In this document: piece by piece, positions 1 through 63,793 of the stretch
Numbering within the stretch: position 1 is the first letter of the stretch
Layout: each line of letters begins with the position of its first letter
Source: Phycisphaerae bacterium
Lineage (GTDB): Bacteria > Planctomycetota > Phycisphaerae > UBA1845 > PWPN01
Direction of reading: 5' to 3'
Assembly (NCBI GenBank): GCA_012729395.1
Contig: JAAYDF010000197.1
Coordinates: 1-63,793 of the forward strand
DNA: 63,793 nucleotides
Notes under the pieces: generated by a model
What the model was told of the DNA's origin: nothing
The model's input: the letters and a program-made list of their open reading frames with translations, nothing else
Database searches by the model: none
Program-made: the position numbers and the translations under genes

Positions 1-146
1 AAGCCCGAATTCAGCCCTCGGCTACGCCGCCTGATGGCCAGGATCAGGAGTCATCCGCCCACCCTCAGCCCGCGGATGGCCCGTGCCGACCGGAAAAAAC
101 CGCAAAGCGACTTTTTCAGGGACGACTACTTCGCCGCCGCCCCCCA

Positions 147-203
147 TCGAGCCGACGACGCAAGTCGAACCGACAACACCCGTCGAGCCGACGACGCAAG
201 TCG
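147..203. repeat. 36-bp-spaced direct repeat upstream of cls
   Basis: A 21-bp motif (TCGAGCCGACGACGCAAGTCG) occurs at 147-167 and again at 183-203, with a partly matching segment between them. In one frame it reads as EPTTQV/EPTTPV units, but that frame has a stop at 32-34 and no convincing start. I see no gene in 1-281 and treat this as intergenic repeat DNA. Confidence 0.5.
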
Positions 204-281
204 TCGGGTTCCTCCGCCGTCCGAGTTACGCCCCTCGTAACCCGCACGACCGACCGCGTTTGTGGTAGACTACCGCCAGTT

Positions 282-1730
282 ATGATTCCCCAGTGGCTCT
301 GGACAGCTTTGACGCTCGCGCTGGAAGTGCCCGCCCTGGTGGCCATCGTCTATCTGCTGCGTCGGCCGCGGGAGCCACGGGCCATGCTCGCCTGGATTCT
401 CGCTTTGATCTTCCTGCCGGGCGTGGGGCTGCTCTTATTCCTGCTGTTCGGCGAGCCGCGGCGGCGTTGGCATCGGCGGCGACGGCGACGTACCCACCGG
501 CGGCTCAAGACGGCCGCCTTCGGCGCAACCATCGACTGGCGACCCGAGGACTTCACCTACTGTGCCCGCGACGCCCGGCCCGAGCTGCGCCCGCTCATCG
601 GCCTGACCGAACGGCTCGACTCCTACTCGCCCACGCACGGCAACCACGTCACCGTCTGCCACGATGCCGAGCGAACCTTCCAGACCATCCAGCAGGCCGT
701 CGCCAATGCCACCGACCACGTGCACCTCGAATACTACATCTTCCAGCCCGACCAGACCGGCCAGGCCGTCCGCGACCTGCTCATCGCCAAAGCCCGCGAG
801 GGCATCCCCTGCCGTCTGCTCCTCGACTACGTCGGCTGCCTGCGCCTGCCCCGCCGCTTCGTGCGCCCCATGGAAGAGGCCGGCGTCCACGTCGCCTTCT
901 CCATGCCCATCGTCCCCTGGCACGGCCGGTGGCGGGTCAACTACCGCAACCACCGCAAAATCGCCGTCATCGACGGGCAGATCGGCTTCACCGGCAGTCA
1001 AAACATCGGCGACGAGTACCGCGGCCGACTGGCCAAGTTCGGCCCCTGGCGGGATACCCACCTGCGCATCGCCGGCCCCGCCGTCCAGCAGTTGCAGGAT
1101 GTCTTCGTCCACGACTGGTACTACAGCACCCAGCAAGCCCTGACCGACCGCCGCTACTTCCCCAAGCCGACCAACGCCGGCGACCATGTGGTACAGCTCG
1201 TGCCCTCCGGGCCGGACCTGCCCGCCCCGGTCATGCACCAGCTCCTCTTCGCCGCCGTCAGTGCCGCCCGCTCCTCGATCCGCTTCATCACCCCCTACTT
1301 CGTGCCCGACACCGCCATGATCCTGGCCCTGCAATCGGCGGCCCTGCGCGGCGTACGCGTCCAGCTCGTCATCCCCACCTGCTCCGATCACCGCATCGTG
1401 CTCTGGGCCGGCCGGAGCTTCTACCCCGAGCTCACCCAGGCCGGCGTCGAGATCTACGAGCACGACGAAACCATGCTCCACTCCAAGGTCGTCATCGTCG
1501 ACCAGACCTGGGCCATGGTCGGGTCCGCCAACATGGACGAACGCAGCTTCCGCATCAACTTCGAGCTCACCGCCATCCTCTACAGCCAGGAGTTGGCCGA
1601 GGAGCTCCACCGAGATTTCGAGATCCAGATCACCCGCTCGCGGCGGATCCACACCTCCGACGCCGACAAACTCTCCGCCGCCCACTCGATTGCCCTCGGC
1701 CTCGCCCGGCTCGCCTCCCCACTGCTGTGA
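282..1730 (+). CDS. cls: cardiolipin synthase (phospholipase D superfamily)
   Basis: The 482-residue protein is the normal size for bacterial cardiolipin synthase, which condenses two phosphatidylglycerols (or PG with another phospholipid) at the inner membrane. Residues 1-60 contain two hydrophobic segments separated by a charged loop, as in ClsA. Two phospholipase D HKD motifs are complete: H224-x-K226-x4-D231 (HRKIAVID, followed by GSQN) and H400-x-K402-x4-D407 (HSKVVIVD, followed by GSAN). The ATG at 282 is chosen because it begins just before the first membrane helix. It is monocistronic here, and the next gene starts after a dispersed-repeat spacer. The symbol denotes the family; which paralogue it is cannot be told. 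Confidence 0.93.
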   Translation: MIPQWLWTALTLALEVPALVAIVYLLRRPREPRAMLAWILALIFLPGVGLLLFLLFGEPRRRWHRRRRRRTHRRLKTAAFGATIDWRPEDFTYCARDARPELRPLIGLTERLDSYSPTHGNHVTVCHDAERTFQTIQQAVANATDHVHLEYYIFQPDQTGQAVRDLLIAKAREGIPCRLLLDYVGCLRLPRRFVRPMEEAGVHVAFSMPIVPWHGRWRVNYRNHRKIAVIDGQIGFTGSQNIGDEYRGRLAKFGPWRDTHLRIAGPAVQQLQDVFVHDWYYSTQQALTDRRYFPKPTNAGDHVVQLVPSGPDLPAPVMHQLLFAAVSAARSSIRFITPYFVPDTAMILALQSAALRGVRVQLVIPTCSDHRIVLWAGRSFYPELTQAGVEIYEHDETMLHSKVVIVDQTWAMVGSANMDERSFRINFELTAILYSQELAEELHRDFEIQITRSRRIHTSDADKLSAAHSIALGLARLASPLL

Positions 1731-1774
1731 CCCCACCGCTCGCGACGCCGAACGACAATCGGACGACGCGGCGG

Positions 1775-1868
1775 GTATGTGAGATGCCTTCTCAGACCCA
1801 CGGCCGACAGGAAGCGGTCACTCGCTGCCGAGAAGAACCGCTCCCTTATGGTCGCGCCTCTGATGTGC
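1775..1868. repeat. dispersed repeat, copy 1 (CCGCTCCCT...GGTCGCG family)
   Basis: This spacer segment shares an ordered series of blocks with 26920-27012: GTATGTG(A/G)GATGCCTT, GCTGCCG, (A/G)GAACCGCTCCCT(T/C)ATGGTCGCG and CTCTGAT. A third, more palindromic relative lies at 48771-48838. The shared order of blocks marks a dispersed intergenic repeat family, not coding sequence. Confidence 0.6.
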
Positions 1869-1896
1869 CTCGCTCATCTTCCACGGCCTCTCAAGG

Positions 1897-3162
1897 GTGA
1901 ACCACGAAAACTGCCGATTCCTTCTATTCGCGAAAGTCTCCGCAACTTGCACTCCGCGCCGCGCATATATGATGGTGTCGGCTTGCGGTGGTTCCGCCGT
2001 ACGATCCACGGCCGCATTCGATCCCCGAACGGAAGCGACTCCCGTGGCACCTGCCTGTTCTACTGCTTCTATTGCCCCCCGTCCCCGATCAGCCCGACTG
2101 CGCCCGCGCACTTTCTGCGCCGCCCTATGCCTGGCGGCAGCCTTCGCATCCAGCATCGGACCCGACGGCCGCAGCCCAATCGCCCCACTCGGCCCCGACG
2201 GCCAGGAAATGATCGCTTCCGACCAAGCCACCCAGCGGCTTCGCCGGGAGGCTGAGCTGCGGACCTTCTGGACTGAGCACGTCGAGCCACACCTGACCGC
2301 CGCAGACGCCCGAACCCAACTGGCCGGCCGCCAAAGCATCGAGGCCATCCGACAGTGGTTCACCGACCGCAAGGAGGGTTCCAAGCCCTTCGCCGAGTCC
2401 GCCCTCAGTCTGCGAAGCAAATGGAACCTCGCCCGCAGCAAGTTGCCCGGCCCACTCGGCGGCAAATCCAACGCACACCGCGATTACCTCAACCGGCAGT
2501 TCGCGGAGCATGTCTTCTCCCCCGACGAGTTCCGCAAAGCCATCGAAGCCGCCGCCGCCTTCTACGCCGACCAAGTCCAAGCCACGGAAAACGACCTGCT
2601 CGTAGCCCTCCGTGCGGACCTCGACGATTTCCCGCTGGAGGATCTGCCCGGCCTGAGGTCCGCCCTGTTGTCCCACGATCAGTTCGAGCGGGTCATCCGT
2701 GAGGTCACGCCCGCCGTCGCCCGCGACCTCGGCCTGGATTGCGTCCGCGAGGTCACCAGCTTCGCCGTCTCCGAGGTAGCCGCGGTCGTGCTCACCGCCG
2801 CGGTGACCCGGCTCGGCGTGTCCACGGGCATCCTCGCCGCCGGTGCCGGCACGTCGTGGGCAACCTTGGGCGTATCGCTTGTGGCTGCCGTAGCCATCGA
2901 TCACGTCGTCGGTCGGGTGATCGACTACGTCCGCGACCCGACAGGCCAGCTCGCCCGGCAAATCGACACCCTGCTGGACGAGTTCGGCGGGCTGGTCATC
3001 GAAGGTGATCCCGCGACTCCCGGCCTGCGGAGCGCCCTGTCCAAATTCGACGCCACACGCAGCCACCTCCGGCACGAGGCCCTGCGCCGACTAATCCTCG
3101 ACACAAGCGAGCCCCAGCATCACGCCGACCAATCCCTGACCCTACTTGCCCATGGGGAGTAA
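1897..3162 (+). CDS. hypothetical protein with hydrophobic central hairpin
   Basis: I do not recognise a named family. The reading frame is open for 421 residues. A signal-like stretch (TFCAALCLAAAFA) at about residues 72-84 suggests that the real start may be the ATG at 1969 or the GTG at 2044, giving an exported or membrane protein. After a charged helical region there is a Gly/Ala-rich hydrophobic segment at about residues 286-345 that could form a two-helix membrane hairpin. It is followed by an amphipathic tail. The stop lies three bases before the next gene at 3166, so the two are very likely one transcription unit. The partner is also envelope-targeted. Function unknown. Confidence 0.7.
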   Translation: MNHENCRFLLFAKVSATCTPRRAYMMVSACGGSAVRSTAAFDPRTEATPVAPACSTASIAPRPRSARLRPRTFCAALCLAAAFASSIGPDGRSPIAPLGPDGQEMIASDQATQRLRREAELRTFWTEHVEPHLTAADARTQLAGRQSIEAIRQWFTDRKEGSKPFAESALSLRSKWNLARSKLPGPLGGKSNAHRDYLNRQFAEHVFSPDEFRKAIEAAAAFYADQVQATENDLLVALRADLDDFPLEDLPGLRSALLSHDQFERVIREVTPAVARDLGLDCVREVTSFAVSEVAAVVLTAAVTRLGVSTGILAAGAGTSWATLGVSLVAAVAIDHVVGRVIDYVRDPTGQLARQIDTLLDEFGGLVIEGDPATPGLRSALSKFDATRSHLRHEALRRLILDTSEPQHHADQSLTLLAHGE

Positions 3163-3165
3163 CCG

Positions 3166-4113
3166 ATGAGCCGCCAACCGCACCACGCCAGCCTGCCCGA
3201 GAAGAACGAAGCCCAAAATCAGCCGCCGCATGCCACACATGGTCGGCCCTGTGCCGCCGTCATGGGCGCCGTGGTCGTATGCTTGCTCACCGTCGCCGCC
3301 CCCGCCCCAGCCGCCCCAGCCGGGCGCGCCGTGCAGGAGGCTGCCGAGTACGTCTGCCGTCGCTTCGCCAGCGAGGTCGGGCAGGAAGCATCCCAGAGTC
3401 TGGCCCGACGACTCACACGCCTGACCGCCGCTCACGGCGATGACGCGATCGTCGCCTTCCGCAAGGTCGGCCCGCGGACCTTCCACTACGCGGCCGCCGC
3501 CGGCGAGCACGGCACCAAGGCCGTCCGGCTCATGGCCCGCCACGGCACCGACGCACTCTGGGTCGTCAACGACCCCAAACGCCTCGCCCTCTTCGCCCGG
3601 TTCGGCGATGACGCCGCCGAAGTCATGATCCGTCACAAGGGCGTTGCCGAGCCCCTGCTCAGCGAGTACGGCCAAGCGGGGGCGTCAGCCCTCAGAGCCA
3701 TCGACACACGCAACGCCCGCCGGCTGCGGATGCTCACCGACAGCGGAGAACTCGCCCGCACCGGTCGCGCCGACGCCGTGCTTGATGTCGTCGCCCGTTA
3801 CGGAGATCGCGGCGCCGACTTCGTCTGGCGTCACAAGGGCGCCTTGACCGTAACCGCCGTCCTCACCGTGTTTGTCAACGATCCCCAGCCCTTCATCGAG
3901 GGAACGCGTGACCTGGCCGAACTTGCGGTCACCCCGGCCGCCGAGGCCGTCCGCGAGACTGCCGTCCAAGCCGCTCGCCAAACCAACTGGACCGCCGTGT
4001 GGCTCGCCGTTCTCGGATTGCTCAGCTTGGCCATGCTTCTACGCTACCGCCGACGAGCCTCGTTCGCCGCCCCCCCTACACACAACCACGCCACGCTCTC
4101 GACAGAAACGTAA
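3166..4113 (+). CDS. hypothetical secreted/anchored helical-repeat protein
   Basis: The 315-residue protein has an N-terminal signal-like segment (AVMGAVVVCLLTVAAPAPAA, about residues 27-46) and a C-terminal transmembrane helix (about residues 277-296) followed by RYRRR, so the bulk should lie outside the membrane. The middle carries degenerate short helical repeats with a Gly-Asp-x-Ala core: HGDDAIVAF, HGTKAVRLM, HGTDALWVV, FGDDAAEVM and YGDRGADFV. It is the second gene of a tight pair with the preceding hypothetical protein. I cannot assign a family. The repeats suggest a protein-binding solenoid, which is inference only. Confidence 0.7.
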   Translation: MSRQPHHASLPEKNEAQNQPPHATHGRPCAAVMGAVVVCLLTVAAPAPAAPAGRAVQEAAEYVCRRFASEVGQEASQSLARRLTRLTAAHGDDAIVAFRKVGPRTFHYAAAAGEHGTKAVRLMARHGTDALWVVNDPKRLALFARFGDDAAEVMIRHKGVAEPLLSEYGQAGASALRAIDTRNARRLRMLTDSGELARTGRADAVLDVVARYGDRGADFVWRHKGALTVTAVLTVFVNDPQPFIEGTRDLAELAVTPAAEAVRETAVQAARQTNWTAVWLAVLGLLSLAMLLRYRRRASFAAPPTHNHATLSTET

Positions 4114-4117
4114 AAAG

Positions 4118-4156
4118 AAAGCACCAGGTGCCGCAAAGGCGGACCCGGTGCTTTCC
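4118..4156. terminator. bidirectional terminator-like hairpin
   Basis: The sequence AAAGCACC...GGTGCTTT forms the outer stem, with an inner GCCGC-AAAG-GCGG stem. It starts four bases after the stop of the preceding gene. The A-rich run before it gives a U-tract on the opposite strand, so it could end transcription in both directions. Confidence 0.6.
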
Positions 4157-4524
4157 GGAGGGGAAAGAAGCCAACATTCGTGTGGCACGCGACCCGTGGG
4201 CCAACGTGCGGTCGGGACAATCCGTGGATGGCAACCCGGCCCAGCGCCCGCGGCAAGGTTTCCCGACGCCGCGTGACGTTCTACACACTATTATACGCAC
4301 GTCGGTCGCAGAAGGTGCCGAAAAGTCGCCCTCAAAACGCTTCAGAAGCCCCTGCCCCGTTCGAATGCTTGCCCTGCCCGACTCCACAGCCCGTCAACCG
4401 CTTTGACCGCGTAGACAAACGTGCCGCGACGCCAGCTTTCCACCCAGATTCGGCCATATTCTACCCATCCCCCGGTCAACGCAGACCACCCAGCCTGCCA
4501 TAAAGCCAGAATCCAGGAAATCAT

Positions 4525-4553
4525 TTGGAGAAGGCCAGAAAGTGTGGTATGCT
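4525..4553 (+). promoter_or_regulatory. sigma70-type promoter for a candidate small RNA
   Basis: TTGGAG at 4525-4530 and TATGCT at 4548-4553 are separated by exactly 17 bp. Predicted transcription would start near 4560, directly at the structured segment described as a candidate RNA. No protein-coding frame begins downstream on this strand before 6502. Confidence 0.5.
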
Positions 4554-4559
4554 TAAGAC

Positions 4560-4646
4560 TGCAACGGGGCTGACTCGCCGCCAATCCTCCCAGGCAGGGG
4601 CAAAGAAGCAGCCAACTAACACAAGGCGAGCCGGCCCCTGTTCTTT
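4560..4646 (+). ncRNA. candidate 4.5S/SRP-like structured RNA
   Basis: Bases 4566-4579 pair with 4625-4638 as a 14-position stem with one A-C mismatch and one G-U pair (GGGGCTGACTCGCC with GGCGAGCCGGCCCC). The tail TGTTCTTTT follows. Inside the stem is CCCAGGCAGG...GAAGCAGCCAA. The CAGG and AGCA faces, flanked by GG and CC, match the symmetric loop of bacterial SRP RNA helix 8, and 11 bases are identical to the E. coli 4.5S 3' side. Against this, the apical part (GGCAAAGA) lacks the usual GGAA tetraloop with its closing pairs. Size (about 85 nt), promoter and terminator fit an independent RNA gene. The identity as SRP RNA is tentative. Confidence 0.45.
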
Positions 4647-4766
4647 TGCGCAGACCCGCGTGTCTCCCTGACCGCAACGCGTCGCTGTTCTTCGACGCGG
4701 TCGCTTGATCCGCTTGCCGAACCCCCCCGCCCGCGCTGGCGTGAACCGACCGCAGGGTGAGGAGCG

Positions 4767-6254
4767 TCAGTGAGCCGGCATACAGCGTTGCTGCGCCCAA
4801 GCCCTTAGTGCGGCCATTCGCTCGGCCATGGTCACCGACAACGGCGGGGACTCGGCCAGGGTATGGAGCAGCAGAGACGTGCTCAGGGCGCTCTTTGCGG
4901 CGAAGGCCTCGTGCAGCCCGGCGATGATTGCCTGCTCGATTTCCGCGCCGCTGAAGCCTTCGGCCGCCACGGACAACGCGTCCAGGTCAAATTGGCCGGC
5001 GTCCTGCCCCCGTTTGGCCAAGTGGATCCGGAAAATGTCGCGCCGCACCTCGGGCTCTGGTAGATCCACGAAGAAGATCTCATCGAACCGCCCCTTGCGC
5101 AGCAGTTCCGGCGGCAAGGCCTCGATATCATTGGCGGTAGCGACAAGAAAAACCGCTTCGCGATGCTCCTGCATCCAGGTCAGCAACGATCCGAACATCC
5201 GCTGCGACAGACCGCCGTCGGTGCTGCGGGCCGCCGCCGAGGCAAAGGCCTTCTCGATCTCGTCGATCCACAGAACAACCGGGGCCATCATCCCCGCCTG
5301 GCCCAGCGCCTCCCGCAAGCGGCGTTCCGACTCGCCCACATACCGGTCGTACAGGGCCCCGACATCCATACGCAGCAACGGCTGTTGCCAAGCAGTCGCG
5401 ATGGCCTTGGCGCACAGGCTCTTGCCCGCCCCCTGCACACCCAGCATGAGCACACCCCGCGGAGCCTCCAGCCCAAAGCGGGCTCCGTCCTCGGTCAGGG
5501 CGAACTGCCGCCGGCGCAGCCACGCCTTGAGCCGGCCTAACCCACCGATCTCGTCGAGGTCCACCGGGGCCTCGACGTACTCCAGCAGTCCGCCCGTTTG
5601 CAGAGCTTGGCGCTTACGGGCCAGTACGGTGTTCAGGTCGCTCAAGTCGAAGCGGCAATCCTCCCACACACAGTCGACGATGATCTGGGCTGCTTGCCGC
5701 CGCGTGAGGCCGCGCAGGTTCCGGATGATCGTGCGCAGCCCGCTGCGGGTGATATCAACCTCGATCGGTTTGCGGCGATTCAGGCTCCGCAGGGTGTCGC
5801 GGACCACGATTTCGAGCTCCTTCTCCGTGGGCAGCGACAGTTCAAAGGATGTCGCCTCACTGCGAAGGACATCCGGCAAATCGCTACGGTGATCGATGAT
5901 CACCAGCACGCTTCCTGTCTGCCCAAACTGGTGGACCAGATCCCGCAGCACCCGCAAGGTCCGGTCGTCCCGCAGGTGGCCGACCAGATCCAGCACCACC
6001 GCAACACAGCGATCCTGTATCTGCGTGAGGTGGTACAGTCCCGCTGCCGGGTGCTCGGTATCCGGCACCGGCTGGCTTTCCTGGGTCAGGCCGTCGCGCA
6101 CACCACCGATAACCGACCACAACCACAGGTTGAGTCCCTGGGCGAACGCCGCCTCACGCACGACGGAAAGGGCGTAGTCCTCCTCGTGCGTCGGTATGAA
6201 AATGCACGCGTGACGGGCGGCGATCAGCCTGCCTAGCCGGTCCTGGTCGGTCAT
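4767..6254 (-). CDS. AAA-family ATPase, Ycf46-like
   Basis: The protein is 495 residues from the ATG at 6254 (MTDQDRL). The longer open frame to 6464 adds a sequence without family character. The N-terminal half (LIAARHACIFIPTHEEDY...) resembles the degenerate nucleotide-binding domain of Ycf46-type ATPases. A classical AAA module follows, with Walker A GVQGAGKS at 272-279, Walker B VVLWIDEIE near 327-335 and a sensor region (VFLVATAND). Such proteins are soluble ATPases whose substrates are poorly known; in cyanobacteria Ycf46 is linked to photosynthesis and carbon use. Its neighbours, a candidate small RNA and CheB, give no functional hint. Confidence 0.82.
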   Translation of the reverse strand: MTDQDRLGRLIAARHACIFIPTHEEDYALSVVREAAFAQGLNLWLWSVIGGVRDGLTQESQPVPDTEHPAAGLYHLTQIQDRCVAVVLDLVGHLRDDRTLRVLRDLVHQFGQTGSVLVIIDHRSDLPDVLRSEATSFELSLPTEKELEIVVRDTLRSLNRRKPIEVDITRSGLRTIIRNLRGLTRRQAAQIIVDCVWEDCRFDLSDLNTVLARKRQALQTGGLLEYVEAPVDLDEIGGLGRLKAWLRRRQFALTEDGARFGLEAPRGVLMLGVQGAGKSLCAKAIATAWQQPLLRMDVGALYDRYVGESERRLREALGQAGMMAPVVLWIDEIEKAFASAAARSTDGGLSQRMFGSLLTWMQEHREAVFLVATANDIEALPPELLRKGRFDEIFFVDLPEPEVRRDIFRIHLAKRGQDAGQFDLDALSVAAEGFSGAEIEQAIIAGLHEAFAAKSALSTSLLLHTLAESPPLSVTMAERMAALRAWAQQRCMPAH

Positions 6255-6522
6255 GGTCCGCACCCTCCCATTGTTGCTTCCCCCCGGCGTACAGTCGGAT
6301 GCCTGCAGGGTAATCGGAACCTCAGGCAAAATCGACGCATGGCAGCCGCAATCCCGGAACCTCGATGCCGGCGTACTCCCTAGGGTTTCTTCCCTATACT
6401 TTATTTCGTCAACCTCTGCTATCTGGAGACCGACATAGCGCGATAGGACGACCGTTTCAGCCAATTGGCGTGCAGAGTCCGCGCATTCGCGAGGCTCCGT
6501 TGTGCCTTATGGGGGAACGCAC

Positions 6523-7593
6523 ATGGCGGCAAACAAGGTTCGAGTGCTGATTGTCGACGACAGCTCGATTGTCCGTTCGATCCTGCGCGGTGCGCTGTCG
6601 CAACACCCGCACATCGAGGTGGTCGGGGTGGCTCGCGACGGACACGAAGGTCTGGCCAAGATTGCGGAGCTGCGCCCGGACGTGGTCACCCTCGACGTTG
6701 AGATGCCGCGGCTCAACGGGATCCGCGTGCTGGAGCGTGTGCCCGCCAAAGCGCCCGTGGCCTTCGTGATGGTGTCGACGCTCACGCAATCAGGCGCCCA
6801 GATCACTATGGAAGCCCTCCAGAAGGGGGCTTTCGACTTCGTAACCAAGCCAACCCGGGGCCTGGGGCAATCGCCCGAGTTCCGCGAGCGGCTTTTCGAG
6901 AAAGTGCTGGCCGCCGCACGCAACAAAACCCGACGACGGGTCATTGCCTCGGCCAAAACACCCAGCAGCGCCCCTTCGCTGCCGCCTAACAAGCAACGCG
7001 CCTGGATCGTGGCCATCGGAATCAGTTGCGGCGGACCGCAGACCCTCATGAACATGATGCCCGTGTTCCCCAGCGACTTTCCGCCCATCCTGATCACGCA
7101 GCACATGCCCGGGGAGTTCACGCCAGCATTCGCCAAGCATCTCGATGCGGCATGCAGCATGAAGGCCAAGGAGGCCTCTCACCAGGATCGGCCGGAGCCC
7201 GGCACCATCTACGTCGCCCCCGGGGGGCGGCACATGCGTCTGGTGCGACGCGGGATGAACCTGGTCATCGAGTTGGACGATAAGCCGCCGGTCTCCCGAC
7301 ACCGCCCATCCGTCGATGTGCTCTTTGAGTCCGTGGCCCAGAGTTGTCCAACGCGCAGCGTGGGCGTCATCATGACCGGCATGGGCGACGACGGCGTGGT
7401 CGGGCTGGGCATGATGCGCGAGGCCGGCGCCTGGACCATCGGGCAGGACGAGCAAACCTGCATCGTCTACGGCATGCCCAAAGAGGCAGCCAAAGCCGGA
7501 GCCCTCGACTACACCGTCCCCCTCTCCAAGATCCCGTTGGCCATCTCCAAGCTGATGCAGCGGGGCCCCAAGCCGGCGTGCGTCCTCGCGTAG
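6523..7593 (+). CDS. cheB: chemotaxis-type protein-glutamate methylesterase, CheB-like
   Basis: The protein is 357 residues from the ATG at 6523, preceded by GGGGGAA; a GTG at 6502 would add seven residues. An N-terminal receiver domain has VLIVDDS, phospho-acceptor D58 in TLDVEMP, and a conserved Lys in VTKP. The C-terminal methylesterase domain has the Ser-His-Asp triad: S168 (GISCGG), H194 (TQHMPG) and D290 (TGMGDDG). CheB demethylates or deamidates receptor glutamates or glutamines. No other chemotaxis genes are nearby, so it is an orphan here. It may act with receptors encoded elsewhere or in a chemosensory system for another output. Confidence 0.92.
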   Translation: MAANKVRVLIVDDSSIVRSILRGALSQHPHIEVVGVARDGHEGLAKIAELRPDVVTLDVEMPRLNGIRVLERVPAKAPVAFVMVSTLTQSGAQITMEALQKGAFDFVTKPTRGLGQSPEFRERLFEKVLAAARNKTRRRVIASAKTPSSAPSLPPNKQRAWIVAIGISCGGPQTLMNMMPVFPSDFPPILITQHMPGEFTPAFAKHLDAACSMKAKEASHQDRPEPGTIYVAPGGRHMRLVRRGMNLVIELDDKPPVSRHRPSVDVLFESVAQSCPTRSVGVIMTGMGDDGVVGLGMMREAGAWTIGQDEQTCIVYGMPKEAAKAGALDYTVPLSKIPLAISKLMQRGPKPACVLA

Positions 7594-7652
7594 CACACGC
7601 CAAGCCAAGGTAGACCACATCCTCGCTTCACACGCCATAGCGTCCCTGCGAT

Positions 7653-7681
7653 TGCGGGCACGCGGGGGGGCATCTATAATC
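7653..7681 (+). promoter_or_regulatory. sigma70-type promoter upstream of bamD-like/lptE-like genes
   Basis: TTGCGG at 7653-7658 and a perfect TATAAT at 7676-7681 are spaced by 17 bp. The gap from 7594 to 7915 holds no gene, so the promoter leaves a leader of roughly 230 nt before the BamD-like gene. I see no recognisable riboswitch in that leader. Confidence 0.6.
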
Positions 7682-7915
7682 ACCGCCCGGTGGCTTCCGC
7701 GGCGTTGGCCGCACATGGGATGCGGCAACCGCGGATTCTCAGCTCGGATCCTGTAACACGGGAGCTCGTGTAGTGAGGCTAAGTGGCCTCATCCGCTCGC
7801 CTGTCCAGCGGTCGCACGTGTGGCAGTAGCTCGTCGGGTGCGCGACGCGGCAGATCCGGACAAGGCGATATGAGGATGGACGCCACATGAATCACGACAC
7901 CAGGCTGTCAGAACC

Positions 7916-9064
7916 ATGACCATGCATCCAGGTGCTGTCTCAACTCACGACGGGAGCCCTCGGGCGAGCTGGAGCCGACCGGCAGCCTTGGGCCTGTTGC
8001 TCGCCGCCTGCCTTACCGCCCATGCGGCCCCGGCGGACGAAATCCCGCCACCCGCCCGCCAGCGAGCGGAAAGGCTCACCTTCGACCCCACCGTCGACCG
8101 CTGGATAGCCGCCCCCGAGCCGATCCCCGGTACCGAGGATGGCGATCTCGACATCGTGCGGCAGTACACCGCCGCCGAGGACTTCAAAACCGCACTCAAG
8201 GCGGTCCAACGCTGGGTCAAGCTTTACGGCGAGACGGCCCCGCGCTACTCTGAAGCTCTGTTCCTCGAGGGCAACGCCCACCTTGGGCTCGGCGACTACC
8301 GAGCGGCCAGCAAAGCCTTCCAGAAGCTGCTGGACGATTATCCCGGCTCGCCGTATGCCGAGCGGGCTCTCTCCGCCCAGTTCCGCATCGCTGAGCAGTA
8401 CTTGGCCGGCAAGCGGCGCAAGGCGATGTGGGGCCTCCTGCGAATCAAGGATCGCGACGGCGGGATCAAGATCCTCGATGACATGGTAGTCAACTACAGC
8501 GACACGCCCTTGGCCGAGCAAGCCCAATTGGCCAAAGCGAACTACTACTACGAACGCGGCGAGTTCGAGCTGGCCGAGGATGAGTACGCCCGCTTCGCCC
8601 GCGACTTTCCCCGTAGCCGGTACCAACCCAAAGCGTTGCTCTGGAGCGCGTACTCGGCCCTGGCGAGCTTCCCGGGTATCGAGTTCGACGATGCCTCGCT
8701 GATCGAGGCCGAGGAACGCTTTCGGCAGTTCATGCGCAGCTACCCGGCCCATGCCGAGCAGTTGGACGTGCCGGTGTTCATGGAGCAGATTTCCGCGACC
8801 CGTGCGGACAAGACCAATGCCATCGCCCGGTTCTACGAGCGCACGCGGCAGCCGAATACCGCACGGTTCTACTACCGGGCAACGATCGAGCGCTGGCCCA
8901 ACACCCCTGCCGCCGCCGAGGCCCAGGGTCGGCTGGTCGCCCTGGGAGCGGGTTCGGCTGGGTCAGACCTCGACACACTGCCCGATCTGCTCACGGACGA
9001 TAGCGAACCGTTCACCGACGAGGACGCCAATTCCACCCAGCCCGAGAGCGGGGACCAACCATGA
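7916..9064 (+). CDS. BamD/YfiO-like TPR envelope protein
   Basis: The 382-residue protein has an N-terminal signal-like segment (ALGLLLAACLTAHA, about residues 24-37). It continues with tetratricopeptide-like repeats: ALFLEGNAHLGLGDYRAAS, then QAQLAKANYYYERGEF and a third near residue 240. The FPRSRYQPKALLW stretch is typical of the BamD/YbgF group, which supports beta-barrel assembly at the outer membrane. The stop codon overlaps the start of the LptE-like gene (ATGA at 9061-9064), so the two are translationally coupled. Together they suggest an outer-membrane biogenesis operon. No lipobox is clear, so anchoring is uncertain. Confidence 0.78.
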   Translation: MTMHPGAVSTHDGSPRASWSRPAALGLLLAACLTAHAAPADEIPPPARQRAERLTFDPTVDRWIAAPEPIPGTEDGDLDIVRQYTAAEDFKTALKAVQRWVKLYGETAPRYSEALFLEGNAHLGLGDYRAASKAFQKLLDDYPGSPYAERALSAQFRIAEQYLAGKRRKAMWGLLRIKDRDGGIKILDDMVVNYSDTPLAEQAQLAKANYYYERGEFELAEDEYARFARDFPRSRYQPKALLWSAYSALASFPGIEFDDASLIEAEERFRQFMRSYPAHAEQLDVPVFMEQISATRADKTNAIARFYERTRQPNTARFYYRATIERWPNTPAAAEAQGRLVALGAGSAGSDLDTLPDLLTDDSEPFTDEDANSTQPESGDQP

Positions 9065-9642
9065 CGCACACAGGCCAACACCAACTGGCATTCGCCGAAG
9101 CTGTCGGGCCGAGCCCGCGGACCGTCGGGGCGCGAGCCCATCGATACGCCCGGCTCGCCCAACTGGGTACATGGCTGGTGCTGGGATGCATGGTAACCGG
9201 CTGCGGGTACTCCGCGGATTCGCTCTACCGCAAAAACGTCCGCACGGTCTACGTCGAGATGTTCCACTCCAAGGAGTTTCGCAGAGACATCGAGTTTCAC
9301 CTGACCGAGGCCGTGCGCAAGCAGATTGACCGCATGACCCCCTACCGCAATGCCCCGCGCGAGCGAGCCGATACCATCCTCACCGGTGAGGTTCTCGAAT
9401 GGCGCGAGGCGACGCTGGGCCACGATCCGATGACCGCCCTGCCGCGTGAGACGGCCGGCACGCTGGCCATCCGCTACCGTTGGCAGGATCTTCGCACCGG
9501 CGCACTCCTTGTCGACCAGCCGCGGTTGATCACCACCGTCCCCTATACACGGCCCACCGGCGAGACCGCGCACAACGCCATCGACGACGCGGTCAACCGG
9601 ATCGCCCGCAAGGTCGTCCACGGCATGGAAACCGCTTGGTGA
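9061..9642 (+). CDS. lptE: LptE-like LPS-assembly lipoprotein
   Basis: The 193-residue protein has a charged N-region, a short hydrophobic core and a lipobox (MVTGC, Cys at about residue 42), which predicts an outer-membrane lipoprotein. The sequence after the lipobox (GYSADSLY...VYVEMF...LTEAVRKQI) follows the LptE/RlpB pattern: a small domain beginning with GCGY and a beta-strand giving V.V..F. LptE plugs the LptD pore that delivers lipopolysaccharide to the cell surface. It overlaps the upstream BamD-like gene by four bases. Lengths and motifs fit; LptD itself is not in the window. Confidence 0.8.
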   Translation: MTHTGQHQLAFAEAVGPSPRTVGARAHRYARLAQLGTWLVLGCMVTGCGYSADSLYRKNVRTVYVEMFHSKEFRRDIEFHLTEAVRKQIDRMTPYRNAPRERADTILTGEVLEWREATLGHDPMTALPRETAGTLAIRYRWQDLRTGALLVDQPRLITTVPYTRPTGETAHNAIDDAVNRIARKVVHGMETAW

Positions 9643-9783
9643 TCGGTCTATGATGGTAAAGATGGGGGATCACACGCCCGAAAAAACGAGCTGTGTGGGC
9701 TCGGCGGGGTGGGCAATATCGGCCTACAGGAGTTGCCGGTGCCGCCCTGAAACAGTGGAGAACGATAGTCGATAAAGGACAAG

Positions 9784-11808
<2,025 letters not shown>

Positions 11809-11848
11809 GTACCATGATCGGGACGACGTGTTTCGGAGGACGCCGCCG

Positions 11849-12310
11849 ATGGCCAATGCGGATATCACACCCGTCGGGATGGGCGAACTCCCACTCATCA
11901 ACGACCTGTACAACGAGGTCTTCCGCCCGGGGCGGGATCTGAGCTTCTTCGAGCGGCGGCTCAAGGGACGGCGAAACCCCCTTCTGTTGGTCGCACACGT
12001 GGAGCGTCAGCCCGTCGGCTTCGCCATCGGGTACGAGAACAAGCCCGGTACCTTCTACTGCTGGCTGATCGGCGTGCGGTCGGCCTATCGACGGGCCGGC
12101 ATCGCCTCCCAACTCATGGAGGCCATCAGTGCATGGGCCGCCGACAACGACTACCACACCGTCCGCTTCGAGTGCTTCAACCGGCAACGCCCCATGCTCC
12201 GCCTCGCCATCCGCCAAGGCTACGACATCGTCGGCATCCGCTGGGACTCCGACAACAGCACCAACCTCATCATCATGGAGCACAACCTCGCGGAAGACGA
12301 AACCGGTTAG
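11849..12310 (+). CDS. GNAT-family N-acetyltransferase
   Basis: The protein is 153 residues from the ATG at 11849, preceded by GGAGGA; a GTG at 11828 is in frame but has no ribosome-binding site. The fold signature is visible: beta-strands with VGFAIGYE, then the acetyl-CoA-binding segment VRSAYRRAGIASQLM (R-x-x-G-x-A/G), followed by a helix and the strand VRFECF. The substrate is not predictable. It lies 40 bases after ftsH and may be cotranscribed with it. Confidence 0.85.
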   Translation: MANADITPVGMGELPLINDLYNEVFRPGRDLSFFERRLKGRRNPLLLVAHVERQPVGFAIGYENKPGTFYCWLIGVRSAYRRAGIASQLMEAISAWAADNDYHTVRFECFNRQRPMLRLAIRQGYDIVGIRWDSDNSTNLIIMEHNLAEDETG

Positions 12311-12762
12311 TCGCTTCACGACTCATCGTAGCGGTCGCCCCGAACCATCACGCTCCGGCTTGCGGCATTCCCGCACCGAGGGTATACCTCCCCAAACAGC
12401 GACGGACGTAAAGGCTGGACACCGTCGGTGCCGTATGTGTTTCGCGTCCCGCGGAGCACGCGCTAGGCCCGGCGTTCACGCCGGGTTCTCAAAGCGTGCT
12501 GAAAGAATGCGTGAGCCCGATTCACCAGGGTTCCCGATGGGTGGCTTGAGCCATGGGGGCGAGCGGGTGTGGCGATCGGGTCAACCCACACGTCGAGAAG
12601 CCCGCTGAAGCGGGCTGGGCGATGCGACAGGGGAAGCCCGATTACCCGGCATGAATGCCGGGCCTAACGCGGACAAGGTAGGATCCACGAAGGGCGTTGA
12701 ACACCTACTCGGCACCACGCCGCTGTGGTGAGTTCCCCGACCGACACTTGGAGGATGACCTC
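12311..12762. repeat. gene-free spacer with REP-like palindromes
   Basis: No gene is supported here. Three short GC-rich palindromes stand out: CCCGGCGTTCACGCCGGG at 12468-12485, AGCCCGCTGAAGCGGGCT at 12599-12616 and CCCGGCATGAATGCCGGG at 12645-12662. A partial copy of the GTAGCGGTCGCC repeat seen elsewhere lies near 12329. These look like repetitive extragenic palindromes. Confidence 0.6.
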
Positions 12763-13866
12763 GTGAGCAAGGACAGCATTCGGCGCATCGGCGTATTGAC
12801 CGGCGGAGGAGACTGCCCCGGACTCAATGCCGTCATCCGCGCGGTCACCAAAACCGCCATCTACCAACACGACCTCGAGGTCATGGGCATCGAGGACGGC
12901 TTCCTCGGCCTGATCCGCAACCGCATGCACCGCCTCGAACCCAACGACGTCTCCAACATCCTGACCCGCGGCGGTACCATCCTCGGCACCAGCAACCGGG
13001 CCAACCCCGCACGCTTCGCCGTCGCCACCTCGCCGGACGGCTCCCCGATCTTCGAGGATGTCACCAACCGCGTCCTCGAACACGTCGCTGAACGCCGCCT
13101 CGACGCCATCGTCTGCATCGGTGGAGACGGAACCATGACCGGCGCCGCCGACCTCGTCAAACGTGGCGTGCGCTGCGTCGGCGTGCCAAAAACCATCGAC
13201 AACGATCTCATGCACACCGAGATCACCTTCGGATTCCAGACCGCGATCAACACCGCCACCGACGCTCTCGACCGAATCCACACCACCGCCTCCAGCCACC
13301 ACCGCGTCATGATCGTCGAAGTCATGGGCCGAAACGCGGGCTGGCTCACCCTCCACAGCGGCCTGGCCAGCGGCAGCGACGTCATCCTCATCCCCGAGAT
13401 CCCCTACGAGATCGATTCCGTCTGCCGCCACTGCGAGCAACGCAGCACGCGGGGCAAATCCTTCACCATCATCGCCGTGTCCGAAGGAGCCATGCCCAAG
13501 GGCGGGCAACAAGTCGTCGAGCAGATCGTCAAAGACAGCCCCGACCCCATCCGCCTCGGCGGTATCAGCCAGGTGCTCACCCGGCAAATCACCGAACGCA
13601 CCAGCCTGGAGTGCCGGGCCACCATCCTCGGCCACGTGCAACGCGGCGGAAGCCCCGTCCCCGCCGACCGCATTCTCGGCACGACCTTCGGGCACCAGGC
13701 CCTCCAGCTCATCCTCGACGGCCAATTCAACCGCCTGGTGGTCATGCAGCAGTCTCGCATCACCAGCGTGCCCATCGAAGCTGTGGCCGGCCAACAAAGA
13801 CTCGTCCCCCCGGACGACCCCCTCATCGCCGCCGCACGAGCCGTCGGCACCTGCTTCGGGGATTGA
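12763..13866 (+). CDS. pfkA: 6-phosphofructokinase
   Basis: The protein is 367 residues from the GTG at 12763, which follows GGAGGATGACCTC; the in-frame ATG at 12697 lacks a ribosome-binding site and adds a non-conserved leader. It phosphorylates fructose 6-phosphate in glycolysis. Motifs are GGGDCPGLNAVIR (nucleotide site), GGDGTMTGA, PKTIDND (catalytic Asp), MGRNAGWL and GGSPVPADR. Gly rather than Asp in GGDGT argues for ATP use. The Lys in PKTIDND is shared with pyrophosphate-dependent and some clade-III ATP enzymes, so the phosphoryl donor is likely ATP but not certain. Confidence 0.93.
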   Translation: MSKDSIRRIGVLTGGGDCPGLNAVIRAVTKTAIYQHDLEVMGIEDGFLGLIRNRMHRLEPNDVSNILTRGGTILGTSNRANPARFAVATSPDGSPIFEDVTNRVLEHVAERRLDAIVCIGGDGTMTGAADLVKRGVRCVGVPKTIDNDLMHTEITFGFQTAINTATDALDRIHTTASSHHRVMIVEVMGRNAGWLTLHSGLASGSDVILIPEIPYEIDSVCRHCEQRSTRGKSFTIIAVSEGAMPKGGQQVVEQIVKDSPDPIRLGGISQVLTRQITERTSLECRATILGHVQRGGSPVPADRILGTTFGHQALQLILDGQFNRLVVMQQSRITSVPIEAVAGQQRLVPPDDPLIAAARAVGTCFGD

Positions 13867-13950
13867 GGGTGCATCTTTTGTTTAGAGCATTTCACGCAAT
13901 GGCATAGCGGCCGCCACCCCTGGTGGCCCGCGAACTCGCAAGGAATACGC

Positions 13951-14000
13951 CGGTCGCCACGGCTCGGTCGAGCTCGCCGAAGTCGGGGGGCGACCGCTAC
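13951..14000. repeat. GGTCGCC...GGCGACCGCTAC repeat, long form
   Basis: The sequence GGTCGCCACGGCTC, GAGCTCGCCGAAGTCGGGG and GGCGACCGCTAC forms an inverted repeat (GGTCGCC with GGCGACC). Close copies lie at 19735-19783 and, inverted, near 62943-62976. Shortened copies lie inside a coding gene at 16831-16959. The rest of 13867-14317 holds only a weak promoter. Confidence 0.65.
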
Positions 14001-14179
14001 GATGGGGCGTGAATCGCTCTAGGGGCAGGCCTCATCCGTGTGGTACTGCTCTGTGAGCGGTGTTGTTCCGGGGAGAGGCGATGTTGACACAGCAGTGGCA
14101 CACGACGGCGCGTGCCAACCCCGCCGGCCGCCACGGTTCGGTAGATGCACCCCGGGATTGACTGCTCGCCCGCAAGCTG

Positions 14180-14208
14180 CTGCGACTTAACACCCGAGAC
14201 GTTATAAT
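14180..14208 (+). promoter_or_regulatory. putative promoter of the Gfo/Idh/MocA gene
   Basis: A perfect TATAAT lies at 14203-14208. The hexamer 17 bp upstream (CTGCGA) is a poor -35. The position is about 110 bp before the start of the oxidoreductase. Confidence 0.35.
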
Positions 14209-14317
14209 CACACGGCGTTGCCATCCCCGTGCTGTCCACAGGGGGAGGGACGTACAGCCGGGCTGTTGGCTGATTCGCATGCTTCCAGAAAGTCCTATCT
14301 GCCGAAGGGAAGGCCAC

Positions 14318-15634
14318 ATGGGCACTGTACAACGGTTGTCACGTCGCGACTTGTTGAAGCGTGGCTCGGTCATCGCCGCCTCCGCGGCCGCATCGGGTTC
14401 CCTGGGCAGCCGGCTGCTCGGTGCTCCCAGCCAACTCGCAGCCAACGAAGAGATCGGCATCGGCATCATCGGCCCCGGCCGGCAAGGAAACGATCTGCTG
14501 CGGCAACTGCCAAAACAAGGACGTATCGTGGCCACCGCGGACGTTAACCTGCCCAGAGCCCAGAGCTGCGCGGACAGGTTCGCAGCCAAAGCCTTCCAGG
14601 ACTACCGCAAACTGCTCGAACTCAACGAGGTCGACGCCGTGATCGTCGCCACGCCGGACCACTGGCGAGCCCTGTGCTGCATCCATGCCGCCCAAGCCGG
14701 CAAGGACATTTACGCGGAGAAGTGCCTGACCCTGACCATCGCCGAAGGTCGTGCCTTGGTCAACGCCGTCCGCAGGTACCAGCGCGTCTTCCAGACCGGC
14801 AGCCAGCAACGCTCCATGGCCGCCAACCGCTTGGGCTGCGAACTGATCCGCAACGGCCGCATCGGCAAAGTCCACACCGTCATCGGCGCCAACTACCCCA
14901 GCCCGTGGGAATGCCAACTGCCCGCTCAACCGATCCCCGCCGGCCTCGACTGGGACGTATGGTGCGGGCCCGTCGAGCCACTCGCGTTCAACAACGACCT
15001 GTACGCCCCGCGGGCCAACCCCGGGTGGCTGTCCTTCCGCCCGTTCGGCGGCGGCGAGATGACCGGCTGGGGCAGTCACGGGCTTGACCAAGTCCAATGG
15101 GCACTCGGCATGGACGAGTCCGGCCCCGTCGAAGTCTGGGTCGAGGGCGACAAGTTCGACCCACCGACCTTCACCGCCTCGGCCCCACGCGGCCAGGGTG
15201 ACGCCCGGTGCAAGCGGCCGATGATCTTCTACCGTTATGCCGACGGCACGGTCCTCAAGCTCGACAACGGCCCCGGCGGTGGAGCCATCTTCATCGGCGA
15301 CAAAGGCACCATCACCATCGACCGTGCCCGCGTCAGCTCCGATCCGCCCGAGATTGCCGCCGAGCCCATCAAGGACAGCGACCTCCGCCTCCATAAGAGC
15401 GATCACCACATGGCCAACTGGCTTGATTGCATCAGCTCGCGCGAACGCTGCGTGGCGGATGTCGAGATCGGCCACCGTAGCGCCACCGTCTGCCACTTGG
15501 GCAACATCGCCCGCTGGCTCAACCGCAGACTCAAGTGGGATCCGCAGAAGGAAACCTTCATCGGCGACGATGAGGCCAATACCTACCTCGACCGCCCCCG
15601 CCGGAAAGGCTACGAGCTGCCGGCAATCGCCTGA
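14318..15634 (+). CDS. Tat-exported Gfo/Idh/MocA-family oxidoreductase
   Basis: The protein is 438 residues from the ATG at 14318 (AAGGGAAGG upstream). A Tat signal is visible: SRRDLLKRGS followed by an Ala-rich hydrophobic run and LGAPSQ. The N-terminal Rossmann fold has IGIIGPGRQG, then DAVIVATPDHW and a KDIYAEKCLT motif corresponding to the EKP region. The C-terminal domain has GGGEMTGWGSHGLDQ and a final NWLDCI segment typical of the planctomycete-rich exported group. These enzymes oxidise or epimerise sugars or cyclitols with NAD(P). The substrate is not predictable, and no sugar operon accompanies it. Confidence 0.88.
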   Translation: MGTVQRLSRRDLLKRGSVIAASAAASGSLGSRLLGAPSQLAANEEIGIGIIGPGRQGNDLLRQLPKQGRIVATADVNLPRAQSCADRFAAKAFQDYRKLLELNEVDAVIVATPDHWRALCCIHAAQAGKDIYAEKCLTLTIAEGRALVNAVRRYQRVFQTGSQQRSMAANRLGCELIRNGRIGKVHTVIGANYPSPWECQLPAQPIPAGLDWDVWCGPVEPLAFNNDLYAPRANPGWLSFRPFGGGEMTGWGSHGLDQVQWALGMDESGPVEVWVEGDKFDPPTFTASAPRGQGDARCKRPMIFYRYADGTVLKLDNGPGGGAIFIGDKGTITIDRARVSSDPPEIAAEPIKDSDLRLHKSDHHMANWLDCISSRERCVADVEIGHRSATVCHLGNIARWLNRRLKWDPQKETFIGDDEANTYLDRPRRKGYELPAIA

Positions 15635-15659
15635 TTTGACTGCCCCGCCCCAAGCGAGC

Positions 15660-15691
15660 CGCCGGGTTTATCCCGGCGCTCTTCGCCGGGC
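15660..15691. repeat. REP-like palindrome
   Basis: CGCCGGGTTTATCCCGGCG followed by CTCTTCGCCGGGCG forms overlapping hairpins just after the stop of the oxidoreductase gene. It resembles the palindromes at 12468 and 12645 and may also act as a terminator. Confidence 0.5.
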
Positions 15692-15844
15692 GAGATGTGC
15701 CCACGACCCGCGGCCATCCGTCAACGGGTGCATCACCCGCAATCACCCTCCCAAGCGTTCCCGCAGATTGCGGGTTCCACAGCTCCTTCAAACCAGCCAT
15801 CGGCATGGCCGCGAATCCGCTGGAGCGAAGAGCATCGATTCCGC

Positions 15845-16303
15845 TCACTGGGCCTCGGCCTTGACGTAGATCTGCTTGGGCGGCTGACTGTAGTAGCGAA
15901 GCAATGCGGGGCAAAGCCAGCCCTCGGTCTGCGTCAGCTCACAGTAATACCAGTTGCCGGTGCCATCGAATCTCCGCCACACAAGCATCGTGTCGAAGCC
16001 GGGGAAGAGGGTCGCCGAAAACGTCAGTCTGAAGCCCTTCTCCGCATCCGGGATATCCTTGGTCAGCGCGTCGATCATCTCCGGGACACCGGCCACGAAC
16101 GGCTCCCTGGAGAGGCCTGTGCGTTCATCGTCGAAAACCCACGTGCCCGCATGTTTGTACGGCACAATCACCATGATTGCGTTTTCTGTCATGGCCAGAC
16201 CACTGGACTGAAACTTGCCCCGGTAGACAGCAATCGAAACAACACTCGCCGCAACCACCAACACCAGCCCGGCAACGATGAGCAGCAGCACACTTTTTGT
16301 CAT
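15845..16303 (-). CDS. small membrane-anchored protein, DUF6717-like
   Basis: The protein is 152 residues from the ATG at 16303 (MTKSVLLL). An N-terminal transmembrane anchor spans about residues 4-25. The outer domain has TWVFDDERTGLSREPFVAG, FRLTFSATLFPG, WYYCELTQTEGWLCPALLRYY. The YxCxLTQTEGWLCPALxxYF-type ending resembles the DUF6717 family I remember from planctomycetes, but I could not check this. The function of that family is unknown. The open frame continues upstream to 16711, but that part lacks protein character and crosses the divergent promoter at 16486-16513. Confidence 0.72.
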   Translation of the reverse strand: MTKSVLLLIVAGLVLVVAASVVSIAVYRGKFQSSGLAMTENAIMVIVPYKHAGTWVFDDERTGLSREPFVAGVPEMIDALTKDIPDAEKGFRLTFSATLFPGFDTMLVWRRFDGTGNWYYCELTQTEGWLCPALLRYYSQPPKQIYVKAEAQ

Positions 16304-16485
16304 TCCATGCCCCCGCTGAACGCCCTCGCGACACACCCAAGTCCTCGCCTGCAATCGAGCCTCGCATGCCCACCGCCTTTCCCGATCAAACGGGCTCGGC
16401 AGCATGCAACCCAGGCCTTTCGGCCATTGTATCCGCACCAGATTGCCACCCCAAACCGGCCCCTGCCCACCGACTCGCGAGGCGG

Positions 16486-16513
16486 TTGTTGAGAAATGGA
16501 GAATCATTATAAT
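16486..16513 (+). promoter_or_regulatory. sigma70-type promoter of the zinc-ribbon membrane protein
   Basis: TTGTTG at 16486-16491 and TATAAT at 16508-16513 are separated by 16 bp, with the start codon 67 bp further on. Confidence 0.55.
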
Positions 16514-16580
16514 CGCCTCGCCTCTCTCAACCGGATAGGGTCGGCTTGGTGGCAGGACCGCTATCTGATAGGGAGTTACG

Positions 16581-17774
16581 ATGACCATCACAGCCCGATG
16601 CCCCTGCGGACGAGAGTATCGCTTTCCGGAATCGGCCATCGGCCGGCAGGCCCGCTGCCGCAAGTGCGGAGCTGTTTTCACCGTGCTCGGCAACGCGGAG
16701 CCGCCCCCCATTCCTCTCGAACCCGCGCCCAGCCAACGCGGATGCCGGAGAACGCAGGAAGCTTATGCTTGGTTGGAGGAGTTCGCCCAGGCCGAGAACG
16801 ATGCCCCCCGAGCCACTCGCACCGCACCGCCGGTCGCCACGGGGAGCGACCGCTACAGGCACCCGGTCGCCACAGGGGGCGACCGCTACGGGCGCCCGGT
16901 CGCCACAGGGGGCGACCGCTACAGGCGCCAAGTCGCCACGGGGGGCGACTGCTACGAAGCGACGGCTGCCATGGGCGACTCGTCGGCACCGAGACGTGGA
17001 CGCCGCGGTCGAACGCCTGGCAACTCCTTCGACGATGAGCCCACGGACTTCGCCGTCCGCGACCCGGCCGGCAAACGCTTCATGCGCGACTTGCTGGGCT
17101 CCTTCGCCCTGATGCTCGAACCCGGCAACCTCGTGACCCTGCTGATCATCGCTTTCCTGCATATCTGGATGGGCCTGATGGGCTACGGTCTTCTGCTCGG
17201 GTTCATAGGAAGGGTCATCCTGGGCGGATACCTCTGCGCCTATTACCTGTCGGTCATCACGGAAACGGCCGGCGGAGAGGACGACCTGCCAAGTATGAGA
17301 GTCACGAGCCTGCTCGATGATATCTTGATACCCCTGTTCCAGATGCTGGGCACTGCGCTGCTTGCGATGTCCCCAGCGCTGGTTGTCTGGATCGGCAGCC
17401 TCATCTACGGCCAAGAGGTGTCTTCGACGACCTACAAGACTCTGATCATAACCGGTGTGTTCTTCTGGCCCGCCATCGTGCTGATTGTCGCCATCGCGAG
17501 CAGCATCCGCGGGCTGTGGCCACACACCGTCATCCGCACCGCCCTGGCCGCTCCCTTGGCTTACCTGCTGCTCTGGGTCTTTCTGCTCATACCCAGGGGC
17601 GCGGAGTGGGTCATTGAACGCAACCTACCGGCGCTGACCGGTAACGTCCGCGCCGCGATCGGTTTCAGCATCGCCAGCGCCCTCTGGTCGGCCGTCACAT
17701 ACACCCTCGCCATGCGAGCCATCGGACTCTACTACCGGCACTTCAAGCACCGCTTCCCCTGGGCCGCGGAGTAG
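16581..17774 (+). CDS. zinc-ribbon membrane protein with in-frame repeat insertion
   Basis: The 397-residue protein begins with an MJ0042-type zinc ribbon (C8-P-C10 and C27-x2-C30 in ARCPCGREY...ARCRKCGAVF). A low-complexity linker follows, then a membrane domain with about five to six helices from residue 178 to 385, reminiscent of Yip1/DUF4013-like proteins. The linker at residues 84-126 contains four 11-residue repeats of the type PVATGGDRYGR. They are encoded by 33-bp copies of a palindrome that is otherwise intergenic. Proteins of this plan are common in planctomycetes, with no known role. The ATG at 16581 is close behind a good promoter. Confidence 0.8.
   Translation: MTITARCPCGREYRFPESAIGRQARCRKCGAVFTVLGNAEPPPIPLEPAPSQRGCRRTQEAYAWLEEFAQAENDAPRATRTAPPVATGSDRYRHPVATGGDRYGRPVATGGDRYRRQVATGGDCYEATAAMGDSSAPRRGRRGRTPGNSFDDEPTDFAVRDPAGKRFMRDLLGSFALMLEPGNLVTLLIIAFLHIWMGLMGYGLLLGFIGRVILGGYLCAYYLSVITETAGGEDDLPSMRVTSLLDDILIPLFQMLGTALLAMSPALVVWIGSLIYGQEVSSTTYKTLIITGVFFWPAIVLIVAIASSIRGLWPHTVIRTALAAPLAYLLLWVFLLIPRGAEWVIERNLPALTGNVRAAIGFSIASALWSAVTYTLAMRAIGLYYRHFKHRFPWAAE
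16831..16962 (+). repeat. 4 x 33-bp palindromic repeat inside a coding gene
   Basis: Units start at 16831, 16864, 16897 and 16930. Each contains CGGTCGCCAC(A/G)GGG(G/A)GCGACCGCTAC or a close variant, an inverted repeat able to form a hairpin. The 33-bp period preserves the frame of the surrounding gene. The unit is the short form of the intergenic repeat at 13951, 19703, 19735 and 62943. Confidence 0.85.
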
Positions 17775-17845
17775 CCAGCCTAACGCGTCGCCGTTACAAT
17801 CCCGGCTAGCAATCGCGCCCGCGTACGACCCGAAAGGAGACCCCC

Positions 17846-18484
17846 ATGGCCCACACACTGCCCGAACTGCCCTACGCCTACGACGCCCTTGAGCCGTACG
17901 TCGACGAACTCACCCTGCGAATCCACCACGGCAAGCACCACAACACCTACGTCAACAACCTCAACGCGGCCCTGGAAAGCGAGCCCAACCTGGCGAACGT
18001 GACCATCGAGCAACTCATGGGCCAAGCCGCCAATCTGCCGGAAAGCATCCGCACCGCCGTCCGCAACAACGGCGGCCAGCATTACAACCACAGTCTGTAC
18101 TGGCTGAGCATGGCCCCTGCCGCCGACGCCGGCGCCGAACCCCCAGCCCCCCTCGAAGCCGCTATCACCGCCGCGTTCGGCAGCTTCGCCAAGTTCAAGG
18201 AAATCTTCGCCAAGACCGCCGCGACCTGCTTCGGCTCCGGATGGGCTTGGCTCTACGTCGGCACCGACGGCAAACTGGCCGTCTGCTCCACCTCCAACGA
18301 GAGCAACCCCTTGCTGGCCGGGAAGACCGACACCGCCGCCAAGCAGCTCCTCGTCGTCGACGTCTGGGAGCACGCCTACTACCTCAAGTACCAGAACCGC
18401 CGGGCGGAGTACCTCGACGCCTGGTGGAATGTCGTGAACTGGGCTGCGGTCGCCAAGCGATTCGCCAGCGCCACCCAGGCCTAA
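17846..18484 (+). CDS. superoxide dismutase (Fe/Mn family), cytoplasmic
   Basis: The 212-residue protein has no export signal and dismutates superoxide to peroxide and oxygen. Metal ligands are H in RIHHGKHH (first helix), H in HYNHSLYW, and D and H in VDVWEHAYY. Ribosome-binding site AAAGGAG precedes the ATG. Outer-sphere residues are unusual: Gln (GGQHYNH) where FeSOD has Gln69, but Glu (STSNESNPL) where MnSOD has Gln146 and FeSOD Ala. The metal is therefore uncertain. A second, exported dismutase follows 190 bp downstream. Confidence 0.95.
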   Translation: MAHTLPELPYAYDALEPYVDELTLRIHHGKHHNTYVNNLNAALESEPNLANVTIEQLMGQAANLPESIRTAVRNNGGQHYNHSLYWLSMAPAADAGAEPPAPLEAAITAAFGSFAKFKEIFAKTAATCFGSGWAWLYVGTDGKLAVCSTSNESNPLLAGKTDTAAKQLLVVDVWEHAYYLKYQNRRAEYLDAWWNVVNWAAVAKRFASATQA

Positions 18485-18590
18485 CCGAACCAGAACTGCC
18501 CAAGCCCACCCGTACCGCCGAGGCCAACTACGGCAATTCAGTGCCGCTTGAGCCGGTTGGCGCGCGACGCCCGACATTCCCCGCCTCTGA

Positions 18591-18619
18591 TTGGTCAGCC
18601 CGAAATGCCAAGCTATAAT
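18591..18619 (+). promoter_or_regulatory. sigma70-type promoter of the exported dismutase
   Basis: TTGGTC at 18591-18596, a 17-bp spacer and a perfect TATAAT at 18614-18619 lie 55 bp before the start codon. Confidence 0.7.
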
Positions 18620-18620
18620 A

Positions 18621-18655
18621 GTACCAGATTGGTACGATATGCGCTGCATGCAGCG
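18621..18655 (+). promoter_or_regulatory. two palindromes between promoter and start of the exported dismutase
   Basis: GTACCA-GAT-TGGTAC (18621-18635) begins two bases after the -10 box, where a bound repressor would block initiation. CGCTGCATGCAGCG (18642-18655) is a perfect 14-bp palindrome further into the leader. The first resembles the short dyads bound by Rrf2- or MarR-type regulators; the regulator is not known. Confidence 0.5.
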
Positions 18656-18673
18656 TACAGGGAAAGGAAAACC

Positions 18674-19486
18674 ATGAACCAGGGATTGGCCAGACGAGAG
18701 TTTCTGCGACGCCTCGGTTTTGGGACGCTCGGCGGAGCGATCACTCCGGCCATATGGGCGGCCACATCTCGTCTCGAGGCTGCGGAGCCCGCCAAGCAAG
18801 GTCAAAGACAACAGTCTTCAGGTAGTCAACAAGGAAAAGGAGAATCCAAGATGCCGTTCACACTGCCGGACCTGCCGTATGAGTTCAACGCCTTGGAGCC
18901 GTACATCGACGAGCAAACGATGCGGATTCACCATGGCAAGCATCACAACGGCTACGTCACGAACCTCAACAAAGCCCTCGAAAACCACCCGGAATTGGCC
19001 GCCAAGACGATCGAGGAGCTCATGGCGGGCGTCAACAGCCTGCCGGCGGATGTCAAGACTGCCGTGCGAAACAACGGCGGCGGGCACTATAATCATGCCC
19101 TTTTCTGGCAGAGCATGGCCCCGGCAGGCAAAGCCGGCGGGGAGCCGAAAGGTCCGTTGGCAGCTGCGATCAAGAGCGATTTGGGGAGTATCGAGGCGTT
19201 CAAGGACGTCTTCAACAAGGCCGCGGTGGGCCGGTTCGGCTCCGGGTGGGCCTGGTTGTGCGTGGGGTCCAACGGCAAGCTGGGTGTCTGTTCGACCCCC
19301 AATCAGGACAACCCGCTCATGGCGGGCCTTGTGGACTGCGTCGCCCAACCGATTCTGGGTCTGGACGTCTGGGAGCACGCGTACTACCTGAAGTACCAGA
19401 ACCGCCGGCCGGAGTACGTGGATGCGTGGTGGAGCGTGGTGAACTGGGATGTCGTGGCGGAGCGTTACGCCAAAGTCCGCGGGTGA
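18674..19486 (+). CDS. superoxide dismutase (Mn-type), Tat-exported
   Basis: The protein is 270 residues from the ATG at 18674 (GGAAAGGAAA upstream). The longer frame to 18548 crosses the promoter and operator. A Tat signal ([11 protein letters not shown], then a hydrophobic run and IWAATS) and a Gln-rich linker precede a dismutase domain of about 210 residues. Metal ligands are conserved: [24 protein letters not shown]. Gly in GGGHYNH and Gln in TPNQDNPLM match the Mn-specific pair (E. coli Gly77/Gln146). Export suggests protection of the periplasm. It is likely a duplicate of the preceding gene that gained a signal. Confidence 0.93.
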
Positions 19487-19618
19487 GCGTAACATAATGC
19501 CGCAGCAGAGGTTGCGAGTTCATCAGTGCACCGCGTCTCCCGCATGGGGTTGATGCTCTCGGCGAATCGTGCGGAGACCATTCAACAGCAGGCGGAACAC
19601 GGGGACGGAATCGCCAGC

Positions 19619-19648
19619 GATCCAGCCGGCCACGAGGCCGGTTGGATC
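19619..19648 (+). terminator. strong hairpin downstream of the exported dismutase
   Basis: GATCCAGCCGGCC and GGCCGGTTGGATC form a 13-bp stem with one G-T pair around the loop ACGA, followed by a moderately T-rich stretch (GTTTGGTTTGTC). Confidence 0.5.
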
Positions 19649-19702
19649 GTTTGGTTTGTCGGGATGCGAACCAGAAGCGGGGATGACTCCAGGTCGCGGG
19701 CC

Positions 19703-19783
19703 CGGCCGCCACGGGGGGCGGCCGCTACAGGGCCGGGCCACCACGGCTCGGCTGAGCTCGCCGAAGTCGGGGGGCGGCCGCTA
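19703..19783. repeat. two adjacent copies of the GGCCGCC/GGCGGCCGCTAC repeat
   Basis: A short copy (19703-19728) and a long copy with GAGCTCGCCGAAGTCGGGGGG (19735-19783) sit in tandem. They belong to the same family as 13951-14000 and the in-gene array at 16831. The surrounding gap from 19487 to 20092 otherwise holds no supported gene. Confidence 0.65.
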
Positions 19784-20092
19784 CGGGGCACCGGACTGCC
19801 CCCCGCGGTGGGCGTCTCGCCGGTGCGGCGGAGGTCGGGGCGGTGGCAGAATCGCCAGGGCTCACGGGCGAGGCGTAGTGGGCGTGTTGCTTGCTTTCGT
19901 GCTGTGTTGCCGGTATGTTACAGGGCTACCGGTCGCATCCGCAGGGAACCTGACCGGTGGTTCTTTATGGAGCCGAGGTTGCGTGCGGGCGGCACGGTTG
20001 ACGTGTTGCCGCAGCGAGGGAAGGCTGTTCCGTACCGAGGCGGACTGGCAGTTGGCAGTCTGCCGGCTCGACGACAAGGACGGTCCGTGGAC

Positions 20093-20323
20093 ATGGCTAC
20101 GACACTGGATCCTGAGTTGCTGAAGATCCTGGTTTGCCCGGAGACGCATGCTCCGCTGGTGCAGGTGGGCGACTGGTTGTACAGCACGGACGCGGGAACA
20201 CGGCGTCGATATCCGATCCGCGACGAGATTCCGATCATGTTGATCGATGAGTCCGAGGTCGTCGACGAAGCCGCATTTAACCGGGTCATGCAAGAGATAC
20301 AGGAGAAGGCCGCGAATGGGTAA
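20093..20323 (+). CDS. Trm112/UPF0434-family small protein
   Basis: The protein is 76 residues from the ATG at 20093; the open frame reaching 19526 is non-homologous leader sequence. It has the family pattern LLKILVCPETHAPL, then YPIRDEIPIMLIDE. Only one Cys remains where many relatives carry a four-Cys zinc knuckle. Trm112-type proteins act as partners of methyltransferases in eukaryotes and archaea; the bacterial role is undefined. It overlaps rpsR by eight bases, suggesting translational coupling. Confidence 0.82.
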   Translation: MATTLDPELLKILVCPETHAPLVQVGDWLYSTDAGTRRRYPIRDEIPIMLIDESEVVDEAAFNRVMQEIQEKAANG

Positions 20324-20579
20324 GCAGATGGCGAACCAGGGAGCCCGCCAACGTCGGGCGAAGCCGAACCGGACTCGTTTTCCGGAGCGTGCGGGTGCGG
20401 ATTGGAAAGGTCCGATCGTCGACTACAAAGAGGTCGAGTTGCTTCGGAAGTTTCTGACCGCGAGCAGCAAGATGATGTCGCGCAAGCGAGGTGGCACGAA
20501 CGCCCGCGAGCAGCGTGACATTCGACGGGCGATCAAGCGAGCGCGGTTCCTGGCCCTGTTGCCGTTCACGGGGACTTGA
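20316..20579 (+). CDS. rpsR: 30S ribosomal protein bS18
   Basis: The protein is 87 residues from the ATG at 20316, or 83 from the ATG at 20328. The family core is clear: VDYKEVELLRKFLT, then RKRGGTNAREQRDI and AIKRARFLALLPFT. bS18 binds the small-subunit platform together with bS6. It is separated here from rpsF, rplI and ssb, its usual neighbours, and instead follows a Trm112-like gene. Confidence 0.95.
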   Translation: MGKQMANQGARQRRAKPNRTRFPERAGADWKGPIVDYKEVELLRKFLTASSKMMSRKRGGTNAREQRDIRRAIKRARFLALLPFTGT

Positions 20580-20647
20580 GAGAGTTTTGGCGAGAAGGAC
20601 GGGGGACGAACGAGATTCGGAGAGCGGCGCGGGCCGCTCGCGCAGCA

Positions 20648-20720
20648 GCGCCCGTAGCTCAATTGGACAGAGCATCTGGCTTCGGACCAGAGGGTTGTAG
20701 GTTCGAGTCCTGCCGGGCGC
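20648..20720 (+). tRNA. tRNA-Arg (anticodon TCG)
   Basis: The cloverleaf is complete. Acceptor GCGCCCG pairs perfectly with CGGGCGC. The D arm is GCTC...GAGC. The anticodon stem TCTGG/CCAGA encloses CTTCGGA with anticodon TCG at 20682-20684. The T arm is GTAGG-TTCGAGT-CCTGC. No CCA is encoded. Confidence 0.96.
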
Positions 20721-20908
20721 GTTTGAAGGATTTCGGCCCGTGTGCAGGCGGCGTAGCGTCATGAGAGTCACGTCGAACGTATTTGTGTCCACGAAGAACG
20801 GCGGGCCGCGAGAACGCGGTTTTGCCCGTGGCTGGTTTGGGTACTTTTGGTTTAGCCGGAGACCGCGTCTTCGGGCCTGAAGCCAGCCGACCGGATATGG
20901 TGTTCAAT

Positions 20909-20948
20909 GCCCCGAGACGCACAGATGTGGCGTTCGGGGTTTTTTTGT
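20909..20948 (+). terminator. terminator-like hairpin just upstream of serS
   Basis: CCCCGA...TCGGGG with an inner CGC/GCG pairing is followed by seven consecutive T residues. The T-run ends about 20 bp before the serS start codon, leaving no room for a separate promoter. It may therefore be an attenuator in a serS leader rather than a simple end of the tRNA transcript. Confidence 0.65.
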
Positions 20949-20969
20949 TGTCGGGAGGATGTATCGCTC

Positions 20970-22301
20970 ATGATCGACATCAAGTTGATTCGCCAGGATC
21001 CGGAACGCTTCAAGCAGGCGGCGCGGAACAAGCGGATGGTGTGCGACATTGACGGTCTGTGCGCGGTGGACGACCGTCGTCGCTCGTTGCAGGTTGAGTT
21101 CGACGAGTTGCGTCACAAGCAGAACGAGATCAGCGGTCAGATCGCGTTGTACAAGAACCCGAAGAGCAAGTGGTATCAGCAGGCGCTGGCCGGTGGCCGG
21201 ACCGCGGACGAGCTTCAGGCTGAGGGGCAGAAACTGGTCGAACAGGTCGCGGCGATGAAGGCCCGGGCCAAGGATCTGGAGGGCGAGCTGCGTGAGGTGA
21301 ACGAGCGGTTCGAGGCCCTGCTGTTGACGGTTCCGCAGCCTCCGGCCGACGAAGTTCCGCTCGGCGAAGACGACACACAAAACGTCGAGCAGCGCAGGGT
21401 GGGTGAGGTTCCTCAGTTCGCGTTCGAGCCTCGGGACCATGTCGCGCTCATGACTGAGTTGGGAATGCTGGATGTGGAACGGGGCGTGAAGCTGGCGGGC
21501 ACTCGGAACTACGTGCTCCGTGGGGACGGTGTAGCGTTGCACCGAGCGGTGCTGCAGCTGGCCGTGGATCTGATGGTGGAGCGTGGGTACACGCAGCTTG
21601 GCGTGCCGGTGCTGGTGCGGGACGCGATGATGGTCGGCACGGGCTACTTTCCCGGCGGCGAGGAGCAGGCGTACCGCTGCGAGCGTGACGGGCTGAGTCT
21701 GGTGGGGACCGCCGAGGTTCCGCTGACCGCGTATCACTGCGATGAGATTCTCGGCGAGGATGAGCTGCCGAAGAAGTATTTTGCACTGAGCACGTGTTTT
21801 CGCCGCGAGGCGGGGGCGGCGGGCAAAGACACATACGGTTTGTACCGCATTCATCTGTTCGAGAAGGTGGAGCAGGTGGTCATCTGCCGGAACGACGAGC
21901 AGACCTCGATCGCCCACCACGCGGAGATCCTGGGCAACGCGGAGGAGGTTCTGCGGCGTCTGGAGTTGCCCTACCGGGTGGTGAATGTGTGCACGGGCGA
22001 CTTGGGACAGGGGCAGGTACAGAAATTCGACATTGAGACGTGGATGCCTTCTCGCGGCGGGTATGGCGAGACGCACTCGGCCTCGCGGTTCTACGAGTAC
22101 CAGGCCCGCCGGTTGAAGTTGCGATTTCGCGACCGGGACCGCAACCTGCACTACTGTCATACGCTGAACAACACCGTCATTGCCAGCCCGCGTGTACTGA
22201 TTGCCCTGGTGGAGAACCACCAGAACGCGGACGGCACGATACGTATCCCGGCGGCACTTCGTCCGTACCTGGGCGGCCGGGAAGTGATTGGAGGAAGCTG
22301 A
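20970..22301 (+). CDS. serS: serine-tRNA ligase
   Basis: The protein is 443 residues from the ATG at 20970 (GGGAGGATG upstream). It charges tRNA-Ser with serine. An N-terminal coiled-coil arm (about residues 1-110) precedes the class II catalytic core. Motif 2 is FRREAGAAGKDTYGLYRIHLF with the usual Arg; the serine-binding TAEVPLT and the motif 3 GGxGE-like region with the final NTVIASPRVLIALVEN follow. Its proximal leader carries a hairpin and T-run, suggesting transcriptional attenuation. Confidence 0.97.
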   Translation: MIDIKLIRQDPERFKQAARNKRMVCDIDGLCAVDDRRRSLQVEFDELRHKQNEISGQIALYKNPKSKWYQQALAGGRTADELQAEGQKLVEQVAAMKARAKDLEGELREVNERFEALLLTVPQPPADEVPLGEDDTQNVEQRRVGEVPQFAFEPRDHVALMTELGMLDVERGVKLAGTRNYVLRGDGVALHRAVLQLAVDLMVERGYTQLGVPVLVRDAMMVGTGYFPGGEEQAYRCERDGLSLVGTAEVPLTAYHCDEILGEDELPKKYFALSTCFRREAGAAGKDTYGLYRIHLFEKVEQVVICRNDEQTSIAHHAEILGNAEEVLRRLELPYRVVNVCTGDLGQGQVQKFDIETWMPSRGGYGETHSASRFYEYQARRLKLRFRDRDRNLHYCHTLNNTVIASPRVLIALVENHQNADGTIRIPAALRPYLGGREVIGGS

Positions 22302-22303
22302 CC

Positions 22304-22486
22304 ATGATGCGTCAACCAGTTGAATGTCCTCGCCCCGTGGAAGCCCGTCTGGCCGAGCTGACGGCGGAGTTGACGGCCGGCCTGCGGAGGGCAACCATGC
22401 GAGCCGAGCGCGTGCTCGGTCTGTTGCGCGGTTCGCGGACCGCGGACGAACAGGACGAGGAGTCTGGTTGGCGTTGGGCAGCATGA
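22304..22486 (+). CDS. small hypothetical protein
   Basis: The protein is 60 residues, starting two bases after the serS stop and preceded by GGAGG. A single amphipathic helix (EARLAELTAELTAGLRRATMRAERVLGLLRG) fills most of it and the tail is acidic. I do not recognise a family. Good ribosome-binding site and tight spacing to serS support translation. The longer open frame to 22040 overlaps serS and is not favoured. Confidence 0.55.
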   Translation: MMRQPVECPRPVEARLAELTAELTAGLRRATMRAERVLGLLRGSRTADEQDEESGWRWAA

Positions 22487-22700
22487 ATCATGCGGCATAA
22501 TCTCCTCAGTCATGTCTCTGCACAAGGCGACCGTTGGTTGCAGGGCGGCCGTTGCGCGTTCACCTTTAGCCGGCCGTCGGTCCTGCCCGGATAGGGGACC
22601 GGCGGCATCCGCCCATCGGGATCTCCAGGAAGTTCTACAAGTTCATCGAGCCCAAAGGTCTTCGCCCCATACGGGCGAGCAGCACAACGGAGCACAAGCC

Positions 22701-23723
22701 ATGATTGTCGTCATGCAGCAAGGGTGTACACAACAGCAGGTGGACCATGTGGTTCGCCTGGTTCGGGAGATGAGCCTCGCGGACCATGTGATCGTGGGGA
22801 CGGAACGCACGGTGGTCGCGGTGATCGGTGACGACCGCTTCAAAGACCGGAGCATGCTGGAAAGCTGTGCGGGCGTGGATCGCGTCGTGCCGATCCTTGC
22901 GCCTTACAAGATCGCCAGTCGCCAAGCCAAGGCGGAGTCGACGGCCATTGGGCTGGGCGGATCGCTGGGCTGCGTCGCCGGCGGCAAGAAGATCGCGGTG
23001 ATCGCCGGGCCTTGCAGCGTCGAGGATCGCGGGATGCTTCTGGACGTGGCCCACGCGGTGAAGGAAGCGGGCGCGACCGCGTTGCGAGGTGGAGCGTTCA
23101 AGCCACGAACAAGCCCGTATCAGTTCCAGGGGCTGGGTGAACGCGGTCTGGAAATCCTGGCTGAGGCTCGCGAGCAGACGGGGCTGGCGCTGGTCACGGA
23201 GATCATGAGCATCGACCAGGTGGACGTTGTGTGCCGGTACGCCGACGTGCTGCAGATCGGCACGCGCAACATGCACAATTTCAACCTGCTGTGTGCGGTG
23301 GGCAAGACGGACAAGCCGATCCTGCTCAAGCGAGGCTGGAGCGCGACGCTGGATGAGTTCCTGCTCGCGGCCGAGTACATCATCAACGCGGGCAACGGGA
23401 AGGTGATCCTCTGCGAGCGGGGTATCCGCACGCACGAGCAGTACGTCCGCAACACGTTGGCCCTGGCGATCGTGCCGGCGGTGAAACGGGAATCGCATCT
23501 GCCGATCGTCGTGGACCCCTCGCAGGGCACCGGGCGGGCGTACATGGTACCGGCCATGTGCAAAGCGGCGGTGGCGGCCGGGGCGGACGGTTTGCTGATC
23601 GAGGTGCACCGCGACCCCGAGCACGCCATGACCGACGGCGGGCAGTCGATCACATGCGAGACCTTCGCCCAGCTGATGCAGGAGATCAAAGCGGTGGCGG
23701 CGGCGGTGGGACGCGAGATCTGA
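22701..23723 (+). CDS. aroF: 3-deoxy-7-phosphoheptulonate synthase, type I-beta
   Basis: The protein is 340 residues from the ATG at 22701. It condenses phosphoenolpyruvate and erythrose 4-phosphate, the first step of the shikimate pathway. Residues 1-70 form the ferredoxin-like regulatory domain seen in Thermotoga-type enzymes. The barrel then has VIAGPCSVE, GGAFKPRTSPYQFQG, DVLQIGTRNMHNF, KPILLKRG and the metal-binding region DPSQGTGR. The N-terminal domain usually mediates allosteric control by tyrosine or phenylalanine. It stands alone in its transcription unit. Confidence 0.95.
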   Translation: MIVVMQQGCTQQQVDHVVRLVREMSLADHVIVGTERTVVAVIGDDRFKDRSMLESCAGVDRVVPILAPYKIASRQAKAESTAIGLGGSLGCVAGGKKIAVIAGPCSVEDRGMLLDVAHAVKEAGATALRGGAFKPRTSPYQFQGLGERGLEILAEAREQTGLALVTEIMSIDQVDVVCRYADVLQIGTRNMHNFNLLCAVGKTDKPILLKRGWSATLDEFLLAAEYIINAGNGKVILCERGIRTHEQYVRNTLALAIVPAVKRESHLPIVVDPSQGTGRAYMVPAMCKAAVAAGADGLLIEVHRDPEHAMTDGGQSITCETFAQLMQEIKAVAAAVGREI

Positions 23724-23846
23724 GTACTGAGTACTGAGTGCTGAGTGGCGGGGCGCTCGGGGACCGTGCTTTGGCGGCGGTTTTCTGATATCGTGTCTGG
23801 CCGTGAGGGGCATGTATCGCGCGAGGCAGCGAGTGGCAGGAGACCC

Positions 23847-24830
23847 ATGACCAAGGCTCAAGATTGCACGCCCTACGACGTTCGCGGTGCGGCACGACGC
23901 GTGAGCGAAGCGGCCAAGTGGGTGCGTGTCGACCAGGAAGCGATCACTCAGTGGGCGGCGGCGGTGGATCCGGTGTCCATTCGCCCCGCCCCTCGTCCGG
24001 CGGAGTTGCGGTTCCAGGGCTCACCGCGCGACACGGCCCGTTGGGTTCTGCTGGTCGATTGCCTCAACTTCTGCTTCTGGGCAAGCGAGGGCGAATTGTG
24101 GTCCGTTGAGTACCAAGGTCGCCGGTGGCAGCGATACCCGGCCTTGGTGGCGGCCCTCAGACGAGCGATCGCTCGCGAGCCGGCCTGGCTGACGGCGCGG
24201 CGTTGGGCGGCCGCTCAGCCGGCGGAGCTCGAGGAACTCTTCGCGGGCCATGGGCGGATTCCCATGTTCGAGGACCGCGTCCGGCTGATGCAGGAAACCG
24301 GCCGCGTGCTGATAGGGCTTTACGATGGCGAGGCCATGAACCTCGTGGAGGCCGCCGACTTCGACGCGGCCCGCATCGCCGCGCTGACCTGTCGTTCCTT
24401 CGAAGGGTTTCGGGACATCGCTTCCTACCGCGGGCAATCGGTACCCATCTTGAAGCGGGCCCAGATTTTCGCGTCCGATCTTGCGGCGGCATGGAAGGAA
24501 AACAACGGCCCGACGCTCAGCGGCATCGAGTCCCTGACCGCCTTTGCGGACTACCGCATTCCGCAGATGTTGCGGCATCTGGGAATCCTGCGGCTTGATT
24601 CGGACTTCGCGGATCGCATCGAGGGCGAGCAGTTGATTCCGGCCTCGAGCGAAGAGGAGATTGAGCTGCGAGCGTGCAGCATCTGGGCAGTCGAGCTGAT
24701 GGCCGAGACCGTGTCTCGCCAACGGGGCGCCCCCTTCCCTGCGTGGCTGGTCGACGAGTACCTATGGGACCACTCACACGATCCCGCGGTGACTTTGCGG
24801 CATCACCGAACGGTGACGTGGTTCTACTGA
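23847..24830 (+). CDS. Qng1/DUF2419-family queuosine salvage protein
   Basis: The protein is 327 residues from the ATG at 23847 (GGCAGGAGA upstream). The sequence matches the DUF2419 plan: SEAAKWVRVDQEAI near the start, WVLLVDCLNFCFW, LVEAADFDA, SFEGFRDIA, KRAQIFASDL, LTAFADYRIPQMLRHLGIL, ELRACSIWAVE and a final VDEYLWD. This family (eukaryotic Qng1) removes the base from queuosine 5'-phosphate so that queuine can be reused for tRNA. The putative catalytic Asp is in ADYR. Bacterial members are sporadic. It ends nine bases before nrfH. Confidence 0.85.
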   Translation: MTKAQDCTPYDVRGAARRVSEAAKWVRVDQEAITQWAAAVDPVSIRPAPRPAELRFQGSPRDTARWVLLVDCLNFCFWASEGELWSVEYQGRRWQRYPALVAALRRAIAREPAWLTARRWAAAQPAELEELFAGHGRIPMFEDRVRLMQETGRVLIGLYDGEAMNLVEAADFDAARIAALTCRSFEGFRDIASYRGQSVPILKRAQIFASDLAAAWKENNGPTLSGIESLTAFADYRIPQMLRHLGILRLDSDFADRIEGEQLIPASSEEEIELRACSIWAVELMAETVSRQRGAPFPAWLVDEYLWDHSHDPAVTLRHHRTVTWFY

Positions 24831-24839
24831 GCAGGTAGA

Positions 24840-25292
24840 ATGGCACACGTGAAAACGGCCGGTGTGATTCTGGGCACGCTCATGGGGTTGGCGGCCGGGC
24901 TGTCGATATACACTTTCGTGTACGCCCGGGGCACCTCGTATCTGACCAATGACCCGACGGCTTGCGCCAACTGCCACGTGATGCAGGGCCATTACGATGC
25001 ATGGTCGCACTCGAGTCATCGGGCGGTCGCGGTATGCAATGATTGCCATGCTCCGCATACGTTCGTGGGCAAGTACGTGAGCAAGGGCATCAACGGCTTC
25101 AATCATTCATGGGCGTTCACAACGGGCAGGTTCCATGAACCCATCCAGGTGACCGCGTTCAATGAGCGCATCATTGAGGGAGCTTGCCGGAATTGCCATC
25201 AGGACATTGTGCAGATGATCGACCACGGCCCGCACACATCGGAGCCGTTGTCGTGTATCCGCTGTCACCCTGCTGTCGGCCACATGCACTGA
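24840..25292 (+). CDS. nrfH: NrfH-type tetrahaem cytochrome c
   Basis: The 150-residue protein has one N-terminal membrane anchor (about residues 6-28). Four CxxCH haem sites follow: CANCH at 42, CNDCH, CRNCH and CIRCH. This is the NapC/NirT/NrfH plan, which takes electrons from menaquinol and passes them to the NrfA catalytic subunit in the periplasm. The gene immediately precedes nrfA and is nine bases from the upstream queuosine gene, so the unit may be transcribed from there. Confidence 0.93.
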   Translation: MAHVKTAGVILGTLMGLAAGLSIYTFVYARGTSYLTNDPTACANCHVMQGHYDAWSHSSHRAVAVCNDCHAPHTFVGKYVSKGINGFNHSWAFTTGRFHEPIQVTAFNERIIEGACRNCHQDIVQMIDHGPHTSEPLSCIRCHPAVGHMH

Positions 25293-25350
25293 CTCACGGA
25301 GCGGCGGCCGGCCGCATGCGATTGACGATATTGAACGGGAGGAAGTCACC

Positions 25351-26754
25351 ATGAGCGCTAACAGTTCGAACCCCGCTTCTCCGGTCGGCAGTCGCAGCCC
25401 TCTTCGCTGGGTTGTGATGACGGCGGTGATCGCGTGTGTGTTGACCATCGGGGTCACGGCCGTTCTGGTCAATATCTTCGAGCACAAACAAGACGCGAGG
25501 AACCCGTTCTTTCGCGTGGTGGAGCTGACCGACGAGACGCAGGATCCCGCCGTCTGGGGCAAGAACTTCCCGATCCAATATGACTTGTACCGGCGAACGG
25601 TCGACATGAAGCGTACGCGGTTTGGAGGCAGCGAAGCTCTGCCGCGTACGCCGACGGATGCGGACCCGCGCTCTGTGCTGGCTCAATCGCGGCTCGAGGA
25701 GGATCCGCGGCTGAAGACGATGTGGGCGGGTTACGCCTTCGCGACGGATTTCCGCGAGGACCGCGGGCACGCTTACATGCTTGAAGACCAGACCTTCACC
25801 GAACGGCAGCAGGCCGCTCAGCAGCCGGGCACGTGCCTGCACTGCCACGCGTCGGTCTACATTCCTTATGTCAAGCTTGGTGAAGGCGATCTGTTCAAGG
25901 GTTTCGCGAAGATGAACCCCATGCCGTTCGCCGAAGCCCGCAAGCTGGTCACGCACCCGATTACCTGCGTCGACTGCCACGACCCAGAAACGCTGCAACT
26001 GCGAATCACTCGCCCCGGCTTCATCGAGGGCATCAAGGCGTACAAGGCCTCTCAAGGCGTGGCGGACTACGACGTGCATACGATGGCGACGCGGCAGGAG
26101 ATGCGGAGCTTCGTGTGCGCTCAATGCCACGTGGAATACTACTTCAAGGGGCCGGAGAAACGGCTGACGTACCCTTGGGCGAAGGGGATCAAGGCCGACG
26201 AGATGCTGACGTACTATGACGAGATTGAGTTCACGGACTGGACGCATGCGGAGACAGGCGCACCGGTGATCAAAGCGCAGCATCCCGAGTTTGAGCTGTG
26301 GAATCAGGGCATCCACTCGCGTGCGGGCGTGGCGTGCGCCGACTGCCATATGCCCTATATGCGGGTCGGCGCGATGAAGATCAGCGATCATCATGTGCGC
26401 AGCCCGCTGCTGAACATCAACAACGCCTGCCAGACCTGCCACAAGGTGCCGGAGGCGGAACTGCTGGCCCGAGCGGAGACGATCCAGGAGCGAACGTACC
26501 ATTTGCGTGACCGGGCCATGAACGCACTGGTGGCACTGATCGATGATCTCAAAGCCGCGCGCGAAGCGGGCGCGACGGACGAACAGCTTGCGGGAGCCAG
26601 GGATCGTCAGCGTCACGCGCAGTTCCTGCTGGATTTCACTGAGGCAGAGAACTCGATGGGCTTCCACGCGCCGCAGGAAGCGGCGCGGATCCTGGCCACG
26701 TCGATCGACCACGCCCGGCAAGGGCAGGTCGAGCTGCGGGACGCCCGGAAATGA
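25351..26754 (+). CDS. nrfA: ammonia-forming cytochrome c nitrite reductase
   Basis: The 467-residue periplasmic pentahaem enzyme reduces nitrite to ammonium with six electrons. A hydrophobic N-terminal segment (about residues 24-45) looks like an uncleaved anchor or signal. Haem sites are CLHCH (162-166), CVDCH (206), CAQCH (256), CADCH (329) and CQTCH (360). The active-site haem therefore has His where the best-known enzymes have Lys (CxxCK). Active-site Tyr in CHVEYYF and His in QHPEF are present. GGGAGGAAG precedes the ATG. It pairs with NrfH as a dissimilatory nitrite-to-ammonium module. Confidence 0.94.
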   Translation: MSANSSNPASPVGSRSPLRWVVMTAVIACVLTIGVTAVLVNIFEHKQDARNPFFRVVELTDETQDPAVWGKNFPIQYDLYRRTVDMKRTRFGGSEALPRTPTDADPRSVLAQSRLEEDPRLKTMWAGYAFATDFREDRGHAYMLEDQTFTERQQAAQQPGTCLHCHASVYIPYVKLGEGDLFKGFAKMNPMPFAEARKLVTHPITCVDCHDPETLQLRITRPGFIEGIKAYKASQGVADYDVHTMATRQEMRSFVCAQCHVEYYFKGPEKRLTYPWAKGIKADEMLTYYDEIEFTDWTHAETGAPVIKAQHPEFELWNQGIHSRAGVACADCHMPYMRVGAMKISDHHVRSPLLNINNACQTCHKVPEAELLARAETIQERTYHLRDRAMNALVALIDDLKAAREAGATDEQLAGARDRQRHAQFLLDFTEAENSMGFHAPQEAARILATSIDHARQGQVELRDARK

Positions 26755-26802
26755 CCAACCGGCTCGACGGTAGGCCCGAATGGTAGCGCGGCCCAGACGG
26801 AG

Positions 26803-27053
26803 ACCCAAGGAGTACAGAACCGCCGATGAACGCCGATGAACGCCGATCAGAAACCCGGCACCGCATCTTTTTTCCCGGACACCCTCTTTGTGCCGCACAC
26901 GTCATCGCCCTTCTCCTGGGGTATGTGGGATGCCTTTTCGCGGCCGCGACCACGAAGAAGCAGCCGCTCGCTGCCGGTAGGAACCGCTCCCTCATGGTCG
27001 CGGCTCTGATCGCCGTTCATCGGCGTTCATCGGCGGTTGCCAATTCCTTGGGT
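26803..27053. repeat. MITE-like element with 33-bp terminal inverted repeats
   Basis: The left end 26818-26850 (AACCGCCGATGAACGCCGAT...) and the right end 27006-27038 are inverted copies of each other with one mismatch over 33 bp. Weaker matching (ACCCAAGGA) extends the ends to about 26803 and 27053. The interior carries copy 2 of the dispersed family also seen at 1775 and 48771. No transposase is encoded. Confidence 0.7.
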
Positions 27054-27923
27054 TGCCGGCGATGGTCCACGTCACGCAGAGCTCGGGAGTGGGTCTTCAT
27101 CGTGTCCATGTTGGGTGTGGTAGCTTGCGGGGGTTGCGTCAGCGGCGAGGATGGCCGAGCCGCGGAACGCGTGGAGTCGCCGGAAGCCCGCATGGCCCGC
27201 GAGGGCGAGCGGATCAAGGCCGACCCGGTGGCCTATCTGCGTGATCTGAAGGAACGGTGCGCGGCTCTCGATCAATACCGGCTGACCTTCTACCGCCAGG
27301 AACGGCTGGGCTTCATCCCCAAACTTGTTGCGATGGAGCGGATCCGGGCGGCCTTCCGCAAGGAGCCGTTCAGCGTCAAATTCGAGTGGGACGACGAGAC
27401 CATGCCGTACTTCGAGTCGGTGTATGTGGCCGGACGGCATAACAACCAAGTCCTCGTCCGTGAACGGCACGGGTTGTTTCCGTTCCCGCCGCAGGTTCGG
27501 ATCATCGACGTCGATTTGCCGGTGGCGATCGGCAAGGCGAAGAATCCGATCACATCGTTCGGCCTGGCCCAGGTGGCCGCCCGGACGCTTGCACCGTTTG
27601 AAGATCCCGCTCTTGCCGGCGTGATGACCATCGCGTACGAAGGCGTGTCGCAGCTTGAGCCAATCAACCGAGCCGTCCACCATCTGCGTATCCAGCGACC
27701 ACCGACGCCGGGCTACCTCTACACGCAACAGGATTTCTACGTGGATGCCGAGACGGGTTGGCCGGCGGGCACAGATTTGTGGCTGAAGAATGAGCAGCTT
27801 GACGCCCGTTATCGGTATGGGGACGTGCGGACCGACGTGCACCTCACGGACTCTGACTTCCGGCTGGCCGAAGATCACCCGGACGAGGAGAAGGGACAAG
27901 CGGCCAGCAAGGCGGCGAGATAG
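27048..27923 (+). CDS. DUF1571-like lipoprotein
   Basis: The open frame extends up to 26826, but that part is translated inverted-repeat DNA. A TTG at 27048 gives 291 residues with a basic N-region, hydrophobic core and lipobox (VVACGGC), so a lipoprotein is likely; an ATG at 27108 is an alternative. The mature part has YLRDLKERCAALDQYRLTFYRQERLG, a basic segment, and PFSVKFEW, similar to DUF1571, a family of LolA-like envelope proteins common in planctomycetes. It lies downstream of nrfA behind a repeat element, so linkage to nitrite reduction is doubtful. Confidence 0.65.
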   Translation: MGCRRWSTSRRAREWVFIVSMLGVVACGGCVSGEDGRAAERVESPEARMAREGERIKADPVAYLRDLKERCAALDQYRLTFYRQERLGFIPKLVAMERIRAAFRKEPFSVKFEWDDETMPYFESVYVAGRHNNQVLVRERHGLFPFPPQVRIIDVDLPVAIGKAKNPITSFGLAQVAARTLAPFEDPALAGVMTIAYEGVSQLEPINRAVHHLRIQRPPTPGYLYTQQDFYVDAETGWPAGTDLWLKNEQLDARYRYGDVRTDVHLTDSDFRLAEDHPDEEKGQAASKAAR

Positions 27924-28002
27924 CGATTCGTCGGCAACGAGCTTCCTGGAACGGTGTTCTTGAGCCGCTGGAGATACGCCGCGAACAACCTCGCCCGCGG
28001 CA

Positions 28003-29580
28003 TCAGGGCGTCCGGGTTCGGAACGGCGCGGGAACAGCGGAGGGTTCGTGCCGGCCGGCGAGATCCTCGACGGACCGATGGCCCAGGCGGTGGCCGAACC
28101 AGGTGGTAAGCGGCACGTAGAGGTATCCCACCATGAACAGGCAGAGGAAAGGCACGCCGACGGTCACCTTCCCATCCTTGAGACACAGCAGCAGACATGC
28201 GAGCAGATAAAGCCCCATGGCCAGCTCGACAAATGGCTGCAACCGGATTCTTCCGTTTCGCTTCCGGCTGGCTTGCACATCGCGTTTCCAGTGAGTGTCT
28301 TGACCGGTGACCCCAAACTTGGGTGTGCGGACGAACTCTCCCGGCTTGCCGAAGAAGCCGGCCAGAACCGCGCGGGCGTTGTTGAGCGAGATGCCTATGC
28401 CCAGGGACATAAGAAACGGGATGTACTTGATGCTGTCGGCCCAGGTTTTGAACTGGGCCCGCTGGCTGGCGATGTAGAAGCTGGTCGCGCCACAGGTGGC
28501 CATGAGAAGCACGGACGCGTCAAAGACATAGCGTGCCCAACCCTCGTCGAACAGGTGCACTTTCAGATAGACCACTGGGTAGAGCATCAGGGTCAGCAGC
28601 ACCACATAGGGATAAACCGTGCAGGAGGTCAGGTGGAAGAAGGCCTCGAGCTTGATCCGCTTGGGCAGTCGCGAGCGGAGAACGGTCGGGAGTAGTTTGC
28701 GGCAGGTCTGGGCGCCACCCTTGGCCCAGCGGTATTGCTGTTGCTTGAACCCGTCCATGTCCGGCGGCAACTCGGCCGGGCTGGTCAGGTCGGGCAGAAA
28801 GACGAACTTCCAACCTCTCATCTGGGCCCGGTAGGACAGGTCGAGATCCTCGGTAAGCGTGTCGTGTTGCCAGCCGCCGGCGTCGTCGATACATGTCCGC
28901 CGCCACAAGCCGGCCGTCCCGTTGAAGCTCATGAAGCGCCCGGAGCGGTTGCGGGCGGCGTGCTCGATCACGAAATGCCCATCGAGCAGGATGGCCTGCG
29001 TCTTGGTAAGCAGCGACTGCTGCCGATTCAGATGCTCCCAACGAGCCTGCACCATGCCGACCCGCGGTTCCGTGAAGTAGTGGATTGTCTCTCGCAGGAT
29101 CTGGGGCGGAGGAAGGAAGTCTGCGTCGAAGATGAGTATGAACTCGCCGGCCGCCTGGGCGAGCCCGTTGGCCAGAGCGCCGGCCTTGAATCCTTCGCGA
29201 TTGGGACGACGGATGTACTTGATGTCGAATCCCTGTTCTCGCCAGTGCTCTACCGCCCGGCGGGCGATCTCCACCGACTCGTCGGTCGAGTCGTCGAGCA
29301 CCTGAATCTCGAGGCGATCGCGAGGGTAGTCCACTTGGCAGGTCGCATCGATGATACGACGCGCCACCGCCTGCTCGTTGAACATGGGCAACTGGATGGT
29401 CACCCTAGGCAGAACGCGGAAACAGGCTCGTGGGCTGGGAGTGTTACGGCGGTACTTGTAGTACAGGTGGACGAGCTGGTATCTGTGGAGACCGTAGATA
29501 CAGACCAAGGTCAGCACGATCAGGTAGGCGGCCAGGAAGCCGTTGACAGCCCATTCGTTGGCAAGCAGTCGATCCATCAT
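28003..29580 (-). CDS. family 2 glycosyltransferase, cellulose-synthase-like
   Basis: The protein is 525 residues from the ATG at 29580. There is one N-terminal membrane helix and four to five helices after residue 310. The processive GT2 signature is complete: LDDSTDES (first Asp), FDADFLPP, TEDLDLSYRAQ (catalytic Asp) and QQYRW. It should polymerise or transfer a sugar from a UDP- or GDP-activated donor at the inner membrane. The product is not predictable; no PilZ domain is seen. It is the last gene of the leftward run after HIT and converges with the DUF1571-like gene. Confidence 0.88.
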   Translation of the reverse strand: MMDRLLANEWAVNGFLAAYLIVLTLVCIYGLHRYQLVHLYYKYRRNTPSPRACFRVLPRVTIQLPMFNEQAVARRIIDATCQVDYPRDRLEIQVLDDSTDESVEIARRAVEHWREQGFDIKYIRRPNREGFKAGALANGLAQAAGEFILIFDADFLPPPQILRETIHYFTEPRVGMVQARWEHLNRQQSLLTKTQAILLDGHFVIEHAARNRSGRFMSFNGTAGLWRRTCIDDAGGWQHDTLTEDLDLSYRAQMRGWKFVFLPDLTSPAELPPDMDGFKQQQYRWAKGGAQTCRKLLPTVLRSRLPKRIKLEAFFHLTSCTVYPYVVLLTLMLYPVVYLKVHLFDEGWARYVFDASVLLMATCGATSFYIASQRAQFKTWADSIKYIPFLMSLGIGISLNNARAVLAGFFGKPGEFVRTPKFGVTGQDTHWKRDVQASRKRNGRIRLQPFVELAMGLYLLACLLLCLKDGKVTVGVPFLCLFMVGYLYVPLTTWFGHRLGHRSVEDLAGRHEPSAVPAPFRTRTP

Positions 29581-29706
29581 ATGTGGCAAGCCGCACTGGC
29601 CCCGCAAGCGGGCCGATTGGCGCCCTCCAAAACCGATGCCATGTCGAGCACACTATCGAGGTCGACCACGCTCATGATGCGGCCTGCGAGTGCCGGCGTC
29701 AAGCGA

Positions 29707-30132
29707 TCAGGCCTCCAAAGCGTCCTTCACCGCCTGGCGGACCTCTTCTCCCCGCCCGGGCGGATAGGTGGAGGCATTCCAGCGGTAACCGAGCTTGTCG
29801 CCGGCGACGCGGGGAATGATATGCCAGTGCAGGTGGGGCACCTCCTGGCCTGCCTCACGACCGACGTTGAGCAGGAGATTGCAGCCCTGGGCGCCGACTG
29901 CCCGTCTCACGGCATCCGCGATACGGGGAAGTCGGCTGGCGACGAGTGCGAACCGATCGGCCGGCATGTCCTCAAGGGTGGGAAAGTGCTCTTTCGGAAT
30001 AGCGAGCGCATGCCCCTCCGACAACGGGCCGACATCCAGAAAGGCCAGCACATCGGCGTCCTCAAAGACGCGCAGCGCGGGGATCGCCCCCGCGACGATC
30101 TTGCAGAAAACGCAGTTCGGATCGCTGTGCAA
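29707..30132 (-). CDS. HIT-family nucleotide hydrolase/transferase
   Basis: The 141-residue protein begins with CVFCKIVAGAIP and ends with the histidine triad HLHWHIIPR, the catalytic signature of HIT proteins that cleave AMP- or GMP-linked substrates. Length and motifs fit the Hint branch. The first Cys pair (C7, C10) could bind zinc as in some relatives. It lies 64 bases after rplQ on the same strand, so it is probably cotranscribed with the ribosomal genes. Confidence 0.9.
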   Translation of the reverse strand: MHSDPNCVFCKIVAGAIPALRVFEDADVLAFLDVGPLSEGHALAIPKEHFPTLEDMPADRFALVASRLPRIADAVRRAVGAQGCNLLLNVGREAGQEVPHLHWHIIPRVAGDKLGYRWNASTYPPGRGEEVRQAVKDALEA

Positions 30133-30196
30133 TGCATGCCCTCCTTATCTCAATGCCGTCAGTCGCCGGGGACGCGGAAGGAATGCGTAAGGAGCG

Positions 30197-30910
30197 TTAG
30201 TCCTTGCCGGGTTCCTCACCGGTGGCGGCATCGGGTGCGGACTCGGACGGATCGGGCTGATCCGCGGGTGTGCTGGGACGATTCTCCGCGGGCTGGGACC
30301 GGCGGGATTTGATCGCACGAGCGGCGGCGACGTAGCGACGCTCCGTCCGACGCTTGCGGGCGGTCTTCTCCGGTCGGCTGACGTTACCCGGGGATTCCTC
30401 TTCGCCGAGCAACTGAAGGACTGCCAGCGGCGCGTTGTCGCCCTTGGACGTGCGTCCGACCTTGATAACGCGGGTGTAACCGCCTGGCCGGTCCTCGAAA
30501 CGCGGCGCCACGTTGTTGATCAAATGATGAATGACCGACAGGGCGGTGAATTTCGCACCGCCGCGGGCTTGCCCCAGACGATGGCGACGACCGCTGCGCG
30601 AGCGAAGCACCCGTTGTCGGGCTGCGTCGGACATCTGATCGTACTCTTCCTGATTCTCGGCCGGTATGATCGCCCGGTCGCCCAGCAAAGTGGTGAGGCG
30701 CTGCCGGGCGGCGAGGGCCTGCACGCCCTCTCCTCGTGCCCGACGAGCCAGGGTAATCAACCGTTCGACGAATGGGCGGAGATCCTTGGCCTTGGGTAAG
30801 GTTGTCCGAATCTGGCCGTGCTCGAACAGGCTCTGAGCCATGTTGCGCCGGAGCGCCACGCGATGCTCGCTCGTTCGGTTCAGTTTACGTCTTGCGACTA
30901 GATGCCTCAT
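30197..30910 (-). CDS. rplQ: 50S ribosomal protein bL17 with C-terminal extension
   Basis: The first 130 residues are bL17 (MRHLVARRKLNRTSEHRVAL, then LFEHGQIRTTLPKAKDLRP and GGYTRVIKVGRTSKGDNAPLAVLQLL). The total of 237 residues exceeds the usual 115-130. The extra tail is first Arg/Lys-rich, then Pro/Asp/Glu-rich, low complexity and probably disordered. Last ribosomal gene of the alpha segment, downstream of rpoA. Confidence 0.95.
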   Translation of the reverse strand: MRHLVARRKLNRTSEHRVALRRNMAQSLFEHGQIRTTLPKAKDLRPFVERLITLARRARGEGVQALAARQRLTTLLGDRAIIPAENQEEYDQMSDAARQRVLRSRSGRRHRLGQARGGAKFTALSVIHHLINNVAPRFEDRPGGYTRVIKVGRTSKGDNAPLAVLQLLGEEESPGNVSRPEKTARKRRTERRYVAAARAIKSRRSQPAENRPSTPADQPDPSESAPDAATGEEPGKD

Positions 30911-31009
30911 ACGTACGCTCCAGGCTTAGAATGCATCCTCAGAGTCTCGCTGGCCGCCCGGCCCGCATCGAGGCGGGAAGGCGGCACAACAGGCGCTGAG
31001 GACGCGGGC

Positions 31010-32116
31010 TTACGGCATACTCGCACCGGCGGCGACGGGGTCTCCACCGTCGGCCGGCTCACCAGGATTGGCTGACGCGGGCGTCGGGGAGGCAACACTG
31101 CCCCCGGGGCCAGCATCGGAAGCCAAGTCCCCCACATTCATTCCCAAACTCAGCCCCAAATCCGCCAGCTTGCGCTTGACCTCGCGCAGCGACGTCCGGC
31201 CGAAACTGCGAACCTTGAGCAGGTCCGTCTCACTCATCCTGGCCAGATCCCCCACCGTGCTCACCTTCGCCGACTCGAGGCAGTTGCTCGCACGAACCGA
31301 AAGGTCAAGCTGAGAGATGGGAAGAGACAGCCGATCCTGCAATTCCTTGTCGACGGCGATCTCGCCGGCCGACTCCGCCTTGGACGCTTCCTCGCTGACC
31401 GTCTGCTCTCCGAGCTCCTGGTAGTGGATGAACGGATTGAGGTGCTTGCGGAGGATCTTGGCCGCCTCGACCATCGCGTCTTCGGGTCTTAGCGTCCCCT
31501 TGGTCCAGACCTCCAGGATCAGCCGGTCGTAGTTCGTGCGCTGCCCCACGCGCGTCTCTTCGGTCTTGTAGCGAACGCGGGTAACCGGCGAGAAGACGGA
31601 ATCAACCGCGATGATGCCCAGCTCGTCGGCGGGGTTCTGGTTGTCCTCGGCGGTGCAATACCCCCGGCCGGAGCGAACCCAGAAGTCGATGGTGAGCTCG
31701 ACGTCCTCGGTCAGTGTGGCAATAGACTGCCCCTGGTTGATGATCGTGATCGCCGGGTCCGGCTGGATGTCGCGTGCGAATACCTCACCAGGTCCCCGCC
31801 GAACCAGACGCATGGTCTTCTCGCCCTCGTCTTCCATGCGAATGACGAGATTCTTGATGTTGAGAATGATATCCGTGACGTCTTCCATCACGCCCGGAAG
31901 ACTCATGAATTCATGGTTGGCGCCAGCGATCCGAATCTTAGTGACCGCGGCCCCTTCGAGGCTCGAGAGCAGAATGCGCCGGAGGCTGTTGCCGACCGTC
32001 GTACCGAACCCGCGCTCGAAGGGTTCGATGAGCAAGCGCGCGTACGTATCCGTGCTGATGGATTCATCACGGGCCACCTGGGTCGGCAGTTCAAGGCCAC
32101 GCCACCTTGTTCGCAT
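31010..32116 (-). CDS. rpoA: RNA polymerase alpha subunit
   Basis: The protein is 368 residues from the ATG at 32116 (GGAGGTAC upstream). The N-terminal domain dimerises and binds beta/beta' (RLLIEPFERGFGTTVGNSLRRILLSSLEGAAVT core). The C-terminal domain at about 275-335 (LDLSVRASNCLESAKV...LLKVRSFGRTSLREVKRKL) contacts UP elements and activators. A Gly/Ser/Pro-rich tail of about 35 residues follows. rpsD, which usually precedes rpoA, is absent: only 41 bp separate it from rpsK. Confidence 0.97.
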   Translation of the reverse strand: MRTRWRGLELPTQVARDESISTDTYARLLIEPFERGFGTTVGNSLRRILLSSLEGAAVTKIRIAGANHEFMSLPGVMEDVTDIILNIKNLVIRMEDEGEKTMRLVRRGPGEVFARDIQPDPAITIINQGQSIATLTEDVELTIDFWVRSGRGYCTAEDNQNPADELGIIAVDSVFSPVTRVRYKTEETRVGQRTNYDRLILEVWTKGTLRPEDAMVEAAKILRKHLNPFIHYQELGEQTVSEEASKAESAGEIAVDKELQDRLSLPISQLDLSVRASNCLESAKVSTVGDLARMSETDLLKVRSFGRTSLREVKRKLADLGLSLGMNVGDLASDAGPGGSVASPTPASANPGEPADGGDPVAAGASMP

Positions 32117-32157
32117 CGGGGTACCTCCAAATTGGGTCAGATCGAAGCGGGGCTCAA

Positions 32158-32538
32158 TCAGACACGACGTTTCTTGGCCGGCCGGCATCCGTTGTGCGGC
32201 AGGGGCGTCACATCCTCGATCGATTGAATCCGCAGACCGGCCGCCTGGAGGGCGGTCACCGCGGACTCCCGGCCGGAACCCGGTCCCTTCACGCAGACCT
32301 CGAGTTCCGTGAGCCCGAACTTCTTGGCGGCATGGGCCACCGCCTCCGCCGCCCGGGTAGCGGCGAAAGGAGTGCTCTTGCGTGTTCCCTTGAACCCGAC
32401 CGTTCCGGCGGACGCCCATGCCAACGTCTCACCGGCGGTGTCTGTGATGGTAATCATGGTGTTGTTGAAGGTCGCCTTGATATGCGCGATCCCCCGGGTC
32501 ACGCTCCGGCGAGCCTTCTTCTTGCCGCCTTTAGCCAC
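32158..32538 (-). CDS. rpsK: 30S ribosomal protein uS11
   Basis: The 126-residue protein has the family core [22 protein letters not shown] and the conserved end [18 protein letters not shown]. uS11 forms part of the mRNA exit cleft. It overlaps rpsM by eight bases, so coupled translation is likely. Confidence 0.97.
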
Positions 32539-32920
32539 GGTGCATCTCCTTCACGCCTTTCTTGCCAGCCACGGTCTTCTTGGGGCCCTTTCGAGTGCGA
32601 GCATTGGAGCGAGTCCGCTGCCCGCGCACCGGCAGCCCGCGACGGTGCCGCATCCCACGATAACACCCGATATCGCGCAACCGGGCGATGTTCTGCGCCA
32701 CCTGCCGGCGCAGTTGACCTTCCACGACGTAACTGCGGTCAAGAACACCGGCGATCCGAGCGACCTCGTCTTCCGTGAGGTTCTTCGCTCGCACGCCCGG
32801 CTCGATACCCGCCTCCTTGAGAACTTGGAGAGCCAAGTATGGACCGACCCCGTAAATGTAGCGCAACGAGATCTCGATCCGCTTGTCCGCCGGTATGTCT
32901 ACGCCTGCAATGCGCGGCAC
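32531..32920 (-). CDS. rpsM: 30S ribosomal protein uS13
   Basis: The 129-residue protein has [28 protein letters not shown] and the basic C-terminal tail [19 protein letters not shown] that reaches toward the P-site tRNA. Conserved position between rpmJ and rpsK. Confidence 0.97.
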
Positions 32921-32973
32921 GCTATTTCTCCTTACCTGTTAACCGGCGATTGAAGCCGCCGGCCCGACTCGCC

Positions 32974-33087
32974 TCACCCCTGCCGCTGCTTGTGCCGCGG
33001 GTTCGTGCAGATCACCCGGATCACGCCGCGGCGGCGGATAATCTTGCAACTCTCGCAAATCCGACGCACACTGCTTCTGACTTTCAT
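32974..33087 (-). CDS. rpmJ: 50S ribosomal protein bL36
   Basis: The protein is 37 residues, beginning [15 protein letters not shown] and ending [10 protein letters not shown]. The zinc ribbon is intact: C11, C14, C27 and H32, so this is the zinc-bearing (C+) form. It sits between map and rpsM; infA, often found beside it, is absent. Confidence 0.95.
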
Positions 33088-33129
33088 GACACCACACCCG
33101 CCTTCCCACATACCACGGGCCCAACCCGG

Positions 33130-33939
33130 TCAGCGTTCATCCGTCAAGACGTCCGCCCCGCGATCGGTCACCGCGATCGTGTGCTCAAAATGAGCGGCGT
33201 ACCGGCCGTCGCGGGTCACCACGGGCCAGCCGCTCGAATCACCGTACTCCACATCCGCCGTCCCCATGTTCACCATCGGCTCCACCGCCAGGACCATGCC
33301 CGACAGGAGCATGAAATCCATACGGCTTTCGCCGGGATCCACGTAGTTGGGGATCTTCGGCTCTTCCCACATCTCGCGGCCGATGCCGTGCCCGACAAAC
33401 TGCCGCACTACCGAGAAGCCGGCCCCCTCTACATGGGCCTGCATCTGAGAGGCGACCTGGCTCCACCATCGCTTCGGACGAATCTCGCGAATGGCGATTT
33501 CCAGGGCCTCTTGGGTCACCTCCAGGAGACGCCGCACGTCCGGTTCCACAGAACCGATCGCGATCGACGTCGCACTGTCACCGCAGTAACCGTTCAGTCG
33601 AACGCCGCAGTCCACACTCAGCACATCGCCAGCCTGCAGCACCCGGGCTGACGGAATACCATGCACCACCTGCTCGTTCACGCTCGTGCACAGTGCCGAG
33701 GGGAACGGGAACTTCGTTTGCCGCGTTTCCACGCCGCGGAACAGGGCCTGCGCGCCCGCCTGGGCGATCATCCGTTCCGCTTCCGCGTTCAAATCCGCCG
33801 TGGTGACGCCCGGCTTGGCCATCTCTCGCATCCGGGTGAGCACCTGATGCACCAGTCGCCCGGCGGGCCGCATCATCTCGATGTCTGCCGGGCTTTTGAG
33901 CTTGGCAGTCTCGGCTCGTCGTCGCCCGATGCCCCTCAT
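33130..33939 (-). CDS. map: methionine aminopeptidase, type I
   Basis: The 269-residue enzyme removes the initiator methionine from nascent proteins. Two-metal site residues of the pita-bread fold are recognisable: the Asp in DVLSVDCGVRLNGYCGDSATS, the His in FVGHGIGREMWEEP, Glu in AVEPMVN and Glu in HFEHTIAV. The catalytic His is in VVHGIPS. Start overlaps the adk stop by four bases (33936-33939), indicating coupling. Confidence 0.96.
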   Translation of the reverse strand: MRGIGRRRAETAKLKSPADIEMMRPAGRLVHQVLTRMREMAKPGVTTADLNAEAERMIAQAGAQALFRGVETRQTKFPFPSALCTSVNEQVVHGIPSARVLQAGDVLSVDCGVRLNGYCGDSATSIAIGSVEPDVRRLLEVTQEALEIAIREIRPKRWWSQVASQMQAHVEGAGFSVVRQFVGHGIGREMWEEPKIPNYVDPGESRMDFMLLSGMVLAVEPMVNMGTADVEYGDSSGWPVVTRDGRYAAHFEHTIAVTDRGADVLTDER

Positions 33940-34601
33940 GAGTTCTCCCGGCCAAGGTGACGCTCGACAATGGCGCCCATATCCTGAGCCACGGCCCCAA
34001 TATCCCGCGTTCCGTCAACCTCTACCAGAAGCCCCTGCTGGCGATAGTAAACCTCCAGCGGCTCAGTCTGCTCGTGATAGGCCGCCAAACGCTGCTTGAC
34101 GACCTCTTCCGTGTCATCCTTCCGCTGGATCAACTCCTCGCCGGTCTCGTCGCAGATGCCGGCCTGCTTCGGAGGCAAGTACTTCACATGGTAGATTTTG
34201 CCCGTCGAGGGGCACATCCGTCGCCCTGTGATCCGCTCCACGATCAGCTCATCAGGCACCACGATGGACAAGACCAAATCCAGCCGGCTGCCGGCTCCGA
34301 CCAGGGCCTCGTCCAGTTGGCGAGCCTGCGGCAGCGTCCGTGGAAAGCCGTCCAACAGCACACCCGCCTTGCTGTCCGCCTTCAGCACGCGAGCCAGGAT
34401 CACCTCCACGATGATTTCGTCGGGGACCAAAGCCCCGGAATCCATGTAACCAGCGACCCGAGCTCCGAGCTCCGTGCCGCTCTTACGCTCCGCCCGCAGC
34501 ACGTCGCCGCTGGAGAGGTGCAGGAACGCGAACTTGGCGGCCAGTCGTTCCGCCTGCGTTCCTTTCCCCGCTCCCGGAGGTCCGAAGAGCACCACGTTCA
34601 T
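33936..34601 (-). CDS. adk: adenylate kinase
   Basis: The 221-residue enzyme interconverts ATP, ADP and AMP. P-loop is GPPGAGKGTQ near the start; the AMP-binding and FPRTLPQARQLD segments follow. The LID is of the long type (GRRMCPSTGKIYHVKYLPPKQAGICDETGEEL) with two Cys (C130-like and C149-like) but not the full four-Cys zinc set. Location between secY and map is classical. Confidence 0.97.
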   Translation of the reverse strand: MNVVLFGPPGAGKGTQAERLAAKFAFLHLSSGDVLRAERKSGTELGARVAGYMDSGALVPDEIIVEVILARVLKADSKAGVLLDGFPRTLPQARQLDEALVGAGSRLDLVLSIVVPDELIVERITGRRMCPSTGKIYHVKYLPPKQAGICDETGEELIQRKDDTEEVVKQRLAAYHEQTEPLEVYYRQQGLLVEVDGTRDIGAVAQDMGAIVERHLGRENS

Positions 34602-34635
34602 ACCGCACCACCTTGCCAGACCAATCCGACCACGA

Positions 34636-35985
34636 TCACTCGTTGCTCAGGAAGCCCTTGTAGTTACGCATCACCAGGTTCGCCTCGATCCGCTGGACGA
34701 CGTCCAGGGCCACGCTGACCACGATCAGCAACCCCGTGCCTCCCAGGAATGAGGATACGCTGTAGGGGATCATCATTTTCGTGGCCACCACGGTGGGAAT
34801 GATGGCGATCAGCGCGAGGAAGGCGGCCCCGACGTAGGTGATTCGGCCCATAACCCGCTCGAGGTAGTCCGCCGTCCGTTTGCCCGGACGCAGGCCCGGG
34901 ATGAAGCTCCCGTAATCCCGCAGATTATTGGCCATCTCCTTCGGCTGGAACTGCACCGCCGTCCAGAAGTACGCGAAGAAGTAGACCATCCCCACATAGC
35001 ACAGGATGTAGATGTAGCTGTCGTGGTAGAACGAGCGCTGCAGGAAACGGAAGATGCCGACCGTGGGGAATCCCTGAGCCAGATAGCCAAAGATGATCCC
35101 CGGGAAAATCAAGAGCGAGCTGGCGAAGATGATGGGCATCACGCCGCCGTGGTTAACCCGCAATGGCAGGTACTGCCGTTGCCCACCAAGGACGCGACGG
35201 CCGCGGGTATGCTTCGCCTGCTGAATGGGGATGCGCCGCTGGGCCTGGGTAATGAGGATCGTGGCGGCGACCACACCCACGAAGGCCACGATGATGAAGA
35301 GGATCTTGGGCGGCCCGAGCGCTCCGCCGCCCGCCTGTGCGCCCATCTGCACTTGGGCGTTGTTCCAGACATAGATGACCGCGTCGGGCATCCGGGCGAC
35401 AATGCCAGCCATGATAATCAGGCTGATGCCGTTGCCGATCCCGTACTCATCGATCTGCTCACCCAGCCACATGAGGAAGATCGTACCTGTGGTCAGGCCG
35501 AATACCCCCATCAGCCAGAATGGCAGCTTCCCCGCGTAGTCCTGGTAGACATACCCCTGGTTCAGCATGTAGTTGATCCAGAAGATCGCCTGGATCAAGC
35601 ACAAGCCGACCGTCGCATAGCGGGTGTACTCCTGGATTTTTCGCCGGCCGGTGTCCCCTTCTCGCTGGAGCTTCTCCAGGGCGGGCACAACGGTGGTCAG
35701 GAGCTGGAAGATAATTGACGCGGAAATATAGGGCATGATGCCCAGTCCGAAGATCGTGCTCTGCATCAGATCGCCGCCGGTGAACAGCGCGAAGGCCGTC
35801 GCCAACTGGCCGAAGCCCCCCTGATCGGCGGTTTGCTTCTTGATCGACTCGGCCATGATGGTCTGGTCGATGCCAGGCAGGGGCACATAAAACCCCAGCC
35901 GGTAAATCACCAGAAGCCCGAGCGTGAAGAGGATCTTCCGCCGGAGCTCCGATATTCTAAAGATGTTCGCAATCGTACTAAACAT
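34636..35985 (-). CDS. secY: protein translocase subunit SecY
   Basis: The 449-residue channel subunit has ten predicted membrane helices. The plug region and family motifs are visible, for example GIMPYISASIIFQLL, then TRYATVGLCLIQA and a C-terminal cytoplasmic loop GSFIPGLRPGKRTADYLE with the ribosome/SecA-contacting region. Conserved place in the spc segment between rplO and adk. Confidence 0.97.
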   Translation of the reverse strand: MFSTIANIFRISELRRKILFTLGLLVIYRLGFYVPLPGIDQTIMAESIKKQTADQGGFGQLATAFALFTGGDLMQSTIFGLGIMPYISASIIFQLLTTVVPALEKLQREGDTGRRKIQEYTRYATVGLCLIQAIFWINYMLNQGYVYQDYAGKLPFWLMGVFGLTTGTIFLMWLGEQIDEYGIGNGISLIIMAGIVARMPDAVIYVWNNAQVQMGAQAGGGALGPPKILFIIVAFVGVVAATILITQAQRRIPIQQAKHTRGRRVLGGQRQYLPLRVNHGGVMPIIFASSLLIFPGIIFGYLAQGFPTVGIFRFLQRSFYHDSYIYILCYVGMVYFFAYFWTAVQFQPKEMANNLRDYGSFIPGLRPGKRTADYLERVMGRITYVGAAFLALIAIIPTVVATKMMIPYSVSSFLGGTGLLIVVSVALDVVQRIEANLVMRNYKGFLSNE

Positions 35986-36017
35986 GCTGACATCCCTGGC
36001 CGACTGGTGACCTCAGG

Positions 36018-36470
36018 TCAGGCATCGGCGACCTTGGCCTGCCCTCCGGCTTCCGTGATCTTCTTGGCGGCGGAGGCGCTGTAAACGGTTACCTCGACGG
36101 TGAGCTTCTTCGTGAGGTCGCCGGTGCCAAGCACCTTGACGGGCTTGTTGGCGTCATGGATAAGCCCACGCTCCTCCAGCAGCTTGGCGGTCACATGCGT
36201 TCCGTCGTCGAACCGCTCCTGCAGTTTGCCCACGTTCACAACTTGGTATTCGGTGCGGAACTGTGCGTTGCTGAATCCCCGTTTGGGCAATCGGCGGAAC
36301 AACGGCATCTGGCCTCCCTCGGCCATGGCCGTCGCTCGCTCGGTCGAATGCTGCCCCATGCCCTTGTGCCCGCGGGCGGCTGTCTTTCCGCTGCCGGAGC
36401 CGATACCGCGCCCGACACGTTTCCGGGGCTTCTTGCGTCCCGCCTTCGATAGAACATCCGAGATCATCAT
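36018..36470 (-). CDS. rplO: 50S ribosomal protein uL15
   Basis: The 150-residue protein has the Gly/Lys-rich N-terminus RKRVGRGIGSGSGKTAARGHKG and the conserved GGQMPLFRRLPKRGFSN. It lies directly behind rpsE: only 51 bp separate them, so rpmD (uL30) is missing from its usual place. Confidence 0.96.
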   Translation of the reverse strand: MMISDVLSKAGRKKPRKRVGRGIGSGSGKTAARGHKGMGQHSTERATAMAEGGQMPLFRRLPKRGFSNAQFRTEYQVVNVGKLQERFDDGTHVTAKLLEERGLIHDANKPVKVLGTGDLTKKLTVEVTVYSASAAKKITEAGGQAKVADA

Positions 36471-36521
36471 TGCCCAAACACTCCCGCCGGCATGCTACCG
36501 CTCGCGACCGCCGCCTTGCCC

Positions 36522-37238
36522 CTACGCCAACGAAACCTCGCGAAGCTTGGCCACATCATCCTTTTGCCGGAGCATGGCCAATCCCGCGAAAGCCGCCTTA
36601 ACCAGGTTCTTCGGCCCCGTCGAACCGTGGGCCTTGGTAAGAACATCCTTGATGCCGGCCAATTCCATCACCGCACGCACGCTGCCGCCCGCGATCACGC
36701 CCGTTCCCTTGCCTGCGGGGACAAGCAGAACCTTGCTGGCTCCGTACTTGGCCATCACCTGATGGGGGATGGTGGTTCCTTCCAGTTTGACGGAGATCAT
36801 GTTGCGCTGGGCGGCTTTCCGGGCCTTGTCGACGGCGCTGGGAACTTCGTTCGCCTTGCCATACCCGATACCGACGCGCGACTGCCGATCACCGACCACC
36901 ACCAAAGCGCCAAAGCTGAATCGTCGGCCGCCTTTGACCACGGTGGCACAGCGATAAACGCGAACGACGACCTCATCGAGCCCGCTGTCCTCGCCGGGCC
37001 CGGCATCGCGGCGTCCGCGCGGACCGCCTCGGCCTCGCCCGCCGCCGAACTGCCGACCGCCGCCACCGCCGCCGTGCCGGCCATGCGAAGGGCGATCGCC
37101 CGAACCCGCCGTTGCTCCGCCCTCGCCAGCCGCTACTGCCGGGGCATCGCCAGCCGGTGATGTCTGGGAACCCGCGTCGGGGCCACCCACTCCGGCCAAT
37201 TCACTTTGATTCTGCGATTCAGTCGTCTCGTCAGCCAT
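36522..37238 (-). CDS. rpsE: 30S ribosomal protein uS5 with Gly-rich N-terminal extension
   Basis: The conserved part (about residues 83-235) has VVVRVYRCATVVKGGRRFSF, GYGKANEVPSAVDKA and the IIAGGSVRAVMELAGI segment. Residues 1-80 are a low-complexity Ala/Gly/Arg extension (GGGGGRQFGGGRGRGGPRG) beyond the 165-residue norm. Similar Gly/Arg tails occur in planctomycete ribosomal proteins and may contact RNA; that role is inference. Confidence 0.95.
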   Translation of the reverse strand: MADETTESQNQSELAGVGGPDAGSQTSPAGDAPAVAAGEGGATAGSGDRPSHGRHGGGGGGRQFGGGRGRGGPRGRRDAGPGEDSGLDEVVVRVYRCATVVKGGRRFSFGALVVVGDRQSRVGIGYGKANEVPSAVDKARKAAQRNMISVKLEGTTIPHQVMAKYGASKVLLVPAGKGTGVIAGGSVRAVMELAGIKDVLTKAHGSTGPKNLVKAAFAGLAMLRQKDDVAKLREVSLA

Positions 37239-37293
37239 CAGTGCCTCGACTCAGCCTTCGCCGAACTTGCGATTCGCCCTGCCACATCGAACC

Positions 37294-37662
37294 TCAAACC
37301 TTCACACCACCCTCGCGGACCGCCTCCAGAAGAGCCTTGACTCGTCCGTGAAAGCGATAGCCGTTCCGGTCGAATACCAGCTCTCGAAGCCCCTTGGCCG
37401 TCGCACGCTCCGCGAGGAGCTTGCCAACCTGTTTGGCCGAGGCCGCGTTTCCGCCGTAACCCACGCTGCCGCGCAGTTCCTTGCTCACCGTGCTCGCATC
37501 CAACAGCGTACAGCCCGTCGTGTCGTCGATCACCTGGGCGTAGATATGCTGCAGGCTGCGAAACACGGTCAGCCGCGGTCGTTCGGTCGTTCCGAAGATC
37601 CGCTTGCGAACCCGCATCTTGCGCCGCACCCGGCGCTTGGCTTTCTGCTTCAGTCTGTTCAT
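37294..37662 (-). CDS. rplR: 50S ribosomal protein uL18
   Basis: The protein is 122 residues from the ATG at 37662 ([11 protein letters not shown]). Core motifs are [20 protein letters not shown] and [23 protein letters not shown]. The open frame continues to 37842 but overlaps rplF and lacks family sequence. Binds 5S rRNA in the central protuberance. Confidence 0.96.
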
Positions 37663-37693
37663 CGCAATACCCGAATCAGTTCTGCCCGCCGAA

Positions 37694-38308
37694 TCAACCA
37701 CCGCCACTGGCGAAGGCCTTGCCCTGCTTCCGCCGGACGTGTTCACCCGCATAGCGGATGCCCTTGCCCTTATAAGGCTCGGGCGGCCGAATCGCCCGAA
37801 TCTCGGCGGCAAACTGACCCACCTTCTGCTTGTCGGCACCATCGATGCTCATCTTCGCAGGCTCGTTCTCGCCACGAGCCTGCGGCACTTCGACCGTGAC
37901 CTTGAGCCCTGCCGGGACCCGGATGGAGAACTGGGCCTCACGCGGCTTGCCCTCCGCGTCCACCCCGCGTCCCATGTACCCGCAATTGAGCAGCAGCTTG
38001 TCGCCCTGCAGCTTGCAGCCGTACCCTGTCCCGTAGATCTCCAGCTTCTTCTGATAGCCCTGGGCCACCCCGATCACCATGTTGGCGATGAGTGCCCGGG
38101 TCAATCCGTGAAGAGCCCCCGCCTGCGGGGCGTTGCTCGCCGGACTTATCCGGATTTCGTTCGCTGCCGAGTCATACTCGACCGCGATTTCGTCAGGATA
38201 CCGCCAGGTCAGTTCGCCCTTGGGACCGGACGTCTTCACGGTATGGTCCGCCAGCGTGACCTTCACGCCCGCTGGAACCGGAATCGCCTTTTTGCCGATA
38301 CGAGACAT
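37694..38308 (-). CDS. rplF: 50S ribosomal protein uL6
   Basis: The 204-residue protein has [15 protein letters not shown], the tandem uL6 domains and the end signature [22 protein letters not shown]. About 20-25 residues longer than the E. coli protein because of a longer C-terminus. Confidence 0.96.
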
Positions 38309-38352
38309 CGCCGGTCGTTCCTCTCGCTTGAATCAGTCCTCAATCCGTACCA

Positions 38353-38748
38353 TCAGTTCACGGTGCAGAGCACTTCGCCGCCCACGTGGCGTTCGCGACA
38401 CTGACGGTCACTCAACACACCCTGGCTGGTCGACACAATGACAATCCCCAGCCCATTCAGAACGCGCGGCAGCTTCGCGGCTCCGCGGTAATCCCGGCAA
38501 CCGGCCTTGGATACCCTCTTGAGCTCCGTGATCACCGACTCACCCAGCGGACCGTACTTCAGTTGGATCCGTACCAGTCCCTGTTTGGTGTCGGCGATCC
38601 GGTCATACCCCAGGATGTAGCCTTCCTGCTTGAGAACCTCCGCGATGCCCACCTTCACATTGGACGCAGGTACAAGAACCTCGCGTGCCTTGGTACGGGT
38701 GGCATTGCGGATCCGGGTCAGCATGTCGGCGATCGGGTCACTCCACAT
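38353..38748 (-). CDS. rpsH: 30S ribosomal protein uS8
   Basis: The 131-residue protein has DPIADMLTRIRNATRTKAREV near the start and the end motif GIVIVSTSQGVLSDRQCRERHVGGEVLC. It is an assembly-nucleating protein and in some bacteria regulates the spc transcript. Confidence 0.97.
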   Translation of the reverse strand: MWSDPIADMLTRIRNATRTKAREVLVPASNVKVGIAEVLKQEGYILGYDRIADTKQGLVRIQLKYGPLGESVITELKRVSKAGCRDYRGAAKLPRVLNGLGIVIVSTSQGVLSDRQCRERHVGGEVLCTVN

Positions 38749-38777
38749 CCTCTGTATCCTCGTTCAGTCCAGGTTGT

Positions 38778-38963
38778 CTACCAACTGGCCTTCTTCAGTC
38801 CGGGGATGAGCCCCTGATTGGCCTTCTCCCGCAGGCACACCCGGCACATGCGGAACTTGCGGTACACCGCGTGTGACCGTCCACAAACCTGACACCGGCG
38901 TACCACCCGACTCTTAAACTTGGGTGGCTTATTGGCTTTGTTGATCCAGGCAGTCGTCGCCAT
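38778..38963 (-). CDS. rpsN: 30S ribosomal protein uS14, zinc-binding short form
   Basis: The 61-residue type Z protein has the zinc ribbon CQVCG...CRVC (residues 24, 27, 40 and 43) and the end [10 protein letters not shown]. The short Cys-bearing form contrasts with the longer Cys-free form of E. coli. Confidence 0.97.
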
Positions 38964-39025
38964 AAAAGCATCCTATCCTTGCCGTGCCGGCCGGCCGGTA
39001 CGCCGACCAAGCCGACCTTGGCACC

Positions 39026-39589
39026 CTAGGACTGACCGTCCTTCTCCGTTTCCGTCCGCAGCGGCATGCCCAGCAGCTTGAGCAGCAACCGGCACTGCCG
39101 ATCATTCTTGGCCGTCGTCACCAGAGTGACGTTCATACCCTGAGGCCACTCGACCGCGGCCGAGTCGATCTCCGGGAAGATGGTTTGCTCACCCACGCCC
39201 AGCGAATAATTGCCACGGCCATCAAAGCTTCGGGGGCTGAGCCCGCGAAAGTCGCGAATACGCGGGATGGCCACGTGAATCAGCCGGTCCAGAAACTCGT
39301 ACATCCGCTGGCCGCGAAGCGTCACCTTCAGGCCGGTCGGGTTGCCCTCGCGTACCTTGAAGTTCGACACGCTCTTGCGGGCCCTGCACACCTGCGGTTT
39401 CTGCCCGGTGATCGTCGTCAGATCCTTGGACGCCAAATCGATCCGCTTCTTGTCCTGAGTCGCGGACCCGACCCCCATGGACACGACGATCTTCTCCATA
39501 CGCGGGACAGCCATCGGGTTCCGCGTACCTATCTCGTTGAACAGGACCGGCAGAATTTCCGACCGGTATTTTGTCATCAGACGCGCCAT
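39026..39589 (-). CDS. rplE: 50S ribosomal protein uL5
   Basis: The 187-residue protein has PMAVPRMEKIVVSMGVG, GQKPQVCRARKSVSNFKVREG and GRGNYSLGVGEQTIFPEID. Binds 5S rRNA and contacts P-site tRNA. Start may alternatively be the Met at residue 5. Confidence 0.97.
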   Translation of the reverse strand: MARLMTKYRSEILPVLFNEIGTRNPMAVPRMEKIVVSMGVGSATQDKKRIDLASKDLTTITGQKPQVCRARKSVSNFKVREGNPTGLKVTLRGQRMYEFLDRLIHVAIPRIRDFRGLSPRSFDGRGNYSLGVGEQTIFPEIDSAAVEWPQGMNVTLVTTAKNDRQCRLLLKLLGMPLRTETEKDGQS

Positions 39590-39591
39590 GG

Positions 39592-39957
39592 TCAGACTTC
39601 CGATTTCTTGCGGCTCAACTGACTGAGCCGGGTGCCACCGACCGAGACCCGATGCTTGGCCACTACCTTACCCGAGGCGTCCTTCTCCAGCTCGAACCGG
39701 ACGCGCGAGCCCTTTCCGCTCTTGCCCGCCTTCTCGTCCACGGGCAGCACGTTCGAGATATGGATCGCGGCTTCCTTCTGAAGCCGCCCGCCTTGCGGGT
39801 TCCGCCGGCTTGGACGCACATGGCGAAAGACCATGTTCAAGCCCTGGACCCAGACGAGCTGCTCTTTGGGCAACACCTTGAGCACCTTGCCGCGCTCACC
39901 CTTGTGATCGCCCGCGATCACTTCCACCAAGTCGTTTTTTCGCACGTGGCATGCCAT
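39592..39957 (-). CDS. rplX: 50S ribosomal protein uL24
   Basis: The protein is 121 residues from the ATG at 39957 ([23 protein letters not shown]). The KOW motif and the [20 protein letters not shown] segment are typical. It begins assembly of the large subunit. Two bases separate its end from rplE. Confidence 0.96.
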
Positions 39958-40021
39958 GGTTCTTCGCCTGTCCGCCTGCAATCATCCGTTTTCGCCCGCT
40001 CTCGATCCGGGGAGCACGGAA

Positions 40022-40426
40022 TCAGATCACCTCGTCCGCCAGTGACACGATCTTCATGAAGCCCTGCTCGCGAAGCTCGCGGGCCACAGCCCCGAAAATG
40101 CGCGTGCCGCGCGGTTCATTCTTGTCATCCACCAGCACGACCGCGTTGTGGTCAAACCGCACGTAGCTGCCGTCCGGGCGACGCGTGGGATAGCATGTTC
40201 GCACCACAACCCCACGAACCACGCGGGCTTTCTTGTTCCCCGGCTTCATGAAGTCGCTGTTCGGCAGCGCCTTCTTGACCGCACAGATGACCAAGTCACC
40301 CACTCCCGCCGTCTTTCGCCGCGGCTTACCCACGCGCGAGGTGCTGCCGCCCAGAACGCGTATCACCATCGCCTGCTTGGCGCCGGTATTGTCCGCCACA
40401 TCCACTACTGTCTGAAGCTGGATCAT
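40022..40426 (-). CDS. rplN: 50S ribosomal protein uL14
   Basis: The 134-residue protein has [35 protein letters not shown] and [28 protein letters not shown]. About 12 residues longer than usual because of a central insertion after [15 protein letters not shown]. Confidence 0.97.
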
Positions 40427-40435
40427 CGCCGCCTC

Positions 40436-40732
40436 TCACTTGGCCTCGCCGGCCGCCCGAGCAACCACCTTCGCCAGACGCCAACATTTGGTCTTCGAGA
40501 CCGGCCGGCACTCCACCACCTCGACGCGATCACCCGGCTTCGCCTCCGCCTTGGGGTCGTGAGCGTGCAGAACCGTCCGCTTCCGCACGTACTTGCTGTA
40601 TCGCGTGTGACGCACCAGAAACTCCACTTCCACCCGCAGCGTGGCCGGGGTCTTGTGCGCCGTCTTCACCACGCCCGTCAACGTGCGCCGCTGGCGCCGC
40701 ACCTTGCCCTGTTGCTCAGTCACTTCTGCCAT
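40436..40732 (-). CDS. rpsQ: 30S ribosomal protein uS17
   Basis: The 98-residue protein has LTGVVKTAHKTPATLRVEVE, RKRTVLHAHDPKAEAKPGD and VVECRPVSKTKCWRL. Primary 16S-binding protein; conserved place between rpmC and rplN. Confidence 0.96.
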   Translation of the reverse strand: MAEVTEQQGKVRRQRRTLTGVVKTAHKTPATLRVEVEFLVRHTRYSKYVRKRTVLHAHDPKAEAKPGDRVEVVECRPVSKTKCWRLAKVVARAAGEAK

Positions 40733-40806
40733 CTGATCTCACCTGCATTTCCACTTGCCGCGGCCGGATGCCGCCCATGCAGCGGCCTAGTCCCGTACCG
40801 GTCGGC

Positions 40807-41055
40807 TCACCTGCTTCGCTTGTGCGTCGCCAGCGACTCCAGGTGGTACTGCTGCTGCTCAACCCCGTGTTCCCCACGCTCCCGCAGCACGGTGAAGATC
40901 CGGGCCACGTCCCGCTTCGCCCGGGTCAACAGCGAAGGATCCTGCAACTTCTCGGTCACCGCCTGGCTCCGCAGGTCAAAGACATACCGGCGCAGACGGT
41001 CCAGCTCGCTGTGCAGTTCCTCCGTCTTCATATCCCGGATCTCGGCAATCTTCAC
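40807..41055 (-). CDS. rpmC: 50S ribosomal protein uL29
   Basis: The 82-residue protein has MKIAEIRDMKTEELHSELD and the pattern RRYVFDLRSQAVTEKLQDP. Slightly longer than the usual 65 residues because of a basic C-terminal tail. It lies near the nascent-peptide exit. Confidence 0.94.
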   Translation of the reverse strand: MKIAEIRDMKTEELHSELDRLRRYVFDLRSQAVTEKLQDPSLLTRAKRDVARIFTVLRERGEHGVEQQQYHLESLATHKRSR

Positions 41056-41084
41056 GGCTCAACTCTCCTCGTCGATCAACACGC

Positions 41085-41507
41085 TCACACGTGGTGGCGC
41101 CGGGTCACAAACCGACAGCGGAACGGCATCTTGTGGGCTACCCGAGACAGCGCCCGGCGGGCAACGTCTTCCGTTACCCCGCCGATCTCGTAGAGCACGG
41201 TCCCGTTTCGAACGACCGCGGCGTAGTACTCCGGTTCGCCTTTGCCCTTACCCATCCGAGTCTCAAGCGGCTTCGACGAGATCGGCTTGTGCGGGAATAC
41301 CCGGATGTAGACCCGACCCTCGCGGTGCAGGAAGTGCGTCGCCGCCATACGGCCTGCCTCGATCTGCCGGGCCGTCATCCACCCCGCCTCAAGAGACTGC
41401 AGCCCAAATTCACCGAAGGACACCGTGTTCCCACGGTGCGTCCGCTCGCGAATGTTGCCGTCTCGCTGCGATTTGCGGTACTTCAGCCGCTTCGGCATCA
41501 ACGCCAT
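41085..41507 (-). CDS. rplP: 50S ribosomal protein uL16
   Basis: The 140-residue protein has MALMPKRLKYRKSQRDGNIR, GEFGLQSLEAGWMTARQIEAGR and IRVFPHKPISSKPLETRMGKGKGEPEYYAAVV. It helps to position the acceptor end of tRNA. In frame with no unusual features. Confidence 0.97.
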   Translation of the reverse strand: MALMPKRLKYRKSQRDGNIRERTHRGNTVSFGEFGLQSLEAGWMTARQIEAGRMAATHFLHREGRVYIRVFPHKPISSKPLETRMGKGKGEPEYYAAVVRNGTVLYEIGGVTEDVARRALSRVAHKMPFRCRFVTRRHHV

Positions 41508-41572
41508 GGCTGGTCACTCTCCTTCACACGCTGCCGCCGCATATCGGCCGGCCCCGAACCTCGTTAACCGGC

Positions 41573-42271
41573 CTACAGTCGGGCCCTACGCCGCGGGGCG
41601 CGACCCGCACTCGCCTCCTGGGGAATCGGCTCCTCGCCGAACTTGCCCAGGTAAATCCACGTCTTCACCCCGATCGTTCCGTACGTCGTCTTCGCGATCG
41701 CGTACCCGTAATCCACATTCGCCTGCAGTGACTGCAACGGGACCGACCCCAGCTTCTGCGTCTCGCAGCGCGACATCTCCGCACCGCCCAGCCGACCGCT
41801 GCACATCACCCGAATACCCCGGGCACCCGCTCCCATTGTCGCCTCGCACCGCATCTTCATCGCCCGGCGGAAACTCACCCGCTTCTTGAGCTGCTCGGCG
41901 ATACCCTCGGCCACCAGTTGCGCGTCCAAGTCCGGCTGCTTGATCTCGACGATGTTGACGCTGATCTTGCGGTCAACCAGGTCCTCTAACTCCTCGCGGA
42001 GCTTGTCGACCTCCGCCCCCTTCGGGCCGATGACCAGCCCCGGCCGGGCAGTGTGCAACACAACCCGCACATCGCTACGCGTCCGCTCGATCTCCACCTT
42101 GCTCACTGCCGCGTAGGGCGGACGACGGTTCAGCCGCTCGTCAACGAACCTGCGGATCTTGTGATCCTCGATCAGAAACTCCCCGTAAGCCGCCTTCGGG
42201 GCATACCAGCGGCTCTTCCAGTCGAGCGTGATGCCGGTCCGGAATCCTATCGGGTTGACTTTCTGTCCCAC
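41573..42271 (-). CDS. rpsC: 30S ribosomal protein uS3
   Basis: The 232-residue protein has MGQKVNPIGFRTGIT, a KH domain (VVLHTARPGLVIGPKGAEVD) and the MRCEATMGAGARGIRVMCSGRLGGAEM segment. It lines the mRNA entry channel. Confidence 0.97.
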   Translation of the reverse strand: MGQKVNPIGFRTGITLDWKSRWYAPKAAYGEFLIEDHKIRRFVDERLNRRPPYAAVSKVEIERTRSDVRVVLHTARPGLVIGPKGAEVDKLREELEDLVDRKISVNIVEIKQPDLDAQLVAEGIAEQLKKRVSFRRAMKMRCEATMGAGARGIRVMCSGRLGGAEMSRCETQKLGSVPLQSLQANVDYGYAIAKTTYGTIGVKTWIYLGKFGEEPIPQEASAGRAPRRRARL

Positions 42272-42327
42272 TACTCAGCTCCCGGGCGCTTGCCGCCAAC
42301 GTCTCTTCTGCTACCGGCTGACCCGTG

Positions 42328-42696
42328 TCAGCGACCTTTACTCGGCGACGGACTCACCGCCACCACCAGGTGGCTCATACGCTTGGCGATGGGATGAGCC
42401 CGACCACGGTCCTTGGGACGCCACCGCGGGAAGTACGGACCCGGATCGACCCGGGCCTCCGTGACCACCAACGATCGTACGTCCGCCTCCGCCTCATTCG
42501 CGTTTGCAATCGCCGACCGCAAAACGCGGTCAATCAGACGACTGGACTTCTTCGTCGTGAACCGCAGGATATCCTGGGCCTTGTTCACATGCTGGCCGCG
42601 GATCAGGTCCATCACCAGCCTGGCCTTGCGCGGGCTCACGCGGGCAAACCGGTGCACCGCCTGCCACTCGCTGCTTTGTAACTCTGCCATGGCCAT
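42328..42696 (-). CDS. rplV: 50S ribosomal protein uL22
   Basis: The 122-residue protein has AVHRFARVSPRKARLVMDLIRG, and the loop RWRPKDRGRAHPIAKRMSHL that lines the peptide exit tunnel. Start may be the Met at residue 3. Confidence 0.96.
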   Translation of the reverse strand: MAMAELQSSEWQAVHRFARVSPRKARLVMDLIRGQHVNKAQDILRFTTKKSSRLIDRVLRSAIANANEAEADVRSLVVTEARVDPGPYFPRWRPKDRGRAHPIAKRMSHLVVAVSPSPSKGR

Positions 42697-42785
42697 GCAC
42701 TCACATTCAAGCCTAACTCGACCGCCCCACCCGGCTCACGACCGCGGGGGCACACCAGCCGGCACCCTCGCCGGCTTGCACACCG

Positions 42786-43058
42786 TCACGTCTTCTTACG
42801 GGTGCCTGAATGCCCGCGGAACGTCCGCGACGGACTGAACTCCCCGAGCTTGTGCCCCACCATGTCCTCGGTCACGAGGACTTTGTGAAACATCTTGCCG
42901 TTGTGCACCTCAAACGTGCACCCGATGAACTCCGGCACGATCGTGCAGCGGCGGGACCAAGTGCGAATGGCGGCGTGCTGCCCGCCCTGCTTGGCCCGCT
43001 GAGCCTTCTCGAACAGCCGCTGATCCACAAACGGGCCTTTCTTCAGACTCCTCGACAT
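42786..43058 (-). CDS. rpsS: 30S ribosomal protein uS19
   Basis: The 90-residue protein has [40 protein letters not shown] and [15 protein letters not shown]. It sits at the head of the small subunit, next to uS13. Confidence 0.97.
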
Positions 43059-43119
43059 CGCTGTACGCTCTCGCCTTCAGGACAACCGATCCAACACCAG
43101 GCCCACATCGGGCCGACGA

Positions 43120-43986
43120 TCATTTCTTCGGAAGCGAAACCTGCCCGTACCGGACGCTTCGCCGACGACGCAAAATGCGCTTGTTCGAGTTCTTGCGACG
43201 AGCCCGAGTCCGCCCGCCCTTGGCCAGCTTGCCCCACGGGCTGCACGGATGCCGGCCGCCACCGCTGCGACCTTCGCCACCACCCAGCGGGTGAGCGATC
43301 GGGTTCATCGATGTGCCGCGGTTGTGCGGACGCCGGCCCAGGTGCCGCTTGCGACCCGCTTTGCCGATCCGCACATTCTGGTGATCCACGTTACCCAACT
43401 GCCCGAGCGTCGCTCGACACTCGACGCGAACCTGACGCATCTCGCCCGACGGCAGAAGCAAAGTCGCCCAGTCGCCCTCGCGAGCCACCAAACGCGCCGA
43501 CCCACCGGCCGCTCGGACCAGCTTGCCGCCCTGCCCGGCGGTCATCTCCACGTTGTGCACGTCCATGCCGACCGGGATGCTCTTGAGCGGCATCGCGTTG
43601 CCGACCTTCGGCTCCACCTTCTGACCACTCTCCACCCAGTCGCCCGCTTTCAGACCCGACGGCGCCAGAATGTAATTCTTCACCCCGTCCGCGTACTCAA
43701 TTAAGGCGATATGGCACGAGCGGTTCGGATCGTACTCCACCGCCACCACCGTCGCGCGAATATCATCCTTGCGCCGCTTGAAGTCGATCACCCGGTACAT
43801 CCGCTTATGCCCGCCGCCCCGCCACCAGGAAGTGATCTTGCCATGGTGGTTGCGGCCACCGGTCTTCTTGATCGGCTCCAGCAGCGACTTCGTCGGCTTG
43901 CGACGCTTGTCCGTCAGCTCCGAGAAGTCGTTCACCGAGGACTGTCGCCGCCCCGCTGACGTCGGTTTGTACTTTCTGACTCCCAT
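43120..43986 (-). CDS. rplB: 50S ribosomal protein uL2
   Basis: The 288-residue protein has [42 protein letters not shown] and the peptidyl-transferase-proximal end [20 protein letters not shown]. Its conserved His lies in the HPLGGGEG loop. Confidence 0.97.
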
Positions 43987-44092
43987 GTCGTCTCACATCC
44001 TCGCGGCTTACAATCCCTCGAACCTATCCGCAGCCGACCGCTTTGAGGCATTCGCTTCTCGCCGGCATACGCTCATCCTCACCACCACGACC

Positions 44093-44404
44093 CTAGAACA
44101 GATCGATGTGGTACTTCGGATCCAGGACCACGACAGCTTTCTTCCATCCGCGCGTCTTGCCAATGGTCATCCGATATCGCCGACGCTTGCCCTGCCGGTT
44201 CGATGTCCGCACTGACTGCACCCGAACGTTGTAAATCTTCTCGACCGCTTGGCGAATCTGAGGCTTGCTGGCTTTCGGGTGCACCTCGAAGGTATACGCC
44301 CCGCCCCGAGCCGGCCGCGTATTCGTCTCCTCGTGCGAAACGTGGCTCTGGTGCGTCCCCTTCTCCGTCACCAGCGGCCGGATAATCGTATGGTAGATGT
44401 CCAT
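44093..44404 (-). CDS. rplW: 50S ribosomal protein uL23
   Basis: The protein is 103 residues from the ATG at 44404 (MDIYHTIIRPLVTEKGTHQS). Motifs are FEVHPKASKPQIRQAVEKIYNVRV and MTIGKTRGWKKAVVVL. The open frame to 44671 overlaps rplD and lacks family sequence. It is the docking site for trigger factor and SRP. Confidence 0.95.
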   Translation of the reverse strand: MDIYHTIIRPLVTEKGTHQSHVSHEETNTRPARGGAYTFEVHPKASKPQIRQAVEKIYNVRVQSVRTSNRQGKRRRYRMTIGKTRGWKKAVVVLDPKYHIDLF

Positions 44405-44475
44405 CGCCAACTCGTCCTTCCTGACCCATTCGCCGTGTGGCGCGGCTTCCCGCCCGCGTCCACCAAGTCCGGCTC

Positions 44476-45123
44476 CTACGCCTGCGCCTTGCCTCGATAC
44501 GTCGCCGGATCCTCGATCACCGCCTGGAACGCGGCCGGGCTGAACAAGACCTTGCGTCGCCGCAGAATCTCGTACGCATTCAACTCCGCAACCTGTCGAA
44601 TCTCCGTCTTGGGAATGTTGCGGCCCGACTTGAAGAGCACTTGGTTCGGCCCTTCCAGAGCCACCAGGCAACCCCGCTCCGCCCCGACGGCCTTGAGCAT
44701 CGCACTAAACGGACGGGTCTTGATCGCGGCCAGCGGAGAGAAGTCCACGATGGCTACCTGCCCACCCTGCAACTTGGCCAACAAGGCACTGTTGCGAGCC
44801 AACTGACGCATCTTCTGCGGCATGCTTCGACGCCAGCTCGGCTCGCGCTTGGCAAACGCCACACCGCCGCCCTTGCGAACCGGCGTCCGCACCGTGCCCA
44901 TTCGGGCGTTGCCCGTCCCCTTTTGCCGAAACAGCTTCCGGGTCGAGCCCTGGACCATGCCGCGGCTCTTGGTTCGCGCCGAACCCTGCCGCTGGTTGGA
45001 GCGCCACATCACCACCGCCTGCTTGAGCAGGTCGATCCTGACGCGACCGCCCAGACTGCCCTCGTCAATCTGCATCGAGCCGGTCTGCTCGCCGCTCACG
45101 TTATAGATAGGCACGTCGATCAT
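44476..45123 (-). CDS. rplD: 50S ribosomal protein uL4
   Basis: The 215-residue protein has MWRSNQRQGSARTKSRGMVQGS and KLFRQKGTGNARMGTVRTP, the tunnel-lining loop, and a C-terminal fold ending in EDPATYRG. uL4 represses the S10 operon in E. coli; I see no sign whether that applies here. Confidence 0.96.
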   Translation of the reverse strand: MIDVPIYNVSGEQTGSMQIDEGSLGGRVRIDLLKQAVVMWRSNQRQGSARTKSRGMVQGSTRKLFRQKGTGNARMGTVRTPVRKGGGVAFAKREPSWRRSMPQKMRQLARNSALLAKLQGGQVAIVDFSPLAAIKTRPFSAMLKAVGAERGCLVALEGPNQVLFKSGRNIPKTEIRQVAELNAYEILRRRKVLFSPAAFQAVIEDPATYRGKAQA

Positions 45124-45142
45124 CGCGAATGCTTCCGCCTGT

Positions 45143-45799
45143 CTACGCCTTCGTCTTCGCCTGCCGTACGATCACCAGCCCGCCGTTGGGCCCCGGGACC
45201 ACGCCCCGCACCATCAGCAGGTGATTCTCCTTGTCCACACGCACAAGCTGCTGATTCTTGACCGTCCGGCGGTCGTGTCCTTTATGGCCGGACATACGCT
45301 TGCCCTTCTTGACCGCCCTTCCCAGACCTCGAGGCGCGTTCGCCCCGATGCCGCCCGGGCTGCGGTGCTTGCGCTCCGTGCCGTGCGAAGCCGGCTGACC
45401 GCCGAAACCATACCGTCTCATCACGCCCGCGTAGCCGAGGCCCTTGGTGGTCCCGATGACATCGACATAACGGGTGCCGGCCTGCTCGAACACCTCCACC
45501 GTCCACACATCGCCTAACGCCGCTGTCGGAGCGTCCTCAAGACGAATCTCCCGCAGGAACCGCTTCGGACTCGTCCCCGCCTTGGCCGCATGGCCGATCA
45601 AAGCCAAACTGGAACGATGGGGCTTGTTGTCCTCGAAGCCCAACTGGACCGCGTTGTAGCCGTCCGGGGTCTCACCGACCTTCTTGACCTGCATGACCGG
45701 GCAAGGACCAGCCTGGATCACCGTCACCGGGACGGCGACCCCCTCCTTGGTGTACACCCGTGTCATCCCGATCTTCCTGCCGAGTAACGCCGCCAACAT
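45143..45799 (-). CDS. rplC: 50S ribosomal protein uL3
   Basis: The protein is 218 residues from the ATG at 45799 (MLAALLGRKIGMTRVY). Motifs are VTVIQAGPCPVMQVKKV, GTTKGLGYAGVMRRYGFGGQPASHGTE and GRAVKKGKRMSGHKG. The upstream in-frame Met at 45853 is not conserved. Confidence 0.96.
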   Translation of the reverse strand: MLAALLGRKIGMTRVYTKEGVAVPVTVIQAGPCPVMQVKKVGETPDGYNAVQLGFEDNKPHRSSLALIGHAAKAGTSPKRFLREIRLEDAPTAALGDVWTVEVFEQAGTRYVDVIGTTKGLGYAGVMRRYGFGGQPASHGTERKHRSPGGIGANAPRGLGRAVKKGKRMSGHKGHDRRTVKNQQLVRVDKENHLLMVRGVVPGPNGGLVIVRQAKTKA

Positions 45800-45975
45800 G
45801 TGGACACTGTTCCCTTCGGCCTTGCCAGGCCTTCGCAACCCACGCCATGCCACGCGATCAAGCTCACGTGACCGATGGACTCATACTAAACCAACGAAGG
45901 AGGCCAGTTTCTCGCCGCGGTCTCTCCAGCGTGCAGGAGTGCCGAAGCCCGTCGGGCCCGCCGTCCCCAAGGCTA

Positions 45976-46296
45976 TCAAGCCTTGATCTTGACAAAAACA
46001 CCGGCTGGCACAACCAGCCGGTTCAGGGCTTCCACCGTCCTTGCCGTGGGCTCGAAGATGTCAATCAGACGCTTGTGCGTCCGCATCTCGAACTGTTCCC
46101 GCGACTTCTTATCGATGTGCGGCGAGCGCAACACCGTGTACCGCTCAATCCGGGTGGGTAGTGGAATGGGGCCGCTGACACGCGCATTCGTTCGCTTGGC
46201 ATGGTCCACAATCTCGCGAGCCGAAGCATCTAATGCCCGCGGGTCGTAGGCTTCCATTCTAATCCTGATCCGTTCGCCCTGCATCGCGTGCCCCAC
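45976..46296 (-). CDS. rpsJ: 30S ribosomal protein uS10
   Basis: The 106-residue protein (or 102 from the Met at residue 5) has [61 protein letters not shown]. It also acts in antitermination with NusB. First gene of the S10-spc-alpha run. Confidence 0.96.
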
Positions 46297-46415
46297 AATC
46301 GCTTACCCGGGTCCGGCCACAGCAGCCGGGATATTCAGAAAAAATCCCCATCCACCGGGCCTTCAGAAGCACAAGAGACGCTCCCGTGGTTCCCCGCGGC
46401 TGGGTAGACGCACCA

Positions 46416-46443
46416 GTGTAACGCGGAGTTCATACGTGTCAAG
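46416..46443 (-). promoter_or_regulatory. promoter of the S10-spc-alpha run
   Basis: On the minus strand TTGACA (46443-46438), a 16-bp spacer and TACACT (46421-46416) form a strong sigma70-type promoter about 120 bp before rpsJ. No comparable promoter is obvious further along the run. The gap 46297-46547 holds nothing else recognisable. Confidence 0.65.
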
Positions 46444-46547
46444 CCCTTACGTGCAGAGATTTTGTCGCATTTTTTCGCCGGGGCCAGCCTCTCGCCCAAA
46501 CCGCCCCGCACGCCTCGCCGCAAGCGAACACGTAAAATATCTTAACT

Positions 46548-48677
46548 TCATACAAATGAAAGAATTGCGCTCGCCACCGACGGCGGGGCCAGCTCGTAAT
46601 GCGAAGGCTCCATCGCCCAACTACCCCGCCCTTGCGTCAGGCTGCGAAGATCCGTCGCGTAGCCAAACATCTCCCGCAAAGGCACCAACGCGTCAATCAC
46701 ACGTTGATCGCCTCGCAACCGGGAATCCACGACCACGCCCCGCCGACGGGCCAGATCCCCGCTCACCGTGCCGAAGTATGGCTCGGGCATGACGATCTGG
46801 AGCTTCATGATCGGCTCCATGATCGCCGGCCTGGCGGCGCCGGCCGCCTTGTCGAAACATCGCCGGGCCGCCGCGTCGAAGGCCATCTCAGAACTCTCTA
46901 CCTCGTGCTCCCGGGCTCCGGTCAGCGTCACCTTCACGTTCATCAGCGGGTTGCCCGCCAGAGGTCCGCTCAACGCGGTATCGCGAATAGCGGCCTCGGC
47001 GGCTTCCAGGTACGCCCGCTGGATGGTCCCGGCAGCCACCTCGCTGACAAAGGCGATATGCTCCTCGCCTTCCTGCGGGGTGTGTGGCTCGACCCGCAGA
47101 CGCACGCGGGCGAAGTGGCCCCGCCCGCCGATCTGCCGCGTGAATTCCTCCTCCGCTTCGCCAACCGCACACACCGTCTCGCGATACGAGACCCGCGGCT
47201 TGCCTACCCGCACCTTCACGTGCAGATCCCGCCGCAGGCGATTAACCAGCACCTCCAGATGCAGCTCGCCCATGCCGCTGATCAGCATCTGCCCAGTCTC
47301 TTCATTGACTCGGTACTGGAACGTCGGATTCTCGCGGGCCAGCATGCCCAGGGCTTCCACCAGCTTGTCGCGATCGGCGGACGAGTCCGGCTCGATCGAC
47401 ATGCTGATCACCGTCTCCGGGAACTGGATCTGCTCGAGGATGACCGGGTGACGCGGGTCGCACAGCGTATCGCCGGTGAGCGATTCCTTGAGACCCAGCA
47501 CCGCCACGATATCGCCGGCCTGAGCCTGCTCCACCTGCTCGCGCTTCTTGGCGAAGATGCGGAACATGCGGCTGACGTTTTCCTTGCAGTCCCGGGCCGG
47601 GTTGTACACCCGGGAATTTCCCTTCAGCACGCCCGAGTAGACCCGGACAAAGTACAGGTCCATGGGCTTGTCGGCCACAATTTTGAAAACGTAGGCTACC
47701 AGCGGGGCGGCTGGGTCACACGGACAAGCGACCGGTTCCGCCTCGCCGACCACCTTGGGCACACGGGCTGCCGAGCGACCCCGAGCCTTGGTCACTCGCT
47801 CGTCGGCCTTGACACCCATGATCGGCGGCAAATCCAGGGGGCTGGGCAGATAATCAATCACCCCGTCCATCAGACGCTGCACCCCGATGTGATGCAGGGC
47901 CGACCCGCAGAAGACCGGCTGAAGCTGACCGGCGATCGTCGCCGCCCGCAACCCTGCCCGCAGTTCGTCCTCGGTCAGGGGCTGGTCGTGGATGAACTTG
48001 TCCATCAACGTCTCGCAGGTCTCGGCCACCTGCTCTTCCAGCCGGTGCCGCATACGCCGGGCGGTCTCCTCCAGCTCGATGGGGATGGGCCGCTCCTCGA
48101 ACTTCGCCCCAAGCTGGCTGGCCTCGTAGTAGACCGCCTTCATCGCGAGCAGGTCGATCAGGCCTTCGAAGAAGTTCTCCGCGCCGATCGGCACTTGTAC
48201 CGCGGCCGGATAGCCGCCGAGCCGTTCACGGATTGAGCGGAACGAGGCGGCGAAGTCCGCCCCCACCTTGTCCATCTTGTTGATGAAGCACATCCGCGGG
48301 ACGTGGTACTTCTCCGCCTGCCGCCAGACTGTCTCCGACTGGGCCTCGACCCCCTCCTTGGCATCGAAAACCGCCACCGCCCCATCCAGCACCCGGAGCG
48401 AGCGCTCGACCTCGGCCGTGAAATCCACGTGCCCGGGCGTGTCGATGAGCTGGATCAGGTGGTCCCGCCAAGGCACGGTGACCGCCGCCGAGTAGATGGT
48501 GATCCCCCGCTGCTGTTCTTCCTGGTCGAAGTCGGTGACCGCCGTGCCGTCGTCGACCCCACCCATGCGGTGGGTCCGCCCGGAGTAGAACAGCAAGTTC
48601 TCCGTCGTTGTGGTCTTGCCGGCGTCGATGTGGGCGGCAATCCCGATGTTGCGTACTTTGCGAAGGTCAAAACCCAC
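46548..48677 (-). CDS. elongation factor G, EF-G2/mitochondrial-EFG2-like
   Basis: The protein is 709 residues from the GTG at 48677. All five EF-G domains are present: G1 AHIDAGKTTTT, switch region RGITIYSAAV, G3 DTPGHVDF, G4 NKMD, and the C-terminal domains with GMGELHLEV and GRGHF. The segment DDGTAVTDF, instead of the usual VHDGAATMDW, resembles mitochondrial EFG2 and the spdEFG2 class rather than canonical EF-G. In mitochondria EFG2 recycles ribosomes and does not translocate. It lies upstream of the S10 run on the same strand, separated by that run's promoter. Subclass assignment is from memory of the family. Confidence 0.85.
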   Translation of the reverse strand: MGFDLRKVRNIGIAAHIDAGKTTTTENLLFYSGRTHRMGGVDDGTAVTDFDQEEQQRGITIYSAAVTVPWRDHLIQLIDTPGHVDFTAEVERSLRVLDGAVAVFDAKEGVEAQSETVWRQAEKYHVPRMCFINKMDKVGADFAASFRSIRERLGGYPAAVQVPIGAENFFEGLIDLLAMKAVYYEASQLGAKFEERPIPIELEETARRMRHRLEEQVAETCETLMDKFIHDQPLTEDELRAGLRAATIAGQLQPVFCGSALHHIGVQRLMDGVIDYLPSPLDLPPIMGVKADERVTKARGRSAARVPKVVGEAEPVACPCDPAAPLVAYVFKIVADKPMDLYFVRVYSGVLKGNSRVYNPARDCKENVSRMFRIFAKKREQVEQAQAGDIVAVLGLKESLTGDTLCDPRHPVILEQIQFPETVISMSIEPDSSADRDKLVEALGMLARENPTFQYRVNEETGQMLISGMGELHLEVLVNRLRRDLHVKVRVGKPRVSYRETVCAVGEAEEEFTRQIGGRGHFARVRLRVEPHTPQEGEEHIAFVSEVAAGTIQRAYLEAAEAAIRDTALSGPLAGNPLMNVKVTLTGAREHEVESSEMAFDAAARRCFDKAAGAARPAIMEPIMKLQIVMPEPYFGTVSGDLARRRGVVVDSRLRGDQRVIDALVPLREMFGYATDLRSLTQGRGSWAMEPSHYELAPPSVASAILSFV

Positions 48678-48770
48678 GGTCTGGCTCCCTGGTCACCCAA
48701 CAGAATCGGGGCAGGATACCCCAAGACACGCTTGGCGACCAGACCCGGCCGATTCTGTCTCGCGTCTCAT

Positions 48771-48838
48771 CAGAGCCGCGCCCGTAAGGAAGCGGTTCAT
48801 CATTCCCCGAACCGCCGCTCCCTCACGGTCGCGGCTCC
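48771..48838. repeat. dispersed palindromic repeat, copy 3
   Basis: GAGCCGCGCCCGTAAGGAAGCGGTTC and its imperfect inverse GAACCGCCGCTCCCTCACGG...GGCTC face each other around a 10-bp centre. The right arm matches the family at 1775 and 26980. No gene is supported between 48839 and 49255. Confidence 0.6.
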
Positions 48839-49256
48839 GCTTGACGCACCCGCACACGTTCTCGCTATCCGTGGGCGCCGACGTGAACGCCCGTCCCGTG
48901 TGCCGGTCTTCTGTAGACAGCGCGGATCGCTTGTAGACCATTGCTTCCGGGGGGCCATCCCAGCCGCGTCGGGGATGGTCGCGCAACGATCCAAGGCGTG
49001 CCAAGCATTCCTCCGCAGCCAAGCTCGTTCGCACCCGCATCCCTCCTTTGCCCCCAGCCGCCAACGCGTATCATGAACGTTCGCCTCCAGGGGGCCGGCA
49101 ACGCCGACAGATCGCCAGCCCGACAAACAATGAGGGCACGAAGAATGCCGCAAGACCCACGCAGCCCAAGGGCTGAGAACCTCCGCACACTACCTCGCTG
49201 GGCCCGAGTAGCTTTCGACCCATGCTGCGCCCGCCGCGTCTGATACGTTCCTCGAC

Positions 49257-49475
49257 GAAAGGCAAAGGGTTACGGAGAGTTCAGCGTCACAGGGGCGACC
49301 AATCGGGCGCCGTGGTTACTGCGGCGGATGTACGCGGTGTTCTTGGTGCGGGCCGCCGCGCGGCAGTGGTGGGCGCTGCAGTTCCAGTCGCCGCAGCACC
49401 GAACGTGAGACGAGCCTCTCGTCCCCCCACGCGAGTTGTTGTACGGGGTGCTGCCGTTCGGACCGAGTCAACCTG
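49257..49475 (-). pseudogene. remnant of an FGE/SUMF1-type C-terminal domain
   Basis: Translation of the minus strand over about 49280-49465 gives GPNGSTPYNNSRGG..., SSHVRCCGDWNCSAHHC, RAAARTKNTAYIRRSNHG and ARLVAP, ending in a stop at 49275-49277. This parallels SSPYSNPRG, HRVLRGGYW, CRVASRS and NNGGFRVV at the end of the intact FGE domain encoded at 50542-54408. A stop codon in frame just upstream and loss of the RVLRGGxW core mark it as a decayed fragment, not a gene. Confidence 0.65.
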
Positions 49476-49616
49476 TTGATGGATCTGCCCGGCGTATGTG
49501 TCTTACAGCAACAAGTTGCCTTGGTCCTGGCAACGGCCTCACGCTGAGCCGCCCGCCGCAAAAACGAACCCGGCCCGTTTTCTGCCTCGAACCCGGCCCG
49601 TTGTCTTCCTCTTTTT

Positions 49617-49680
49617 GAACAAGGAGGAAACGGAGCCAACAGAGGTGGATTTCTCTGTTGCCTCTGTTACCTCCTTGTTC
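49617..49680. repeat. 64-bp GxxExxY-flanking palindrome, copy 1
   Basis: The repeat begins GAACAAGGAGGAAACGGAG and ends ACCTCCTTGTTC, an inverted repeat. Copies 2 and 3 (50149, 50263) have the same length. Here it lies 42 bp past the stop of the nuclease-like gene. A pyrimidine-rich TCCTTTCTTCCTC-type tail follows, as it does after copies 2 and 3. Just before it, CGAACCCGGCCCGTT occurs twice (49566 and 49588). Confidence 0.85.
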
Positions 49681-49721
49681 CAATCCTTTCTTCCTCGTAT
49701 TGCCCATCAACTCGGCTCCTG

Positions 49722-50129
49722 TCATCTGTTAGCCCCAGGCAGCATCAGACGGACCACACCGTCGATCAGCTTGAGCTCATGGAAGTTGATGAGCAGCCCG
49801 ATCGGCACGTTCAGCAACTTCATGTAGCTCAGGAGCTGCGCCTGGTGGATCGGCAGCAGCTTCGGAGCCGCCTTCGCTTCGACCAGTACGCAGCCCTCGA
49901 CCAGGACATCGAACCGCAGGGGCTCCTCTCTGGTGAAGCCCTTGTATTCGATGATGACTGCCTTCTGGCTGACCCAGGCCAGGCCGCGCAGTTCGAGTTC
50001 CTTCAGCAGGCACCACTCATAGATGGACTCGATCAGGCCGGGGCCCTTGTCCCGATGAACTTCGATGGCCGCCCCGATAATCGATTCGGTCAGGCCTGAC
50101 GCTTCTTCATACAGCGGGTGCATGAACAC
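49722..50129 (-). CDS. GxxExxY-family protein (PD-(D/E)xK nuclease-like)
   Basis: The 135-residue protein has the name motif GLIESIYE (G-x2-E-x2-Y). The nuclease-like core follows: FDVLVEG (Asp), VLVEAKA (E-x-K) and AQLLSYMKLL (Gln/Tyr of motif IV). The end NVPIGLLINFHELKLIDGVVRL is family-typical. The family belongs to the PD-(D/E)xK superfamily, but activity is not established as far as I know. It is bracketed by three copies of a 64-bp palindrome (one downstream, two upstream). Its upstream neighbour on the same strand is the protease-FGE gene. Possible mobile or selfish unit; inference. Confidence 0.88.
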   Translation of the reverse strand: MFMHPLYEEASGLTESIIGAAIEVHRDKGPGLIESIYEWCLLKELELRGLAWVSQKAVIIEYKGFTREEPLRFDVLVEGCVLVEAKAAPKLLPIHQAQLLSYMKLLNVPIGLLINFHELKLIDGVVRLMLPGANR

Positions 50130-50148
50130 TGTCCCTAAGAGAGTTCTT

Positions 50149-50212
50149 GAACAAAGAGGAAACGGAGCAAACAGAGGCGCGTTTCTCCGTTACCTCTGTT
50201 GCCTCCTTGTTC
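50149..50212. repeat. 64-bp GxxExxY-flanking palindrome, copy 2
   Basis: Same length and arms as copy 1 (GAACAAAGAGGAAACGGAGC at the left, CCTCTGTTGCCTCCTTGTTC at the right). It lies 19 bp upstream of the GxxExxY start codon and could therefore influence its expression. Confidence 0.85.
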
Positions 50213-50262
50213 AAATTCTTCTTCCTTCCCAGCTCAAACCCGCTTCGCTCCAAGCCATTTTT

Positions 50263-50326
50263 GAACAAGGAGGAAACGGAGCAAACAGAGGTGGATTTCT
50301 CGGTTGCCCCAGTTACCTCCCTGTTC
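50263..50326. repeat. 64-bp GxxExxY-flanking palindrome, copy 3
   Basis: Same family, separated from copy 2 by 50 bp. The right arm has decayed (GCCCCAGTTACCTCCCTGTTC), while the left arm is intact. The copy is closer in its centre (GTGGATTTCTC) to copy 1 than to copy 2. Confidence 0.82.
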
Positions 50327-50541
50327 ACACCGCATTTCCTTCTTGGTTCTCCATGGCCAGACCCAGGACTGTATCAAGGATGGCACACGAACTTCTGCAT
50401 GTGGCGGATCAGCCACGACATGGAGTCGTAGGCATCCGCATTCACCCTCAGTTCCCGCGCCATGCAACCTTCTGTTCTTGCGCGGCCCCTCGCTTCGCTC
50501 GGGGCAAAGGGCAGAAGAACACAGGGCAAGGGGTAACACAA

Positions 50542-53500
50542 TCAGTCCACGCCGCCAACCGAACAAACCACCCGGAACCCGCCGTTGTTGTAGCGGTAGC
50601 CCGGGCTGCTGCCGCTGCGGCTCGCCACGCGGCAGCCGAAGGCGTAGAAGCCCCAGTAGCCGCCGCGCAGAACGCGATGCGTGCCACTCGCCGGCCCTCG
50701 CGGATTGCTGTACGGGCTGCTGCTGTAGTACGTGCCGCCGTACCAATCATTGCACCACTCCCACACGTTGCCGGCCATGTCGTACAGGCCGTAGCTGTTC
50801 GGCGCGAAGTACCCCCCCGGGCTGGTGTAGGGGAAGTCCCCAACTGCGAACGTCGGGTGATAGCCCCGTGTCGGACTGTCGTCGTAAGAGTAGTTGCTCG
50901 AAGAGTAGTAGTTCGCTCGGGCGTGCTGGATGGTGTCTTGGTCTGACCAGGGAAAGCGGCGACCACTCACGCCGCCCCGAGCCGCCTTCTCCCATTCGGC
51001 TTCGGTGGGCAGGCGGTAACCGCCGGCGGCGTAGTTGCAGTTCCAGGTGGCCAGATCGTAGCACATCGGCCGGCCTTCCATACCGCTGCGCCAGTTGGCG
51101 TAGGCCACCGAACCGTACCAGCTCACCTTAACCATCGGGTGGTTCTCTTTGCCTGCGGTGACGCCGAACGTGCTGCCGTCCCAGATGATCTGACTGTCCA
51201 AACTGCTCGTGACGGTGTCACAGTAAGCGGAATCGGTTTCGCTCCCAGCTTCATAAACAACACCCTCGATCACACTGATATGCCCGCCCTGCCTCCAAGC
51301 CCAGTTCAGCACATCGGCATACTGCTGGTTGGTCACCTCATAGCGGTCCACGTAGAAGGCGTCCACCCGGACGGCATGAACAGGAAGCTCTCGCTCGTCT
51401 GCCTCCCCCTCGTTGAACGTATCCCCCATCTGGAACTCGCCCGCTGGGATCATAACCATGTCTACCTGCGGGCAGACCGCCGTAGTGTTCAGCCGGTTGC
51501 GGACCTGGACCAAGTCGAAAATGTTGATCAGCCCGTCGGCATTGACGTCGGCACGGAAGTTGGCGGTCGTTACCGGTTGGTTCAGCTGGTTGCGGATCTG
51601 GACCAGGTCGAAGATATTTACGGCCGCATCGCCGTTGACGTCGCCGGACAGAACGCCGATGCGCACCCAGGTCTCGCTCTCCAAGCCGGTGACTCCCGAC
51701 ACGGCCAGTACCAGGCAGATGGCGTTCGGCACGTCGCTCAGCTCAACCGTGGCCTGCGTGCCAGCCACCAGGACCGCGTCCACGCTGCCCGCGGACGGCT
51801 GCACATGGACCCCGTCGGCCGACCCGCTGAAGGTCAGCAGCACCTGCGTCGGGCCGCCGACCCGCGGCTCGACTCCCGCGTCGCCGGAGATCGGCAAGGG
51901 CAAATCAACATCGAGCTCGCCCGCTGTCCCGTGGCTCTTGCGCGAGACCGCCCCCATCAGGAAGACCTCCTCGATACATTCCTGCTCTGCTTCGAGGCAG
52001 ATCTCGTCGGGCTCGCACGGCGGCACACCCACCCCACAGAAGCCATCCGCGCAAACCTCGGCACCGTTGCACCACACCCCGTCTCCGCAATCTTCGTCCA
52101 TCAGGCACTCGACGCACTCACCAGTCGCCGGGTCGCAGAAATCGTCGCCGCAGTCCACGGGGTTATTCTCACAAACCCCGCCCACGCAGGCGTCCGTGGT
52201 GCAGAGGTTCCCGTCGTCACAGTCGGCCTCGGACAGGCAGTAAGCGACGGTGACCACCAACGTGTCACTGGCTTGCAGTGCACTGTCGCTGGCCGTCAGA
52301 CGCAGAATGTAGTGTCCGACCGTGGAGAAGCTCGCCGTGGTCGCAACGTCTGCCGGATTCCCGAAAGTCACGGTACCCGGCCCGCTGGCCTTGGACCACA
52401 GGGTCGTGACGGTGCCGGGCGGGTTGGGGAGCCCGTCGTCGGTCACCGTGCCGGTCAGCGAGGCCCCGTTCGACAAGAGCACGGCCTGGTCCGGGCCGAC
52501 GTTGACGATCGGCGGCTGATTCTGCGGAGCCAGGATGAGTGTTCCCATCCGCGCGGTCACCGCATACGAATTCCAGGTGCCCGTGTCGCCACTGAACCAG
52601 TCCTTCAGGGTAAGCGTCCAGGTGCCGGCGGGGATCTCGCCCCAAAAGGCGTTGGTCGAGAAAGTCCAGTTGATGCCGTTAAAGGAGTCCGCCCCATTGC
52701 GGTGCATGAGCCGGCTGGTGATTCCGCTGGGTGAAGTCAGGTAGGCCTCGACATCTCCCCGCCAAGTGTGGCTGACGTTCAGGGTAACCAGCACTTCCTC
52801 AAGCGGTTGCGTGGCGCTGAGGTTGAACGTGCGCGAGACCCCGGTGGTGTCGTTGTCGGGGATCGCCGCACTAACGGAAACGGTACCGGTGGATTCGGTG
52901 GTCAGGGCGGTCACCCCGCTGTACAACGCGGCCTGCTGGGTCAACGCGTCAGCGTTGATGAGCCCGAAGCCGTAGTTCTGGTTGAACTTGAAGCCGGCCC
53001 CATTGGTCTTCCACCCGCCGTCGCTGAAGGCCGAGACATCGCTCGAATCAACCAAGGTGCTGGTGCGGACCAAGAGGTGCTTGGCGAACCGCACGTCGGC
53101 ATTGGGCTGTGCCTGCTTGACCAATGCCATCACCCCCGCAGCCAGCGGTGTAGCCGATGAGGTCCCGCCGAAGATGCTCGTGTAATCCGGGTCGGGGAAA
53201 GAATCGTCGCCGCCGTTATAGCCCGACGCTTCGCTCACGCGGTCGGTGGTGGTGATTCCAAACCCGCCGCTGGTGTTGGACGGAGCAGCCACGAAAACAC
53301 AGGCCCCCCAGTTGCTGTAACTGGAGAAGGTACCATTGCTACCGAAGGCGGCAACGCAGATGACATCGGGGCCGTTCTGGGTGTGTTTCTTGTTGGCGTC
53401 GCCATCGACGGCGTAGTCCACGTCGGATGTGAAACCGCCGCTGTCGTCCACGTCAATGTAGTACTCATGGTAGTCTCGCTCGTTACCGGCCGCAAAGCAG

Positions 53501-54408
53501 TGGATGGTGCCAGCACCCGCGGAGTTCTGCAGGGCGGCTACCTCCGCGGAGCTTGAGATGTATGGTATCGATATTCCGTAGCTGTGGTTCTTGATCTTGA
53601 TGTTCCTGTTCGCCCCATAGCTATGGTACTGGGTGGCGTCGACGAACATGGCCGTGGTCTGATCGACGAAGTCGATCCGCAGACCGGCCAGACTTGCGTA
53701 GGGTGCCGCCCCGGTCACTCCGACACCGTTGTTTCCGCGTGCCGCGGCCACACCCGCGACTGAGATACCGTGCTCATCATCACTGTGGACCGGGTTAGGA
53801 TCGCTGTCGCCTTGCCCGAAATCCCAACTGTCGGCGGCTACGTAATTGAGCGCAAGATCCGGGTGGGTAGTCTGGAAGGAGTCGTCCACGATACCGATCG
53901 TGACTCCACTGCCGGTGATGTCACGGTTCCATGCTCCCTGGACGCGGGCATCGCGGCCGGAGACATGTTCGTTGATGAGGTGCCACTGCCCCGGCCAACC
54001 GCTGGCGGGGGTGTTGCGGTGGAAGTAAGGATCGTTGGGCGTAAAGGCACACTTGACGTAACGTGTGCGTTCGTTGGCATAGGCCGCCACGACGCGGTTG
54101 TCCGCCTCGGTAGTCACGAGAGCGGCTTTCGCCGCCTGCGTCCCGCCAGCGACGAACACATAGGCGTCCGGATCACTACGCAAGCCGTACCGAACCGTCA
54201 ATCCATGCTGCTGGGCGAAGGTCTTGGCGTCCGTTCCCGGAGCCAGGAAGATCAGCAGTTCCGCCGTCTCGACAGTCTCAAGCGTCATCTCGGGTGGCGG
54301 GATCAGAGCCTCGCCGGCCATCATCTCTTTCTGGGCGAACGCAACCTCGCCGATCCCCAAAGCCCCCGCCAGCAGTGTGCTTAACCACGCGCTTCCGAAC
54401 CGTCCCAT
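50542..54408 (-). CDS. secreted subtilase with P-domain, dockerin and FGE domains
   Basis: The protein is 1288 residues from the ATG at 54408, preceded by GAGGAGGTG. Order: signal peptide (about 1-26, ending VAFAQ); pro-region; S8 peptidase with D175 (IVDDSF), H213 (DDEHGIS) and S417 (GGTSSATPL); proprotein-convertase P domain (about 500-615); PKD-like domain (VTDDGLP...); Cys-rich repeats (about 710-790); a dockerin-like pair (DVNGDAAVNIFDL and DVNADGLINIFDL, about 917-975); and a C-terminal FGE-sulfatase domain (about 983-1285: IPAGEFQMGD, GYRLPTEAEWEKAARGG, MAGNVWEW, HRVLRGGYW). Probably an extracellular protease. Whether the FGE part is enzymatic or a binding module is unclear. Confidence 0.9.
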   Translation of the reverse strand: MGRFGSAWLSTLLAGALGIGEVAFAQKEMMAGEALIPPPEMTLETVETAELLIFLAPGTDAKTFAQQHGLTVRYGLRSDPDAYVFVAGGTQAAKAALVTTEADNRVVAAYANERTRYVKCAFTPNDPYFHRNTPASGWPGQWHLINEHVSGRDARVQGAWNRDITGSGVTIGIVDDSFQTTHPDLALNYVAADSWDFGQGDSDPNPVHSDDEHGISVAGVAAARGNNGVGVTGAAPYASLAGLRIDFVDQTTAMFVDATQYHSYGANRNIKIKNHSYGISIPYISSSAEVAALQNSAGAGTIHCFAAGNERDYHEYYIDVDDSGGFTSDVDYAVDGDANKKHTQNGPDVICVAAFGSNGTFSSYSNWGACVFVAAPSNTSGGFGITTTDRVSEASGYNGGDDSFPDPDYTSIFGGTSSATPLAAGVMALVKQAQPNADVRFAKHLLVRTSTLVDSSDVSAFSDGGWKTNGAGFKFNQNYGFGLINADALTQQAALYSGVTALTTESTGTVSVSAAIPDNDTTGVSRTFNLSATQPLEEVLVTLNVSHTWRGDVEAYLTSPSGITSRLMHRNGADSFNGINWTFSTNAFWGEIPAGTWTLTLKDWFSGDTGTWNSYAVTARMGTLILAPQNQPPIVNVGPDQAVLLSNGASLTGTVTDDGLPNPPGTVTTLWSKASGPGTVTFGNPADVATTASFSTVGHYILRLTASDSALQASDTLVVTVAYCLSEADCDDGNLCTTDACVGGVCENNPVDCGDDFCDPATGECVECLMDEDCGDGVWCNGAEVCADGFCGVGVPPCEPDEICLEAEQECIEEVFLMGAVSRKSHGTAGELDVDLPLPISGDAGVEPRVGGPTQVLLTFSGSADGVHVQPSAGSVDAVLVAGTQATVELSDVPNAICLVLAVSGVTGLESETWVRIGVLSGDVNGDAAVNIFDLVQIRNQLNQPVTTANFRADVNADGLINIFDLVQVRNRLNTTAVCPQVDMVMIPAGEFQMGDTFNEGEADERELPVHAVRVDAFYVDRYEVTNQQYADVLNWAWRQGGHISVIEGVVYEAGSETDSAYCDTVTSSLDSQIIWDGSTFGVTAGKENHPMVKVSWYGSVAYANWRSGMEGRPMCYDLATWNCNYAAGGYRLPTEAEWEKAARGGVSGRRFPWSDQDTIQHARANYYSSSNYSYDDSPTRGYHPTFAVGDFPYTSPGGYFAPNSYGLYDMAGNVWEWCNDWYGGTYYSSSPYSNPRGPASGTHRVLRGGYWGFYAFGCRVASRSGSSPGYRYNNGGFRVVCSVGGVD

Positions 54409-54489
54409 GTGAGCACCTCCTCGTTGAGTTGACCATCTCGCGTAACGTGTCACGCCGTCTGCGTACAACACACCCCGACATCCCATGAC

Positions 54490-55183
54490 GGAAGTACAGC
54501 CCCAAACATCCCGAAGCCAGCACCTGAAAACTCAGCACGAACGCGTTCCAGTCATGCAGGCCCGGGGACCAACATGCGTTATCTACCTTGATTGCAGGGC
54601 CAAAAGAGAAGCCTCCGTTCCCCTTCCCGGGCTGGCTACGAACGAATGCCCGCATCGGTCTGCCCTGCGGATCCAAAAGCATGAACAAGGACCCGCGATC
54701 AACGAAACGTAGGCGTCTTGGTGATGCTGCTTCCCGTGCCGAGGTGCGGGGAAGGGTTACTTCCCAATCTTTCCCGGCTGCCCGTGCAGGCAGCAGAAAG
54801 CTCCTTTCCGCCTAGCCCAGTGGCACAACCCCACCCGAGTGCCACACTTGCCGCACCGGTCAGAAATCCACCGCGCTCCGAATACCGCCCTTCCCGGCAT
54901 GCAATCGGAAGACTTGAGCCGGCTGCTCTGATACCAACATTCTTGCAGGGTAACCGAACTCCCCTTCCCACGCAAGAAGATTTCCAGGTATTATGGAGAC
55001 TGGCGGCGGTACTCGTATCGAGGGTACCTGCTTGGCAGGCGCTCCCGCAGTCACTCCGTTCGGGACCGGAATCTCTCTTGGTTTCGATCCTTCCCGTGCC
55101 TCCCAGTCCCGATGGCCGGTTACCGTGTCGGCGTTCCCACTGGGCACCGCCTGCCGCCCTCGTCCTCCGACACTGACCTTGAG
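54490..55183. other. gene-free spacer
   Basis: No frame with protein character is visible in about 700 bp. Several TTCCCGG/CTTCCC motifs recur (54627, 54766, 54888), but I see no clear hairpin array, promoter or RNA. Confidence 0.5.
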
Positions 55184-56431
55184 TCAATCGCGCGGCACCC
55201 TGTAGACAATCTTCCCATTCTCTTCAGCCTTGCTGCCACCCTCGATCAGGATGGCCTTCTCCGCGATACCGGCGATACGCTCAGCGATGTCGGTAATCCT
55301 GTTGTGGATGGGCAGACCGTCACGACTGAAGTTGATGTAGGTGTCGTTGAAAGGCTTGTCCCAACCTCCCCGCGGCAGGACTTCCTGCGTCAACGCCTTC
55401 GGGATACCGCCGGCGCCGTGCATGACACCGATGAGGCCCCCAACGGTGGCCGCCTGGTTGTCGCAATCGTAGCCGGCACTGACCGCAATGCCCACCGTCT
55501 TGACGAAATCGCCCTCGCCATAAAGAACGGCCATCACGCCGCAAAGCCCGTTGATCAGTGACGACACCACGGAGACAGGGGCCTCGTAGCCATCCTTCTT
55601 GTAGCGATAGTACTTGTCGTGCAGTTTCTGTCGGGTCCCTCGCCAGTCGTTGGGATTCTCCTCATGCCAGCGCAGCAGGTCGACCATGCCCTCGTGAAAG
55701 GGGCCTTCGGCGGGAATGTGCTTCATGGCGGTCTGGACCAGGTGCATCGGATCGTCGGAGAAGAAGGCCTCGCTGATCATCGCCCCGTAGGCCATCGTCG
55801 GATGCACCCCCCAACTGTCGTTGGTGATCCTCGCCCCCCACTCCGCCCGTTCGACGGCCTTGGAGACCATCCCGGGGTAAAACGCGCTCCAGATCTCGTT
55901 CACCAACTGTGGGTCGATCTGAAACCAGTGTTCGTTGTTCTCCTTCTTCCCGGTGTCCGGAGCGACCATGCCCTGGGCCATCAGATGACGAGCGGTGCGA
56001 TTCGCCACCCAAATCCGCCTGTTGATATGGGCCCTCCAGGCTTCTGTGATCTGCCCGTAGTTGATGGCCAACCCATGTTTCTCGACCGCATGCAGCGTGA
56101 CGAACTCGATGTCCGTATCGTCATCGGTGTACGCGCCATCGAAGGCAGTGAACATGTACGGGACGTAGGCCCGATGGTCGTCACTGTTGACCCGCAGGCC
56201 ATGTTTCTCCGCCATGGCGGGCGTGTAGTAGCGATCCATGAGCACGGGGATGGGCTCTTCGACGTAAACCGTCTCAAAGGGAAAACCCAGGAAGTTGCCG
56301 ACGAGCTGGCCAATCCAGAAGCCCGATGTCTTATCGTGCAACTCGGAGCGTGTGATGGTCCCTTGCTGCGCGAAGGCCAATGTGGCGAACAGGCAGACCA
56401 CGACGACGATCAAGGTGATTCCGCGTTTCAT
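55184..56431 (-). CDS. exported ADP-ribosylglycohydrolase-family protein
   Basis: The protein is 415 residues from the ATG at 56431. A clear signal peptide (MKRGITLIVVVVCLFATLAFAQQ) predicts export. Metal-binding motifs of the DraG/ARH fold are present: TDDDTDIEF (first site) and GYDCDNQAATVGGLIG (second site, equivalent to GGDTDTNA). Cytoplasmic members remove ADP-ribose from proteins or act on related substrates. An exported version must have a different substrate, perhaps a nucleoside, glycoside or surface conjugate. The upstream extension of the frame to 56737 lacks family sequence. Confidence 0.82.
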   Translation of the reverse strand: MKRGITLIVVVVCLFATLAFAQQGTITRSELHDKTSGFWIGQLVGNFLGFPFETVYVEEPIPVLMDRYYTPAMAEKHGLRVNSDDHRAYVPYMFTAFDGAYTDDDTDIEFVTLHAVEKHGLAINYGQITEAWRAHINRRIWVANRTARHLMAQGMVAPDTGKKENNEHWFQIDPQLVNEIWSAFYPGMVSKAVERAEWGARITNDSWGVHPTMAYGAMISEAFFSDDPMHLVQTAMKHIPAEGPFHEGMVDLLRWHEENPNDWRGTRQKLHDKYYRYKKDGYEAPVSVVSSLINGLCGVMAVLYGEGDFVKTVGIAVSAGYDCDNQAATVGGLIGVMHGAGGIPKALTQEVLPRGGWDKPFNDTYINFSRDGLPIHNRITDIAERIAGIAEKAILIEGGSKAEENGKIVYRVPRD

Positions 56432-56972
56432 GGCATATCGCTCCAAGCATCCGTGCTTGCCATGCAATAGATCCCTTGTCGGCCCTGACATGATCCGACT
56501 GCCCCAGATGGGCTCCTGATCGCTTTCACTGGGCCACCGAGGTTGCCACACGCGGCGGCTGGTCAACCGAACAGCGCACGTCAACATGATGCGTGCACCA
56601 TACGCGACGATCAGCGTCTCCCAGATAGCAAACCCTGTCAAGGCGGCGGCGCACAACCACCCCGTCGAACGGGGAAGGGCGGTCTGTGGCGCATGGGCTT
56701 CGATGCGATACGTGCTTCCTGGTCCCCCTCTCGCCATGCGACATTCCCGACGGAGTGGAACCCCGCCACATCCTGGTCAGTCACCTCGCCCTGAATCGCG
56801 GGAGTCCCTTTCAGGTGCTCGCATCTTGAGCAGGCATATCCAGGTCAGGCGTCATGGGCCCATCGAGATCGTGGAGTTGGAAGTGCCGCACGAGGGATCT
56901 ATGTGCGGGCTACCATGCATCTTGTGCCTCCTGCCATGCGCGGACTGCATGCTGGCCGAAGGCCCTCGGTTG
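56432..56972. other. gene-free spacer
   Basis: I find no convincing gene, repeat or RNA in this 540-bp stretch. The open frames here are shadows in GC-rich DNA. Confidence 0.4.
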
Positions 56973-57140
56973 TTACTTGCCTGCTTCTGCGGGCTGGGTG
57001 CCCTTTTTGGCGGGAGCTGCGCCGGGAACCAGGAAGGTCTTGCCGCACTTGGCGCATCGGACGCGCTTGCCGCGAGCGCCATCAGGCACCTGCAGAATGG
57101 TGCGGCACTTCAGGTTGGGGCAAATCAGCGTGACAGCCAT
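56973..57140 (-). CDS. short MJ0042-type zinc-ribbon protein
   Basis: The 55-residue protein starts at the ATG at 57140 (MAVTLICPNLKCRTILQV). Two Cys pairs (C7, C12 and C27, C30 in RCAKCGKTF) form the zinc ribbon and a Lys/Ala/Pro tail follows. The same ribbon begins the membrane protein at 16581, which supports a lineage-specific module. Function unknown; probably binds a nucleic acid or protein. Start is well defined by the family pattern (VTLICP). Confidence 0.75.
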   Translation of the reverse strand: MAVTLICPNLKCRTILQVPDGARGKRVRCAKCGKTFLVPGAAPAKKGTQPAEAGK

Positions 57141-57523
57141 GAACAAGGCCTTTCTGCAATGGGGACCGACCCAGGAATCCCCGGCTTACATGAGATCGGG
57201 TCACTCATGAACTAACATAAGATTAAATTCGCCTACCTCGCCATCTCCGGCGACTCCGGCAGTACCACGGGCAAGAACGTCCGGAAAAACCTCGCCTCCC
57301 GCTCGCTTCGCGGCAATGCCTCCGAACCCACCCCTTCGTACTCCAGGTTGCGAACAGGTGACAACGACCGCAACCACCGAGCAACCATCCCGTTGTGGGC
57401 GACAACACAATGTCGGCGATCGATTCATGCGGCACCCATGCGGAAGCGCCGCGGGGCAACTCGTGACACCGCCGACAACGCGGTGTGCCCCGTTCTGTGC
57501 CGTTCTCATACGTTTCACTTGCT

Positions 57524-57551
57524 TTGACAGCACGGTACACGAAGCTACAAT
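57524..57551 (+). promoter_or_regulatory. promoter of ispE-spoVG
   Basis: TTGACA at 57524-57529, a 16-bp spacer and TACAAT at 57546-57551 lie about 210 bp before ispE. Nothing else is recognisable in 57141-57762. Confidence 0.65.
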
Positions 57552-57762
57552 CCCCCAACCGTTGGGCTCCTGGTACGAACAACAAGTGTGACAGGCAGGG
57601 CGACTGGGAGCCCCGGCAAAGGCGTCCGTGTGCACGATGGCGTCAATCGCCCATCACACCCACAGGTGATGACGGCCGCCGAACCATGAAGAACCCGCGG
57701 CTTGGCTTACAGTTCTCCGCCCCGCGGCCCGCCCTGCCGACTAACCTTGGGAGGCCGCCGGC

Positions 57763-58671
57763 ATGCGTGAAACCGTTCGATCGCCGGCCAAGATCAACTG
57801 GACTCTGCGCGTGGTCCGCCGTCGCGAAGACGGCTACCACGACATCGAATCACTCGTCTGCGCGGTCACGCTGTACGACGAGTTGACCTTCAGCACGCGC
57901 GACGACGATCGCTTCATCCTGACCTGTTCCAACCCATCGCTGCCCTGCGATGACCATAACCTGATCTGCAAGGCGGCTGCCCTGCTGGCAACCGAGGCGC
58001 GCCAGGAAACGCCCCTCCGTCCACTGGGCGCGTCGTGCCACCTGATGAAGAACATCCCTGTCGGCGGTGGCCTCGGAGGCGGCAGCTCCAACGCCGCCGC
58101 AACTCTGCTGACTCTGAACCGTCTCTGGGGGCTGGACCTGCCGCTCGACCACCTAGCCTCGCTGGCGGCTCACCTGGGCAGCGATGTACCGCTTTTCCTC
58201 TACGGTCCGGCGGCGGTGATTCGTGGTCGCGGGGAGCTTGTCCAGCCCGTCCGCCTCGGCTGGCCGATCTGGATCGTGTTGATCCTGCCGGATTTCGCGA
58301 TCGCCACAGCGAGCGTCTACCGGGCGTGGCGACCCGCGCCGGAACCCCCTGCCCGCCGCCTGGCGGCCCCTGAGGACTGGCTTGCCCCCGATGCCCCGGA
58401 CCTTGCGGTCAGGCTGTTGGAGCGGGCCTACAATATGCTTGAACCGCCGGCTGTCGAGGTCTGCGCACCGTTGCGCGGGCTACTGGAGCATTTGGCCTCG
58501 CTGGCCGGCCGCCCTGTCAGACTGTCGGGTAGCGGATCGACTCTCTTCACCGCGTTCGACGATCGGTCAGAGGCGGAATCCCTCGCCAGACGGGCTGGCG
58601 AACAGTTGGGACTTCAGACTCGCGTGGTACAGCCTGTGGAGCAGGCGATGCCTGTCACGAACCAGGTTTGA
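57763..58671 (+). CDS. ispE: 4-diphosphocytidyl-2-C-methyl-D-erythritol kinase
   Basis: The 302-residue GHMP-family kinase phosphorylates CDP-ME in the MEP isoprenoid pathway. The N-terminal PAKINWTL (catalytic Lys), the ATP-binding loop IPVGGGLGGGSSNAAATL and the C-terminal RLSGSGSTLF motif are all present. Ribosome-binding site GGGAGG precedes the ATG. It is followed 18 bases later by spoVG, a neighbour arrangement also known from Firmicutes. Confidence 0.95.
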   Translation: MRETVRSPAKINWTLRVVRRREDGYHDIESLVCAVTLYDELTFSTRDDDRFILTCSNPSLPCDDHNLICKAAALLATEARQETPLRPLGASCHLMKNIPVGGGLGGGSSNAAATLLTLNRLWGLDLPLDHLASLAAHLGSDVPLFLYGPAAVIRGRGELVQPVRLGWPIWIVLILPDFAIATASVYRAWRPAPEPPARRLAAPEDWLAPDAPDLAVRLLERAYNMLEPPAVEVCAPLRGLLEHLASLAGRPVRLSGSGSTLFTAFDDRSEAESLARRAGEQLGLQTRVVQPVEQAMPVTNQV

Positions 58672-58689
58672 TCTTTGGAGGTTGCACCC

Positions 58690-59424
58690 ATGGAGATCAC
58701 GGAAGTACGCATCAAACTCGTCGAGAACAGCAGCGAACGATTGCGGGCCTTCTGCAGCATCACGTTGGACGGCGATTTCGTCATCCGGGATCTGAAAATC
58801 ATCGACGGCACGAATGGCGTGTTCGTTGCCATGCCTTCTCGCAAGCTGATGGACCGCTGCCCGCGTTGCGGTTCGAAGAATCATCTGCGAGCCCGGCACT
58901 GCAATGAGTGTGGCGCGAAGCTTGCGGAGGATCGGGCGCCGCGCGATGCCCAGGGGCGGGGCAAACTCCACGCCGACGTGGCCCACCCGATCAACGCGCC
59001 CTGCCGCGAGCGCGTGCAGAACGCGGTGATCGAGGCCTATCACGCCGAGCTCGAACGCGCCAGCCAGCCCGGATACAAGCCGCAACAGTACGATGATTAC
59101 GAAGATTACGAGGACGGCTACGACGAGGCAAAGCCCTCGGCACCTGTGGCGAAAGCCGCCGCCGATGAGCTTGCTCTCCAAGCGGAAAAGGGACTCGCCG
59201 ACAAGGACGAGTTTGGCGACTACAACGATCTCATCGCCGACCTCAAACGAGATGCGCAGCATCGACGTCCTGAGGATCGCCCGGCCCGACCGTCAGGTGT
59301 CACCGAGGCCAAACCCTCGCCGCGTTCGCCCGGCACAGATCGATCCGAACCGCGCCGGTCGGCCGAGCCCGCCCCCGTGGCACGCGACCACGGGGCCAAC
59401 GATGATTTCGGCGCGGGTCTGTGA
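58690..59424 (+). CDS. spoVG: SpoVG-family protein fused to a zinc ribbon
   Basis: The protein is 244 residues from the ATG at 58690 (TTTGGAGG upstream). Residues 1-60 are SpoVG ([42 protein letters not shown]). SpoVG binds nucleic acid and affects septation and virulence in Firmicutes and Borrelia. Here the beta-rich core runs directly into a four-Cys zinc ribbon (CPRCGS...CNECGAK, residues 57-81). A further region ([17 protein letters not shown]) keeps a SpoVG-like C-terminal helix, and a long acidic, Tyr-rich disordered tail follows. The normal length is 85-100 residues. Confidence 0.9.
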
Positions 59425-59448
59425 CTCGCCGCGACGAGAGCCTCAAAC

Positions 59449-61284
59449 TCACTGGCCGGGCGCGGGCAACCGTCGATACCAGGTGCCAGCCAGAATGGCC
59501 GCCCCGATGACCACAACCCCTGCGCAGACTCCGGCGGCCAGCCACTGATGGGCGACTGCGTAGCTCGGGCCAACGTACAAGGCCCCGAGCCAGACCAGCC
59601 CCACAATCAGGCTGAGTAGATCGGGCCCGAACGGCTCCTTGCGAAACTGAGGATCCGTGTCGGCCACGTGCCGGGCTACCGGCCTCCAGAAGCCAGCAGG
59701 CTGCGTGGTGCGGTAGAAGTGGGCCAGCGTGGTCATGTCCGGTGGAGCGGTCAGCAGCGTGACCACCACGCAAACCAGCGTCGAGGCCGCCGCCAACACA
59801 GGCAACGTGTAATACACCGGCACTCCTGGCCAGCCGAAAGATCGAGCGATCAGCGGCTCGGCAAACACCTGGACGAGCGAGAGCACCATGCCCGCACCCA
59901 TGCCCGCCGCGAACCCATACCCCGTCAACCGCCACCAATACCACCGCAGCACATTGGGCAGCAGAACCGCGGAGCCCAGGAACCCCACGATCCAGGTCAG
60001 CATGGTGTTGATCGAATCGCTGATGAATGAGATGCCGATACCGATGAGGATCATCAGGACGCTGGTCAGGTAGCTGGCGGCGACATAATGCCGGGCCGAG
60101 GCACCAGGACGTACGTATCGCTGGTAGATATCGCGAACCAGGTACGACGCCGCACCATTGACCATCGCCCCGAACGTACCCATGAAGGCGGAGATCAGCG
60201 CGGCCAGGGCAATGCCCTTGAACGCCACGGGCAGCTTGCGGGCGATGACATAGGGCAGAACCTTCTCCGTATCGAACCCCTCGCTGGGCATCCCAGCAAA
60301 GGCCACCAGGCCCATGATCGTGATCGCCATGGCCATGGGGAAGCGGATGGTATGGCAGACGCCCCAGAGCATCCCCGCCTTGCTGGCCGACCGGGCATCA
60401 CGCGTCGCCAGGAACTTCTGGAAGTCGAAGAGCTGCTCCGGACCGCTCGCCCCAAGAAGAAGCCCCTTGAGCAGCAAGGCGATCACCACCGCGCCGAACA
60501 CCGCGTACATGTTCCCGGCATCCGGCAGGCGCCAGGGCGGCACGATGCTGTACCACTGCTGCGGATCGACGGCCACCACTCGCCTCGGCCCGCTGGCCAG
60601 CGTCTCCAGTGCCGCCGACACCGACTGACCGTCGAACGCCGCGTAACCCAGGTACGCGATGACCAGCCCCCCTACCGTCAGCACGATGGTCTGCACGAAA
60701 TCGACGATCGTCAGCCCGGTGAAGCCGCCGAGCACCACGTACGCACCGGTCACGCCGATGATCAGCGTCGCACACAAACGGTCCACCTGCTGGGCGGTCA
60801 GGTTCGGGAACCACTCGGCCACAGGCATGAACTGCGAGCCGAACTTGCCCATCCCCACCGCGGTGTAGCCGATGAACGCCGTCAGGGTCAGCACCGCAAA
60901 CAGCGTATACGCCAGCCGCGCCAGATCGCCCGCCTGCCCACTGCCGAACCGAAAGACCATCCACTCCGCCCCGGTCACCACGCCGCTCCGCCGGATCCAC
61001 TTGCCCATGAAGGCCATGTAGAACGCGGCAATCAAGAAACCCCAGATCCACTGGATCCAGAAGCCGTTGAACCCGTAGGCGACGAACATCGACACGATCC
61101 ACATTGTGCCGGTGATGTCGAAGTAACTCGACGAGCCGCTCATGGCGATCATCCACCACGGCAACGTCCGCCCGCCGAGGAAGTACGAGTCAATGCCCTG
61201 GGCCGCCCGGCTCTTCACGAGGAAACCGATGGCCAGGATACCCCCGATGTAGACCGCGAGAATGCTCAGATCGATCCAGTGCAT
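59449..61284 (-). CDS. sodium:solute symporter family (SSS) transporter
   Basis: The 611-residue protein has about thirteen to fifteen membrane helices in the SSS/LeuT-like fold, with the N-terminal SYFLGGRTLPWWMIAMSG and the STALGAM-equivalent AAYLGGFTGLTIVDF region. The loop EQLFDFQKFLATRDARSASKAG is typical of this class. It should couple uptake of a sugar, amino acid or carboxylate to sodium. The substrate is not predictable. It converges with spoVG with only 24 bp between the stops. Confidence 0.9.
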   Translation of the reverse strand: MHWIDLSILAVYIGGILAIGFLVKSRAAQGIDSYFLGGRTLPWWMIAMSGSSSYFDITGTMWIVSMFVAYGFNGFWIQWIWGFLIAAFYMAFMGKWIRRSGVVTGAEWMVFRFGSGQAGDLARLAYTLFAVLTLTAFIGYTAVGMGKFGSQFMPVAEWFPNLTAQQVDRLCATLIIGVTGAYVVLGGFTGLTIVDFVQTIVLTVGGLVIAYLGYAAFDGQSVSAALETLASGPRRVVAVDPQQWYSIVPPWRLPDAGNMYAVFGAVVIALLLKGLLLGASGPEQLFDFQKFLATRDARSASKAGMLWGVCHTIRFPMAMAITIMGLVAFAGMPSEGFDTEKVLPYVIARKLPVAFKGIALAALISAFMGTFGAMVNGAASYLVRDIYQRYVRPGASARHYVAASYLTSVLMILIGIGISFISDSINTMLTWIVGFLGSAVLLPNVLRWYWWRLTGYGFAAGMGAGMVLSLVQVFAEPLIARSFGWPGVPVYYTLPVLAAASTLVCVVVTLLTAPPDMTTLAHFYRTTQPAGFWRPVARHVADTDPQFRKEPFGPDLLSLIVGLVWLGALYVGPSYAVAHQWLAAGVCAGVVVIGAAILAGTWYRRLPAPGQ

Positions 61285-61593
61285 GGACGGGATGGCTCCT
61301 GTGAGTGCGTATCCCAGACGGCTTCTTCGCTCAGAAGGTGTATGAAGAGGCGATACTCCGCCCCAACCCGCGACCGCAAGAGGCCGTCGAAATACCCAGT
61401 GGCCTCCGCCAGATATCCTGTGACACAGCGTTGGTCAGGGCGAGACGCCCTGGCCCACACCGGCGAGACGCCGGTGCCACACCTCAAGATACAGGCTGCT
61501 TGGCGGGGCACACTAGCACGCCAATTGCGTCTGGGCGCTTACGATCGTCAAGGCAACAGTGTACCGGCGTCTCAACGGGCAAGCCACCTATCG

Positions 61594-61703
61594 GACCAAG
61601 GCAACTTGTTGCCGGAGTCTGGGACCAAGGCAACTTACTGCCGGAGTCTGTAACCAAGGCAACTGACTGCTGGAGTCTGGGACCGAGGCAACTTGTTGCC
61701 GGG
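61594..61703. repeat. 29-bp tandem repeat, four units
   Basis: Units begin at 61594, 61623, 61652 and 61681 (the last partial). The consensus is GACCAAGGCAACTTGTTGCC then GGAGTCTGG. Each unit holds the palindrome GGCAAC-TT-GTTGCC, more or less preserved. There are no spacers between units, so it is not a CRISPR array. It lies in the gene-free stretch 61285-62073. Confidence 0.85.
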
Positions 61704-61794
61704 CCGCTCGCGGCTTCACGCGACCGTTAATCAACTGGCGGTCTGAGCAACCGCCAGCGAAACCCCGCGCTGGCGCCTGGGGCTTTTCCCCGAT

Positions 61795-61930
61795 CTGAGA
61801 TCTGCAATCTTCACTCCGCAATCCGCAATCCGCAATCGCCGATCCCTAATCTCTACTCCGCAATCCGCAATCTCTAATCTCCAATCTGCAATTCACAATC
61901 CCCACCTCCGTAATCCTCACTCCCCGCTCT
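61795..61930. repeat. degenerate TCCGCAATC pyrimidine-rich repeat tract
   Basis: About 135 bp consist of imperfect 7- to 9-bp units such as CCGCAATC, TCTGCAATC, CTCTAATC and CTCCAATC. Strand asymmetry is strong (C/T/A-rich). A related run (TGAGTACTGAGTACTGAG) lies at 23722-23740. Non-coding. Confidence 0.75.
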
Positions 61931-62073
61931 CACCCGAGGACTCGCGTCCCCGGCTCATGCGTCCTCCGCTCTCGCGTTCCCCAACCCCTGCCCCCCGATC
62001 CCTCCTCACTCAGCACTCCCGGCCTCACCCTCCGCAGCTTTGCCCCGCGCTGGCCGCAGCTTATCATGCTGCC

Positions 62074-62913
62074 ATGACCGCCTGCGAATCCATCCGCGTG
62101 CACCTGTCGGATCACTACGAGGCCCACGCGCGCCTGTGGTGTCCCCCATCGCCTCGCGGCGCGGTCCTCTACCTGCACGGCATCCAGTCGCACGGCCAGT
62201 GGTTCGAGCGATCCGCCTCCGCGCTGGCCGAGGCCGGATTCGCCATCCTCCTGCCCGACCGCCGCGGCAGCGGACGCAACGCCCAGGACCGCGGGCACAC
62301 CCCCTCGGTCCGACGACTCCTCCGCGATATCGCCGACTGCCTCGACGAGCTGCACGTCCGCACCAACCTCGACCGGTTCCACCTGCTCGGCGTCAGTTGG
62401 GGCGGCAAGCTAGCCTTGGCCGCCTACCGTTACCTCCCGCATCGAGTGCGCAGCCTGACGCTGGTGGCCCCCGGCCTGTTCCCTCGCGTCGATCTGCCTG
62501 CTTGGCAGAAGATTCGCGTGGCTTGGTCGCTCTTGGCTGCCCGCCGAGCGCTCTTCGACATTCCGCTCAACGATCCCCAACTCTTCACAGCGGACCCCGA
62601 CCGCCAGCGGTTCATTCGCGACGACCCGCTCGCCCTTCGTCGGGTCACCGCCGGCTTCCTTGGGGCCTCGCGACAACTTGATCGCTACGCCCGGGGTGCC
62701 GCCCAGATCCGCGGCGGCTGTCCATGCAGGGTATTCCTCGGCGAACGTGACCGCATCATCGACAACCACGCCACACGAGCCTTCGTCCGCAGCCTCCCGT
62801 GGCCTACCCGCGACATCATGGAGTACCAGGGCACCGAGCACACCCTCGAGTTCGAGCCCGCCGCCGGTACCTTCATCACCGATTGCGTCACTTGGCTGCA
62901 GCACTGCCGCTGA
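62074..62913 (+). CDS. alpha/beta hydrolase
   Basis: The protein is 279 residues from the ATG at 62074. The fold is complete: LYLHGIQSHG (oxyanion loop), LPDRRGSGRN, nucleophile elbow GVSWGG (Ser), acid Asp in GERDRIID and His in GTEHTLEF. It resembles lysophospholipase- or monoglyceride-lipase-like members in the HG...DRRGxG pattern. Substrate unknown. The in-frame region before 62074 (to 61957) lies in repeat DNA. Confidence 0.88.
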   Translation: MTACESIRVHLSDHYEAHARLWCPPSPRGAVLYLHGIQSHGQWFERSASALAEAGFAILLPDRRGSGRNAQDRGHTPSVRRLLRDIADCLDELHVRTNLDRFHLLGVSWGGKLALAAYRYLPHRVRSLTLVAPGLFPRVDLPAWQKIRVAWSLLAARRALFDIPLNDPQLFTADPDRQRFIRDDPLALRRVTAGFLGASRQLDRYARGAAQIRGGCPCRVFLGERDRIIDNHATRAFVRSLPWPTRDIMEYQGTEHTLEFEPAAGTFITDCVTWLQHCR

Positions 62914-62942
62914 GCCAGCCACACCGTCGCGGTTGCTCCCCC

Positions 62943-63060
62943 CGTAGCGGTCGCCCCCCCGACTTCGGCGAGCTCTCTTCGAGCCTGCCTTCGGCGCTGA
63001 GGCTGAGCCTCATGCTCAGGCTCGAAGAGAGCCTCAGAGCCGAAGGCAGCCGAGCCGTGG
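62943..63060. repeat. inverted GTAGCGGTCGCC repeat and interleaved palindromes
   Basis: At 62943 an inverted copy of the 13951-type repeat (GTAGCGGTCGCC...GACTTCGGCGAGCTC) begins. It runs into two overlapping inverted repeats: CTCTCTTCGAGCCT with AGGCTCGAAGAGAG, and GCCTTCGGCGCTGAGGCT with AGCCTCAGAGCCGAAGGC. The two hairpins share sequence and so exclude each other. Confidence 0.75.
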
Positions 63061-63255
63061 TGACCGGAGTCCCGCAACGCCGCCTCCAGGACAGATGAAC
63101 TCCACGGCAAACCCGCGGTCCAAACACCGTCACCCGCCAGACGAAACAGTCGTTTCAGGTGCGGGCAATTCAGCGATGTCCGACGGTTGGTGATGGAAGC
63201 GTGCACGGAGCGGGCGTGCGCACGGCGCGGCGCAAACCTCACAGAGAAAATGACT

Positions 63256-63340
63256 TGCGGATGAGAGGAGTCGAACCTCCACGGCCTTGTGGGCCACAAG
63301 GACCTGAACCTTGCGCGTCTGCCAGTTCCGCCACATCCGC
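63256..63340 (-). tRNA. tRNA-Leu (anticodon CAG)
   Basis: On the minus strand the acceptor GCGGATG pairs with CATCCGC. The anticodon stem CAAGG/CCTTG encloses TTCAGGT (anticodon CAG). A long variable arm (TGGCCCACAAGGCCGT) and T arm GGAGG-TTCGACT-CCTCT complete the class II structure. No CCA is encoded. Confidence 0.96.
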
Positions 63341-63604
63341 TCGGCTCGGACAGTCGTCCGACCGATCATGCCCGTATTAGAATCGCCGCCCTGCCGCCTG
63401 TCAATACGCCGCCGCCCCGAAACCCGCCCCCGATGCAAGAGTTCGTGAAATCTGGCGGCCCCTGCCGCTTTGCCGCTTCGCTTTTCCCCTGCTGTTTACG
63501 TCCGCTCCAGAGTATGCTAGCATGCTTTCCGTAGTCGTTACCTGGATCGCGCGAGCTGGCCAGACCCAAGCTCCCACGATACCATCCGTAGCGGCAAGAG
63601 AACC

Positions 63605-63680
63605 CGGGGCGTAGCTCAGCCTGGACTAGAGCGCTTGACTGGGGGTCAAGAGGTCGCTGGTTCAAATCCAGTCGCCCCGA
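63605..63680 (+). tRNA. tRNA-Pro (anticodon GGG)
   Basis: Acceptor CGGGGCG pairs with CGCCCCG, the D arm is GCTC...GAGC, the anticodon stem CTTGA/TCAAG encloses CTGGGGG (anticodon GGG) and the T arm is GCTGG-TTCAAAT-CCAGT. Discriminator A at 63680; no CCA encoded. Confidence 0.96.
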
Positions 63681-63695
63681 GTATCCTTGGAAATG

Positions 63696-63728
63696 AGCCC
63701 TTCGGCCAACAGGTCGAAGGGCTTTCTC
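63696..63728 (+). terminator. terminator of tRNA-Pro
   Basis: AGCCCTTCGGCC and GGTCGAAGGGCT form a 12-bp stem (one G-T pair) around AACA, followed by TTCTC. It starts 15 bases after the tRNA. Confidence 0.8.
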
Positions 63729-63793
63729 ATTGTGGGAACGAGAGTTGCGCCGTCGAGCGACAAGTTCAAACAGAGGATATCGAGGATCTGCCG

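Follow-up and report, generated by a model that had tools for sequence, protein, structure and literature searches.

The GxxExxY proteins (TIGR04256), a very common family to which no function has been assigned, are nearly always encoded between inverted, periodically built DNA arms, and the spelling (dialect) of these arms follows the clade of the protein rather than the host. We read this arrangement, with a probability of roughly 0.5, as a one-gene selfish element, usually of about 520 nt, in which a nuclease resembling Cas4 and RecB would act on its own inverted arms. The example from which the analysis started lies in the window (the whole stretch of 63,793 nt analysed here), and is laid out below together with a survey of related loci, their dialects, the turnover of elements at fixed sites, and the distribution of palindromes that lack the gene.

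The window element and its protein

The window element occupies the intergenic space between fusA and a protease gene (Table 1). An earlier note on this DNA had described three 64-nt inverted repeats at 49617, 50149 and 50263; palindromic cores do start at exactly these positions, with 25, 22 and 21 of the 28 outer positions paired, and the three form a direct-repeat family with a mutual identity of 79–82%. They are the strongest hairpin family of the whole window, and their arm scores of 21 and 18.5 exceed the highest score (16.5) that 12 dinucleotide shuffles of this DNA produced, which rules out chance hairpins. The pyrimidine-rich tails that the same note reported are indeed present, but their conservation between copies is weak. 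Two features had escaped it: the arms have an internal period of 9 nt (palindrome 1 is built from such units, of the AACAGAGG type), and the gene lies between arms that are inverted copies of one another, the segment 49614-49644 finding its partner across the gene in the inner arm of palindrome 2 (50185-50215). The gene is flanked here by complete palindromes and not by single arms. Upstream of fusA in the relatives examined we found no hairpin or CRCNRAG dimer of the window kind, and the window element is therefore probably specific to this lineage.

Table 1. Positions of the element and its parts in the window.
Feature	Position	Strand	Description
Palindrome 1	49614..49683	no strand	64-nt core 49617-49680, 31-nt arms, 8-nt loop
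GxxExxY gene (TIGR04256 / PF13366)	49722..50129	-	135 aa, GTG start, profile matches
Palindrome 2	50144..50215	no strand	64-nt core 50149-50212
Palindrome 3	50258..50329	no strand	64-nt core 50263-50326; like palindrome 2, lies 5' of the gene
Whole window element	49612..50342	no strand	palindrome - GxxExxY gene - palindrome - palindrome

Two neighbours of the element may be mentioned in passing. The gene beside it (50542-54486, minus strand) encodes, as read from its sequence, a subtilisin-like protease of 1314 aa that contains a dockerin-like stretch and, at its C-terminus, a domain like that of formylglycine-generating enzymes. A second hairpin at 48773-48837 (GAGCCGCGCCCGTAAGGAAGCGG..CCGCTCCCTCACGGTCGCGGCTC) is unrelated to the element palindromes, and sequence like it occurs also on contigs C8 and C211 of the same genome, near other palindromes.

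The enclosed gene is intact and was correctly named from the outset: its product matches the TIGR04256 profile at 3e-36 (124.3 bits, cut-off 35) and the PF13366 (PDDEXK_3) profile at 1.5e-34 (119.3 bits, cut-off 22), and is a clear member of this family, which is named only by motif. The protein keeps the family-invariant residues G29, E34, Y37, D74 and E84xK86; all of 46 sequences compared have D74, E84 and K86, and Q98 is nearly invariant, and there is no conserved cysteine among the invariant or nearly invariant columns, so that the protein is not a canonical Cas4. An AlphaFold2 model (pLDDT 94) predicts a minimal PD-(D/E)xK nuclease fold of the Cas4/RecB kind, for which the best match among solved structures is the Cas4 protein SSO0001 (4ic1; Z 8.5, rmsd 4.7 over 105 residues), followed in Foldseek by alkaline and lambda exonucleases; archaeal Holliday junction resolvases also resemble the model at a lower Z of 6.3, and VIA-align also matches numerous restriction-type folds at Z 5-7, which says nothing about function. 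Searching the sequences of solved structures with the window protein gave no relative, and in a Pfam/NCBIfam scan the sole match was to a PD-(D/E)xK family, with no match to a Y1 HUH transposase.

Inverted arms across phyla and their dialects

To survey the arrangement more widely, we assembled 98 GxxExxY loci, of which 28 come from whole genomes within the window's phylum and 70 from named records of many phyla, and aligned the 450 nt upstream of each gene to the reverse complement of the 450 nt downstream. Inverted arms scoring at least 14 are present at 89.8% of these loci; mismatched pairings reach this score in 8.6% of cases, and none of 88 distal flank pairs, sampled 900 nt farther from the gene, does so. 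The proposal that gene and palindromes form a unit is thus borne out across phyla. True pairs have a median score of 21.5 and mismatched arms that share a dialect one of 11.5, and the arms of one locus therefore match each other beyond a shared word. The common grammar consists of an outer end ACC followed by repeated CRCNRAG units, spaced at 8 nt (117 cases), 9 nt (64) or 10 nt (27). Inverted pairs of CRCNRAG dimers occur at 59 of the 98 loci and at 0 of 87 distal flanks, and the median element measures 522 nt. Such pairs of gene and palindrome occur in Planctomycetota, Bacteroidota, Cyanobacteriota, Acidobacteriota, Chloroflexota and Pseudomonadota, and also in at least one archaeal assembly; the presence of the gene within the phylum of the window is patchy (70 of 149 genomes). 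Transport by phages or plasmids was considered and rejected on the representation of GxxExxY in phage records (0 of 50,697), plasmid records (8 of 72,556) and viral contigs (1 of 2.9 million).

As a comparison we used TIGR02436, a small, mobile-looking family (four-helix bundle) unrelated to GxxExxY, whose relatives include the rRNA intervening-sequence protein (23S IVP-like). Inverted arms scoring at least 14 flank 86% of 29 TIGR02436 loci, versus 2.5% of mismatched pairings, and are built from a unit with a period of 7 nt (mean self-match 0.60 at lag 7). Because this unit differs, and because inverted CRCNRAG dimers occur at just 1 of 28 TIGR02436 loci, the arms are not one generic genomic repeat; TIGR02436 constitutes a parallel and apparently undescribed class of element. 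The two families co-occur in genomes. Examples of the 7-nt unit at the Planctomycetota loci L215-L244 include AGTGGTTAGTGG, GGTGTCTGGTGTCTGG and GGGTTCCGGGTTCC.

Within the genome from which the window derives (5.74 Mb in 370 contigs), inverted periodic arms bracket all four GxxExxY genes, and we accordingly dropped the notion that the three window palindromes are a one-off. Each of the four has its own arm spelling (AACAGAGG-type in the window, and CACNGAG-, CACAAAG- and CACAGATT-type elsewhere), so that the copies are diverged and do not represent recent bursts. The window dialect has few copies in the genome, among them gene-free palindromes on contigs C8, C327 and C211.

The relation between arm dialect and protein is quantitative. 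Arm similarity correlates with protein identity (Mantel rho 0.34, with 0 of 2000 permutations as high), and the correlation is unchanged when GC is controlled. Mapped on a maximum-likelihood tree inferred from 88 proteins, the classes of arm spelling require 22 changes compared with 38.6 when shuffled, and none of 200 shuffles came as low as 22. The four copies of the window's genome fall in different parts of this tree, each with the dialect that is typical of the surrounding branches; locus L056, whose arms are of the GAG type, encodes the sister of the window protein (support 100/92), and L018 lies within the GAT clade (support 99/99). Part of this signal stems from co-inheritance alone, since gene and arms are physically linked; the linkage leaves unexplained that all units in both arms change jointly.

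Turnover at fixed sites and palindromes without the gene

Pairs of occupied and empty sites, which the earlier note had named as something to look for, do exist. In a genus of seven species, the spacer before dnaJ holds an element in two genomes (G034, G095) and is short and empty in three others (G002, G211, G212); this dnaJ-side position is an insertion hotspot. A second case is an intergenic site between converging genes in 15 Dolichospermum genomes, the content of which varies: it may be allele A, with CGCAGAG arms, allele B, with CGCAAAG arms, allele C, with other arms and an inverted gene, pseudogene remnants, a bare palindrome (L269) or no such structure at all (L271). Element genes of one type share 89-99% identity and those of different types at most 79%, while the flanks of the site are up to 97% identical. 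Alleles A, B and C are confined to that single site in each genome, and the pattern is therefore one of replacement at a fixed place and not of a jumping burst; old alleles may possibly have been replaced by homologous recombination. Nostoc carries a matching site. Within the Dolichospermum allele types dN/dS is 0.03-0.35, demonstrating that the GxxExxY protein is under purifying selection. Neither a target duplication nor an insertion junction resolved to the base was found for the gene-bearing element: at the dnaJ and Dolichospermum empty sites the flanking spacers are too diverged for exact junctions, and 400-kb stretches of three Dolichospermum genomes, which share too little synteny, yielded no base-exact junctions either. 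The dnaJ site contains other small genes in L153 (G210) and L152 (G209), the one in G210 being macro-domain-like.

Palindromes without a nuclease gene, predicted in the earlier note, are abundant. The pattern ACCRCNRAGN{1,3}CRCNRAGN{1,3}CRCNRAG matches 1,965 times in 149 Planctomycetota genomes, and its reversed control about five times. Two of 58 solo elements (L212 and L191) contain internally deleted remnants of GxxExxY, compared with none in the control, and some solo palindromes therefore derive from gene-bearing elements. After subtraction of two arms per gene, four or more extra copies of the pattern are found in 21 of 70 genomes with the gene versus 6 of 79 without it (p 5e-4). The suggestion that palindrome number tracks the gene thus holds insofar as many extra copies are rarer in genomes that lack it, but the association is moderate; the raw counts (40 of 70 versus 6 of 79) are inflated by the gene's own arms, and we discarded them as proof of spread.

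Additional observations bear on how the solo copies travel. Some motif-rich genomes have no detectable GxxExxY gene in their incomplete assemblies (G051, with 128 copies, and G039, with 40). A comparison of solo with resident-gene dialects over several genomes, with few loci per genome, gave a mixed picture; in G004, G093 and G106 the dialect of solitary copies differs from that of the examined gene copies. In G091, which likewise has no detectable GxxExxY gene, inverted arms of the CGCAGAG type enclose a DUF2971 protein (L195:1015-1902) and an uncharacterised 310-aa protein (L196:1002-2348), possibly as captured cargo. Finally, the window's own genome contains a MITE of about 191 nt that bears a CACCAAG-type hairpin and has inverted ends GTAACCGTTCACG, with 8-bp target duplications that are exact in one case (GATTGGTC) and read CAGCGATG/CAGCGTTG in another; we take it to be IS66-like, judging by its ends and the length of the duplication. 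It occurs at six loci (L394, L395, L398, L399, L388 and L384, on contigs C131, C135, C254, C260, C34 and C327), and at least some solo hairpins of this genome move inside it. Given the motif-rich genomes without the gene, the dialect mismatches, the DUF2971 and 310-aa cargo and the MITE-borne hairpins, solo palindromes probably spread in more than one way. The solo hairpins at L204-L208 in G044 (486 motif hits) have common arms and outer flanks (GGATGTC and TTCGCCTTCGGCGAA palindromes) around mutually unrelated loops of roughly 90-140 nt.

Competing explanations and known systems

If the element is selfish, we infer that it would work as follows. The GxxExxY protein would bind the units repeated in its own arms, either in duplex form or extruded as a hairpin, and would cut at these arms or at palindromic sites related to them; repair of the break by the host, or template-switching during replication, could then copy, swap, invert or trim the element. 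Arms that have lost the gene would act as MITE-like or REP-like palindromes, and would decay or hitch-hike on other elements. Taken further, and tentatively, the GxxExxY elements may be mobile DNA of a new class, whose free-standing nuclease of the Cas4 type would read a lineage-specific arm code of tandem 8-10-nt units and, without a transposase, recombinase or reverse transcriptase, would spread or replace itself and its gene-free palindromes by break repair, with the TIGR02436 elements and their 7-nt code as a parallel class.

The main rival to the selfish-element reading holds that other machinery (IS-type MITEs or host recombination between repeats) mobilises the arms, and that GxxExxY is cargo, perhaps an addiction or defence gene. 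Such an arrangement would accommodate the hairpins inside the MITE with its 8-bp duplications, the other genes within the same kind of arms, and the motif-rich genomes without GxxExxY. We nevertheless consider it unlikely, as it leaves unexplained both the tracking of the protein tree by arm dialect across phyla and the separate repeat class of another protein family; moreover, nearly all gene-sized inverted pairs in the loci examined contain GxxExxY, albeit in a sample biased towards this gene. A domesticated role, in which nuclease and palindromes are a resident pair serving DNA maintenance (for example at cruciforms, or at forks stalled at the hairpins), strikes us as improbable: the patchiness, the empty sites, the pseudogene remnants and the swapping of alleles are usual marks of selfish genes, even though long retention at one Dolichospermum site with its counterpart in Nostoc, the purifying selection, and the weaker fold likeness to Holliday junction resolvases are what such a role would lead one to expect.

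Another reading works at the level of RNA. One-gene inserts with inverted arms resemble rRNA intervening sequences, and TIGR02436, with its IVP relatives, has the same design with a 7-nt unit; the arms might accordingly pair in the transcript and RNase III excise the stem, so that the insert is tolerated, with the protein acting on RNA or being incidental. The observed sites are intergenic, however, RNase III needs only a stem and not tandem units in a protein-specific dialect, and the predicted fold is of a DNA-nuclease type, all of which makes this quite improbable. That the hairpins are ordinary terminators or REP-like regulators with GxxExxY nearby by coincidence is strongly disfavoured: although terminators are common between converging genes such as those at the Dolichospermum site, the arms lie on both sides of the gene in 90% of loci versus 0 of 88 distal flanks, their dialect is coupled to the protein clade, and arms separated by a gene form no terminator. 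Should the selfish-element reading hold, GxxExxY would become the protein half of a protein-palindrome pair, and the many periodic palindromes that environmental genomes contain without a name would be explained; the loci would also supply proteins already matched to DNA 'words' for studying how a tiny nuclease reads tandem units, with the coupling of dialect to clade making specificity directly testable.

The architecture of the element resembles that of insertion sequences with MITEs and of the REP/RAYT system, whereas its protein class and repeat grammar are unlike either. With insertion sequences it shares a single gene between terminal inverted repeats, internally deleted copies, a gene-free copy at an orthologous site that is occupied elsewhere (L269), and presence or absence at orthologous sites; it differs in having no known transposase domain and in inverted ends that are arrays of units with dialects. 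As in the REP/RAYT system, palindromes flank a single nuclease-type gene, gene-free palindromes are scattered, sites persist, and a genome may hold several protein types, with a separate palindrome type for every protein lineage. Unlike RAYTs, to which it has no relation, the GxxExxY protein is of the PD-(D/E)xK and not the Y1 HUH type, its arms are tandem 8-10-nt units, and the gene can occupy the loop between them. REP palindromes are tagged with GTAG or CGTC (PMC3733652, PMC2817692), and the ends of the window palindromes (GAACAAGGAGG..CCTCCTTGTTC) carry neither tag. The intervening sequences of 23S rRNA with their S23p/IVP proteins, described as selfish in Coxiella (PMC4990558), are similarly short one-gene inserts with inverted arms; the GxxExxY element differs in being intergenic, in its periodic arms, and in a protein unrelated to S23p. 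The searchable literature (5.39 million papers), which excludes most subscription journals, contains two papers that name GxxExxY, neither of them on repeats, and no account of arms or palindromes flanking GxxExxY (TIGR04256), and text searches for the repeat words returned only unrelated papers. With the Cas4, lambda-exonuclease and RecB nucleases the family shares its predicted fold and active-site pattern; it lacks the four conserved Fe-S cysteines of Cas4, and in the window the protein is much shorter, at 135 aa, and is encoded by a free-standing gene.
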